This document shows positions 1 to 64,000 of a stretch of 64,000 nt of DNA, one piece after another (position 1 is the first letter of the stretch; every line of letters starts with the position of its first letter). The notes under the pieces are model-generated. The model saw only the letters and a list, made by a program, of their open reading frames with translations, was not told where the DNA came from and made no database searches. The position numbers were made by a program, and so were the translations under genes. The DNA comes from Rhodocollybia butyracea (lineage: Eukaryota > Basidiomycota > Agaricomycetes > Agaricales > Omphalotaceae), in the NCBI GenBank assembly GCA_015501585.1, contig JADNRY010000070.1:1-64000 (forward strand), given 5' to 3'.

Positions 1-811
1 CTGGATCCGAAGAGACGAAAATAAAAAAACTGCTCACTATATCAGAAATGATGGGTTTTTGGAGGTAGATACTAGAATAAAGCCGCTATGATGTTTCCTT
101 CTGGAAAATCCAGGTGAAAAAGGATGAAACCACAGAAGCAGACCAGGCGAAGTACTGCAACCAAATACTAAATAGGCAGTTTCTCGGACACACAGACAAT
201 GGATTACTTAGTTTAGAACGTTACAAAATATACGTATCCCTAAGTCGAGCATACTCGTGGATCCACACACTTCTGCCAAGCCGTTCCATCAACAAACTGA
301 GTAAAATCAAGTTTCGTCGTGCCGTCTTTGTGAATGACAAGCGAGTTCCGGGGAAAATACAAGCCGCGGTGCAGCCAAGGTGGGATCCAGAGTATTGGTT
401 GACCCGTCGGATTCAATAACCACCCATCTGCGCCAAGTGAGCCACCTCCGAATGCTCCCTTCAAAGTAGGATCTGGAGTGATCTGTTTGCCAGCCAAATT
501 TAGATCTTGTAACCGACGAATGATAGAAAGCACATACCTCAAAGACACGAATTGATGTATCCAAAGAACCAGAGACCACTCGACTATGGTCAGGGGAGAA
601 ATCAACAGAGTATACCGAGTTTTTGTGCCCTTCGAATGGATCAACTACAAGATCCCTGGTCTCAACATCCCAGACGCGCACAGTTGTGTCGAAAGATCCA
701 GACACAATCCACTTTCCCTCCTGGGAGAAAGCCATGCCATAGACCTCGTTAGTATGCCCTTCCAACTGCGTAAGATTATGTGACCCTAAATCAAAGACCC
801 GCACCACACTA

Positions 812-1193
812 TGTAGGAATTTGGATTGGAATATTTGCAAGTGCCTCTGTGTACAAACCTGGACTGACTCATATGGACTGGAGTCATAGTGTGTCAATAT
901 TGCATTGACTCATTTGTAGTACATAGTTACTGTGCATTGAGTCATTGACTGTGCAATGATTCTAAATGACTCATAATGACTTTACATGACTTGCCTGGAC
1001 TTAAAGCAAGTCAATTCCCTTATGTAGTGTAGTATACAGTTGTATAGTATATAAGTACCTAGTTTTATGGAATGAGACCCCATTGGGTTGTTGACCCAGG
1101 GCTTTACCCATCTCTACCCTCTGGTGTGCTTTTGTCCCCACATTTGGAGGATGAGCGTAGCTTGTATCTGAATTTTCCCCCTTTACAACAACA
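812..1193 (+). mobile_element. Solo copia LTR inside the WD40 exon
   Basis: A 382-bp LTR running from TGTAGGAATT to ACAACAACA (TG...CA ends), flanked on both sides by the 5-bp target duplication CACTA (807-811 and 1,194-1,198). It is nearly identical to the two LTRs of the gag-only element at 27,475-29,759, in the opposite orientation. No internal region remains, so this is a solo LTR left by LTR-LTR recombination. It brings a stop codon into the WD40 frame immediately. Confidence 0.95.
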
Positions 1194-4100
1194 CACTATC
1201 CTTCCCAGAAGCCCCGATCAGTTTACCATCAGGTGAGAATTTAATGCGGTAGGTCTGGTCGGGCTCTTGAAACTTGAACGGGCCTTCCACCAATGCTCCT
1301 GTTTGCATGTCCGACACTATATACTCGCCTGACTTTGACGCAGACCTGATTTGTCTACTGTCTGATGAGAAGGCAACAGAGAGCACAGCGCTAGTATGCA
1401 CATCGGGCAGTCTAATGACCAATGAACTTGTTGCCACATCCCACACACAGATCATTTTGTCTTCAGACCCAGATACAATCTGGTCGCCTTGCGGAGAGAA
1501 TGCAACGCACCAGACCTGGTTGCTGTGTCCCTTAAGTGGGCCAGCAACCATAGTTCTGTTTTGCACACTCCATACCCAAACAGTTCCGTCCTGGGACCCT
1601 GAAACAATTTGTTCTCCATTGGGGGAGAATGCAATACAATACACTCTATCTTCATGTCCATGAAACGGCCCAGCAACAACGGTCCCTGTGTGTGCATCCC
1701 ACACACAGACTGTTCTATCCCAAGATCCTGAAGCAATATAATCGCCCTTAGGTGAGAAAGCAACACATTGGACAGCACTTGTATGTCCTGTGCCGCTTGG
1801 ATGATACATCTGCACAATCTCTTGGTCATTAGCATGTTGAGCATCCACTTTAAGTGCCGCTGAGAGCTCTTGTGCATCCCAGACTCGGATAGTTTTGTCC
1901 ACTGAACCTGACGCAATTCTCGTTCCATCAGGGGACACAGAGACAGCCAGGACAACCCCACTGTGGCCATCAATTGGGGCCGAGACAAGCGCACCCGTTT
2001 GCACATCCCAAATGCGCAGCAATGTATCCCTATATCCCAGCACAATATGTTGCCCATTAGGAGCAAATGTAGCAGAATAAGCATATGTACCCTTAGGAGT
2101 GGGAATAGCGATAATCTCAGTGCCTGTATATGCATCCCATATGCGAGCTGCTTCATGTGACAGGGACAGAATCTGTTTCCCATCAGGTGAGAAAGCAACA
2201 GACCGGATGAATTGAGTATGCCCTGTCAATGGTCCAGTGACAAGTTTTCCTGTTCTTGTGTCCCATATTTGCACCAAACTGTCGCCTGAGCCAGAAACAA
2301 CTTGGTCTCTGTCAGGTGCAAAAGCAATGGCCTGCACAGCTGCTGCATGCTTGATGACCATTGGAGGCTTTGTACTATCCTCACTGTGTCCATCCCAATC
2401 CCAAATGTGAACAGTCTCATCTAGCGATGCTGATGCAATCTGCTCTCCATTAGGGGAGAAACAGACAGAATTAACTATGCCCTCATGTCCTGTTAGCGGA
2501 GCACCAATGGGTTTACCCGTTTGTGCATCCCACACAAGCACAGTTTTATCAAAGGAGCCAGACACAATCTTTTCGCCATCACGTGAGAAGGCCACACACT
2601 TGACTTGGTCAGTGTGTCCAGTGAACGGCCCAACAAGCAGATCACCAGTGCGTGCATCCCAAGCCCGCAGTGTCATATCAGCGGACCCTGAAGCAATACG
2701 GTTCCCACCAGGTGAGAAGGCAACAGAAAGAACAGCGCCGCTGTGACCCTTGATTGTTGCTTGCAGTCTTGGCCATTGACCACTCACAGAACTTTGGATG
2801 CCCACTGTTTGGCCAAGCAAGGAAGAATAGTGCTTCTTAACTTTGGACCCACTTGGTGCAAAGGGAAGTGCTGAAAGATAGATGTGGGGCACACTATGTG
2901 CAATAACAGGGGCAAATGCAATCACAAACTTGACAGCATCAATTGCAAAATCTGCAAGTTCCTCCTGACCGTAATTCTAAAAAATCATTAGAACCAGCAC
3001 TGTTGGCAGCAACATTTCTGCAGAAACTCACTTTGGCAAACTTAGCCACGGCCTCAAGCACATCCTTTGCGATTCCAACTTTCTGTTGTATGCAGAGGAC
3101 CTCGAGCCAAAATAAAAACTTCTTATACATCAGGTCCTTGAGATCTTCAAGGAAGCCATCTGGAAGATGTGGGGTACTGGAACCCATTACTGCAAGGTGA
3201 CTGGCCCAGTACAAGCTTGAATACAATAAATGAGGAGAAGTGTGAGCTGTAATGCGATGGGATACATCTGGAACTTGGGTAGTGTAGATATATGAATCTT
3301 CAAATCCACAGATATTGAATCGAAGTCCTTTCTTCAGGACCTGTAAGCACCCTTGTGCAACCTGCAGTTCTAGGATAGATGCGTCGATAAACCATGGTTT
3401 TGCACCTGAACGTCCATAGTCTGTTAGGTAATCAGAGAAGGACGCATGGAGTACCTTTACAGGTTGGCCAGGCCCCAACCACTGCAAGACACATCCAAGC
3501 TCGCCAAAAATCTGGCTAGATGAGCTTTCAGGTCCCAAACCAAGGAGTGCATCAATCATGGTATCAGACATTGGTGTCTTTCCAAACACCACTACGGATA
3601 ATGCTGCTTGAGCTTCTTTGATGAATGTTGGGTCACTCCATGGTCCTGCAACTTCTAGTGCTCCAGCATAAAGATCATCAAGAGTGGTCAGACCCTTAGC
3701 TAGAATGCTCTTAAGTGCATCATTAGGTTTGAATGACTGCAGAAGGTATTTTGTGACTGTAGAAGCCCAAATAAAGAGACCTGAGGAGCGCTCAGTGAGG
3801 GCTTTCATTTGTGGCTCCCCTGGCCAGGTAGGACTCAAATTCCGACGACTGTGCCGCTCCCGTATCTCCACCATCTGATTGTCAAGGTAAATGCGGATGT
3901 CTGTGAGGCTCAACGGCATTGTAATATCAAGCGGGTACTTGGCAATCTTGAGTTGATTTTCAAATTTTGATGCGATATCAGAATCGGGGCGACTAGTAAT
4001 GAAGAAGCGAAATGCGGGAGGGAGTTTGGGAAAGTCATCTGAGATCAGAGAGACAAGGCTTCGCCGGGATTCTGCAGTGCCGCATTCATCCAAGGCATCT

Positions 4101-4430
4101 AGAATGACAATGATTGGGCCATGGATCTGATTCTGCGATGCAGCGATTTGGAGCGGGTCGAGAAGGAGTTTTTGGAACTGTGTCTGGATGGGGGAGTCAA
4201 TCGAGGCAGGATCATTATCAATGGCAGTGCAGATAGCAGATGCAATATGAATATTTGAGCGTGCCAGCTGGAATGCAATTGTGCGAATGACATCGGCGGG
4301 GTCACTCTGCAATTTATCAGCTCTGTTGAAGAACAGAAATGCACCGAGACGTCCGAGCTCTTGGAAGTATTGAGAGATAGACGTGGATATCGTACTTTTT
4401 CCTGCCCCCGCAACGCCCGACAACCACATA

Positions 4431-5177
4431 AGGTAGAGAGCGGCCAAATACAGTTCACGTCAGGTGATCAAAGTGTGACTACCATATATGGTGAAATTCT
4501 CACTGAAAAAGAAAGATAAATAGGTAGATAATTATTCTGTCCACCTATGCACAATCCGTGCCATGAATCTGTGGGAAACATATTTAGGATTAATGTTCCA
4601 CCAAAACTTTCACAAAAAGTGACTATCTGAGAGAAGAGTAGTAGAAACAAGCCTCGAAGTTTTGTTCATCAGATAGTAAATACAGTATCATCCCAGGAAA
4701 TACTTGATGAATGACTAAAAATCTCAAAGGGAATGTCAAGACAGCTTTGAGGATGCCAAAGAGGGTTGCTCGCCAGAAAACAAGTGAACAATTGCAGGTG
4801 CGCTACCGAGATATAGGCAGTTATCAGGTGGCATGGACTGCAGATAGGTACAAAGGCCATAGAATCCTTCCTGGCTCTTGGATAAACGATCTCAAACACC
4901 AACGCATGCCCAAACAGTTGTATATTTTGTCGTTATTCTTACCCTACTTATCTCAGTAGCATTTTGAAAACTCCTCTATCATTTCTTAGCTAAAACTTAC
5001 CATACGTGCAAATCATGTATTTTATGGCTAATGCAACAGATTCATGAGACCGATAAGAGGGAATGTGCCTACTCAATTTTATAATGCTTTTACAATGATT
5101 TTTGAAGATAATTTCACCATATATGGTAGTCACACTTTGATCACCTGACGTGAACTGTATTTGGCTGCTCTCTACCT
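4431..5177. mobile_element. 747-bp inverted-repeat element (MITE-like) with TA target site
   Basis: The terminal inverted repeats are about 67 bp with one mismatch: 4,431-4,497 against 5,177-5,111, starting AGGTAGAGAGC. They are flanked by TA at 4,429-4,430 and 5,178-5,179. Removing the element and one TA rejoins the NACHT exon in frame. The interior (about 610 bp) has no convincing coding sequence, so the element is non-autonomous. A TA target suggests a Tc1/mariner-type mobilizer; that is inference. Confidence 0.85.
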
Positions 5178-6649
5178 TAATATTGCCGGGATCCTTCAAG
5201 TTGACATCTGGTGGTGTGGTCAACGAGTGTGTAATGGAGTCTCGTATTTCCTGACGGGTTCCAGGTAAGCACACAGGGCGCAAAGTCCCGTTCATGTCCA
5301 CCGGCTTGAGGCTATTAAGCTTCTGGGTTTGAGCTGAGGTTGGACATGAATGCTTAGCAGCGCAGATTCAACAACATGTACTCGCCTGTCTGTTCCACCG
5401 TTGCCAGCGCTTTAGTTGACACAAACAAGGTTTCCACGGCTGTCCCCTGTCAAGGGATTCCTTAAGCTTCCCAAATGCAGTGATAAACCCTTGAATTTTG
5501 CCGTTGTCTTCAGAGAGAACGGCGTGGATCATTCTGCCTGTAAATTCGATCAGTACAACAAAAGCACAGTTCTAAGGTATGTACCGCTGAATCCATGGCC
5601 AGTGTATTCCCTAATGAACAGGGCGCATTCTTCTGTCTGTTTGACTAATGCGTAGACTGTCTTTTCGAAACGTTTAATTTTTTCAGATACTGCTGATTTG
5701 ACCTCGTCCGCGAAACCAAAGACGTCAGCCATAGTCTGGACCAGTCTACCAACACTCTTGTCTGTCTCCTTTTGTTTCTCTACAGCCTAATTCCAATATC
5801 AGTGTAAGTATACGAGGGAGGGACTATTCAATGGCAGGCTACCTGGTACACCGAAAATAGAACCGTGTAAGCCACATTGGAATATGGATGAATCTATATC
5901 GCGACACATCAGTAAATGCAGATTTAAAAAATGGTAGATCAATTTCTGGCCTTGGAAACCTCAGCTCCGATGGCAATGACAATCTTGAGCCTGGAGAGCA
6001 CGGTATTTAGCCCGGACAACAGATCACCGCCGTCCGCTCCAATATCCATAATTTTTTCTAGTGCGGCACTTGTACTTGGGCTTTTGAGAGTCCCGATATC
6101 TTGTGTTGCGTTTGCAAGGGCAACTTTCGCAGCTTGAACATGACTGATGGAGGTCATACGCACAACAATTGTGGGTCCCGGCATGTCCATCGCATCCTTC
6201 TCCATATAGTCGAGCACGACGGAGAGATCTACAAGTTTGGCATCAGACCTGGTGCAAATAAAACGAATGGCGGCTCGCCTTTCTGCCCCTCATCCGTCTC
6301 AAGTAGCTGAGAAATCTCTATCTCCTTTTTGGCCAGACAGTGATTCGAAAAAGTAGATTTATGTATAATCTGTAAAGCAACGACGGAAGATGGACTATCC
6401 ACCGATCTTACGCGACTTGAGTACTCTACGTTCATCGTCGATCGAGCGGATGGACCTACAGACTGCAAATTTGGTTCCACATGGCCACCTGCTTTCTGCT
6501 TGGGTTCGTCTTATGGACCCTCTTGCCATCGATGTCAATCGCGACATAGAGATTTGGGGTATCGTGTCCAGGGAGAAGATGGATACCCCTCGGCTTCCAG
6601 TGGATCTCGCTAACGCTTATGACTGGATGATGTCTGTGAGTATGCGCTC

Positions 6650-7765
6650 TACAATGAGACTGGGCTTAACTCACTCGTCAGGTGGTAGCTCTGTCCCATG
6701 GTGGAGGTGGTAGTTTAAGGAGACAGAGGGATAACAAAAGACGTCCACGTTGAACGGATAAACCTGGCCGATCGATTATCTTGACATTATATCTCAATGA
6801 GTTCCATTCTGGAACGCTGCGTGGCCTGAATGTAGACTTTGACACCGATAGAGTTGTCGGTATGTCAATCTTCAGCTTGTGCCGTCCCAGTAGTTCTATG
6901 TACATGGTACCGTGGGCAGACTAGTCAACTTGTGAGTGGCCAAGACAGTCGGCGAAACGAATGTAAAAAGACCGGTGTGAGTGCATACTACCGATTAGGG
7001 TGACATGAAGTATGTTGTCCTTTGGCTTCGGATATAATGTCCGAATGATCAGGCTCGACTTGCTTATTGAGCTATTCGATCTCTGCTCTCATCTGCTCTC
7101 ATTCACTGATTCGTGGCGGATTAATCTGCTAAACGGAAATGAATCATGATAGAAGACGACAAGAAGCGCGACGAGGACGGAAAACAAATCTATTTGGAAT
7201 CAGGGATACAGTTATCGCTGATAACGGGTGAAGCCGAACACACGGGTGAAATAGAGGGATCGCATCTAAAACAGACTGGGGAAGTTACGGATTTAACCCG
7301 GATTCACCGTCAAATCATACAGAACCAGGCTTTCCGCCGAGTTCTCGTATTCTCGATAAGGCCCGCAGCTGTCCCTACCAGAGAGGGCTCGAGGAAAGAA
7401 AGAGAGAGCGAGAGTTGGGTCTACAAGCTTCACAGACTTGCCAAAACTTGGTCCTAGTCACTGTATTTCGCTCTTAAGTCCATCGAAATTTTCCTCCGTT
7501 TACCCAATGATTTGAAGCAAGAGGTATTGAGCATTGAGGCCGGAAGCTGAAGGCCTGATGACGAGTCGGGGCCGCAGAACACAGAAGCTAGGATGACTTG
7601 ATGAAGTAGTGAAATGAAGCTGTGATCCTTTGGCGCCAAGATTACAGATATGTCGCGCTTGTGCCGTACGACTCAGCACCAGGAGCCGTGGGTCAAGAGA
7701 CTCCATCTTTATTCATGGTACGGCAGACGTTTATCGAGACGCCCAAAGCTACAAATGTCCTCTGG

Positions 7766-7826
<61 letters not shown>

Positions 7827-8514
7827 TGCAACGATGAGATATAACACAAACCTTTCAAGAACATAAGGACGTCACTTATATTCCAAGCACTATAGTCAGT
7901 TGGGCTCCGAAAGTCTGTTTCATTGGGTATACTGGTCGAGGCATTACATCCATTCTAACTCCTACATCCATCGCAATCCTCCATTTACCGAAGAAGAGTG
8001 ACGCAGCTCGAGTATCGAGTATCGAGAGGTGCTTAAAAGTACTTGCTGTTCTTCGTTATGGAACGTCAAAGAAGATCAACATTCCCAGTAGTCTAGTCAG
8101 GCCTCAGATCATCAGGATGATTTGCATATGGAAGTCGCTCCACTTTCCTACCAGGTTGTGTTCCCGATAGATGACTCGAGCTGGGTCGTGGCCTGGGATG
8201 TGAAATGGGTGGCGATCGAATGTCGATAAGTTTATAGCAGAGCTGAGTACTTCTGAGAAGTATCACGTACTTTAAGTTCTCTCAACGGTCCACATTATTC
8301 TTCTTTCCTTGCCGTTCCTCAACTGACAAAGCTAATACAAGCGTCTAGGTAAGCGCCCATTCGATCATCCAATTTCATTTCGGTCCGAAGCTTGTTCGTT
8401 TCTCCAGTCAAACCTGCACTCTACCCAGCCTGTTGCCTCTACGTCTGCGGCTGGCGTTCGTGACACTCACACTCTCAAGGGCCAGCGTCAATGGAAGCTG
8501 TCATTGGAGCTATG
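6650..8514. other. Intergenic stretch, no gene recognised
   Basis: Contains the unresolved 5' side of the NLR-like gene, short unsupported reading frames on both strands and a 53-base poly-A tract. Nothing between 7,150 and 8,500 resembles a protein family I know. Confidence 0.5.
7771..7823 (+). repeat. 53-base poly-A tract
   Basis: An uninterrupted run of 53 A. It could be the tail of an old retroposed transcript or a slippage-expanded homopolymer. The sequence just 5' of it matches no gene I recognise. The two reading frames crossing it give only poly-lysine. Confidence 0.9.
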
Positions 8515-9080
8515 TTTGATCCTTGATGCAACTTTGCATGTTTCAGTGTCAATAGCCTTGTGCTCGTCTAATATCTATCCTGCGGTCAGGTCGACACAAT
8601 AGTTCGACAAGGACGATGACGATACGTTGGACCTTGTGGCGGCCGCACTCAACCGCTAGCTGCGCTCTGTATATTACGGGATTGAGGAATAAACACGATG
8701 AGAGGTAACAGTAAAGGTAATAGTCGTTTCTTTGAGGCTGGTATCTTCAATGAACGTTTTGCAGAGATAGCTGGACACATCATCCCAATAATTGCCATCA
8801 TATCTCTGGTCTCACCGTTTTGCACCTACTCCGAAAATCCCATGACAAGCTTCGCAACGTACAACCGCAATTCGAACCTGCCGTTCTACTCAATACTATC
8901 ATACTTTCGAGACCTGAACGCGGCATTTGTCGGGAAACGTACACGAAAATCCTCTGTAGACCGGTGTACTATGTATGTTACAAGACCTGGCATGAAAGGT
9001 CTTATGGGCTCCGAGCGAGAAGTTAGTGTATACGAGAATAATCTCGTCATCACAGTGGCAATTGGAGGTCTTCCGTGAGT
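8515..9080 (+). pseudogene. Decayed partial copy of UBA2 (3' half)
   Basis: Nucleotide similarity to the minus strand of about 21,530-20,840, i.e. the adenylation-domain end and Ubl region of UBA2. Shared landmarks are the GACAAGGACGATGACGATAC run, the GGGATTGAGGA segment, the region encoding [13 protein letters not shown] and the final GTGGCAATTGGAGGTCTTCC. Insertions, deletions and stops break every frame. It lies in inverted orientation relative to the functional gene and is followed by copies of the next genes in the same order. Confidence 0.85.
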
Positions 9081-9129
9081 TCCCTTAGTAAATTCGCTTA
9101 CTATAATATGATTCCTCTAGATTGACCCT

Positions 9130-9712
9130 GGTCCCTCCTCTGTCCTTTGCAATCCTATCCTCAAACTTTCGAAGGAACCTGGACCGGCTTCTCCGCTATT
9201 TCCTGCGTCAGTGAAGCGGTCTCCACCCGATGCCGATGAATAGTGGTTTTAGATTTGGCCAAGGCGTACATGGGGCCTCAGAATCTGGCCCTGTATTATA
9301 ACACGACCATCAACACTACTAAAGGCATCAGCAACGTCACGGAGGAGAACATCTACATGACGGCTCTAAAGGCTATCGTCGCCATCGTCATGGAAGTAAT
9401 GAACACAAGATCCTATCGCACGATCCTTCTCAAGCCGGGTTGATCTGTTCATGTAGAAAGAATGGGTATTCAAGAAGCCTGTAGTTGCACTGTTGAGCAC
9501 AGAGAATGAGATATGGAACTTCAAGGGTCAGGTATCGACAATAGGAGACTGGAAGCCATGGGTTACTAGTCGTCCTTCACTCGCTCCTTCGCTGCAAGAA
9601 ATGGAATACGAGGCTGTAGATCTTGGGATCGTCTTAGACGAGTTGAGTGTTTCAAATACTACTACTTTTGCTTCTCTCACAATTTTCATTATGTGAAGAA
9701 TCGACGCGCATG
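9130..9712 (+). pseudogene. Decayed partial copy of the gephyrin-like gene
   Basis: 9,235-9,442 matches the minus strand at about 19,520-19,320, the His-rich linker exon, but in this copy the His frame is lost. 9,460-9,700 matches about 18,570-18,330 (a degenerate version of KPVVALLSTGNEIRDL and YEVVDLGIV, including the intron donor). The jump between the two parts corresponds to a deletion of about 750 bp. The similarity of 9,130-9,234 to the original is weak. No frame is open over the domain. Confidence 0.85.
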
Positions 9713-9739
9713 TGAAAGCCAGAACAATCTTACTCTCTT

Positions 9740-10039
9740 ACTCTAGAACTTCCCACCTGGCTTCTACATGGCCGCATACTACGTCCTCAAATTTGAACTC
9801 TACCGAGGAGTTTGACGACCGAAAGTTTTTTTATCACTTTGATCAGTACTGTACTCGCTGGACTATCTATAGATGCCGACCTAATGATCTTTAAACCAGG
9901 ATTACCTTTGGACCTCTCCTGTTCCACGAGTGACGGAGCCTCTTGGTCCATGGCTGCTGAGCGTTGCACAAGCATGACAACACCGACAAAAGTAATAGTG
10001 TATTCAGGAGAAGATAATTCTAGCGCTCAATTTCCATAG
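9740..10039 (+). pseudogene. Decayed copy of the small secreted-protein gene
   Basis: Encodes a degenerate version (NLNSTEEFDDRKFFYHF, then YCTRWTIYRCRPNDL across the old intron) of the sequence on the minus strand near 16,030-15,900. With the two pseudogenes before it, this preserves the order UBA2, gephyrin, secreted protein, as expected of one inverted segmental duplication. The match fades after about 9,920. Confidence 0.7.
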
Positions 10040-11103
10040 ACGCTCAGACGCCTCATTCAACGTTCCTTTCTTCGGCGTCATCAAGTATCTCAGTCGCCAT
10101 CAAGTCTCTCTGCCGCCCTGGTTTCGACTCATCTCATCAAGCCTCAGGCCTCAAGTCCCCATGCTAGAAGTTCCTAAATGTGTTCAGGAGGCCGCCATGA
10201 TTCCAAAATTCGATCCACGGCTACGTATGTTGAAGCCGGTGACTGCCACATCTCCGACTTCGGACCTTTCAAGTTGTTGGTTATGAACGTTTGAACAATC
10301 CGGCTCGCAAAAATCCGCTGTACATGTGTCCTTAACACCGGTATTTAATGAATACTTCCTACAGTTCGCAGCCTACACCCATCTTGAAAATCACGTTCAA
10401 CACATATCACTTCAACGATTCGTCGAACTCTTTATTCATCTCATCAACGGAGAACCCGTACCTAAGCGCAGCCAAAATCCAGACCCATCTTCTAACGAAA
10501 ACCTTACGCGTGGGACTGCGCTAAACCCGTTTTCCCGTTTTTCCTACTAACCCAATTGGCAGCTTTGCGCGTAGTTCCAGCCTCCCATGACTCAAGTACT
10601 CAAATACTCACAGCCTACGTACGGACACGGTCGTAAAAATCATTGCCTTCGCCTACTTTCTTTTCCCGAATCCCATCTCCCTCTGCGGATCAGCCCGTCA
10701 GCCCGCCCTAGACTCTCTCTCCTGGTTACTACCAGTTGGGTTGGGTAGGCGCGGGACCACGCGCTGGGGCGCTGATATACCCCGGGGATTTGAGAATCTT
10801 GATTCTTTCATACCTGATCTGCCTACGCAGCACATCATCGCTCGGGACGCTCGGGAAGTTGCATTACTTTTGGTCGAATGGGCAACGAGTGGTTCAGTAT
10901 ATGTACAAGCTATCCTCGAGTAATCTTGCCATTTCTTTTTCGTTCTTCGTTCTTCGTTTCTTACTCTTCGACCTTCTTTTCGTTCTAAGCGGTTTTTGGT
11001 TGTACCGCAAGCGGTAGTCCAACCATAAACTTTTTTTTAAACTTTTTGTTGTGTTTGAACAATCATTTTTTCGCTTTCGACGTTCGTTAACTAGTACATC
11101 ACT
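10040..11103 (+). promoter_or_regulatory. Upstream region and CT-rich leader of the first GPI-type gene
   Basis: No gene is seen in 10,040-10,740. From about 10,920 the strand becomes strongly CT-rich (repeated TTCGTTCTTCG) up to the ATG at 11,104. The same kind of leader precedes the paralogue at 13,526. CT-rich stretches before the start codon are common in strongly transcribed fungal genes. Confidence 0.45.
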
Positions 11104-11712
11104 ATGGTTCGCCAAATTACTTTCATCACGGCTATCGCTTTGCCTTTACTCGCCTCTTCATTTGCTCTTTCGGCGCAAGGTGCTGCAGCTGATCGACGTG
11201 GATGTGCGTTCAGCTCATTTCTTTTGGAAACTGTTACTGACATATTCTTAAAAATCCTTAGTTATAGGTGACATCACCTCCGTAGTCGGGGATGTTACAG
11301 CTGGCGCGGCCTCTGTAGCTGGGGACGTCACTTCTGACGTGGGCTCTTTGTTCGGTCATGCTACCTCTATCGCAGATGGCGTGTTCGAAACTGTTACTTG
11401 TGAGCAGCGTCACCAATTCCTTTCCCATACATCTTTCCTCCTCGTCACTGACCAAAGATCCCCTCAGCTGATGCCGGTGCCGTATTCACAATTGTAACCA
11501 GCCAAGGCGGGAACGCAATAACCCTCGCCGGGAGTGCAGCTGGTCAGGCAACATCTTTTGCTGGACACGAATTCACAGTGGCTACTGGCGCAGTTGCATC
11601 TCCGACGTCGGGGGCAAAGAATAGCGCTGTGGGGAGACCCTCTTTCAACTTGGTTCCGGTGGTTGCTAGCCTCGTCATGGTCGTGGGGGGAGGGTTGATC
11701 GTGATTTTATGA
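11104..11712 (+). CDS. Small secreted, probably GPI-anchored protein (paralogue A)
   Basis: Three exons: 11,104-11,203, 11,262-11,399 and 11,468-11,712. The introns are 58 and 68 bp (donors GTGCGT and GTGAGC) and the product has 160 residues. It has a cleavable signal peptide (hydrophobic run to ALSAQGAAA), then short repeats of the type GDVTS/GHATS, and ends in a hydrophobic tail (about 15 residues, ...GGGLIVIL) after a small-residue S/N/G stretch, the pattern of a GPI-anchor signal. Exon sizes and intron phases match paralogue B 2.4 kb downstream, so the pair is a tandem duplication. It should sit at the plasma membrane or cell wall. No catalytic motif is seen and the function is unknown. 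Confidence 0.8.
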
Positions 11713-13250
11713 TCAGCAAGGGCAAGTCTTCGATGATATTACCTTGTCCTGCTTTCAAGCAACGAGATGTTTCGTGTCTGGCTGTACTGCTACGCTTTGA
11801 TTAATTAGTTTTTTGCATCCAAGGTTTGTACGTTCACTTCATTAAGCACCATTCATCTATGTGTATATCAAGTCAAATAGCTTTATTTATTACAATCTAC
11901 TTCGCGACGGTTCATCGAGCCAATAAAATGCATCCAGCAGAAGGATCTGCTTTTGTCGAAAGAGTTCTCGCCAGCTCTGCTTCCTGATAGCCTACCAAAC
12001 ACTCTTCAATCAAAACTGACGCATCGTCGTTTCTAAATCTCCAAATTTTTCAAAACTAAACGCTCAATGCAATTTTTGCCCTCGGACGGAGATGTCAGAG
12101 TCGCGAACGGAAATTCTACGTTTTGATTCCTTCATAGGTTTTGGAACACAGTGTGAATTTAACAGAGTGCAATGCTGGAGACGCTGAGTGCTGAGTAGGA
12201 GGAGGAGCCGACCGACTGGGATAGAGCCAAAGAACGGAGATGGCAGAGATGTGGATTCATCGGAAAGGGAAATCTGGGGAGACTGGTCTATAACCAGACA
12301 GTCGGGTGGGATGTAAAAAGGCAGGCGGTTCTGTCCATTACAAGCTGGGCTAGGGAAGGCTGAAGCGCGTGTCATCGGAAAGGAAACAGTACAAGCAGAG
12401 AACGAAGCGCTGAAGCTGAAGCTCGAAGTCCCGGTTGGAGCTTGTGTGCATGTGTACCCATTGCCAAGACCTAACATCGTTCCCGAGTTCATAGTGGACC
12501 CTACGTACGAATAGCCATAGGTATAATTCTACGACCATAGCCTCCTTGGACCATTCCAAAACTCCGGATTCACCAAGATTTGTAGAGCCACCCGCGCCAG
12601 AAGAAAACACGAAAGAGCGGAGGATCCATCACAGTGGCAAAACCTTTGAGCAGGTTGTTTATTGTGGGCTGAAACTGGACTGAAGCTTTGAAGGCGCACA
12701 TCTAGTTGGTGTGTTGCCAACAGTGATAAGTAAAAGAGAAGGAGATGTACGCTGAGCGCTGCCAAGAACATCGTGCAAATAATGATGATGTCATCAACAA
12801 CATCGCTTTACATGCAACCACGAGCAGCATTCGAATCTAACACCTTTGCAGAAAGCCTGCATCTCCTTCCGAGTGGGAGACTTTAGCTGCTAATTGCTGT
12901 ATCACCAAAAACTCAAATTAGGTACACACAGAGATGGAGATGCATCGATGAACAGTGCTTCAGAAATGCAAGATTTCGTCATTATTGTACCAATCTCCGA
13001 CTCAACTGGTTTGTGCATGCTCCAAGCTAGCTCCCCTTGGACATACGATAATTCTGGACCCATTTGGCTTTGTTCAATTCGAGTAATCCTATTCCATTGC
13101 AGGCTCTCTAAGCAGTTGGATCCCGCCGGTTCAAGTTCTCTCCACAGCCTTAGGCTTTACCTCGTCTGCGGATAGCTTGGAAATTTTTTCTGTAAGCCAT
13201 TTACCGCTGCACATGGGGCTGTACCTCCATTTTGCACATTGCTATTTGGG
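11713..13250. other. Spacer between the two GPI-type genes
   Basis: On the minus strand there is an open stretch at 12,064-12,492 (142 codons from ATG, Ser/Phe-rich, with a basic C-terminus) and further open stretches up to 12,771. I recognise no domain, signal peptide or convincing splice structure. It may be a lineage-specific gene or chance. The rest looks non-coding. Confidence 0.25.
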
Positions 13251-13271
13251 TTACGGATATTCCCTGGAAAG

Positions 13272-13279
13272 TATATAAG
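13272..13279 (+). promoter_or_regulatory. TATA box of paralogue B
   Basis: TATATAAG lies about 250 bp before the ATG at 13,526 and is followed by a CT-rich leader. Paralogue A has no comparably clear TATA box in its aligned upstream region, where the nearest match is a weak TATATG at about 10,897. Confidence 0.45.
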
Positions 13280-13525
13280 CTACATACCGCGAACCTCATG
13301 CTCTCATCAGCTTTCCAGTTTTCTTCGTCCCGAGTTCTACTCGCCCTTCTTGATCTTCTTTTCGTCTTTTCGTTTCGTTCAAGGGACTTTTTGTTTTCAT
13401 CCCACGAACTACAACTTTTTCAGCCTTGCTCCAAAGTCCTCTAAAGAACCTCGAATTTTTTTTACGCCTTTCGTGGTTTCTATCGACTCTTTAATTTCAA
13501 CTTATTAGTACGACTACATACTACT

Positions 13526-14128
13526 ATGGCTCGCCAAATCGCTGCTATCGCCTTGCTCGCGACTTCCTTCGCTCTTTCGGCGCAAGGTGCTCCTGCATTT
13601 GATGAACAACGCGATAACAGTGCGTTCAACCAATCTATTCTTTTGGAACAGTCATATTAATTCACATCTTCATGTCCTCAGTCCTGAGTGATATCACCTC
13701 CGCTTTCGGAGATGCTACATCCGTGGTGGGCTCTGTTTTCCACGATGCTACGTCCAAAGTAGCTTCAGTGTTCGGCGACGCTACCTCTATCGCAGATGGC
13801 GTATTCGAGACTGTTACTTGTGAGTAGAGCCGGAGTCGCTTATTCCTCCTCTTCCTTGCCGCTGACTCGAAAACTACCAACAGCTGACGCCGGATCCATC
13901 TTCACAATCGTGACCAGCGAAGGCGGCGAGGCAATAACTCTTGCCGAGAGTGCAGCTGGTCGGGTCACTTCTTTTGCGGGCCATGAATTCACAATAGTTA
14001 CTAGTGCATTTGCTTCTGCGACATCAGCAGCATCAAATAGTGCTGTAGGGAGGTCCTCTTCCAGCCTGGCTCCGGTGGTTGCTAGTTTCGTGGCGGTCGT
14101 GGGTGGGGCTTTGGTTGTGATTCTATGA
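13526..14128 (+). CDS. Small secreted, probably GPI-anchored protein (paralogue B)
   Basis: Exons 13,526-13,619, 13,682-13,819 and 13,884-14,128 give 158 residues. Signal peptide (MARQIAAIALLATSFALSAQG), then an 11-residue repeat (FGDATSVVGSV, FHDATSKVASV, FGDATSIADGV), a Ser/Thr/Ala-rich region containing FTIVTS twice, and a hydrophobic tail (...GGALVVIL) suited to GPI attachment. The second exon is exactly as long as that of paralogue A (138 nt). The 11-residue period could form an amphipathic helix; that is inference. No enzyme motif is seen. Confidence 0.82.
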
Positions 14129-14756
14129 CCAGACTCCAGAATGAACCAGTTGGCCCCATCCGTCTATGCCACGGATGCACCAGATCACGATACTAGCGTT
14201 ACTCAACTGAGGACGATACCTGAATGACTTAGGCCAATGGCTGCAATGGACTGTATCGAAATAAAACTGAATCTATCTTATTATACTTTGAACTTGATTA
14301 ATTCTTCGCTTGTTTCTTTGCGTTCAACTCTAAAGTCGTACGTAGGTTCAACCTTCAGTTCCGAATTCATTAAGCCAAGATATACCCAGTACTTACTTCA
14401 ACCAGCAAAAAGCGGGTAGGTGATTTGTCCGAGGACCCGTCAGAGCATGTGTGGGCGTCCGAGGTCCGAGCCCCGCACAATTGAAAGTTCATGCTCGGAC
14501 ATTCGTATTCTTAATCTAACTAATATACTCTATTCCTCCACCTGTTCGTATTAGTAGGTCTAGATATCTATGAAACACACATTCCTGAAAACTAAAGTCA
14601 TATTTGCAACAAATCCTTGGTGATGGGGCTTCGACCACTGATCTCGCTTACCCCGCCTCACATGTACCACGAGCCCCTCTATCAACCCAATTAAACATGT
14701 ACTGAAGGAAGAGAATCAGATTTGTCAAAGGTTCCGACTCCGACTCTCAAACCCTG
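14129..14756. other. 3' flank and spacer, nothing recognised
   Basis: A/T-rich 3' flank of paralogue B followed by about 400 bp of unremarkable spacer. A stretch near 14,430-14,480 resembles a tRNA T-arm (GGTCCGAGCCCC) but the other arms are missing. Confidence 0.4.
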
Positions 14757-14757
14757 C

Positions 14758-15455
14758 CTAATATACTGCGCTGTACTTCTCCAGCTCTGTCATCATGCGG
14801 CCCCACCTCCCATCATGCCAACCGACAACCCCCTTCCACTCCTCGCTGTCCTTCCCAAAGAGGGTCTTCAGCATCTCAAGCACAGCTCCCACCGCAAAGT
14901 CCGCAAACGAAACCTCATCTCCCATAATCCACCTATCCTCCGCTTTCATCATCGCATGCACACTCCCCAGAAACTCCTTCACCTTCTCCCACTCCGCAAC
15001 GCGTTGTTCCTCGCTCATCGTCCATGTCGCGAAACTCGAGATACCGAACCTCGGCAAATAATTGCGCGTTACGTACTCTGCGCTTGGGCCGTTCACCACC
15101 TCACGTATCATCTGCGGCAACAAAAGTAACGCGAATGGTGCTGTTTTCGAGCCGATCATCTCTCTAAAAGCAGCTTGGAGAGTATGCGTCCCTTAGGGAT
15201 TAGCTGGGTCGACGTGGGATAGGTTTTGTCGAGATATTCGGCAATAAGGGCAGAATCGGAGATGAGTGCGCCAGTGGAGTCGTCGTGGATGACTGGGAGG
15301 GTGTACATAGGTGAACCATCTGGTTTAAGACCAGTTGGATGAGCCCCGAGCTTTTTCATTGTGGGCTCGATGTCAGGGTATTCAATCCAGATAGTTTTGT
15401 GTGGCACGTTCTTGAAGTTCAAGCCATACCTTCGGAGGGATTTTCAATTGGCATC
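14758..15455 (-). pseudogene. Glutathione S-transferase-like gene with a frameshift
   Basis: The N-terminal thioredoxin-like part reads NFKNVPHKTIWIEYPDI, then LPVIHD and ISDSALIAEYLDKTYP, the region that binds glutathione. The C-terminal helical part (SFADFAVGAVLEMLK) follows in another frame. The frames meet at about 15,180-15,195, where one base appears to be missing just after LIPKG; restoring it would read THTLQAAFREMIG. The first beta strand and the usual start (an MITLYD-like sequence) are not found upstream. Either a pseudogene or a sequencing error combined with an unfound first exon. The family conjugates glutathione to electrophiles in the cytosol. Confidence 0.75.
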
Positions 15456-15743
15456 AATAAACATCGCGGGGCATGGTTAACGTGTCCATACCTCGCTCTC
15501 CAAACAGATAACTTGCTATAAGTCTATATCTAATCTGATCTACTTACATGTTCAGTCATTGCTCAGTCATTGCTCGTACACTCGCACGTAGCTCTCAGAC
15601 AATCCTACGTAGCTGAAAAGGACAAACTTTTCCAGTACATTCTAAATCCCGTCCAGTACATTCTACCTCAAGATGTTTCTACTCCTTCTACCCGACCACC
15701 ATTAGTGAATCGGTCACCTCATACTCAGGGGTACATCGAAGCC

Positions 15744-16258
15744 CTAAAAACTTGTCAAAAGTGCTTCACGAAAAATACAAACTGAGTGACCCACCGGCGG
15801 ACAATTATCCGCGGTCTCGACAACAGTAAGGTATACTTCGTCGCCTGTGACGATAGCTGGTATCTCTGGGAAGACGAGGCTCGATGGAGGAGGGGTGCTT
15901 CCCGGCAAGACAGATAATCCTAATTACAAGGTCATTAGGTCGACATTCATAAATATTCCAACGAGTACAATACTTGCCAAAGTTTGGAATCAAATAAGAA
16001 CCAAAGTAATAAGTAAACCCTCCCTCGTCAAACTCCCCGGTAGAGTTCAGATTCGCGGTGGTCGGGAGTAGTCGGTGAGCCAGACGGTGATCTGACTGTA
16101 CCCGTCTTCACACCAGTTGGAATCTTGGTACGCGAAGGGGAAGGAGGCACCGGCAGCGACTACTAGCCTGCTCGAAGGGAGGAGAGGATACCAGCTGAAG
16201 CATGAGTCGCGAAGAAAGCCAGGCCTAAGGATAACGCGGCGTAGAGTGAGCGGACCAT
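15744..16258 (-). pseudogene. Small secreted protein gene with frameshifts
   Basis: Starts with a clear signal peptide (ATG at 16,258; SLYAALSLGLAFFATHASA). It then shifts frame into LVVAAGASFPFAYQDSNWC and ITVWLTDYS, and shifts again into NLNSTGEFDEGGFTYYFGSY. A probable GC-AG intron (donor GCAAGT, branch CTAAT, acceptor ATTAG) separates IPNFG from LSVLPGSTPPPSSLVF. The pattern (AG.SF.F.Y ... VWL) resembles a common family of basidiomycete secreted beta-sandwich proteins of unknown function. Two frame breaks in exons argue that it is dead. A partial copy lies at 9,740-10,039. Confidence 0.6.
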
Positions 16259-16259
16259 T

Positions 16260-17660
16260 GAAGATACAACGTTAGATAACCCGTGGGTGAGATGGGTCTA
16301 TCCTTTCGCGAGGACTTGCCCTTTTATAACCATCCACGGAGTACGAAGTATGTGGCCATGTAGAAACCAGGTGAGAATCGCCAAAAATTTCAGGAGAACG
16401 CTAGGAACGTTTACATTGCTGAACATGCCAGCATCCCCAGCGTTCCTTGCAAGTATGTGGAATACAATTTTAACCACTGCAAATTGTCGGGCACGTATCA
16501 TTCCCAGAATCCCATTACTGATATATGAAGCAAGATGAAGGACCTAGAAGGACCTAGAGGGACGTACGCATTCAGAACGTCAAATACTAGTCCATAAGCC
16601 CTACGTGAGGTAAGAATATCATTCGGAAGTCTGGTAGGTACACGGCAGGACCTGCGGCTTGCAAGGAGAGTATCAAGTCGAATTTCCCTGCCAATCTTTC
16701 ATGGTGATGCAAAAAGGCGGAAGAACTGCCTCGAATCGCCTGTCATTTCAAAAGAGTTCGAGTTCTCTCAGGGTTCTCGCCAGTTCTCTTGCCTGCTTTG
16801 ACTTCTAATGACTGAACAAAGGAACGCCTCCCACTCGGAAACCGGCGGCATCGTCGTTTAAGCTTCCATCCGTTCCTGCAGTAACATGCATATCGGCAGT
16901 GATGTGGAATGATGTGGATGTACAGCTGAAATCGAAGCAGCGTTTCTTGAGCGACTAGGAATAGCAAGGAATTCTTTTTTTTGCTTAAGCGCTAGTAGAT
17001 GCCCTTCCATGAACCGGGGAACGGCGATGTCAAAGATGGAACGATGTGAGAACAGGTACCGAGCATGCCATTCGACTGAGGTCGAGTTACGCTAGTGGTG
17101 GACGAGAGACTTCTGCGTCTGTAATTATCCATGAGGAACACTACGCCAGTGTTGTCCAGGGACCAGCGAAGCTTCTGCGTGTGCAATCATCGAGGAACAT
17201 TGAGGAAATCATGACCATGCCATTGGGTTACTTCTAGTACTAAGCTCTACACACACCCGTTTCTTCTGTATGCGACATGGTTTTACCAAACCGTCAAAAC
17301 CACATAGTGGCCCACTTCCGAAGAAGCGTTGCTACGGTAGGTCTAAGAATATGACGCCCCATCCCAAAAAAGACGGTCATTCTCGTGAACGTCCCAACCT
17401 CAACCTCTCCTGAAAGAAGGAGGAAGAGACGTCTCGCTCCGTCAACCAGAAATATCGTCCATTTTTCGAAAGAAAACGCTAGAAAGCTGGAGGCTTCGGA
17501 AGGTTGAAGCGGACACTAAAGAGTGAAAAAAATTTTCAGCAGCTCTTTTATACAAAAGGATCACGTGCTAGTCAGGTGCGTGCATCAAACCGGCGCGCGC
17601 GAGCGCGCTTAACTGATACGAACCTCAAAGAAATTTGTACATTATTTTCTACCTGAGTAC
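16260..17660. other. Intergenic stretch, no gene recognised
   Basis: Only short unsupported reading frames on both strands. No domain, signal peptide, transposon end or tandem repeat was seen. Confidence 0.5.
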
Positions 17661-17665
17661 CTGTA

Positions 17666-20178
17666 TCATGTCGTAATCATGATCTCACCGATGATTACTG
17701 CTTCAGCCGTCTCCCCACTTTTCAATTCTTCTCTCTCTTCTCCCGGGCCCTTTTGCGGAAGTATAACAAGCCCATTGGCTCCACTCAAGCTCGCAACTCT
17801 ACTCGAACGTTGTCCACCTGTGCTGTATGCTTTTAACATGCCTCCATTTTTTAAATCTGATCGCAAGATGACCCGATGAAACTCTGTCCTAGGATCCAAA
17901 GGCATCGCCTGTTGTAACTATAGCGTAGATTAGTAGCGACAGAACTAGATGCTCTTCTTCGTCTTACCTCAACTTTCACCTTCGGAAGGTTACAGCCTTC
18001 ACCTGAAAATTCCCATCCGCCCAATTTTCTCAACGCTGGTACCACGAAAATGTTAAACGTTACGAGCGCCGAAGCTGGATTCCCAGGAAGGGCAAACAGA
18101 GGTTTAACTTTAGGCGCGTCTGCCTCGACCGGCACGACAGCGAAAGTCGTCGGCTTTCCGGGCTTGACGCTAACTCGACCAAATTTCACCTCTCCTCCCA
18201 ACCTGCGTTCTATCACAGGTTTGAGTAAATCTGTAGGACCCATAGAAGTTCCGCCAGTCGTTAGGATGATATCCGCGCGAGCAAGACCGTCCTGGAGTGC
18301 GTTCACATGCGCGTCGATTCTTCAAATAATGGAAATTGTTATGAGAGGCGAAATTAGTGTATCCGAAACACTCAACTCGTCTGGAACGATCCCAAGATCT
18401 ACGACCTCGTATCCCATTCCCTGCAGCGAAGCAGCGAGCGAAGGACGATTGGTATCCCATGACTTCCAGTCTCCTTCTCCTGCTCCTGTTGTCGATACCT
18501 GACCCGTGAGATCCCGTATTTCGTTCCCCGTGCTCAACAGGGCAACTACAGGCTTCTTGAATACTCTGACGTCTTTTTTACCTACGAAGATCAAGCTACC
18601 CACTTCTCCTCCACCGCTGGTGATCCTCTCGCCCCTCCGCATGACTAAATCTCCTTGACGCACATCCGATCCTGGCTGACGTATATTGAAGCGCGAAGGA
18701 GGAGCGGGAATAAGGGTCTCTACTTTCCATTCCTCGCCAGGTGGGCCAGCAGGATTTCCATCGGTCGCTGAGGCCAGATATTTTAAACGAAATTATCACC
18801 ATCGAGAAGAACCACCTACATTCTGGATAAGTCTCAACTACTTTTGTATCCTCGACCATGATTACGGTGTCTGCTCCACGAGGAAGGGCACCGCCCGTAT
18901 TGATTCGATATATACATCCTTCTGGTAATACATCCTGGCTTGCAGGCGATAAAAGTTGGGGGTGAGATGAAGATGTCAAGACAACGTATGTTCCTGCCGG
19001 GTCGGATGCTAGATGAATTGTGAGTTTATCCACTATCTTTTGGAGATGAAAAACTAACATCTCAACGCATACCCATCCACACTGGTCGTCTTCGTCGGAG
19101 GTAAATCAGCAGGAGCATAGACGTCCTCAGCCAAGATATGACCTCGAAGCGAAGCAGTAACAGGTAGAGTAACAACCGGGAGATGCGAAACATTTTTGTC
19201 GATTATCTCAAGGGCATTCTTGAACGAGACTATCGAGTAGGGTGAAGTTCGATGCCGAGCGGATACTGAGTTCAAAAATCTGTTATACCAAAGTGAGAAA
19301 GAAATTGCAGTAAAAAGACCAACCAGCTTGAGAAGGATCGTGCGATAAGATCTTGTGTTCATTACTTCCATGATGATGGTGATGACGATGGCCTTCAGAG
19401 CCGCTGTGATGCTTTCCTCCCTCTCCGTGACGATGCCGATGCCCTCCGTGGTGTTTATGGCCGTGTCCATGTATAGGGTCAGATTCCAATGCCCCATGTA
19501 CGCCTTGGCCACTTTTCATTCCATCTCCGCCTTTCATTAGATCCACTGCATGCACAACAACTCCGCTATCCAAAAGAGCGGCGAGGTTTTCGCGTACTGC
19601 CTTGACCGATCCTGGAAGTGTTACAATGAGGGTTTCGTGGCCAGAATCACTATCCAAGGTGATTGATGCCTGAGAAATCGTGCCAGCGACGGGTCGCGAC
19701 AAAGCGGCCATCTGTGTATGCTTCAGGCTTGAAGAGATTAAAAGATGTACAAGGCCTGGTGCAGGTCGCGAAAGCAGAGGTGTTATTGCCTTGCAAGTGG
19801 TAGCGTCAGTGGTAAGAATAACATCTGAACATAAAAAACATACTTCAGGCGTTCGATCTCTAATCCCAAAGCCTGTTCCTCCAGTCGTCACGATCCAGTC
19901 TATCTCGTCTTTGCCTCGCCGAATTACCCATCGCTTCACAGCTTCCTGGATAGCTAGAGCCTCATCTGAGACAATGGCATGATCTACGCATGAAAATGCG
20001 GGATAATCGATGAACAATTCTCGAATAGCAGGACCAGATTTGTCGTATGTTGGATCAGAATTTGGGGCAGCAGCACGATCGCTAACTGATTATGGTTCGG
20101 AGATATCCAGTATCAAAGAGCTATAGACAAACCAGTCAAAACTGCAACTCTTATTTTACCATTCAAATCTTCCGACAT
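17666..20178 (-). CDS. Gephyrin-like molybdenum cofactor protein (MogA-MoeA fusion)
   Basis: Inserts molybdenum into molybdopterin in the cytosol: the MogA-like domain adenylates molybdopterin and the MoeA-like domain exchanges AMP for molybdate. Eight exons give 711 residues with consistent phases: 20,133-20,178; 19,844-20,085; 19,324-19,789; 19,059-19,265; 18,820-19,008; 18,377-18,767; 17,968-18,319; 17,666-17,908. N-terminal Mog domain with TTGGTGFG and RPVAGT; a very His-rich linker (about 19,330-19,490); then MoeA with SVDGYALRSSD, a second TTGGTSMG motif and LFALPGNPASA. Domain order is as in animal gephyrin. The 54-nt intron 19,790-19,843 has an unusual AAG acceptor and keeps the frame if retained. 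Start is 240 bp from the stop of UBA2, same strand. Confidence 0.95.
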
Positions 20179-20417
20179 TTTAGAGACCAATTTGAGACAG
20201 TGGGCCGAGAGCTCGAGATGGTGGTACGGAACAACGGAACGACGTAAATTGTGGCGCAGTCATTTCTCAATTAGAGAAATCATTAGTCGTATTAGATAGA
20301 TTTTATGAATGCACGCATTGACAGTAAGTATATACTCAATGGGAGGAATAATAGTGGACGATAATGATAAGTCAACAAGCAAAGCAAGGAAGTACAAGAT
20401 AAAAAGACAGTCCAACT

Positions 20418-22936
20418 TCAATCAATCACAATGATATCGTCGTCGAGCCTATCATTAACTCCCTCCATCATAATCAACCCATCGTTCTCTAGTCGACGTC
20501 GTTTGCTTGGGCTAGATATTTCAGAGTCTTTAACTTTGGTTTTGCCAGATGACTTGACGGGTTCCGGAGTACCGAGTTTTTGCTTCTTGGCCGGAGGTTG
20601 ACCGTTGGCCGAAGGCTCGAAATCTAGAACCACGATATCATCGTCATCGGCATCGGGTGCAGACCTCTTCAGTGACGCAGGCGGAGATATCGGAGAAGCT
20701 GGTGCAGGTGGTTTTTTCTTCTTCGAAGGTGTAGGAAGAGGATTGGGGAGGATAAAGGAGGGGCCAGAAGGAGGGTGGATTAATCTAGAGGAATAATGTT
20801 AGACTCAGTAAAAACCGCCAAGCCGACGACGAAAGTGACTCACGGAAGACCCCCAATTGCCACTGTGATAGTTGACCACTCTCCTTCCTCATCCACGATT
20901 GACAAAAAGTTTCCTCTGGAAACATTCAAACTCTCCAGGGTCCTCTCATAGTTATCGTCCCAATCAGGATCCGCCAGAACACGCTTATCCTCGTATACGC
21001 TAACTTCTCGCTCGTCGTCGCCCATGAGACCTTTCACCACGTCTTGTAGCGTAGTACGCGCTGGGTCACAAAGGATTTTCGTGTACGTGTCCCGACAAAT
21101 GCCACATCCGGGATTTGGCTTTGAAAGCGTGATAGTACTGAGTGGGACGGCAGGTTTGAATTGTAAATGTACGTTACGAAGCTTGTCATGCGATTTTCGG
21201 AGTAGATGCAGGGCTTGCAAAACGATAAGACCAGATATGATGGCGTTCGTGGTGGCAATTGCTGGGATAATATTTCCAGCCATCTCTGTACAACGTTAAT
21301 TGAAGAAACCAGCATCAAAGAACCGACTATTACCTTTTACCTCCCATCGTGTTTTCTCCTCAATCCCGTAAGCTGCAGAGCGCAGGTTGGATGCGGCGGT
21401 CACGAAGTCCAGCGTATCGTCATCGTCCTTGTCAAACTCTATTGTGTCGGCTTCACCGCTGGATAGACGAGTAGAGAGGCTATAGACACTGTGAAATATG
21501 CAAGTTGACATCATTGTATCAAGGATCTTTATTATCACTGTACCTTGAAATAAATAGTTCCAAATTATCTTTCAATGACAGCTTCCGCTGGTCCTTGAGA
21601 GCGACACGAGCGCCGGCTGCAGACGTAGAAGCAACAGGCTGGGTAGAGTAGCCGTTTGAATTGCCATTGGTAGACGAAGAAGTTGAGTTATTGACGTGAG
21701 TTCCTGTCGAAGTTGCACTGGAGGTGCCTGCTCGATTGATAACGAACGTTTCGTTCATGATAGCATCAAATTCCAGAGGTATAGGCGGCTCTCGATGGCG
21801 CCACATATCGGACATGCTTAGCAAGTTACGGACATCACGGCCAAAGACCTTCTCAAAAGCTTTCTTCGCAGCATCTTGATTATGAGCAATGTCTCGGATG
21901 GCTTCACGGACTTCGCTGAAACTTTGAGCTTCTTTTTCGAAGATTTGCTATCTCTTCAGCTGGAGAGAACGTTAGTCGTTTTGGATAGAATACAGATAGA
22001 AACTACACGTACCATTTTCGCCTTGTTTTTCAGCTTCATCGAGGTCTTCGCCAGCGTCTTCATCCATCCCGAATAGTTGTCTGATTGTATGTTAATTATA
22101 TTCAGACGGACAAACGTTAAGTCATACCCCATGAGATAGCTTTTACTCCAGACAATGCAGTGAATAGGCTGACTGGGCGTAGAACGGATAGTGCAAACAG
22201 GGAAAGTCTTAGGAGTCGGTTTGGGGATACAGTCAAAGCACTCGGTCACATCCTGTACCCGAATATGAGCGATTGGGCATTGCAATCGTCGCATTGCCAC
22301 GTACCTTGATCAAAGGTTGAACCTGCCCAAGGTACCCCGCAGTCCCAGACTCAACCAAAGGCACTTCTGCTGCCATGCACATTTTATTGACGTGCCTTCG
22401 GGCGTCTGAATGCATTCGTCAAAAATTGGCAAGCTACCAGACAAAAGGCTCACCTAGGTTGTCCAACGCGTTCAAGACAATGTCAAAACTCTGAAACCAC
22501 TCGATATCATACTGAGGTTCTTTGATATTACCGTAGATAGGCGTGATGTGAACGTTGGGATTGAATGGCGCTGCAGTCTGCGCTGCGACCTGGACGGAAG
22601 TTAATGAGCAGTGTTCGACCTGCAAGCCAGCCCACGAACCAAAGCTTTACTCTGCTTAACATCCTTCTTCCTAAACAGAAATTGACGATTCAAGTTTGAC
22701 AAGTCGATGGTATCAAGATCCAGTAAAGTAATCTTGCCGAAACCAGCCAGCACGACATTTTTCACTGTTTTTCTGTCATTATTAAACAGAGTTTAGATAT
22801 TTACGCGTCACTTACAAAGTTCACAGCCAATACCACCTGCCCCTACGAGAAGAACTTTGGTTTCTGAGAGCTGAGAATGAAGTTCTGGGCCCAAAATGGC
22901 TTTTGCATGGTTGATACGTCCTGCAGCAGTGGACAT
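20418..22936 (-). CDS. UBA2: SUMO-activating enzyme E1 subunit UBA2
   Basis: Catalytic half of the SUMO E1 (partner AOS1): adenylates SUMO, holds it as a thioester and passes it to UBC9. Starts at 22,936 with an N-terminal Rossmann motif [10 protein letters not shown], then [18 protein letters not shown]. The catalytic cysteine lies in [19 protein letters not shown]. Zinc pairs CFDC and CGIC are both present. The Ubl domain covers about 21,060-20,840. The C-terminal tail carries basic nuclear localization signals (KKQKL, KRRRL) and two acidic-hydrophobic SUMO-interaction-like motifs ([17 protein letters not shown]) at the very end. The gene is split by many short introns. Its first exon recurs as a fragment at 56,966-57,137. 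Confidence 0.95.
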
Positions 22937-23009
22937 GGTAGATAAGTCCCGAATCCAGGCGCAAGAAAGTAGAGACGCGGCGGTGGAAAAATAACAAGCT
23001 TAACTGTCG

Positions 23010-23550
23010 CGGAATTTGAACGGTTCTGGGCGCTAGCTTAGAATTCTCCCACGGTCCTGCACTGCAGTATAGCAGTATCCTGTCCGTGTGATTTTAGCTA
23101 GTGGGCGGCATGGGTGCCTCTGTAAGGACTCGGAATTTCGGAAAGAGGGTATGTTGACTACTTCTTCCAATATTGAACCATACACCTTACACTGATTTAG
23201 TAACTGTTCGAGCAATAAAAGGGTCGGGGAATGATCATGAAGATGTACAGTGAGCGCCTTGAATAGCCCAGCTTGGGAACGCGATCCTGACATAAAATAT
23301 AGCAGGTCCAGAGTCTGCACCCCAATTAAAGCAACAACATGCCGTACTCTTTGATTGTTTCCAATTTTGTTGCTCGACTCTGCTCGACTAGTGGAGAGCC
23401 AAGATAGTCAAGAGTGCCTCAGGAAAAAAACGTAGCTATCAAGGCAAAGTTGCCGCGATTCCAAGCGAGCAGCGCAGTGGCCGTGTTTTCATTTCCATAC
23501 AACATAAGTATCAGTATATCTATGAATGAACGCGAACCGGCATTACATAC
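23010..23550. repeat. UBA2/membrane-protein spacer, present in several copies
   Basis: No gene. The approximately 170-bp segment 23,205-23,375 (GTTCGAGCAATAAA ... TTCCAATTTTGTTG) recurs at about 52,400-52,560, 54,790-54,945, 57,780-57,955 and 60,155-60,320. Two of these five copies belong to the membrane-protein/hydrolase spacer, so the same repeat lies on both sides of the membrane-protein gene. Confidence 0.75.
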
Positions 23551-23553
23551 GAT

Positions 23554-24800
23554 TTACCCTTCATTACCGTGACGGCGTGTTGAATGCAGTGACAACGTCT
23601 CCCCCGCTGGCACTGGAACTTCGGATTGTTCAAATGGCAAAGGGAGTGTAGTAAGCACTCCGATACTGAGTTCACGTCCCCTCATACGGCCCAGTCTTAC
23701 TTCCCTAAACACATGTCCTGCCATGACATTGAGTATCACTGAATGTAATGGAATGAGTAATGGTCGATATCCAGGAAAAAGTGAGCTGTTTAGCAACAGG
23801 CCAAGTGTCGCGGCCCCAGTAATTACGCTTATTCTGTATCACTATAAACAACTTGAACTTGACCGTACTGGAAAGGAAACTCACAAGTAGTAGAACTGGC
23901 CATCGCGCAAGATTGCTCGAGTCAAGGATGGAAGTTCCCTTCCTGCAATGGTCGACGCCCTTGCCTTGAATTTCTGCATGCGGGTTGGCCTCTCCCGGCC
24001 CCCTTCTGGTGCTGAAATACAACCCATAGCAGAACGATTTGACCGAGGATTAGCGGCAATGAATAACAAAGACAAGTGATAAATCCGGTACGAGATTGCC
24101 AGAAACACACAACTGTCATAGAGCAAAATTGCCATAACAGGCAGGCCGACGCGTATCCAATAGCTGGTATCTGCAGGATAATTCGTGCATTCTGAACGTC
24201 CGACAGAATACACAGTAAAAGATGCTCCGCCTGATGCAAACACCCAGAGTGCGAAAAAGATCCCTGTCTTGAGCTGACTGCCCTCACAGTAGATCACCTT
24301 GACACGAATGAAGAATTGAAATAGTGTAAACACTATGGCGACAAAGTTGGTTGAGATGGCTGCCAGTGTTATTGAAGGTTTACATGTTACTGCGTTATCT
24401 ATCCAATAACAATAATGCGACCGTGCTATGTAGACTTGAGCTTACTTACCTGCAATTATAACGCAGGAAGTTACCAGAGAAAAAAATCTGTTGAATGTTC
24501 CCGGCGAGCATAAGTTTCAAAAAATTACTACTAAGTATGATGTGGCACACCTCGATAGAAAATAAACAATTGTTGGTGGCCGACATCTGCCCGGTAGAAA
24601 GAGTAATTTGACGTCGTCGGCGATGTGAATCACGATATCCCAAATCATGATCTGTGAAGTAGTAAATGAACAAATTACACGGGTTTTTCGAAGCGTTTAA
24701 CACATACCATCGCAGTCATCTGCATCATATACGCAAAGATCAACAGGGATTTGATGGTGGCCAAATCTTCATTGGAAGGAGGCTGAGAAGGCAAAGACAT
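23554..24800 (-). CDS. Basidiomycete seven-helix membrane protein (copy 1, intact)
   Basis: Five exons (24,708-24,800; 24,551-24,651; 24,450-24,487; 23,885-24,389; 23,554-23,785) splice to 322 residues with consistent phases. Several hydrophobic spans are visible (LVTSCVIIA, FVAIVFTLFQFFIRV, GIFFALWVFASGGASFTVY, GLPVMAILLYDSCVFLAISYRIY). The C-terminal signature is LNVMAGHVFREVRLG, typical of a large uncharacterized Agaricomycete seven-helix family. The topology suggests a receptor-like protein, but ligand and function are unknown. Two further copies (52.7-53.9 kb and 58.2-59.4 kb) carry frameshifts, so this is the only one that looks functional. Confidence 0.82.
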
Positions 24801-25011
24801 GGGTATGAGCTGGGAGGCAAGGTGGACACAAGGGCCTGGGGAAAATATAGGAGGGGTCTGGTACATATGTACACTATCGCAAGGGTCGTGATACAAATCC
24901 TATTCAATACACCGTGACCGTCCACTAATGCTGACTGTGAAAATGACTGAAATTGTTTGGCGAATGTATCTTTCTGGCCAAGCTAAGTTGGCAGCTGCCA
25001 CCGTAATTTAA

Positions 25012-25969
25012 GGGCTGTTCAATTCTAATTGCATCAAAAATCCCGAGTGCTCAAATGAGAGCCGACGAGTGCCACCCTGACCAACCCTGACCAATAACCA
25101 GATGCGCCCGGACCTCTGCGCCCTCACAGTTTGGCTTGTTCTTACTTTTTGGTAGTACCCATGCCTAAGTAATGTGTAGGTCATTCAACAGAAATGGAAA
25201 TGGTACAAATTAACCAAAAATAATGTCCTCCTAGTCCCTACAGCCTCCTAAGGCTTGGTGAGTCCAGTCATTGCTTTGGCATTGCACCTGATGTAAGCAT
25301 CGAGTGGCATCGTCGGTCTCCCATTTGATTGAATCATGAGCATTCACGATTTTTGCCGCGGTTAGAATTGAACTAATCTCGTTCCCAGATGTATATTGTC
25401 TCCCGTAGGCAGACTCTAAACCTCTTGACACTACGAGTCGAGGTATTAGAGTCTGCTAGAATTCACGCCGTGTATGTAAGACCTCGGCTAAAGTCATGCA
25501 TTTCTTCCTAATTAGGAAGAAACACGTGACCTAAAGCTTAATTAGGAAGAAACGCATGACCTCGTTCATATTGCTCTGTATCGCTCTCGTTCTCCAAGGC
25601 TCAAACAAGCTCAAATCTACTTACGGGTAATAGTTTAAATGCATCACCTCTCTTATATGGCACCTCACTCTGGCAAAAACCCTTGATAAATGAGCTTTTC
25701 AGAAATTGTTTTGCCTTACATGTGAACTACACGTGATCTCTTCCCGAGGTCCTGCCCCCGAAAAAAATTTAAGACTAAGATGTATAGGGTGCGGGCCGTT
25801 TCACCGATAATCATAGATGTAAACAATAAACCAAACACAAAACAAATATCAGCCCTTTGCCGTTATAGGGAATGTTCGGTTGTTTGTTTCTTATTTGGTT
25901 TTTTGTTTATGTCTATGATTATCGGGCTGTTCCCTATACATCTGGAATGAGATTAGGATTGAACAGCTC
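25012..25969. mobile_element. Inverted-repeat element with TTAA target site
   Basis: Ends GGGCTGTTCAATTCTAATTG at 25,012 and, inverted, GAGCTGTTCAATCCTAATCTC from 25,969, flanked by TTAA at 25,008-25,011 and 25,970-25,973. No transposase is seen. A foldback element is nested at 25,779-25,941. The left end lies exactly where similarity to the spacer after the other membrane-protein copies stops. Confidence 0.7.
25779..25941. mobile_element. Foldback (palindromic) element nested in the TTAA element
   Basis: Arms starting ATGTATAGGG and containing GATAATCATAGA pair with the right arm TCTATGATTATC ... CCCTATACAT, giving imperfect inverted arms of about 60 bp with a short loop. No coding capacity. 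No unambiguous target duplication. Confidence 0.6.
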
Positions 25970-25978
25970 TTAACACTA

Positions 25979-26264
25979 CTTGCGAGTGTGGGCCATCGCG
26001 CCAAGCGCATGGCAGGTATGAGTCCTGTAACATATTACATACTTATTGTCATTTTATAAGTGCAGAAACATTTTGTCATGTGCAACTTCAAAAATCAAGT
26101 CTTCTCATTCATGATGCAACATATCATCCATGACCTCCTTCCGCATTGCCAGCACCCACCCTGCACTTGTTCTCAGTGTGGTCTCCAACTTCATCTGAGC
26201 CTGTTTGCCTCCGGGATGAGGAAATACATATACACCTGCACTGGAGGGAGCAGGAGATATTCTA
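25979..26264. other. Unassigned sequence between two MITEs
   Basis: Non-coding as far as I can see. It continues on the other side of the hAT-type element, so 25,979-26,272 and 26,936-27,474 were once contiguous. No gene recognised in either part. Confidence 0.4.
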
Positions 26265-26272
26265 GTGAGGAT

Positions 26273-26927
26273 TAGAGATGTCCACAAGTCCGGATCCAAG
26301 TATACTTGGATCCGGAGCGCAAGTACTTGTGGCCTAAAAGGCCTGACTCGTGACCCGCGGCTGACTCGCAAGTATTATCTGCAAGTACTTGCGGGTCTCA
26401 CAAGTACTTGTGGATCCGCACACTAATCAAGTAGTTACAGCTATATTCACAAGTATTTACCATTATTTACTTGCATACAGTGATTGTACAGTGTATAATG
26501 CTATTAAAAACCTGTACTTTACTTGTTACACTAATTTCATACTATGGTATGAAGTAAAAATGTACTGACAGTTAGGCTTTGGATTGTAGACAGCCTACGG
26601 CGATTGGGCGCTAAAATAAGCGCTCAGTCGCTGTGAGCTGTCTACAACCTCAAACATGTGTGGCAGTACTTGATAAGTACTATAATAAATATGATACTAT
26701 TAATTACTGTAAGTTTTGATCACCAACAACAAATATATGAGTTCATATTGCTTGCACAAGTCACACAAGTACTTGCAAGTCAACCGAAAATTGCAAATGT
26801 CTGACTTGTGACCCGCGCCTGACCCGTGGGAAACGGATCCTGGGATCCGCGAGTCACATACTTGCGGGTTTTCCCATGGATCTTACCTGCAAGTACTTGT
26901 GAAGACTTGGACTCGTGGACATCTCTA
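26273..26927. mobile_element. Non-autonomous hAT-type element (655 bp)
   Basis: Terminal inverted repeats TAGAGATGTCCAC at both ends and an 8-bp target duplication GTGAGGAT (26,265-26,272 and 26,928-26,935) are the hAT signature. The subterminal regions carry many copies of CAAGTACTTG or its halves on both strands, as expected for transposase binding sites. A 64-bp palindrome (26,584-26,647, arms TTGTAGACAGC) sits in the middle. No transposase is encoded. Confidence 0.85.
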
Positions 26928-27965
26928 GTGAGGATTGCCTTGCTGGCAACCATAAATGGGGTGATGGTGGGGTTCCATAGCCATTCAATGCTGCAGGATC
27001 AGATGGGGGCTGGAATGATTTCAGCGATGACGACCCAAATGCCAAGGCATTGTGGTGTCTGGCGTATTGCAGATCGGGATTGGTAGATCTCCTTCACTCT
27101 TTCCTTCCTTGCCTTCAACCTTCCTTCCATTCTTCCTCCTGTCCATTCACAATGTCCAAGTCAGCTCAGAGATTGAGAGAGGTGCCCATGTATCCTGGCC
27201 TCAAAAGAAGGTGCTGGAGCAGGCAAGCCGTGGCTTGGTGTCATTGAACCGGTTCATCAGGCTAGTAGTGGCAAGCAAGAGGCATTTCTGGCCTTTTCAA
27301 GATGGCAGTGGTGAATGAAGATGATGTTGCTAGTCTCGGTTGACATTACTCTGCTCTGGCTCTTCCCTGATCCTAATGCAAGGATGTAAGAAGCAGAGAA
27401 TGTTCATTTTGGAGGGTAAAGAGTAGAAAAAAAGAAGATAAGACCATAGACGTGACACATAAATGTGGAGGAAATGTTGTTGTAAAGGGGGAAAATTCAG
27501 ATACAAGCTACGCTCATCCTCCAAATGTGGGGACAAAAGCACACCAGAGGGTAGAGATGGGTAAAGCCCTGGGTCAACAACCCGATGGAGTCTCATTCCA
27601 TAAAACTAGGTACTTATATACTATACAATTGTATACTACACTACATAAGGGAATTGACTTGCTTTAAGTCCAGGCAAGTCATGTAAAGTCATTATGAGTC
27701 ATTTAGAATCATTGCACAGTCAATGACTCAATGCACAGTAACTATGTACTACAAATGAGTCAATGCAATATTGACACACTATGACTCCAGTCCATATGAG
27801 TCAGTCCAGGTTTGTACACGGAGGCACTTGCAAATATTCCAATCCAAATTCCTACACACCCCCTCAAGTGTCAAAGTGTACAACAATAAAAATTAATAGA
27901 CACACAAAAGAATATCAGGTATGTTTTAACACCCCCTGATTCATAAGTTGGTAAGAATAAAAATT

Positions 27966-28763
27966 CTACCATGCAAAGTCAATATCATCGGCATAGTGAG
28001 CTTTGCTTTCCTTCTCAAGGTCGGGACATTCAGATTTGTAATGGCCCTTCTTCTGACAATAAAAACAAGTAACCTGAGATTTGGGACGTCTCCTGCCAGT
28101 AAATGCAGCAGATGCACCCTCCAATACAGGGTTTCCGACATCAGATTGTGGGAGAGAATCCTGCCTAGTCTCCTCATTCAACAATCTAGTAATAACATGC
28201 TCATACGTGAGCATTCCGGGTGAGGTTGAATCAAAGTTGATAATGACAGCACTATATTCTGGGGGTAATCCCATTGTCAGTGCCAAAATCCTATCCTGGT
28301 CATTCACATGTATTCCAGATTCCTCCATAATAAATGCCAAAGTCTGGATATGACCAATCCAACTTTGCATGCTTCTTGTTCCTTTCTTCTCTGTAAGGAA
28401 TTTACGGCGCAATGCCAAACTTGTTGCAAATCCACGGGCACGGTGGACATTCCTGAGATTATTCCAGATCTCCATAGGGTCATGGTCTCGCATATGTGAC
28501 AATTGGCTGGGATCAACACGCATAATCATCATTGCCCTAGCTTCGGCCATTGCTGCAGAATCTCTAGCTCTCTTGGTAGATCCATATTCTGCCATAATTT
28601 CAGTTTCCGTCTTATCAGATCCATCTGATTTCTTTGGGTTAATGGTAATGCTAACTGCATTCCAAAGTTTCCTTTCAATAAGAGCAGCTTCCATCTGAAT
28701 CTGCCATGTTTCGTAGTTGGTGTCATTCAATAGTGTAAAACGTAGCGGTGTAGTAGAAGCCAT
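27966..28763 (-). CDS. Copia-type Gag with one zinc knuckle
   Basis: 265 residues, intact. The N-terminal capsid-like region of the UBN2/Gag type starts TLLNDTNYETWQIQMEAALI and includes IWNNLRNVHRA and SWIGHIQTLAFIMEESGI. A C-terminal CCHC zinc knuckle (CFYCQKKGHYKSEC) lies at about residues 234-247. Gag forms the particle and its knuckle binds element RNA. It is the only gene of this element and its frame is undamaged, unlike most coding sequence in this block, suggesting recent activity or selection through packaging. Confidence 0.92.
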   Translation of the reverse strand: MASTTPLRFTLLNDTNYETWQIQMEAALIERKLWNAVSITINPKKSDGSDKTETEIMAEYGSTKRARDSAAMAEARAMMIMRVDPSQLSHMRDHDPMEIWNNLRNVHRARGFATSLALRRKFLTEKKGTRSMQSWIGHIQTLAFIMEESGIHVNDQDRILALTMGLPPEYSAVIINFDSTSPGMLTYEHVITRLLNEETRQDSLPQSDVGNPVLEGASAAFTGRRRPKSQVTCFYCQKKGHYKSECPDLEKESKAHYADDIDFAW

Positions 28764-28949
28764 GATTACAATTCAATATGGGTTCCAAATTTCGGGGTTC
28801 AGCTGGGGTGCAGAACACAACAAGTGCTACTTATACGTTGCGGGTTTGCGGTCACAAGATCAAATTTCGGTTCCGGGAATTCCAATTTCCCACGGCAATA
28901 GTCAAAGTGAGTTGCGGTTTCGGTGAGTCAATGTGAGTCACAATTTCGG

Positions 28950-29350
28950 TACAGTGCACTACCTGTGCAGTTGCGGGTTACGGTTACGGTCCAGCTACTA
29001 TTGCACTACCTGTGCAATCTGGATGGGTTTTGAGTTATGTCTGTTGCACTACCTGTGCAATCCGGGGGTTTCGGTTTCGGTTACCTCTGTTGCACTACCT
29101 GTGCAATCCTTACGGTAATATTACCTCTGTTGTACTACCTGTACAATCCTTATGGTAATATGGTTACGTGTGTTGCACACTCTCTGTGCAATCCGGGGTT
29201 ACGGTTACGCTGTTGCACTCTTTCTGTGCAATCCGGGGTTACGGTGTGGTTGTACTACCTGTACAATATCCACTTCAGTTACAGCTTTAATTGTGCTACC
29301 TGCACAGTCAAAGGTTCCAGGTCCAGTCAATGTACACACTGTACAAAGGC
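28950..29350 (-). repeat. Array of ten short hairpins in the gag leader
   Basis: Ten inverted repeats of the form TTGCAC-TACCT-GTGCAA, at about 28,955, 29,001, 29,044, 29,090, 29,130, 29,173, 29,213, 29,249, 29,290 and 29,331, i.e. every 36-46 bp. Arms change in a paired way (TTGTAC with GTACAA in two copies, TTGTGC with GCACA in one, TGTACA with TGTACA in one). Between them lie degenerate GGTTACGGTT blocks. Confidence 0.85.
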
Positions 29351-29764
29351 TGCAAGTTACAAGGGTGGTATCGGGTTGTGTTGTTGTAAAGGGGAAAATT
29401 CAGATACAAGCTACGCTCATCCTCCAAATGTGGGGACAAAAGCACACCAGAGGGTAGAGATGGGTAAAGCCCTGGGTCAACAACCCGATGGAGTCTCATT
29501 CCATAAAACTAGGTACTTATATACTATACAATTGTATACTACACTACATAAGGGAATTGACTTGCTTTAAGTCCAGGCAAGTCATGTAAAGTCATTATGA
29601 GTCATTTAGAATCATTGCACAGTCAATGACTCAATGCACAGTAACTATGTACTACAAATGAGTCAATGCAATATTGACACACTATGACTCCAGTCCATAT
29701 GAGTCAGTCCAGGTTTGTACACGGAGGCACTTGCAAATATTCCAATCCAAATTCCTACAGGAAA

Positions 29765-32700
29765 GGGTGGTGGTGAAGGAAGACAATGTTGCACAACTGT
29801 GGCACAAAAAACTGAGCAGGCCAAGTCGAATGAAAGAAAGAGACAGACAAGTTGGTGGAGATACGTGGTGGAAATGGGTTCTCCACTGTGGTTCCGGTGC
29901 ATGAGCATCGCTAGAACACGCTTCAAGCTTGGATCCAGGTAAAGGTGCAAGTGGAGGGCAGTGGTGCATGAGGAGGAAGTGGGTATCAGCAAAAGTACTA
30001 CAAAAATGATAAGTCTGAAGTGATGGAATTATTTTGGGGCATAACATACCAATGAGAAGCAGCTGAAGAGCTGAATATGTGATATCTGCAAATGACACAG
30101 ACCAGGACACAAAGAACAAATGTCCTGGCCACAAAATATTCCATCAGTAAATCAAGGGAAGCATCATTTGAGATTTCACGAATCGCCAGCACAAGTATTA
30201 ATTACCTATGCTTACACAGCATAATAAGCGTTTACAACATAAGGAAAATTATTGAATAAGATTACATTTGTAAATGAGTTCTTGGGAACAATTTTACCAG
30301 ATTTCATCCGCATGAAATCATTACACGATGTTAACAATGAAAAAAATCTATAGTAAATAATTATCCTTGCTTGCAACTCGTTCTGACCCACAAGAACAGT
30401 CATGGTCAACCGAAATCAGTTCTCAACCCGCAATAATTATTTTTTTTAAATTCTAACGGTATGTGTTTATCTCACAACTATTGTAATCCCTACTACTCTT
30501 AAGGATGTCTCTTTTAACTCACACGAAATACCTTTTTATGCACTTTCAGGCTTCCTATTGTGTAGTCACATTCCAAGTAGTGGCACTCTTAAGCCTTACT
30601 TCATGAGACAACATTAAGACAATACTATCTATGCCTCAAAGTGTTCTTACTGCACACTGATTTGTGTAACATGCATCGACAATCAACCATGTCCCGCGGC
30701 TGGACTCCAAGTCATTCGACAGCAATGGGCAGCAATGACTTGGAGTGACAAAGGATCTGTGCTGGGCCCCAAGCAAACCGGGGTATGTGCAACGCACAAG
30801 CCTTACCCGGAAAGCAAAGTGTTTCAAAGGCCGTGCGGCATGCATGGAGCAGTCACAGGGTTGTGAGGATTATAAATTGGTTCAACTTTTCAAAACAGGA
30901 TGATTTCTTCCTTTCTTCCTTCCCTGTCTCAGTCCTGGCATCTTTGTATCTGATGTATACTATCAAGCCTCAAGCTCAAGCCTCTCCAAATCCCTTCAAG
31001 CTCTCTTTATTACTTCCCTTCAAGCTTCCAGGCCTTTACTGTTCTTGTTGAACTTCAAAGCCTTCAAACATGTCTCTGGTTCTTCAAGGTTCTTCAGGGC
31101 CTCAAGTGCAATGTTAACCTTCATCGAGTGCCTTCAAGCAACATTTACTTTCAACATCTAGTTTGGGAGGTGGTGTGATTGGAAAGCAGGCAGTAAGGAG
31201 ACGGCGTTGCGGTTGTGCATGCTCAATGTACTATTCTAGTACCATTTGTACTAATTAGTTAGCCAATATACATTTTTTATTACTTTTCTATGCCATTGTT
31301 TAAGCATATGGAATGTGGAACAATAAACAGCGCTGGAATGTGCTGGAATGCTCACAACCTGCCTTAACTCATCAGAATCATTTTAGTGAATTTCAAGTAG
31401 GCATAATTGTTTTTATACATCTAAACATGCAAGGATTATTTTACCTGATTGTAACCAGATTACCAAAAAGGGGGCTATCCATATTATGGTATATATTGCT
31501 ATAGAATCATTTGAAATTGTTGCACTAGGATTGTTGCAGTTTTACCAGATTATAATTGATTTGCCGGAACGGTAACCGGTTATGATAGCTACCTAAATTT
31601 AGTGATGTCCAGCACACAGCTAAATAAATGAAAAGTCTATCCAGTTAAAAGTTAAGATGGGCAAAAACACTCAAAAAGAACACTGATTAGTCAGTGAAAA
31701 AAAAGTGAAAAAAAGCCACCAACATACTTGTTTAATCTCCGGGGACATAGGCCATGAGCCAATAATCTCATACCCAGATGTAGCAGAAACACAGACTGCT
31801 GGCAAGTGGCAGGGCCCACTACCCAGTCCCTCCCCTTCCGTAGCACTATATGAAGGATATGTAACATGTGTTCACTGTTATCCACGCCCATCACATGTTC
31901 TCAGACAGTGCCAGCAGTGCATTAGCCTCTCGTTTCAATGATCTGCATGCAAATGCCATACCTTCATGATATGAAGGCTTCATCTTCATCTGTTAAATCT
32001 GTATCTAAGTGTCCGTTGTTGAAAACTTTAATAGAAGCATGTTTTCTCGGTGCGTTTAGTGGTGTCCGCTGTTTGCTCTTGTGTGATCTCTCTATGTTGC
32101 AGTGGTATGCATGCATTCACAGGTTTACACCCGGTTCATTGATGACACTTAACAAATGCTTTACTGCACTGGCCTATTATCTAGTACATCAGGAAAAGTA
32201 CCTCTCAACTCAAGGCTGCGAAATGCATCCTTTGGCAACTTAAGTGCCTCTTGGTGCCCCTTGGCCCTAGAGTGACCTCACCGGCTCAATCAAAGGTTAG
32301 CATAGTTCCCGTGCCTGAGTTTGCCAGGGTTGAATCAACGTAACTTGGATTTAATGGCAAATCTGACAGGTCCACTTAAGTCACAACCGGTCTAGTCAAG
32401 TTGTAACTAGGTCAACTCACATCAGAAGCTGGGCAACTCAACTTCACTCAAGTCAGCTTGAGCGGCTCTCAAACAAGACTAGAGCAATCCTACTATTGCT
32501 TCTTCTCAGCTTTCCCTTGCACTTACGCTGCTTACAGGTACATCAAATCAAAGAGGCATCAGAACCATCATGTATTTGACCCATCACTATATAAGTACAG
32601 TGTTACAGTAGTCAAAGGGGAAGGCATAGAAGACAGCATGCAAGTAAAATGTTACGGAGTGAGCTATACATAAATGGTAGAAGCATGCATGTAGGAATAG

Positions 32701-33340
32701 AGTTTGTGAAGTAAGAAAGCTGAGGTGGATAGATGGAGGCATTAACAGATGCTATAATGTAACAAGCAGTGAGGAATAAGAGTGACAGGCAAATGGGAAG
32801 GACTGCAAACAGGGAGCAGTGACTAGACATAGTAAAAAACATTAGATATATGACCAAGCAAATTGAAAAAGTCTTACCTGAAGGACGTATATGCAACCAA
32901 ACATAAAAAAACCTAAGAGAAAGAAGTGCAGATGAACATAGGAACTGAGCATGAACAGTGTCAAAAACATACCAGGTTTAACCAGAAAATCACTGCTAAA
33001 CCAAGGAGAGTTTGTGAGTGAATGAGATAGGCTTGTTGTGAGATAGCATGAAATAGTGTGAAGAGAGAGAAAAGATAAAGGCAGGAAGAGATGATGGAAG
33101 AGCGAGAACAAGAGTGTTGCCTGGGAACTGACATGTCAAGTCCAACATGACATGTGCTTAACTTAGATGGTAAGGCCATGTGATCTGTGTAAGTCAGTAT
33201 GGTGGCAATGAACAGGGCACTCAAATGCATACATACTGGCCTCAAATTTTTTTACATATAATAGTGTTTAGGACTACTTTAGTCTAAAGTCATAAATGTA
33301 TAGAAAGCACAGAGAAAGAAATGTGAGCCATTGACCTTAG
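29765..33340. other. Long stretch without a recognised gene
   Basis: Only short unsupported reading frames. The part 30,650-31,180 has LTR-like features (TGTAAC near its start, a TATA-like ATTATAAATT at about 30,868, pyrimidine-rich stretches and a purine run GGGAGGTGGTG near its end), but no second copy or target duplication in the window. The remainder looks like degraded repeat DNA. Confidence 0.4.
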
Positions 33341-33457
33341 GCGCTTAAAAGATTTGTCGCATGCTCGAAAAGGAAGTATTTTGATCAGTGTTTGCAAAAT
33401 CTTGTAAACGAGTGGGAAAATACTTCTTTTTTGAGCATGCAACAAATCTTTTGGCGC
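33341..33457. mobile_element. 117-bp foldback element
   Basis: Arms of about 40 bp: the left starts GCGCTTAAAAGATTTGT and the right, inverted, GCGCCAAAAGATTTGT; both continue GCATGCTC and AGTATTTT. Non-coding. It directly precedes the 40-bp minisatellite. Confidence 0.7.
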
Positions 33458-33519
33458 TGCAATTTGTACAAGTGTTGTAAACACATAGTACAATTTTAAA
33501 GAGAGATTGTAAGCTTGTA

Positions 33520-33802
33520 CAGTGCGTCACAAGTGTACAAAGCTGGTGCAGTGCATCACAAGCATTGTACACACATACAAATCCCGTGCACCGCGTCACA
33601 AGCGCTGTACATGCGTCCAGAGCTGGTGCTGCACATCACAAGCATTGTACACATCTATAAAGCTTGTGCAGTGCATCGCAAGTGTTGTACATGCATACAG
33701 AGCTGGTGCAGCGCATCACAAGCATTGTACACACATTCAAATCTTGTGCACTGCGTCACAAGCATTGTACACGTGTCCAGAGATGGTGCTGCACAACACA
33801 AG
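33520..33802 (+). repeat. 40-bp minisatellite, left part
   Basis: About seven units of 40 bp with the core CACAAGCATTGTACAC. The array stops in mid-unit at ACAAG, where an LTR begins, and resumes at 37,826. The overlapping reading frames through it are artefacts of the repeat. Confidence 0.9.
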
Positions 33803-36341
33803 TGTAACGCCTCCACTTCTGCCTACCCCCCTCACCATTCTGATAACAGCCGGCCACGCCCTACGCGCGCGGCCCAATTCCTTTGGTGTTGTACGCCAAT
33901 TACCTTATCTTATCAATTGATAAGATATTATTTCTATTCCTATTCAGTTTGTCTACTTAAGTACCGTACAATTAGCTAATTACGCTAGTTCTTTCGCACC
34001 TTGAGTACACAATCGCATAGCTTTTGTAGTGTTCATGCGTGCGACCTAAGGACTCTGGCCACCGGCCCTTACACTTTTTTGAACACCAATCCTGCTATAC
34101 AGATTGGGTGATCAAGTTAAAACTTAAGTAAAAAAAACTACTTGAATAACTATACTACTACCACGTATATCCAACCAAACTCGTTTGTCTAACTCCGCAT
34201 CAAACGCGCCAAGCAAAATCAAAACCATCGATCATATGGACCCTTTTAGGTACTTAGAAAAGTCCCAGAGAACTGCGAGTTATCGCAATTCGTTCAGTGG
34301 TGATGCCACGTCACCAGCAAATTCTCACGACGAGAATATGCCTCGAATACCATCCCGAAAGGATGGTAATATGGGCACAAGTGAATTTACTGATGCCATG
34401 TACGCTATAAAGCAGACACTTCATCATAGCATGCAAATGCTAGAAAGTGTTAACACTATGGTGGAAAACTGGGGAAGACCTGTTAGGTCATCCAATATGA
34501 GATGTCCGTCTATCGCTGATGGTGCATGGGACCCGCACAGGCCCCGATTATCACCACCATTGCCTACTAACAGTAGGCAAAGCAAAGATCTGATTCAACA
34601 AATCAGATCTTCACATGAGGTGATTCGAACAGATACACAATCTGTTCAAGATGTACAAATGGTCATTGGAATGCCAAGAACCCGCCCATTGTCTTCAACG
34701 GTTGACAACAACTCAGTACATCGAGTATTGAGTGGGAATAACAACCCAACAGGGTTGCTACCATGTTCGCCGGTAACGGCGCAGATGTTACCACATCAGA
34801 ATACAGTGGTAAAAGTTGAAAATACAGGGGATGAATCACATCCCAGTGATCCCGTTGAGAGACAGGAGGTATCTTGTGAACGACACGGGCAACCCTGTAC
34901 GTATGCCATCCAAGAAGAGGATGAACAAGAGGAGATAGAATCTCCTCCGATAGTCGAAGAGGAGATTCAAAATGATGAATCTCCGAACATAACTGATCCT
35001 AATGACGAGGAATCGTCCGAAGGAGAATACACCCTCGAACCATACGAGGATGAATATGTCGGTCGACTATATGACGACGACAATGACTTTAGCGACTACT
35101 ATGGTCGCATAATGGAACCGGTTCAGACCGATACTGAGGATTTTGAAGATCCATTAGATGATTGCGGACCACCAGTCTGCATTGAAGAGGACATGGATAA
35201 TAATTTATTCTTGTCCATAGACCCTCATCATCATTCATTTATAATGAATGAAGATTGGTTGACTGCTATCAGTCACCATGAAGATGAAGAACCTAAACCT
35301 GAACAAGGTAAAGGATTCCAAACTCTAAGCAAACAAATGCCACGCCCTCATAGAGGCCCAGCTATAAATTGTTCAATTGAACAACTATCAAAGTCAATGG
35401 TTGAAGCCGACCAAAAAGACTGGGTAGAAAGGTACCTAACAGCACAGCAGGCCATGTGGCCTCTAGATCCAAATACGGATGAACCCATATGGGTCATCTG
35501 CGACACGTCGGTATCCGGCGTCGAATGTATGTATGGTCAAGGACCTACATGGCAGACCTGTAGGCCTACCAGATTTATGTCCAAAAGGTTTACTGCAGCG
35601 CAGCATAACTATAGAGTCCTTGTGTTAGAGACTTTATTAAATTCCATTATCAAGGAGAGCACAGGGTATGCTCCCTTTGAGGTAGATAGAGGGTACATGT
35701 GCCCAATGATGGAGTTTACAATAAATTCCAGTATAAACGAGAGCACCAGGTTTGCTCCTTTTGAAGTAAAATGGAGAGTACATGCTTTCCATGGTTTGTG
35801 AATACCCAAGTGATGCACAAGTGTTGCTGGGTGTATGCAAATGAAACCCCAGCTATCGATGTATCAAACTTGATAATGGGTAAATCATATGAACCCCAGA
35901 ATAACGTCTTCACAGGAAGATTGTCTCCGGCCCCAAGAGGACCGAGATTGTTACCTACTCTGTCTACAATTAGTAGACTGACAACTAGACCCAGTAATAT
36001 GACTTACTGGTATCTATTAATGTCACATTGTTTCGATTAGTGCCCCTGGCACTAATCTAGTGGGGGAGGGTGTAATGCCTCCACTTCTGCCTACCCCCCT
36101 CACCATTCTGATAACAGCCGGCCACGCCCTACGCGCGCGGCCCAATTCCTTTGGTGTTGTACGCCAATTACCTTATCTTATCAATTGATAAGATATTATT
36201 TCTATTCCTATTCAGTTTGTCTACTTAAGTACCGTACAATTAGCTAATTACGCTAGTTCTTTCGCACCTTGAGTACACAATCGCATAGCTTTTGTAGTGT
36301 TCATGCGTGTGACCTAAGGACTCTGGCCACCGGCCCTTACA
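33803..36341 (+). mobile_element. Internally deleted gypsy-type LTR element (element 1)
   Basis: The LTRs 33,803-34,073 and 36,071-36,341 (271 bp each, almost identical) run from TGTAACGCC/TGTAATGCC to CCCTTACA. A polypurine tract (CTAGTGGGGGAGGG) abuts the 3' LTR. The 5' LTR is preceded by ACAAG; the 3' LTR is followed not by ACAAG but by CTAAAG and then a second element in opposite orientation. The internal ORF keeps only scraps of pol. Confidence 0.88.
34236..35801 (+). CDS. Fused remnant polyprotein of element 1
   Basis: Open for 521 codons from the first ATG; the frame is open further upstream but begins there with TTG. The N-terminal two thirds are acidic, Gag-like and without zinc knuckle. 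Then comes a gypsy RNase H-like fragment (PIWVICDTSVSGVECMYGQG, CRPTRFMSKRFTAAQHNYR). It is followed, without catalytic RT or integrase core, by two short copies of an integrase-tail motif (NSIIKESTGYAPFEVDRGYM and NSSINESTRFAPFEVKW). Large deletions left the frame open. It may still supply a Gag-like product; that is inference. Confidence 0.7.
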   Translation: MDPFRYLEKSQRTASYRNSFSGDATSPANSHDENMPRIPSRKDGNMGTSEFTDAMYAIKQTLHHSMQMLESVNTMVENWGRPVRSSNMRCPSIADGAWDPHRPRLSPPLPTNSRQSKDLIQQIRSSHEVIRTDTQSVQDVQMVIGMPRTRPLSSTVDNNSVHRVLSGNNNPTGLLPCSPVTAQMLPHQNTVVKVENTGDESHPSDPVERQEVSCERHGQPCTYAIQEEDEQEEIESPPIVEEEIQNDESPNITDPNDEESSEGEYTLEPYEDEYVGRLYDDDNDFSDYYGRIMEPVQTDTEDFEDPLDDCGPPVCIEEDMDNNLFLSIDPHHHSFIMNEDWLTAISHHEDEEPKPEQGKGFQTLSKQMPRPHRGPAINCSIEQLSKSMVEADQKDWVERYLTAQQAMWPLDPNTDEPIWVICDTSVSGVECMYGQGPTWQTCRPTRFMSKRFTAAQHNYRVLVLETLLNSIIKESTGYAPFEVDRGYMCPMMEFTINSSINESTRFAPFEVKWRVHAFHGL

Positions 36342-36347
36342 CTAAAG

Positions 36348-37825
36348 TGTAAGAGCCCTGACTCTTAATGCCTCAGACCATGAGCAAGATCTCGTTCTAT
36401 TAGAGAAATAGACCGAAACGAGTATGTGGTACGAGGATAAGAGTAGACTAATTATGTAATATCGGCGCTAACGGCAATGAACGTGCCATAGGCGTTACAC
36501 ATGCCCCCTAGATTGACCCCACAGGTCCATCTTACCCAAAAAAAAACAAAAGAGAAAGATGGAAAAGGGAAAACATAACAAAGAGAAACATACAGTCATC
36601 TAATAGGTAACGTATGATGTAGTATGCTGGCAATTTCCATAAGCGAAGAAGAAGAGAAAGTGTCCTGTGAAAATCGCCGGATTCTCTGGATGCTGACACT
36701 AAGTCCGGATTGAGATGGTGGTGGCACAGTGGAGACAGTAGATCTCCAGCGCCATGAATGGGAGCATTGATTAGGAGCACAAATATGGTGATGGGGAATT
36801 TCAGTGGGTGAAGGTGATGGCATGAGTGTACCAGATTGGGATGGGCAATGACTTGAACGAAGCAAGAGCGAACCAAACGCACCATACACATTGTGTTTGA
36901 CACGTTTACAAAGGCCTGTTGGTGGAACGGCAGTCACAGGGGCAACATAAGGCACAGGTGTACACTCGGTTGGAGTGTTTGAGAGATGAACACAATCTGG
37001 CAGTGCTTCAGCTGTGTGTTCGAGCCCCATGACATGTTCATCCATGAATACTTCAAGTTTCCGGCCTGCTTTCCGCAGTTCAGCCACCTCCCGTGCAAAC
37101 TCTGAGGTTGGTTGGAGTTGAAGTGAAGGGGAAGTGGGTTTGGAGGGTGAAACCAATGTCAGAGCGTGTGGAGATGATTTCGATGTGTTCGACGCATTCA
37201 AAGCGAGCGTGGGAGTCGGTGATGAGGCAGTAGGAGCAGTCAAAGGTGATGGAGAACTTGGAGCAGGAGGTGGTGTTTGAGATTTGGACAGTTCCATCCC
37301 AAACTCTTCTCCCAGTCTCTTAATAGACTCTATCATCTGAAAACAGACCTCTGCCTGAAAACCTTCCTCCTTCACTGCCCAGCAACATCTTAATGTTGAA
37401 TCCTGCACCACTGCCTCTGCCAAATCCCTACCAGCCACTGAAAGACCATGTTGTTCCCAGAGCTGCTTAAAGTTGACTAGCAGCTGTTGAATTCCCTGGG
37501 AGGAGAAGTCCAGGATCCCAGAGATGTGTGAGAGAGGATCATGAGGGAACATAGAAAGGATTTGAGAAAGAAAAGAGTAAGCCAGAGCCATGACAGAGTC
37601 ATGGCTTGAGTTGTGCTGTTGTGTGGTCATATTGCTGTAATAGTCCTATTCAGGACAAGGTTGCTCAAAAAAGTGTAAGAGCCCTGACTCTTAATGCCTC
37701 AGACCATGAGCAAGATCTCGTTCTATTAGAGAAATAGACCGAAACGAGTATGTGGTACGAGGATAAGAGTAGACTAATTATGTAATATTGGCGCTAACGG
37801 CAATGAACGTGCCGTAGGCGTTACA
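36348..37825 (-). mobile_element. Short non-autonomous LTR element (element 2), tail-to-tail with element 1
   Basis: The LTRs 37,674-37,825 (5') and 36,348-36,499 (3') are 152 bp each and nearly identical; on the minus strand they start TGTAACGCCTA and end CTCTTACA. The sequence after the 5' LTR (CTTTTTTGAGC) and the purine tract before the 3' LTR (CTAGGGGGCATG) resemble those of element 1, so both belong to one family. The outer flank is ACAAG (37,826-37,830), the same as left of element 1. Confidence 0.85.
36596..37630 (-). CDS. Unknown protein inside LTR element 2
   Basis: 344 residues, intact, starting 44 bp inside the 5' LTR. The N-terminal half is helical (FLSQILSMFPHDPLSHISGI, LAEAVVQDSTLRCCW, MIESIKRLGEEFGMELS). 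Then comes a Pro/Ser/Thr-rich linker, a short coiled-coil-like EFAREVAELRKAGRKLEVFMDEH, and a Ser/Pro-rich basic tail. No zinc knuckle, protease, RT or integrase motif. Its position is that of gag, so it may be a divergent Gag or a captured host sequence. I do not recognise it. Confidence 0.6.
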   Translation of the reverse strand: MTTQQHNSSHDSVMALAYSFLSQILSMFPHDPLSHISGILDFSSQGIQQLLVNFKQLWEQHGLSVAGRDLAEAVVQDSTLRCCWAVKEEGFQAEVCFQMIESIKRLGEEFGMELSKSQTPPPAPSSPSPLTAPTASSPTPTLALNASNTSKSSPHALTLVSPSKPTSPSLQLQPTSEFAREVAELRKAGRKLEVFMDEHVMGLEHTAEALPDCVHLSNTPTECTPVPYVAPVTAVPPTGLCKRVKHNVYGAFGSLLLRSSHCPSQSGTLMPSPSPTEIPHHHICAPNQCSHSWRWRSTVSTVPPPSQSGLSVSIQRIRRFSQDTFSSSSLMEIASILHHTLPIR

Positions 37826-38070
37826 ACAAGCATTGTACACATTTATAAAGCTTGTGCACCGCGTCACAAGCATTGTACACATGTACAAAGCTTGTGCACC
37901 GCGTCACAAGCATTGTACACATGTACAAAGCTTGTGCACCGCGTCACAAGCATTGTACATGTGTACAGAGCTTGTGCAGCGCATCCCAAGTGTTGTACAC
38001 ATGTACAAAGCTCGTGCACACGTCACAAGCATTGTACAGAGCTTGTGCAGCACATCCCAAGCATTGTGTA
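37826..38070 (+). repeat. 40-bp minisatellite, right part
   Basis: Six units of the same repeat as 33,520-33,802, resuming exactly in phase after the duplicated ACAAG. One unit is shortened by about 10 bp. Confidence 0.9.
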
Positions 38071-39580
38071 TTAGAGGATCCCGTATTATAAGAAAGCAGA
38101 AAATTGAGGCAAGGAAGCATGGAAATTTATAGTGGTGTGGAAGGGTATCCACATAGGAATATTCAATCAATGGTATGTATTGTCTGCTTCCTCTTTTGAC
38201 AAGGATTCAAGGCTGAGTGCTTGCAGGTCCAACACACACCCGAATGTCACCAATGTTTCTGGTAGTGGTTTTCAAAGTGCCAAAGGATGGCATGCAGGGC
38301 TGGAAATATTTCTTAGCCAACATCCTGAGGGTTATCTGGCTCAGTGTGCAACCACAACCTTCCCAAGCATACAAATTGCAAAGCCAGAGCTCTACAGTGA
38401 CCACATCTTTGGTGTCTTCCTCTTTTTGTATCCTTTCTGAACCCAGAGATCATTCCTCAGGCAACCGGGAAGAAGACTTCACTAGTTCTCTGGTGCTCAG
38501 CACTGAGATAGAGTCCACCCTCGATTCTAACTCTTTGGATTCATTTCACTACTGTAAATCCTGTGAATCCCTGTTGGGAGATATTTATGCCATAAGACAA
38601 CGGGGTTCCCCAGGCCCCACTATTTATCCAAACAGATGTGTCTCTATGTGTTATTTTCTTTTCCCTTTACTTCATAATTCTTCCAGGAACCAGGCTAAGA
38701 AAGTAGTATGCAGGCGCCATGCTGATGGAACGCTGCACTCTGTGTGAATCACCCCCTCACTTAATAATGCTTTTGATTTTGCAGCTCTAGCAGCCGCAAT
38801 AATTGGTGAGAGAGACAGCAGAGTCATCTGGGTAAACAGGTTTGCACCTACATATATTATCTTTGGTTCCCTCAGTGACATATGCCCAGGAGACAGGCTA
38901 AAAGTAGAAGTGCTGATGGAGTGTAATGACACTTCTGATTTTGCAACCTCTTTCAGCCACAGTAGCCACTATCTTATGAGTTATGGCCTTATGCAATATA
39001 CATTTTTTTCTGTCTATTTTTCTGCCTATTTTAGAATAGCTTGAACCAGGGCATGAACAAGAATGTGAACCAAAGCTGGATGGAGTTGTACATGTGGCAG
39101 AGGTAAGCAGCGCCTCGTAGTTCCTTCCTTCTTGGTTGATATTACATTCTGTAGGTCCAAGAAAGGTCAGTGTGGATCCTTCCTTCCCGGTTGATGTTAC
39201 ATTTAGTAGATCCAAGAAAGGTCAGTGTGGATCCTTCCTTCCCAGTTGATATTACATTCTGTAGATCCAAAAAAGGCTGTTGCATGAGTCTGAGTGTGAA
39301 CCAAGGGTAGATTAAGCTGTATGTGTGGTGGAGGTAAGCAGCACCCCATTTATCCTTTCCCAATTGACACTGCATTCTGTAAGAGAAAGATTTTTAGTAT
39401 TTGAATGCTGTATGTGAGGTGAAGGAGCAAGATGTCTAGACTGCAATGTCAGATGCAAAGGAGGTTAGTGGTGCCTGGTACCCTGGTACAACATTCCTGT
39501 TCAAACTCCATATGCAGATACTAGAGGTTATACATAGACACTAGAGCTTTACCTCTGCCAGTTGTGAGACCTCCTCCAAA
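38071..39580. other. Repeat-rich stretch without a recognised gene
   Basis: Open stretches such as 38,217-38,747 have no recognisable domain. At 39,118-39,270 a unit of about 56-58 bp (containing CCTTCCTTCC, GTTGATATTACATTCTGTAG and AAGGTCAGTGTGGAT) is repeated nearly three times. Two GT/TG-rich segments around 39,050 and 39,290 (GTGAACCAA, GGTAAGCAGC) also resemble each other. Confidence 0.5.
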
Positions 39581-42353
39581 ATGCCCAAAGGAAAAACTGG
39601 AAAACTACGAGGAAGGCCTGGCTGGGTGACTGGAACCAAACTGGTATATCTGGAACATTATTTTACCGAGTGGAAAACAGTGTGGGAGGCAGGAAAAGTT
39701 GGGGAGTTTTACACTCTGATGATGAAAAGGCTGTATGCTAAATTTGGGGAGCAAGCAGAGAAGGGAGATGCAACAGACGAAACGGAAGATCCTGAAGATG
39801 AAGCCCTGGACATCAAAATGGACAATAAAACAAAGGAAGAGTTGAAGGAGTTCCGAGCCAATTTCAAAGACCACTGAAAGGTATTTATCTCTAAATTATC
39901 ATGCATCAGTATTGACATGTAGAGATTTTTCCTTGTAGAAAGTTGGTGACTGGTTCAATGCATGTAATTGTTGCAGCAGCAAGGGAGAAGAAAAACATTC
40001 TTTACTCTCTGTTTGAGTGTGTTGCAGAGGTACTTCCCAATGCTCCCTGTTGGCCCAGGGAGATGCAGTTCTACTCCTCTCTTTACTGGACTGAGAAGAT
40101 TAAACCCATCTATTTGGAAGAGAAAGCACACTGAGAGAGAATTGCAATTGAGGCTGGGGAGAAAAGGCCAGTGACAATCAACATTCCTAATGGAGTGACC
40201 AAAAAAACTGTGGGCAGCTGAGCCAGAGGAAGTGCAGGTAGAGGTATGGTTATTTTGCCCTAATCTGCTTGCTCTGACTGCATTGGTGTAGATCCGGAGA
40301 CTAATTGAAGAATACCATGCTTGGAATATGAAGCAATATAACTTTGCAAGAGATCACCCAGGGACTAAGACAGGGTCAGACTACTATCTGTATGTATTTT
40401 TGTAATCCTCTGTTTTGCATTATTAATTGTTTCTGAAGGGCTCTAGTAAGCTTGTCCGCATTGTTGCAGAAGCTTGTCAATGCTTGCCAGGACTATTTTG
40501 GCATGGCTACCACAATCTTGCTGTGCGGACCCATTCCAGAGAGTGGAGGGAATGTAGAAGTACAAAGGTACATGTTTCTGTAGTGGATATTTTATTTTTT
40601 CATCATTAATACTTTCCTTTTTAACCTTCACCCAGGGACAATTAAAGGCACCTCTACTACATGGCCAGATTTTGGCCCAACAGGCTTTCAACAGGTTGAA
40701 GATCTCATGATAAAATTCAGTTTGAAGGTATTCAGTGAGTCCTCCCTTGTTCATAAAAAATATGTGATATGAAATGAAATGTAGGTGCACAGGAATGTCA
40801 GAACCAAGCGCTCAGCCCCCAGGAGCTCACAGCGGCCCAAGAAGCACTTCAAGCTAAAGGGGTAGCAGGGAGTACAGGAACAAACACCAACTTTGAGGGT
40901 CATCCAAGCAACTCAACTAGGGTAGGACCCAACATAGCTCATTCTACAGCCAATAGTGGTCATTCAACCAGTGTTGCATCTGACACACCCAAAAAAACCT
41001 CTTCCACCACCCTGAATGCTCATTCAAGAAGTCCCGTTCTTGGTAAAGCTTTTTGGTCACCCATTGCACCTGATGCTCATTCTACACCCTTAGACAATGT
41101 TTGTTTGATGAGTGTTGCAACCGGAAGTGCTCATTCTGCATGCTCCAATGAAGCTCATCACACACCCTCTGACAAAGCTCATTCAATGAGTGCTGCGCCC
41201 TGCAATGCTCATTCCACACCCTCCAATGAAGCTCAATCCACACCCACTGATGAAGCTCATCCCATACCCTCTGACAAAGCTTGTTCAACAAGTGCTGCAC
41301 CCAGCAATGCTCATTCCACACCCTCAGATGATGCTCATGCAACAAGTGTTGCACCCAATAATACTCCTTCTGCACTCTCAGACAAAACTTGTTGAACGTT
41401 CCATGAGTGCTGCACTGGATAATACTCCTTCTGCACCCTCAGACAAAACTCATTCACCAAGTGTTGTGCCCAACAATGCTCCTTCTGTGCCTCATTCAAT
41501 GGGTGTCACACCTAACAACACTCATTCCACTCCTAGCATGGGTGTTGCATCCGATGGAGGTCATTCCACACCTGGTGGATCCTGTGCAGCAAGTGTTGCA
41601 CCCATTGGAGCTCATTCAATGAGTGTTACACCTGACAAAGCTCATTCCACATCCAGTAATAGGCATTCTATGAGCACCACACCAGAGGATACTGCCTCTC
41701 TGGATAGGGAATGGCCTATGGCAGAGCTTCCTGAATGGATTCATAAGTTTTACAGTGTTTTCCAGCCCACTGTTAGTTGGGACACACAATGGTTTGACTG
41801 TATCAAGCTTTATCCAAAGTTCAAACATAAGCTTGGGTACAAGGAGAGCTGTGGGAAGAATCATCGGAATCCTCAAAGGATGATGAAGGTTTGGACTCCA
41901 GAGATTGGCTCAAGGTGGCGTGAGGAGTGGTGGACTTATTGGCACTCAATCCAGCCTCAAGGTCAGGTGCAGAAGGATAAACTTGTATGTCCAGAGTCTC
42001 TTGATTGGAGTAGCCTTCAAGACAAGGGAGGTGTTGATGGATTTTTATTGATCATGCTCACTCTCCTTTGGTGGGGTCATGATACACATAGCGGAAATTG
42101 GCAAGATGAGCATCCAGCAAACTCTGAAGGCTGGCGCTTAGCTGTAGCTGATGTCTGGTATGTCTTAGATAGCATTATTTCTTATGGGGTGAAAAAGTCC
42201 AAGGGGAAGGGAAAATGTAAACACATTGAGATTGAAATGGCAGAGGAAAATGTAGGATTTGCGCATGGCCATTCATCAGGAAAGGTACATAATGCCCAGG
42301 CAAACCTAGAATATCCTGAGGCAGCCCAGGAATTCCATGCATGGCCAACATAG
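39581..42353 (+). pseudogene. Decayed member of a repeat-associated basidiomycete protein family
   Basis: Starts with the recurrent Agaricomycete motif KGKTGKLRGRPGWVTGTKL (39,581 on), which I know from repetitive hypothetical genes. A middle region follows with in-frame stops (about 40,133 and 40,220). Then a long Ala/His/Ser/Thr repeat (AHSTPSDKAHS type, 40,880-41,690) with a frameshift near 41,390, and a conserved C-terminal part (PEWIHKFYSVFQ, WTPEIGSRWREEWWTYW, LIMLTLLWWG, WRLAVADVWYVLDSI) to the stop at 42,353. No catalytic function is known to me. Several frame breaks mean it is not functional as it stands. Confidence 0.6.
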
Positions 42354-42667
42354 CACTCAGGGATTGCAGGGGCAGGAGTAAGGGAGTAAAGGACTTAAAG
42401 TTGTTTTGTAATATTTTTATTTGCTGATTCAACTCGGATGAGTTGTTGCAATGGTTCAACTCAGAACTCTTAGTGTACATATTTGATTTGATTTTTAATA
42501 CTTTTTGTTCTTCATACACCAATTCAATACCATTGCAAATGCATATTTGCTATACATATTGAGGCTTTAGAGAGCTCAACTTGGATTACAGCTTGAGTGA
42601 CTGGCAGGTTCTGTTTCTCTCTTCTCTTGAAGTAGTGAAATAAGGTGTTCTGCAGCCTTGACTTGCT

Positions 42668-43095
42668 GGAGGGGGCATTTAATACCTCCGGCAGTGGCAG
42701 TGTCATCCAAATACAGTAATAATCAATTCCGGCCCAGATATGCAGGCCAATATATAGTATGCACCTGTCTGGGGGGGTATTTTAATGCCCCCAGCAGTGG
42801 TAGTATCATCCAAAAAGGGTAATAATCAATTCCCACCAGATATGCAGGCCAATATATAGTACACACCTGTCTGGGGGGGTTATTTTAATGCCACCAGCAG
42901 TGGTAGTATCATCCAAATAGGGTACTACTCAATTCCCACCCAGATATGCAGGCCAATATATAGTACACACCTATCTGGGGGGGTATTTCAATCCCCCCAG
43001 CAGCGGCAGTATCATCCAATTATGGTAATAATCCATTCCCACCCAGATACACAGGCCAATACCTAATATGCACCTCAGCTGAGGGGTATATTAAT
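42668..43095. repeat. Four tandem units of about 103 bp
   Basis: The landmark ATGCAGGCCAATATATAG recurs at about 42,740, 42,843 and 42,946, with a diverged copy at 43,049. Each unit also has CTGTCTGGGGGGGT and AGTATCATCCAA. Units diverge mostly by point changes. No coding sequence. Confidence 0.85.
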
Positions 43096-43399
43096 GCCCA
43101 TACAAATTTACTGTACAGTAGCTTACTGGGTTTTATTATCATAATCTCCACAACAGATACCAGGGGTATTTAAATAATGCTACTGAAGCAGCTGTAAGTA
43201 TAGACTACATACAACCGTAAGTACAGGTTTCACAATCAGATAAATAAAGTATAAACTCATCTCAGAAGTGTACTATACAAATGACTGAGGGGGAAAGGAC
43301 AATAAGTCTGGTATATAAGTAAGTACTCAAAACTGCCAAGTCATAGACAGATACTTGGATAAACAAAAAGGTAGAATAGATAATATAAGGAAAAGGGGG

Positions 43400-43960
43400 A
43401 AATTAAGGCCCCCCACGGAAGGATAAACCATAAGATGACGCAAAATGCATCCCACCTACTCCAGATGTAGAAATGCAGGGCAGGACTCCTTGACCCGAGG
43501 CTCTTCCTTTGACACTAGGGCTTCCTGGAGGTCCCCAAACTTGTCCTTTTCTGAGAGGTAAACAGTTGTATAATGATGTATCATCTGCAAAGAAGGATGT
43601 GATAAGGCATTCAGACATGCCAGGGATCTCAAAGCCACTGAGCTTTGGAGAACTGCACAGCATCTCTGCCAGGGGCTCAATTGCAAGATCAAAAAGTAAG
43701 CAGGACAGAGGATCCCCTTGCCTTACTCCCCTTGTGAGGGTATATGGGAAACTAACTTCCCCATTTATTATTACACAGGTCTCTGTGCCAGTGTAGAGGT
43801 ACCGGACTGTGTTAATGAAAGGGGTTGGGAGGTTGAAAGCCTCCAGGGTCTTCCATAGGTAAGCATGAGAAACCCGGTCATATGCTTTTTCTTGGTCTAG
43901 TGTAACTATAGCCCCATTCTGAATCTCTTCTTCCGCATATTCAACAGACTTACAACTTTG
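43400..43960 (-). pseudogene. Reverse transcriptase fragment of a non-LTR (LINE) element
   Basis: On the minus strand: VTLDQEKAYDRVSH (RT motif A with the first catalytic Asp), then TRGVRQGDPLSCLLFDLAIE (motif B) and FADDTSLY (motif C, the catalytic pair). This is the order and wording of L1/Tad-like LINE reverse transcriptases. Frames shift after the FADD motif and neither endonuclease nor the rest of ORF2 is present. A dead fragment of about 0.55 kb. Confidence 0.88.
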
Positions 43961-44286
43961 AAGCTAACCCAAACTAACCAGAGGCATATATGGGACCAGA
44001 GAATCAAATTTATTATTTAAGAAAAGATTGGACACACCATAGAGCTAAGACAAGCACAGTGCAGCACTAAGCGCTTGAGCAGACAGCATCAGAAAGTCGC
44101 ATGTCAAACACTTTGACATTTCTAAATATAGTGAAACAATTCTCTCAAATTTGGATGAGATCAACCTGATCGGGACGAAATTCCCATGCAAAACCGGCAA
44201 TAAGGATGAGCCTTCATTACATTCAGGACTCATAACTATAATATTGTACAAGAAGGCACCATTCCAGCAAATGATAAATATGTGGT

Positions 44287-44528
44287 ACTTACACTGTTTT
44301 TCCTTGAAGATTGTTGATTTATATCTGCTGCACTTCAGACTATTGGATATGTATTCAACCAGTTCCCTCACTGTCATCCTCTGCTAAATTTTCTTACTTT
44401 TGTGCTCCAATATATAAGGCACACAATTAAGGGACAGCAATCTTAAAATTCAGTAGTCCTGTAGACTGTTACAGAGCTCATAGCAACAGTGTATCAAGTG
44501 ATAGGTTACTTTGATTTAATGTGGCTCC
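44287..44528 (+). repeat. Fragment of the duplicated spacer
   Basis: Similar to 54,163-54,400 and 59,640-59,770 (shared AT(C)TGCTGCAC, TATTCAACCA, CTGCTAAATTTTCTT), the spacer after membrane-protein copies 2 and 3. It marks host sequence reappearing after the mobile block, just before the helicase/DUF6589 segment. Confidence 0.7.
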
Positions 44529-45244
44529 TGAGGCCTGAGCCTAGCCTGGTAACCAAGCCCTTAAGAGGTTGTCATTGTTAAACAAGGAACCTCGTTAGAG
44601 GGCTTGGTAAACCAGAAGCAAATTGTTGCACAGACTTTGCTGCTGTCAAAACTGCTGTTAGGCAAGCCTAATAAGGCAGGACCTAATTGGGATTTAGAGA
44701 TGGGAAAACAGCAATGTTTGGCTTTAACAGTTTACTTTATCTGCTCATGTACTTTTTTTGAAAATCTTTCATGTAACAATGTGTCCAATGTATAATGGAT
44801 CAAGCTATTGGTCCTCATAGTCTCTCAGATTCCCTAGACAAAATCTGCAATAGCAACTGGACCCAACTCAGTGTTAAATACACAACCATTGAACCTCACA
44901 TTCACTGTAAATTTCCTATTCATTTTATACTCTCTCTTTCTTGGGATGAAGGAGGACATGAAGCAACCGATATTCAGATTCTTGCAATCCGCCTCAGTTT
45001 ACTGGTATTCTTTGCAACAATAGGACAAGAAATCCCAAAGATCTTCCAGTTGCAGGCAGCTCTCAAAGCTCACCAGTGAAACTCATTGATTGTAGCTGGT
45101 ACTGAGTCTGGGAAGACACACATAATGGCACTGCTGATGTTGCTTGAAAAACCAGACTTGACAAAGGCGTTCATTACAATCTCACCCTTGAAGAGACTTC
45201 AAGAGACCCAGGTGCACCTTTATACAACTAGTATTTCATTACTG

Positions 45245-45617
45245 CATCAGGAAAAGCCGTTTTTGCCTAGGTGACCCCAGAGTGGCCTAAAGAAAACTAG
45301 GTGACCTATGAATCCTATGGCATCCTAGGAATTTGGGCTCGTCCCTTGCCAGTCAAGGCTCTTGAAGATTCCCTAGGCAAGCCTAGGTCTGCCCAGGTTT
45401 GCCCAGGTGCTCCTGGGGAACACCTGGGGAACACCTGGGCAAACCTGGGCAAACCTAGGCTTGCCCTGGGTTTGCCTAGGATACCCTAGGGAATCCTCAA
45501 GAGCCTTGACTGGCAAGGGACAAGCCCAAATTCCTAGGATGCCATAGGATTCATAGGTCACCTAGTTTGCTTTAGGCCACTCTGGGGTCACCTAGGCAAA
45601 AACAGCTTTTCCTGATG
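45245..45617. mobile_element. Large palindromic foldback element in the helicase intron
   Basis: The two halves are near-perfect inverted copies over about 170 bp each: CATCAGGAAAAGC at the left, GCTTTTCCTGATG at the right. The centre is built of short CCCAGG/CCTGGG repeats. Flanks splice to helicase sequence on either side. Two mirror-image reading frames cross it because it is a palindrome. Not coding. Confidence 0.88.
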
Positions 45618-47030
45618 TGGCAACTAATCCATAATAGGTTTCTTCATTTCTACTCAAATATGGGATTAAATTGTTGGCAATCAATCAAGATACCCCAAAG
45701 GATGTTGACTACTGGCGGGTATGTCAACAACCAATTAATACTACCTTCAATTCTCAATCTATAATAGGCCAACATCCACAATGGACAACAGGGACATTCA
45801 CAACAAGGAACTGCCCGACATCTCATAGTCACAGCTGAACAGATGTTCAAATCCACAGATGGTCATATCACTCGCTTTACTCTTGCTCTTCGAAACCCTG
45901 CTTTCTGATAACATATCTGTCATGTCAATGTTGATGAAATTCATTATGTCTATTAGTATGCTGGTATTGAACAGTATGGAGTACCTCTATTTCACTCTGC
46001 CTGGGGCCATTTCTCTGAAGTGAAGATGATGCTACTGAAGACAGTCCACCGGCATGGATTTACGGCAATGTGCCCTCCTCATGTCCAGGACATACTGGAA
46101 ACCTCCCTGCTAGGCTCGGATTATGTATTGGTGAAAACTGGTATCAACTGGCCTACAATGGTGTATGTGCATCACTGCATTGTCAAAAGCTTTCAAACCC
46201 TCGAAAGCTTTTTGTGCTTTATACAAACTCCCTTCCCTGTCAATGGAACACCACAAGACCAGCCTCGGACCCTCATCTTCTTTGACAACAACAACCTAGC
46301 GCAACAAGTTGCTAGATTCCTCAATTGACATGCTCCTTCTCAGTTCCAAGGAACAGGTTTTGTACATCATTACTACAGTATCATGTCTCCTCAGTATCTC
46401 GAGCATGTACACAATGACTTTACCTGTCCTGATGGTCCCTGCCGTCCTGTGTGCTACATCTGGAGAGTTGACGGTATGATTATCTATGTTGCCTTTCATC
46501 TGTACTAACTTAGCTTCATAGGGTATTGATTTCCCCAATGTTCAGATCACAGCAAATGTTTGCATTGTGGAAGAAAGCAAAAGTGACCAGTGGAAGGGAA
46601 GATGTGACCATAGCTCAATCAGTGGGCTACATGTGGTGTTCTATGAACCATGGGTTCTTGACATCAAACTCACCAAGTTCAACAACAAGGACCTACCTTT
46701 CAATAAGGATCCAGACTGTCCATGGACTGTGCTCAAGGCCGGCTCGAACAAGTAGGATTGTGTTCCTTGGTCTGGGATTGAATCTATCCTTGCTCCCTGT
46801 GTCCGCAAGCACAAAGCAAATTATTTTGTAGACAGTTCAATTACGCATACATTTATTTTGCTGCTGGCGTTTATTTTGCTTACTGAATTATTTTCTAACT
46901 GTTGGCACAGGCCTCAACTATGAGAAGGAATGTTGTGATGGTATCAAACATGGGACAATGTTTCATCTTCAAGACCATCTTCCAGGACCTCTCTATGCTG
47001 TACTCCCAGATGCCACATCTCAAAAATGAC

Positions 47031-47336
47031 AAGCCATGGATGACAAGCCATGGATGACAAGCCATGGATGACAAGCCATGGATGACAAGCCATGGATGAC
47101 AAGCCATGGATGACAAGCCATGGATGACAAGCCATGGATGACAAGCCATGGATGACAAGCCATGGATGACAAGCCATGGATGACAAGCCATGGATGACAA
47201 GCCATGGATGACAAGCCATGGATGACAAGCCATGGATGACAAGCCATGGATGAGCATATGACAAGCCATGGATGACAAGCCATGGATGACAAGCCATGGA
47301 TGACAAGCCATGGATGACAAGCCATGGATGACAAGC
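47031..47336 (+). repeat. 14-bp minisatellite inside the helicase gene
   Basis: About 21 copies of GACAAGCCATGGAT with one interruption near 47,252. It starts just after a sequence encoding ATSQK and ends at the conserved C-terminal region. Because 14 is not a multiple of three, the plus frame meets stops, while all three minus frames stay open and spell the same rotating peptide. Confidence 0.95.
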
Positions 47337-47810
47337 CAAGGGTAGAGCTCAACAAGGAAGAAGAAAGCATTGAAGAAGTGTGGTCAACTGCTAAATCAAC
47401 AATGGAAACAGCTATACAGTCAACAGTGGAAACAGTGATAGAGTCAACAGTGGAACTGGTTGTAAAGAAGAGAAGGGTTGCACATTTCAAGGTGGCACTT
47501 ATGGAATGCTTGTTACATTGGCGGAGGGCTGAGCATGCAAAGATTCCAATTTGCACTGTTTATCCAGAATACTTGATGATCACTGATGAGGCACTCAATA
47601 CTCTCAGCAAGGTGCATCCGCTTGACATGCAATCTTTTACAGATGTTATTGCGGAACTGGGTGAAGACCCCAATGGAGACATTGCTAGGCTATGGGCATG
47701 AAAGATTTTTGATGTGATTATGCATTTGATACAGAATATCCTGCTACTGTAAAAAAAAAAAAAAAAAAAGTGTAGCTCAACCTTGAAAGAAGACTCATAC
47801 ATAGAGAATA

Positions 47811-50800
47811 TTATACAGCCTCTGTGGTTCCCCACTGCATCGGGGGTAATTTATCATGTTCCATTTCTGGGGCATCACCAATGTCCTCCAACCACTGTGC
47901 CTTCATCCTTTTGTTGAAACTAGTGATCAACCACCTCAACTTTTGGTACCCATCTTCTTGTATATCAGTTATGTGACTGAGTTTAACAGGAAGATTGAGC
48001 TTTTGATTAGTGTCATATTCCAAGAGCTTTTTGCGCTCAAGAGCCTGAGCAACCTCCCAAACTAAATCTGTAGTATCAACACCATTGTGAGTTTTTTTTC
48101 TTGTATGAGGTCTCGAACATTTCCCCAACTTTCTTCTTTGCAGCTTGAGTATGTGTAGTTGAAGCAGAAATGTCTCCAAGGTGATCCCAGTCTGCATGAA
48201 TACCTTTTGCACAATAAGTCTCCTGTAGTTAAATCAGAATACTATTGCTGTACATATACAAGAAACAAACCTTGATATTACCAATGTTATGCTCAATGTT
48301 CAAATCGGCACCCATGAAATGGTCTGGCACACCTGAGATATTGACAAGATGGTTATCTTGCATAATATTGCTGTAACTCATGTGTCAGAAGCAGTCACGG
48401 CCTAGAGTTTCTAAATAATGTACCCAAATTCTGGTTGCCAGATGTACTTGAGATTGTAGATAAGATGCAGTATCTCAGTTGTGTACTTGTTTGATCCCAT
48501 ACTACGGAATATTGCAGCAAGGTCTGGTAGTAGATCTTGTTGGTATGAGTCTCACTGTATTGATTAGATAGTTACATCAGATCACATGTATCTTGACAGG
48601 CGCTTAATTAATTGTTGTTTTGTCTGCCACATTGTTGTTGCTTGCTCATCTTCATTTGTGGAGCCATCTGGGGTTGTAAAGTTCAACAGATCTTTGATAC
48701 GTCCAATATCACCACAAGAAACTGCAGAAGTGACCTCTGAGAGCACAAGGAGATCTCAAGCCAAGAGCTGGAGGTTACAATGGCAAATGTCATCTGCAGT
48801 TAGAGGCACTGATTCAGTGGGAGATTTTTTAGTGTTTGCTGGTAACGGAGTTTTAGTGTTTGCTGGTAATGGAGCAACTGGTCCTTCTGGTTGAGTATGA
48901 GCTATTGAAGTAGCATATTTCAAAAGAATTTTCTCTGCTATTTTTCAGAGCTTTTCAGGACCAGGTTGTGATTCAGCAAACTTCTCCAGTGAGCTGTATC
49001 TGCACTCTCTGATCCATCCACTAATCAAGATACCATCAAGGATTTGGAACAAAGTGGAAGAAAGAGCATGGAAGTTAGGTTTATTGTTGGCAAGATGTTT
49101 CTTGTCCATGATTTGGAAAAAGTATGCAAGGCTCCCAGGAATATGAGCTGAACCATAGTGTTTGATTCCTAGAGCCCATATGTAATTCATGACCTTGTGA
49201 AATAGAGTGAGTCCGATTGCAAAAACCTCACATTGCAACCAAGGATTGAGATCTCCCCTTCTTGATACAACACATCCCTGAATTTGTGCATTTGTTAGCT
49301 GGTCATCAATCATCACAATAGCATATTTTGACAGTTCAGGATCCAGGGGATCACGTTTCATCTGCATGATATAAAAATCATCTTGGTTCAGCAAGTTCCC
49401 TTGTGTCGACTTTTCCTCTATTGCAGTGGTTCATAGTGGATAAAATTCAGTCTTTAGATTTGGAGGAAGGGGACAACAAGACTTGTGTTGGAGAAGGAGA
49501 TGAGATTTGATATAATCAAAGCTTTTGGCACATCGCGGTAGTACACAGATTATATTGATGATTGTCTGGTGATAATAAAACTCGAGTTGTTCAAATGTAA
49601 GCTGGACATCTGATATCTGGAGAGGAATTGTTCATTGGAGGTTCTGTATGATAGGTGCCAGGAGCATATGCTCTCGATCCTTGACACCAAAAAGCTTGTA
49701 AATCATGGGAAAACAATCAGACCGTACTTTACTCATGGCCATCTTGGTTTGTTCAACATGCTTGGAGGTAGAGATATCAATGTTGTCATAGTAGTTGAGC
49801 ATATGAGGGCCATGTGAAAGTTTAGCAGTGATTGTGACTCCTTGATCAGCCACCATCTTGATCATCTTCATAATCATTGGACTCAAGACAGAGAGTGCTG
49901 CTGAATCTAAAACCTCAATAGTTTGTTTCAATGTCCCTGTTGACCATGCATACATGCCAAGCAGAGACTGAAGCTTTGCACATTGTAATGAGTGCAAGTT
50001 CATAGCCTGACATGTCATAACAAGACATCCCTGTAGGTAAAGAAAATGATTTTAATTTGAGAAGCTGCAAAGAAACACTATCCTTACCACTTCTGTCTCC
50101 TTTGCTTTGGCTTCCAACTCCACGCCTCCAGTAGCAGCCTTCAAAATGGCCATCCAATCGTCCAGATGTCCTTCAACCAAAGCCTCTGACATCTTCCTGA
50201 AGATCAAAGGTTTCCAGAAAGTCAAGCAAGAAGTCCTTGGTAGTCATGTGGAAGAAAGGCTTTGCATCCTCCATTTGATGCAAGATTTGTGTGCAAAACT
50301 GTGTCCACAGGATATCGGCAGGTAGACAGTTCATAAACGCATCCTGTCCAACTGTATTGCTGTAGATGAGGGAAAGAAGCCGAGGCAGAATGGTAGAATC
50401 ACATCTAAAGAAAGTGTTTCAAGATTGAGAGAACTCAATGTGCAAGGGTTCAAGAATGGTACATATCATTTCGAAAGGTGATAGTTTGAGTTCCTTGAGC
50501 TTTCCGAGGGCTATCTGTGTCTTTGACACAAGCAAAATATGTTTCTGATGAGGAGGAAGAGGAGGAGGCAGAATGGTGAAGTCAGGACTATTTATGATAG
50601 ACTCTGGTGAGTTTGTTACATCGGAAATCAGCCCTGGAGTCATCAGGCTCCAGTTACTACTGCGTCGGCTCTCCAGTATAGGTGTTTCAGGGACAGAGAG
50701 ATCATGATTAGACAAATCATGGCTCCAAGGGCTATGTCAACTTGGTGTTTCAGGAATAGAAGAGAAGGTTGATTTGAAGAATGTACTCAGGCCCATGGAA

Positions 50801-51637
50801 AGTAATGGTCCACTACTGTTTTGCCCATAACTTTTGAACTAGCTCATATTTTTACTAGATCTAAGTTATGAACTTGGCCTACATACTCAGTGCAACCATG
50901 GCAGACTCATAAATAGACTTCCTCTATGAATTATTTGCTATGTTTAGCTTATTATAAAATTATGAAAATGCTTCAAAACAGTACCGCAATAAATATCGAG
51001 TTCTGCACCCAAAGATCCTTACTAATGGAAAGCCAGACATTGAAAATGGGGAAATACATTTTTTTCATAATTTTCAGTCAAGAATACAATCTACTATAAG
51101 AGGTTGAAGTAAAGCTTAGATGAAACTTATCATCTATTTCATGCAAGAAATTCCCACGCTTTCCCCTTATGGATATGCAAAGCTAAGAGTTTCTACCAGG
51201 TATATCAGGCCTATGTGTTGTTTCATTCAAATTTATTGTGTCCTTGTAGTGATATTTACTGTTTTTATTGAAGAGACACAATCGGCCTGTTACTTTCCGG
51301 GCGCCTGAGTAGAGGTGGGACTCCAGCTACTACTGCCTGTAGAGAATAAGTCATTATGAGCCTCGTTGGCAACTGATGGCATGAAAGGCTGGTCTAGAAC
51401 AAGCCCAAGGATTGGAGTCAGTGGCTTGTTACTGAGCGGTGACTGCATTGCAGAGTTTGTATATCCTTCAATACTGAATGCAGCAGAGGCCTGCTTCCTT
51501 CTCTTCTTCTTTATTGGACCCACATTCTGCAAAATGAAGTTATCTGGTAACAAAGTTGACGTTGCTTGGAGAGGTGCTGTGTTGTCATGCTTATAGTTCT
51601 GAACAGAGAAGAACATTTTGAGTTGACCAGGTTCCAT
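47811..51637 (-). CDS. DUF6589-type protein, repeat-associated
   Basis: Pieces from N to C: 51,637-51,290 starting MEPGQLKMFF with a nuclear signal PIKKKRRKQ; 50,715-50,419 (SKTQIALGKLKELKLSPFEMICTIL); about 50,400-50,110 (GQDAFMNCLPADILWTQF, ALVEGHLDDWMAIL); 50,018-49,632 (LLGMYAWSTGT, LNYYDNIDIS); 49,394-48,945 (IDDQLTNAQIQG, EVFAIGLTLFHKVMNYIWAL); 48,212-47,811. The YDNI and DDQLT motifs with the following LFH stretch are those of the large DUF6589 family of Agaricomycetes, of unknown function and mostly found in repeats. A possible small frame break lies near 50,195, and 50,740-51,290 may be a long intron or an insertion. Possibly the transposase of its element; that is inference. Confidence 0.6.
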
Positions 51638-51902
51638 AGAAATAAGATTAAGATTAAGAACAGTAAAGAAAACACGTCGTTGACGATGCAACGAACAAAG
51701 TTGAAAGTACAGAGGCAGGATTTTAAACTTTCCCATCTCTAATTCCAAATCGGGTCTTGCCTTTTTAGGTTTGGCACTCAGGCCCGGCAATCCGAAAAAG
51801 TCTGTGCGAAAAAAAAACTGCCGGTTTCCAGGCCCTTCTAACGAAGTTTCTCGCATAGGCCGCAACATCTTAGAAGGGACTGCTTTAGGCCTAGCCTGAG
51901 CC

Positions 51903-52690
51903 TAGACCATAAACAAAAAACAGGGGTTTTCTTCACAGTGAGTTGAGTCTTCTTTTGATAAGTACTCGTTTTGTTTTTCCGCTATATAAACTTCACAACC
52001 GCGACCCGCTGTCAATCATCTGAGAACTTTATATTTTGTAGGGGAAAGGACGTGCGGGTTTCGAGGCAAGTGGTTATTTGGTTCCTACTTGTACGGAACG
52101 CTCACTCGCGAGTTTCTTGCTTTGCTGGTGATATTGATAACACTTTATTTTTTTCTGGCTTCCCAGTTCTAGAAAACACCTTTGCGAAACAAAAGTGGTA
52201 GGCACGTCGAGAGACCCGGTTCAGATTCTGCCGAGATAGAAGAAGGTGCAACGTATGACTCAAAAAATGGCGAAACAAGCCACGAAAGCTGGTATGGTTC
52301 ACATAGGACTTGCTGATAAACATTCTACTTATTACGAAAACAGGGTGCGTTGACAATTTTCTACAACACCGAAACATACATCTCAGTTGCTCTTAAGTTC
52401 GAGCAATAAACATGGGGAATTATCGTAAAGATGTACTCAGTGCTTGAGGGGTCCAGCTATGGAACGCAATCGTGACAAGCGGGTCCACAGTTTGCACCCC
52501 AGCTAGGGGACAACTTGCAGTACTCTTTGATTGCTTCCAATTTTTGTTGTTCTCTACTGGAGATGATCAGAGTGATAGCCTGAAGAAAACGTAGCTACCA
52601 CGACATTGTCGAGATTCTAAGCAAGTGTAGTGGTTTTGATTATTTTCTTATACGTAGTACATCGGTAAGTATATGAACGCGAACTGTCAT
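51903..52690. repeat. Resumed spacer and 3' flank of membrane-protein copy 2
   Basis: 51,903-52,400 matches 54,410-54,810 and 59,870-60,180 (GTTGAGT, CACCTTTGCGAAA, GAGACCCGGT, AACTTGCTGATAAACAT). From about 52,400 it merges into the 170-bp repeat that also lies at 23,205-23,375. No gene. Confidence 0.75.
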
Positions 52691-52694
52691 CACT

Positions 52695-53922
52695 CTACTC
52701 TTCATTGCCGTGACGGCGTATTGAATACATTGACAAAGTCTCCCCCACTGGCACTGGAACTTCAGATTGTTCAAATGGAAGAGGAAGTGTGAACTCTTCG
52801 ATGTTGAGCTCACGTTCCCTCATACGGCCCAGCCTTACTTCCCTAAACACATGTCCTGCCGTGACATTGAGTATCACTGAGTGCAACGGAAGGAGTAATG
52901 ATCGATATCTAGGAATTGAGTTGTTCAACAACAGGCCAAGTGTCGCGGCGCCAGTTATTACGCTTATTCTGTATCATTATAAACAACTTGAACTTGACCG
53001 TTCTGGAAAGCAAACTCACAAATAGTAGAACTGGCCATCGCGCAAGATTGCTCGAGTCAAGGACGGAAGCTCCCTTCCCGCAAGGGTCAGCGCCCTTGCC
53101 TTGAATTTCTGCAAGAAGGTCGGCCTCCCCATTGCGTCCCCCCTTCTGATACAGAATCACAGTCCATAGCAGACTGATTTGACCGAGGATTAGTGCGATG
53201 AATAACAAAGACAAGCGATAAATCCGGTACGAGATTGCCAGAAACACGCAACTATCATAGATCAAAATCGCTATAACAGGCAAGCTCATGCGTATCCAAT
53301 AGCCGGTATCTGCAGGGTCATGATTCGTGCATTTTGAATGTCCGACAGAATACACAGTAAAAGATGCTCCGCCTGATGCAAACACCCAGAGTGCGAGAAA
53401 AATCCCGGTTTTGAGCCTACTACCCTCACAGTAGATCACCTTGACGCGAATGAAGAACTGAAATAGTGTGAACACTATGGCGATAAAGTTGAATATAATG
53501 ACTGCCAGTATTACTGAGGGTTTACATGTTGTACCTAGAGTCCAATAACAATAACTCGACCGTGCCAGGTAGACTTGAGCTTACTTACTTACCTGCAATC
53601 ATAGTGCAGGAACTTATCAGAGAAAAGAATCTGTTCCCGAGCATAAGTCTCGACAGATTATCTGGTTAATATTATGACGTGGCACACCTGGAGAGAAAAT
53701 AAACAATTGTCGGTGGTCGACATCTTCCCGGTAGAAAGAGTAATTCGACATCGTCGCGATGTGAATCACGATATCCCAAATCATGACCTGCCAGTGAAAT
53801 ATTATTGAACAAATTACAGCGGATTTTTCGGCACATACCATCGCAGTCATCTGCATCATATACGCAAAAATGAAATGGGTTTGAATATCTTCATCGGAAG
53901 GAGATTGAGAGGGCAAAGACAT
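52695..53922 (-). pseudogene. Seven-helix membrane protein, copy 2, frameshifted
   Basis: Same start (MSLPSQSPSDED), intron positions and hydrophobic spans as copy 1. A missing base in exon 2 (IVIHIA then out of frame) and a 2-bp loss after SLLFIA in the long exon break the frame, which runs on as LILGQISLLWTVI. The C-terminal exon (LNVTAGHVFREVRLG) is preserved. Not functional as it stands. Confidence 0.85.
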
Positions 53923-55340
53923 GGGTATGAGCTGGGAGCAAGGTGAGCCTCGGGAAATGTAGGAGGGGTCTCAAACTCAGCTGAAGGTACATATGTACTT
54001 ATATACCATTGCAAGGGTCGTGATATTCAGTTTACCGTCCAGACTGCGAACAAGGCTGAAATTGTTTGGCGAGCGTATCTATGTAAGTAGCCCGACGGTT
54101 TTAATACTGTACATATGTACCGAAGCTTTGGCAGCTGTCATCGTAACGCTGTAAGTAATAACAGTGTTTCGCATGAAAGTTTGTCGATTTCTATTTGCTG
54201 CACCGCAGAGTCCGGACTACTGGATAAGTACTCAACCAAGATGAATGCTGACGAATGTCATTTCAACCCACTGAGCCGCCTGTCGTCCTCTGTGCTCTGA
54301 TTTACTATAAGGCCCACCATGAGGAGAGGAAATTTGGAAAAGCATCGCAATTCGAGAAGCAAAATCTGTGAGGACGTCCTTACGCTGAATGAGTGTGGCT
54401 CCTAAGCCTACCATGACATAGACCATAAACAGAAATGAACTAGCGTGAAAAAAATGTGGGTTTTCGAGGCCTCTTTTTCGCAGTAAGTTGAGTTTCACCA
54501 CTGCAAGTACTCCGGGAATTTTTCCTGGATGTAAACTTTGGCTCTTCAATTATAGAATGCACCTTTGCGAAATAGAAGTGGTAGAGGATAGGGCAAGAGA
54601 GACCCGGTGTAGATTTTTCCAGGATGGAGGAGAAGGCGTATGATGCTTGAGCCAAAGGTTTTCAGTAGGGCGTACTCGAAGAGACGGCGAAGCAAACAAG
54701 AGCTGGTATCTTTCGCATAGAACTTGCTGATAAACATCCCACTCATCACAGAATGAGCGTATCTTGACAATACCGAAACATATGTCTTACGTTGCTGTTC
54801 GAGCAATAAACACGATGAAGGTCATGAATGACCCGGCTGTGAAACGCGATCGCGACATAAATTATAGCAGGTTCGGAGTCTGTACCCAAGCTAGAGCAAG
54901 TTCCGGGGACACTCTTCAAGTGTTTCCAATTTTGTTGCTTTCGACAGGAGAGGTAAGACGATTAATAGCCCCGAGAGATAACCAAGGCTTTGGACCGCGT
55001 TGAGAACGGAGTCGGCACTACAGTGTGGACTGTTAGTTCCGAAGATATCAAGGACAGGATGCACAAGTTGCATCCGGAGCTGTTACTGCTGCGCGGGGCT
55101 TGAGCTGGTTTGCTCAGCGCAATATCGATTTCGACGCCAGTCCCATGATGGAGACAATTTCGGACAACCCATCAATGGCAAGTGGCAAGACAGGAAGCAC
55201 AGGTCGAACTCCAGACAATAATCCAAAGAATAAGATGATGTTGGAGTCTATCCATATAATATATATTAGTATACTTGCGAATCTAGATCGGTATGGTCCC
55301 AAAAAAAAAAGCATCTAAAAACAAGCCAAACGAACATAAA
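53923..55340. repeat. Spacer between membrane protein and hydrolase, copy 2
   Basis: No gene. It is the counterpart of 59,354-60,729 and, in its middle part, of the split spacer at 44,287-44,528 plus 51,903-52,400. It contains a copy of the 170-bp repeat at 54,790-54,945. A stretch of about 70 bp (54,385-54,450, with GTGGCTCCTAAGCC and ATAGACCATAAAC) is absent from copy 3 and resembles the sequence at both edges of the helicase/DUF6589 segment. Confidence 0.65.
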
Positions 55341-56900
55341 TTATAAGCCCTGCAACATCCCCGGATCCTTCTTAAGTTCGGTACCATCGATAAGAGCGCT
55401 ATCAACCTTCCGACACCCAAGACCCTCCCTCACTCCATCAACCTCTCGAATCCACCCACCTTCATCCATGTATACATCCCTCGGTGGATTATCAATATTC
55501 CCATGAACTAAAACCTCTGCAGCTAGACGAAGCCACTCCAACGTTGGTTTTGTCATCCATCTCTTTATGTGCAGCTTCGATAGGTCGGTTCCAATAAGCA
55601 CTCTTCCAGAAGAGGGCTCAAACCATCCAGATGTCCGCCACCGTGTGTCAACGCCACGATGGTATATCCAGAACCAATCCCTCAGCACTTGTCGGCGCAT
55701 GTACGACAACGGGATCGTCTGTAGAGTTGATCGCTAGGAGAGGTTTGCGGACTTGGGGTACGACGTGATGGCTGGAGGAGTGTTTGTAATAGGCATCGGA
55801 TGAAGGTAGCGGCCAGATTGGAGGTGCGCCTCCGCCAACGTGAGTAATACAACTTACGCCCAGTTGTTCTTGACCAAGTCCCAAGGCTCAGCGCTCAGCA
55901 ACGAAATCAAACGGATGTATTTCGGGCTCACGTTTCCAAGTACACAGACCGATTCAAGACGACTTCTTTCACCCTCCTCGGCCTGATATCTGACCATGAC
56001 ATTTGCTCCGAGAGAAAAGCCTAAGCCGATCTGCGGCGCTCTTGGATACTTGTGGGCCAGATATATCGTGGCCATTCGAAGGTCTTCAGTCCATCCAGCA
56101 GAATATAACTGTTTCGTTGTAACTGGAACGCCAGCACCTATAAGCCAAGAATAATAAGTTTTTAAAATGAGTACGAAACGCACATCCTCGGAAGTTTACA
56201 ACAACTGCACGATAACCAAGTCCTCCCTCTGAAATTGGTGCGCAAGCTGGGGCCAAAACAGCTCGGACGTAGGCTTCGTACGAACCTAGTTATAAGGAAG
56301 GAAGTAGTCGGAATTAATTCGGAATCAGATTTGGTTCACATTATTGAAACTAGAAGGAATATACCTCCGGTCAAGCCATGGCAAACAACGATGATGGGCG
56401 CGTCGTCTGGAAAAGTGTCGCCTGGAGGAGTGAAATCAAGTCCTCTGTAAACTAGTCAGCCAATACAAATGAGAGATTTGGAAAGTATACGCACAATGTA
56501 CCACCATCCATTAAACGAAGGTAAGTTCTGGGAAGGTAAGTAATCGTCAGGAAATGTATACTTGGATATCCAGTATCCAGCCAACGTACCTCTCATACAT
56601 GACCTTGTCTATGTTGGTGAAATCACCAAATATACTGTACAATGTCTGTAAATGGCCGCTGTTCATGCACGATAAGAACGACTATTGACAAGGAAAGAGA
56701 TGTAAAAACACATTTGTTCAGCCACCACACTGGATTGAATGCCAACCTCAAGCTGGGACAATGTTCTTCGACCAGTTTCGATAACGACTCGGGTCCAGTT
56801 CCTCCTCCAGGCTTCTTGACCATCACCTCAGCAGGTGTCGGAGGGTAAAAGATTGTGGGTGCCTTCGGCGAGCTGAAAGCGGACCTCATACCGTCTCTGG
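55341..56900 (-). pseudogene. YheT/EMB8-type alpha/beta hydrolase, copy 2, disabled
   Basis: Close copy of the intact gene at 60,730-62,571. The nucleophile region GLGFSLGANVM is present. However, about 270 bp are deleted (copy-3 positions about 61,237-61,505), removing most of the exon from LEHTFIGKEI to SLFDHTF. A one-base loss near 55,670 shifts the frame (APTSAEGLVLD), and a second near 55,630 destroys the catalytic His segment (GGHLGWFE in copy 3, RTSGWFE here). Confidence 0.9.
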
Positions 56901-56965
56901 GTTCAAGAAATTGACTACAGGGGTGAGATCGAAGGTAAACCGGGCATTTGAATGAGCGCACAGAC

Positions 56966-57137
56966 CGAAGTAGCCTGCTCCTACGAGAAGTACTTTGGTT
57001 TCCGAGAGCTGAGAATGAAGTTCTGGAATGGCTTCTGCATGGTTGATACGTCCTGCGGCAGTGGAAATAGTAGATAAGTCCCGAATCCAGGCGCAAGAAA
57101 GTAGAGACGCGGTGGTGCAAAAATAACAAGCTTAACT
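56966..57137 (-). pseudogene. UBA2 first-exon fragment at a duplication junction
   Basis: Matches 22,838-23,010: the region encoding the start of UBA2 through KVLLVGAG plus its upstream DNA, with a small internal deletion. The ATG is changed (ATTTCCACT). It abuts hydrolase copy 2 upstream DNA (GCGCACAGACCGAAGTAG) at about 56,965, so this is the breakpoint between two duplicated units. Confidence 0.85.
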
Positions 57138-57567
57138 CAGGGGGCTTCCAATCAAGCCTTGCCGACCTACCCGCGATCAAAAGTGAAGCCCCTTAGTAAT
57201 CCTGCCGGACTGCCGGTACATTATTATCGATAACGCGTTCTCCCCTCTTGCTTGCTGTAAATTGAAGGAGCCAAGATATTCACTGAGGTAGAGATATAAA
57301 GTGATCATTTTGTAAATATGTAATAGCTTATATCTATCCATACAAGAAACTCGAGAGAAGCTATGTAGGTTTTTTATATGGCCGGTGAATTGTAGTACTT
57401 ACACCGCCCGTTTCCGTCCACTTAAAGCCTTCCGGTTCTGCTCTAGATCCTGCACAACCTCTGCAATCATGTCACTTCCTGGAATGTATAGATCTGCTCG
57501 GATTGGATTGATATCATCGCGTGAAACGCCCTCTGAAGTAGTGCGCTTGACCATCGCACTCTCCCCG
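57138..57567. mobile_element. 430-bp insertion with 8-bp target duplication and an orphan exon
   Basis: Flanked by GCTTAACT on both sides (57,130-57,137 and 57,568-57,575) and absent from the matching place near 23,005. Ends CAGGGGGC ... CTCTCCCCG, weakly hAT-like. On the minus strand from 57,554 it carries an open segment MVKRTTSEGVSRDDINPIRA to DLEQNRKALSGRKR, followed by a good splice donor (GTAAGT). It looks like an exon of a gene I do not recognise. Confidence 0.6.
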
Positions 57568-57575
57568 GCTTAACT

Positions 57576-58150
57576 TGAATGGTTCTGGGCGCTAACTTAG
57601 ACTTTTCCCACGGTCTTTGTAGTGTGTATCCATTATGATTTCGCAGTTACCAGTGTCCGCGTGATTTTAGCTGGTGGGTGGCATGGGTGCCTCTTTAAGG
57701 ACTCGGAATTACAGAAAAGGGGCATGTTGACTACTTCCAACGCTGAACCATACGTCTTACACCGATTTAGTCCTAACTGTTCGAGCAATAAACTCGGGGA
57801 ACCATCGCGAAGATGGGAGTATCTTGAATGGCCCAGCTTGGGAACGCGGTCCCGACATAAATATAGCGGGTCCAGAGTCTGCACCCCAGTTTGAGCAAGA
57901 ACCTGCAGTACTCTTTGATTGTTCCAAATTTTGTTGCTCTCGACGTAGTAACGGAGAGCCAAGATAATCAGAGTGCCTCAAAAAACCCAAAGAAACGTAG
58001 CTATCAAAGCAAAGTTGTCGCGATTCCAAGCGAGCAGTGCAGTGGCCGTGGTTTCATTTCCATACAATGTATCAGGACGTCTATAAACACGAACCGGCAT
58101 TACATACGATTTACCCTTCATTGCAGTGACGGCGCATTGAATGCGAAGAC
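57576..58150. repeat. UBA2/membrane-protein spacer, copy 3
   Basis: Counterpart of 23,011-23,550, including the 170-bp repeat at 57,780-57,955. No gene. Confidence 0.8.
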
Positions 58151-58153
58151 AAA

Positions 58154-59353
58154 TTAATTATAAAGTCCCCCCACTGGCACTGGAACTTCAGATTGTTCAA
58201 ATGGCAAAGGGAGTGTAGTAAGCACTCCGATGCTGAGTTCACGTTCCCTCATACGGCCCAGTCTTACTTCCCTAAACACATGTCCTGCCGTGACATTGAG
58301 TATCACTGAATGTAATGGAATGAGTACTGGTCGATATCTAGGAGAGAGTGAGTTGTTTAGCAAGAGGCTAAGTGTTGCGGCCCCAGTAGTTACGCTTATT
58401 CTGTATTATTATAAACGACTTGAACTGACCGTTCTGGAAAGCAAACTCACAAATAGTAGAACTGGCCATCGCGCAATATTGCTCGAGTCAAGGATGGAAG
58501 TTCCCTTCCCGCAATGGTCAACGCCCTTGCCTTGAATTTCTGCATGCGGGTTGGCCTCTCCGGTCCCCTTCTGGCGCTGAATTACAACCCATAGCAGAAC
58601 GATTTGACCGGGATTAGCGGCAATGAATAACAAAGACAAGTGATAAATCCGGTACGAGATTGCCAAAAACACGCAACTGTCGTAGATAAAGATCGCTATA
58701 ACAGGCAAGCTCATTCGTATCCAATAGCCAGTATCTGTAGGATCATGATTCGTGCAAGGTTGTCCGACGGCATACACAGTAAAAGATGCTCCGCCTGATG
58801 CAAACACCCAGAGTGCGAGAAAGATTCCTGTTTTGAGCCTACTACCCTCACAGTAGATCACCTTGACGCGAATGAAGAACTGAAATAGTGTGAACACTAT
58901 GGAGATAAAGTTGAATATAATGGCTGCCAGTGTTACTGAGGGTTTACATGTTGTATCTATCCAATAACAATAACTCGACCGTGCTAGGTAGACTTGAGCT
59001 TACTTACCTGCAATTATAATGCAGGAATTTATCAGAGAAAAGAATCTGTTCCCGAGCATAAGTCTGGAAAATTTTTGGTGTTAACTATGACTTGGCGGAC
59101 GTGGCACACCTGGATAGAAAATAAACAATTGTTGGTGGCCGACACCTTCCCAGTAGAAAGAGTAATTTGACATCGTCGGCGATGTGAATCACGATATCCC
59201 AAATCATGACCTGGTGAAGTATTTTAATAAACAAATTACAACAGATTTTTCGGCGCATACCACTGCAGTCATCTGTATTACATACCCAAAATTGAGCTGG
59301 GATTGAATGATTGCCAAATCTTCATTGGAAGGGGATTGAGAGGGCAAAGACAT
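58154..59353 (-). pseudogene. Seven-helix membrane protein, copy 3, frameshifted
   Basis: Start and the first exons are intact (MSLPSQSPSNED; IVIHIADDVKLLF). A one-base loss after FIAANP shifts the long exon (GQIVLLWVVIQ). The C-terminus ends early (VPVPVGGLYN) compared with copy 1 (VPVPAGETLSLHS). Same intron positions as copy 1. Confidence 0.85.
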
Positions 59354-60729
59354 GGGTAAGGGCCGGGAGGCAAGGTGAGTCTGCCAACTTGGGAAATGTG
59401 GGAGGGGCTAGGAGGGGGTTCGAACTCAGTGAAGGTACGTATGTACTACATATGTATAGGGCCATTGCAAGGATCATGATATTCAATCCAATATCCACCA
59501 ATACTTGACTGCGAACGTGGCTAAAGCTGTTTGGCAAGTGTATCTAAGTATGTAATAAGTAGTATCTACTTATGTACATACCAGTTTGCTTTAGCCAAGC
59601 TTTGGCAGCTGTCGCCGTAACGCTGTAAGCAATAACAGTGTTTCGCACAAAGTTTGTCGATTTCTATTTGCCGCACTCCAGACTACTGTACTTATATGTA
59701 TTCAACCAAGATGAATGCCGTTTCAACCCTCCGAGCCGCCTGTCGCCCTCTGCCGAATTTTCTTGCTCTGATGACTATAAGACAGACCATGAAAGGGGCA
59801 GGAGAGAGGAAAAGCATTGCAATTCGAGAAGCAAAATATTTGAGGGCGTACTAACGACGAATTTTCGAGGCCTGTTTTTCGCGGTCAGTTGAGTCTTACC
59901 ACTGTAAGTAACTCTGGGAATTTTTCCTCGATGTAAACTCTGGCTCTTCAAATCTGGGGGACCTTTGTGAAATAGAAGTGGTAGAAGACAGGGCACGAGA
60001 GACCCGGTGTAGATTCCGCCGCGATAGAAGGAGAAAGGCCTACGCTCGAGCCAAAAGTATTTCGGTAAGGGGTATGACTCGAAGAAATGGCGAAGCAAGC
60101 AAGATCTACCATCGTTCGCGTAGAACTAGCTGGTACTTACATCGGTCCAGTTGCTATTCGAGCAGTAAACACGGGAAATCTTCATGAAATTTACTGAGTG
60201 TCTTGAATGATCCGGCTATGAAACCAGATCGCGACATAAATTACACCAGGTCCGGAGTCTGTACCCGAGTAGAGCAAGTTCCGGGGACACTCTTCAAGTG
60301 TTTCCAATTTTGTTGATTTCGACGGGAGAGGCAAGACGATTAGAGTAATAACCTCGAGAGATAATCAAGGCTTTGGACCGCGTTGAGGATGGAGTCAGCG
60401 CTACAGTGTGGGCTGTTAGTTCCGAAGATACCAAGGACAAGATGCACAAGTTCATCCGATAAGATCGCCATTCCGAAACTGTTACTTCTGCTCGGGGACG
60501 TTAGCTGGTTTCCTAGTGCGAGATAGGTTTTAACGCTAGTCCCAACTTCGGACAACCCATCAATGGCGAGTGGCAACGTAGGAAGCAGAGGTCGAACTCC
60601 AGACAGTAGTAATCCAAAGAATAAGATGTTGGAGTCTATCCATATAATATATATTAGTAATACGTTGCGAATCTAGATCGGTACGGTCCCAAAAAAAAAA
60701 GCATCTAAAACAAGCCAAACGAACATAAA
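59354..60729. repeat. Spacer between membrane protein and hydrolase, copy 3
   Basis: Counterpart of 53,923-55,340, with the 170-bp repeat at 60,155-60,320. Only short unsupported reading frames. Confidence 0.65.
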
Positions 60730-62571
60730 TTATAAGCCCTGCAACATCCCCGGATCCTTCTTAAGTTCGGTACCATCGATAAGAGCGCTATCAACCTTCC
60801 GACACCCAAGACCTTCCCTCACTCCATCAACCTCCCGAATCCACCCACCTTCATCCATGAATACATCCCTCGGTGGATTATCAATATTCCCATGAACTAA
60901 AATCTCTGCAGCTAGACGAAGCCACTCCAGCGTTGGTTTTGTCATCCATCTCTTTATGTGCAGCTTCGATAGGTCGGTTCCAATAAGCACTCTTCCAGAA
61001 GAGGGCTCAAACCATCCTAGATGTCCGCCACCGTGCGTCAACGCCACGATCGTATATCCAGAACCAATCTCCTCAGCACTTGTCGGTGCATGTACGACAA
61101 CAGGATCGTCTGTAGAGTTGATCGCTAAGAGAGGTTTACGGACTTGGGGTACGACGTGGTGGCTGGAGGAGTGTTTGTAATAGGCATCGGATGAAGGTAG
61201 CGGCCAGATTGGAGGTGCGCCTCCACCAACGCGAGTGAAAGTGTGGTCGAACAAACTGAGCGGAGGATTACGCAACGATATTGCGGCGTGATATGCAGCG
61301 CAGACCATGGAGGCTTGGGAAGCATCAGGCTCGTACTTGGATGTGGGAGAAGGCGTTGGCGGGTCCACTGTTTCCAGGGACTTGGAATGTACTTTCAAAA
61401 GATTGACCAGGTTGTTCGCCATGCCTTTAGAGTAGATTTCTTTTCCTATGAAGGTATGTTCAAGCCTTAACACGAGCGTCAATACCAGATATGGACCAGG
61501 GTAGAGAAAATACAACTTACGCCCAGTTGTTCTTGACCAAGTCCCAAGGCTTGATTTACGAAGAACGCGTCAGCAACGAAATCAAACAGGTGCTATTTCG
61601 GGCTCACGTTTCCAAGTACACAGACTGATTCAAGACGACTTCTTTCACCCTCCTCAGCCTGATATCTGACCATGACATTTGCTCCGAGAGAAAAGCCCAA
61701 GCCGATCTGCGGCGCTCTTGGATACTTGTGGGCCAGGTATATCGTGGCCATTCGAAGGTCCTCAGTCCATCCCGCAGAATATAGCTGCTTCGTTGTAACT
61801 GGAACGCCAGCACCTATAAGCCAAGAGGAATAAGCTTTTACAGTCTGAGGCAAACGGGTATGAGACGCACATCCTCGGAAGTTTACAACAACTGCGCGAT
61901 ATCCAAGTCCTCCCTCTGAAATTGGTGCGCAAGCTGGGGCCAAAACAGCACGGACGTAGGCTTCGTACGAACCTAGTTGGAAGAAAAGTTGGAATTGATT
62001 CGGAATCAGATTTGGTTCACATTATTGGAACTTAAAGGAATATACCTCCGGTCAAGCCATGGCAGACAACGATGATGGGCGCGTCATCTGGAAAAGTGTC
62101 GCCTGGAGGAGTGAAATCAAGTCCTCTGTAAACTAGTTAGCCAAATACAAATGAGAGAATTGTAAACTATACGGACAATGTACCGCCATCCATTAAACGA
62201 AGGTAAGTTCTGGGAAGGTAAGTAATCGTTAGGAGATGCAAACTTGGATATCCAGTATCCAGCAACGTACCTCTCATACATGACCTTGTCTATGTTGGTG
62301 AAATCACCAAATATACTGTACAATGTCTGTAAATGGCCGCTGTTCATGCACGATAAGAACGACTATTGACAAGGAATGAAACGTAAAAAACACACTTGTT
62401 CAGCCACCACACAGGATTAAATGCCGACCTCAAGCTGGGACAATGTTCTTCGACCAGTTTCGATAACGACTCTGGTCCAGTTCCTCCTTCAGGCTTCTTG
62501 ACCATCACCTCAGCAGGCGTCGGAGGATAGAAGATTGTGGGCGGCTGCGGCGAGCTGAAAGCGGACCCCAT
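60730..62571 (-). CDS. YheT/EMB8-type alpha/beta hydrolase (intact copy)
   Basis: Family includes yeast EHT1/EEB1 ethyl-ester synthases and animal ABHD1/3 lipases; acts on acyl esters. Starts MGSAFSSPQPPTIF at 62,571 and splices through seven short introns; I checked phases at each. Motifs in order: NNGHLQTLYSIFG, GLDFTPPGDTF, VVCHGLTGGSYEAYVRA (oxyanion region), VNFRGCAGVP, GLGFSLGANVM (nucleophile Ser), NSTDDPVV (Asp), THGGGHLGWFE (His). The C-terminus IDGTELKKDPGMLQGL ends at 60,730. One intron near 62,170 has a weak donor (GTCCGT, where copy 2 has GTGCGT). Lies beside membrane-protein copy 3; copy 2 of the hydrolase is disabled. Confidence 0.9.
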
Positions 62572-62933
62572 AGCGTCTCTGTGCTCAAGAAATTGACTAC
62601 AGGGGTGGAATCGAAGGTAAACCGGTCATTTGAATGAGCGCACAGACCGAAGTAGAAACGAAGAAACGATCTGATTGGGCCGACAATTTCGGGAGAATTC
62701 ATTGACCGGCACGATGCATGTACATAATACCCTACTAGTACTTCCGACTTCGAAGAGCCTCTCAGAAGCTTTTGCTTCAAACAAATACGTCGCTAGAGCA
62801 CCAGCGATCTCCTGCGTGAGCTATAGAGCAGCGAAAGATACTGAAGCGACTTGAACATCGGTGGACCCAGGTAAAGTTCAAGTTCTTTGATAATAGTGTC
62901 AAGTTTCAACGAACTAAGCAGGGTAAGACACAA

Positions 62934-64000
62934 TTACTTTTGTGTCCTTGCTCTCGTTGAACGTCTTGATTCCATATGCTCATTCCCCGCTGCTTTCCGC
63001 TTCTGACCTGATTTCCGCTTTCCCTTGGCATTGTTCTCTTCCAGATCGCTTTCTTCCTCCTCATCTAAATCAGTTTCCTCAACCTCTTTTGCCTTCTTCC
63101 TACCGCGAGCTTTCGTAGTACCACTTGTCCCTTTGTCCTTCTTTACCTTTGCCTTCGATGTCTTTGCTTTACTGAATGATGATTCCTCCCATCCACCTCT
63201 TTCAGCCAGTAAAGTGATCGTATCCCATGCCGGTTTCTGCACCTGCTGAACACTAAGACGACCACGGGTGATCAGGTCCATACCTAGATTAACCACAGTT
63301 TAGTAACGATCCATAAACCAAAAAACACAAGCTTACTCTTGATAGCGTTTGCGCCGTCTGCTCCAATATACGCCAGGTCATCTGGGAGTTCACTTGCATT
63401 TTCCGAGATGTGTTTCAATAAAGCGAGAGATACAAAGTTTTTAGCCCGGGACTTGAACGTTAGGTCTACCATGAACCATTTTGGCTTGGCCTCGTCCGAT
63501 TTCTGAGCGAGTAAAATGAGAACGGTCATCGATGAAGATGAAATACGCCCATAGCAACACTTACTGGGTCATAATACGGGTGTGAGCTTTGTTTATGAAC
63601 GTAAACAGACATAACCTCAAGGATATGGAACGGGAAACTCACGAATCCCAAGCTGTATCTGGGCAGGAAGATGATATCAATGGAAGAGTCGCTACTGGCG
63701 CAGACATAAACGCGCTCACAATCAGGATAAGCCTCCTTGGAGACCTGTAATAGGTTATACTTGGGCTCGATAGCGTGATTCATCCAGAACTAACCTCGGC
63801 GAATGCAGCAATGCCTACACCCTGTTCAGCCGAAGAGTTTGCAAACATAGAAGCAACTTGCCAGGGTTCTTGCAGTTGGAATGATAGAACAGCGCCTGAG
63901 CATGATATCCGCGTTAGTCTTACACGACCAGCGTGAAACACAAAAGCGAACGTACGTTGTCTCCCACTTTCATCTTTTGCATAATATTCCTAGCTTCATA
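62934..64000 (-). CDS. EVE-domain protein, THYN1-like (5' end outside the window)
   Basis: EVE domains are PUA-like folds that bind modified bases in nucleic acids; the eukaryotic member is thymocyte nuclear protein 1. Exons read: YEARNIMQKMKVGD (to the window edge), LFYHSNCKNPG, AAFAEVSKEAYPD, HPYYDP, SDEAKPKWFMVDLTFKS, then LITRGRLSVQQV and WDTITLLAERGGWE. These are the conserved family blocks, split by short introns. The C-terminal tail is long, Lys/Glu-rich and disordered (KVKKDKG, ETDLDEEEESDLEEN, RKSGQKRKAAG), ending at 62,934, and should direct the protein to the nucleus. Start codon not in the window. Confidence 0.9.

Follow-up and report, generated by a model that had tools for sequence, protein, structure and literature searches.

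The window, a 64,000-nucleotide stretch of the genome of Rhodocollybia butyracea (Agaricales, Omphalotaceae), contains two broken genes that face each other between inverted ends. The features at this locus are as follows.

44542..51893, no strand: whole transposon of 7352 bp with tips TAGCCTGG... and ...AGGCCTA, common to other copies that have 9-bp duplications of their own
44533..44541, no strand: left target-site duplication GCCTGAGCC, same as 51894-51902 and directly abutting the element tip
51894..51902, no strand: right target-site duplication GCCTGAGCC, same as 44533-44541
44542..44731, plus strand: left terminal inverted repeat, from alignment to the right end; relatives elsewhere in the genome
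51704..51893, minus strand: right terminal inverted repeat, from alignment to the left end; relatives elsewhere in the genome
44795..47719, plus strand: broken RecQ-type helicase gene, from tblastn with the L011 helicase
47811..51637, minus strand: broken DUF6589 (PF20231) gene, a predicted DDE transposase, from PF20231 matches, tblastn pieces, and the fold of relatives
45245..45617, no strand: nested foldback repeat of 373 bp in the helicase gene, with 153-bp arms that are 93% complementary
47026..47327, no strand: 14-bp tandem repeat in the helicase gene, 21 exact units of ATGACAAGCCATGG (repeat family D1)
50841..51312, no strand: repeat of about 470 bp nested in the coding sequence for DUF6589, where it separates residue 94 from residue 95; left edge approximate

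In a scan that allowed lengths of 8-11 bp, a perfect 9-bp duplication, GCCTGAGCC, was found directly outside the tips TAGCCTGG and TAGGCCTA, and the element therefore spans 44542-51893. Long inverted ends had been proposed for this locus in an earlier sequence-only reading. The ends are indeed inverted copies of each other, but their outer edges are at 44542 and 51893, not at 44529 and 51902. Alignment of 44542-44731 with the reverse complement of 51704-51893 gave 133 identities, 37 mismatches, and 40 gap positions; the inverted repeats are imperfect, with 133 of 170 aligned bases (78%) identical. The alignment score was 104, compared with a mean of 15.4 (sd 5.5, maximum 43) in 300 shuffles.

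The helicase gene was recovered by tblastn in pieces between 44834 and 47719 on the plus strand, 43-54% identical to the helicase of the copy L011, which has the Pfam domains DEAD and Helicase_C and for which RecQ helicases are PDB matches. The PDB gave no match to a short fragment of the window helicase, and the C-terminal part of the window helicase is HRDC-like by eye only. The DUF6589 pieces run on the minus strand from 51511 to 47829 (tblastn), and PF20231 matches three stretches with 158.6, 49.6, and 26.1 bits, the third reaching 186.7 bits with its neighbours in frame. The Rhodocollybia butyracea protein P0060 (BDP27DRAFT_1422650) is identical to the window frame 48945-49430 over 156 residues. 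As the sequence-only reading had it, the two genes converge on a gap of about 110 bp, with facing in-frame stops at 47699-47701 (helicase) and 47811-47813 (DUF6589). Good start codons are located at 44795 (plus) and at 51637 or 51616 (minus), placing the gene starts about 90 bp inside the last ungapped block common to both ends (44663-44707 and 51729-51773), again as described earlier. The genes are also damaged as reported, by stops, frame changes, the 373-bp foldback repeat, and the repeat of roughly 470 bp.

For the foldback repeat, the best 40 of 673 candidate places match, mostly over the full length with 97-99% identity, pointing to the recent amplification of a nonautonomous repeat in a burst. 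Partial or full copies of the 470-bp repeat, 77-93% identical, are present on eight other contigs. Spacer DNA from other units had been claimed on both flanks. In a self-comparison of the window (E <= 1e-8, at least 60 bases, within-window matches only), this held for the right flank from about 52270 on, but the left flank had no match in 43100-44541. The surroundings include a reverse transcriptase remnant (PF00078) at 43403-43963 on the minus strand, probably of a LINE-type element, and three long related units at 23013-24971, 52331-56973, and 57572-62655, which are 78-92% identical over stretches of 1-2 kb. The frame 52909-53580 on the minus strand looks hydrophobic by eye and had no Pfam match at E <= 0.01.

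We searched the Rhodocollybia butyracea genome (95.6 Mb in 1381 contigs) for relatives at the DNA level. The left end had at least 44 matches and the right end at least 40, and 68 PF20231 matches were grouped into 41 clusters. The regions taken for study were 20 around paired ends and 31 further stretches. Four copies have ends of 266-268 bp with about 99% identity.

L011, on C1225: 5938 bp
L014, on C449: 5953 bp
L015, on C268: 5276 bp, N-terminal DUF6589 frame kept
L017, on C390: 3161 bp, helicase present

L011 and L014 have identical flanks and represent one insertion site, which was counted once. No PF20231 match was found in L015 or L017 by the profile search of the genome contigs, and L015 has lost the DUF6589 domain. 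A RecQ-type helicase lies between the ends in the window element, L011, L014, L015, L017, and L033. The better-preserved relatives, paired ends, and empty sites that the sequence-only reading asked for are present in the same genome (L011, L014, L015, and the C1310 site described below).

Among 21 scanned sites, the 9-bp duplication is perfect at 13, matches at 8 of 9 bases at two (L019 and L026), and is absent at six (L022, L027, L029, L030, L032, and L034). A separate scan of ten short loci found perfect 9-bp duplications at L023 (438 bp) and L025 (440 bp), 8/9 duplications at L026 (428 bp) and L056 (628 bp), and none at the other six. These short copies are end-only derivatives. A stricter end scan found no ends in L012, L022, L034, L035, L037, and L038, and it missed the L016 ends that were found in the duplication scan; a single end match in L036 was discarded because 1 of 500 shuffles gave a match too. 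L044-L052 were left out of the end analysis, and L013 was compared only with itself. The sequence-only reading had taken ends without genes, or genes next to unrelated ends, as signs of a chance association. Ends without genes do exist, but only as short derivatives that have kept the tips and the 9-bp duplications, and this outcome is as expected for a transposon. Genes with other ends also exist, in a second family with different terminal sequences, yet this family has the TAG tip and the 9-bp duplication.

This second, distant type of DUF6589 element is found at C656, C720, C401, C1310, and, truncated by the contig, C875. The copies at C656 and C1310 have 7088 columns in common at 99.7%. 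The tips start with TAG, and 9-bp duplications flank the copies at C1310, C401, and C720, whereas the scan allowing 8-11 bp detected no duplication at C656 (L032). The helicase and DUF6589 genes of this family are divergent, and the helicase of the C875 copy would fall past the contig end. The copies at C875 (L041) and C656 have an outer flank in common on one side and may be one insertion seen on two contigs.

Empty sites were searched with the joined flanks of seven sites, and the best 40 of 675 candidates were scored. The C1310 site is present without the element at C423, with 211/211 bases matching and a single 9-mer. Unoccupied relatives of the L015, L017, and L028 sites match at 98%, 93% (162/211 bases), and 87%, respectively; the L015 and L028 insertions lie in repeats. 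The sites of the window element, L018, and L020 had no empty match among the best 40 of the 675 candidates. A near-copy of the C1310 empty site at C443:66629-66858 (L060) has six extra bases exactly at the insertion point, which can be read as two shortened 9-mers separated by a single base. They resemble a repaired excision scar; this is one case, and it could be a small local duplication.

Two AlphaFold models of DUF6589 proteins, from two fungal phyla, have DDE transposases as their best structural matches with moderate Z. In the predicted fold, an all-helical insertion interrupts the RNase H core ahead of the final catalytic residue. The enzymes of hAT, P, and RAG1/Transib transposons have this same arrangement, and the structural alignments to Hermes, the P element, and RAG1/Transib have a sequence identity of about 7-13%. 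In both models, Hermes ranks above ISCth4, which we take to be an IS256-type enzyme. The conserved acidic residues of DUF6589 are D298, D458, and E734. E734 of P0021 is kept in 25/27 ungapped rows of alignment A2, and its site presumably corresponds to the catalytic glutamate position of Hermes, P, and RAG1, counted back from the alignment ends. E691 of P0021 was also considered as the third catalytic residue, but it is kept in only 26/31 ungapped A2 rows and E734 fits better. The predicted fold of the relatives and the conserved D, D, and E agree with the earlier suggestion that DUF6589 is the DNA-handling enzyme, and the DUF6589 protein is probably a transposase. In alignment A1, 34 of 50 DUF6589 proteins have a gap at the conserved EH motif (P0021 residue 734). 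Many mushroom DUF6589 gene models may stop before the EH exon, and the annotated proteins are possibly truncated. A literature search on DUF6589/PF20231 (also IPR046496, presumably the InterPro number of DUF6589) found no paper on the domain, many journals lying outside the search. A scan of viral contigs with the DUF6589 alignment found no relative.

With three helicase queries, 24 of the 41 DUF6589 clusters have a helicase no more than 8 kb away, compared with 0.55 expected; distances were taken from the start coordinates of matches, and copies within one family are not independent. In the other direction, DUF6589 is near 24 of 75 helicase clusters (three queries, 8 kb). When only one helicase query was used, 17 of 29 helicase clusters had DUF6589 at a distance of 8 kb or less (0.22 expected). 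The helicases of different families are only about 25% identical. The helicase is on the strand opposite to DUF6589 in the window and in 23 of the 24 pairs. The convergent layout stressed in the sequence-only reading is present in the window and in 18 pairs, but it is not fixed, since five pairs are divergent and one has the same direction. No helicase was found near 17 DUF6589 clusters, one of which (C875) ends at the contig edge. The co-location counts, 9-bp duplications, and empty sites bear out the proposal that both genes belong to a single mobile unit bounded by inverted ends.

Comparison of L011 with two diverged copies gave Ka/Ks values of 0.19 and 0.22 (helicase) and of 0.11 and 0.10 (DUF6589), the DUF6589 Ks being high in these two rows as well (1.28 and 1.38). 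From the seven-copy table, L014 was left out (same insertion as L011, with its DUF6589 row distorted by frame changes), and synonymous sites are saturated or nearly so in the rows for L021, the window, L037, and L016. At the level of coding sequence, the values indicate purifying selection on both genes, with both proteins kept working while the element moved.

The element appears to belong to a group of transposons already known from fungi and animals. We consider it likely that the window element is what is left of a DNA transposon of the AcademH type with two genes, a placement made by the described features (helicase, inverted ends, and 9-bp duplications). The observations comprise the boundaries, 9-bp duplications, empty sites, repeated gene association, selection, and predicted fold with its acidic residues. 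In the proposed mechanism, the DUF6589 protein would be a DDE transposase that binds the TAG...CTA inverted ends, excises the element, and inserts it at a target through cuts with a 9-bp stagger. Gap filling by host repair would then produce the 9-bp duplications. The element-encoded RecQ-type helicase probably unwinds the ends or a gapped intermediate, during excision, strand transfer, or repair. We infer catalysis, cut-and-paste rather than copy-in, and the exact step of the helicase.

The alternative that survives best, which we judge unlikely, is a separate superfamily defined by the DUF6589 transposase, with a helicase gained independently and unrelated to Academ. AcademH is reported in animals, and the named matches of DUF6589 in the profile search were only fungal, with no named animal relative. 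A RecQ helicase is present in another transposon lineage, KolobokH, according to excerpts of PMC9587614. However, AcademH as portrayed in the published excerpts agrees with these elements in its helicase, its inverted ends, its occurrence in fungi, and the 9-bp duplications, and the protein search relies on shared 5-residue words and can miss distant relatives. A wider form of this idea, which we hold to be doubtful, would make the DUF6589 elements a superfamily of their own in mushrooms and Mortierellomycota, with a RecQ partner kept across deep lineages, a flipping gene order, and a helicase that acts in the transposition reaction; the DUF6589-helicase partnership was observed in the Rhodocollybia butyracea genome only. 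If true, it would offer a testable two-enzyme DDE system.

A Mutator-like element (MULE) that acquired a helicase is very unlikely. Duplications of 9 bp and long inverted ends are usual in MULEs, and ISCth4 is among the structural matches of the DUF6589 models. MuDR and IS256 duplications are 4-10 bp in excerpts of PMC10045372. Against this origin, three DUF6589 proteins scanned against Pfam matched no MULE family up to E = 1, and Hermes outranks ISCth4 in both models. KolobokH, a published fungal lineage with a RecQ helicase, has an even smaller chance. Kolobok elements insert at TTAA, whereas the DUF6589 elements have diverse 9-bp duplications of unrelated sequence, and this lineage was rejected on these grounds. 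Like the DUF6589 elements, KolobokH and Kolobok-1_CCri pair a RecQ helicase with a DDE transposase; in excerpts of PMC9587614, the Kolobok-1_CCri helicase is likewise on the complementary strand. The KolobokH helicase lies downstream of the transposase domain in these excerpts, whereas the window helicase is a separate gene on the opposite strand. A coincidental pairing, in which a helicase and a DUF6589 gene of the host lie between diverged repeats, would suit an old, damaged copy with ends only 78% alike at aligned bases, but this negligible possibility is ruled out by the co-location at 24/41 places versus 0.55 expected, the perfect duplications, the empty sites, and the near-identical dispersed copies.

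Returning to the AcademH-type reading, what is new is the assignment of DUF6589 as a probable transposase, the element itself fitting a known kind. PF20231/DUF6589, with many mushroom and Mortierellomycota proteins, gains a probable function, and these proteins should be counted as likely transposases rather than host genes. The young copies with near-identical ends, the exact empty sites, and the candidate excision scar provide material for experiments on why some DDE transposons carry a RecQ helicase. The helicase-DUF6589 pairing is less new than first implied, because the helicase-bearing DDE transposons AcademH and KolobokH are already published.

Among other known systems, hAT (Hermes), P element, and RAG1/Transib enzymes resemble DUF6589 in the RNase H core and all-helical insertion. 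However, duplications are 8 bp in hAT, which is thereby ruled out, and 5 bp in Transib, compared with 9 bp in the DUF6589 elements. Helitrons have neither terminal inverted repeats nor duplications and are ruled out by the presence of both here; the helicase here is RecQ-type. The AcademH lineage of Academ DNA transposons was reportedly described by Kojima in 2020. Helicase-bearing Helitrons are reported from Agaricomycetes (PMC4289320). In excerpts of PMC10045372, duplications are 3 or 4 bp long in AcademX, which carries a nuclease, and 9 or 10 bp long in AcademH, which carries a helicase. Excerpts of PMC10799480 report AcademH from Basidiomycota, Ascomycota, and Mucoromycota, in low copy numbers. 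In Marasmius oreades, putative nonautonomous Academ elements occur widely, according to excerpts of PMC8290104. As far as these excerpts describe it, AcademH is like the DUF6589 elements in its on-board helicase, inverted ends, 9 or 10 bp duplications, and fungal hosts.
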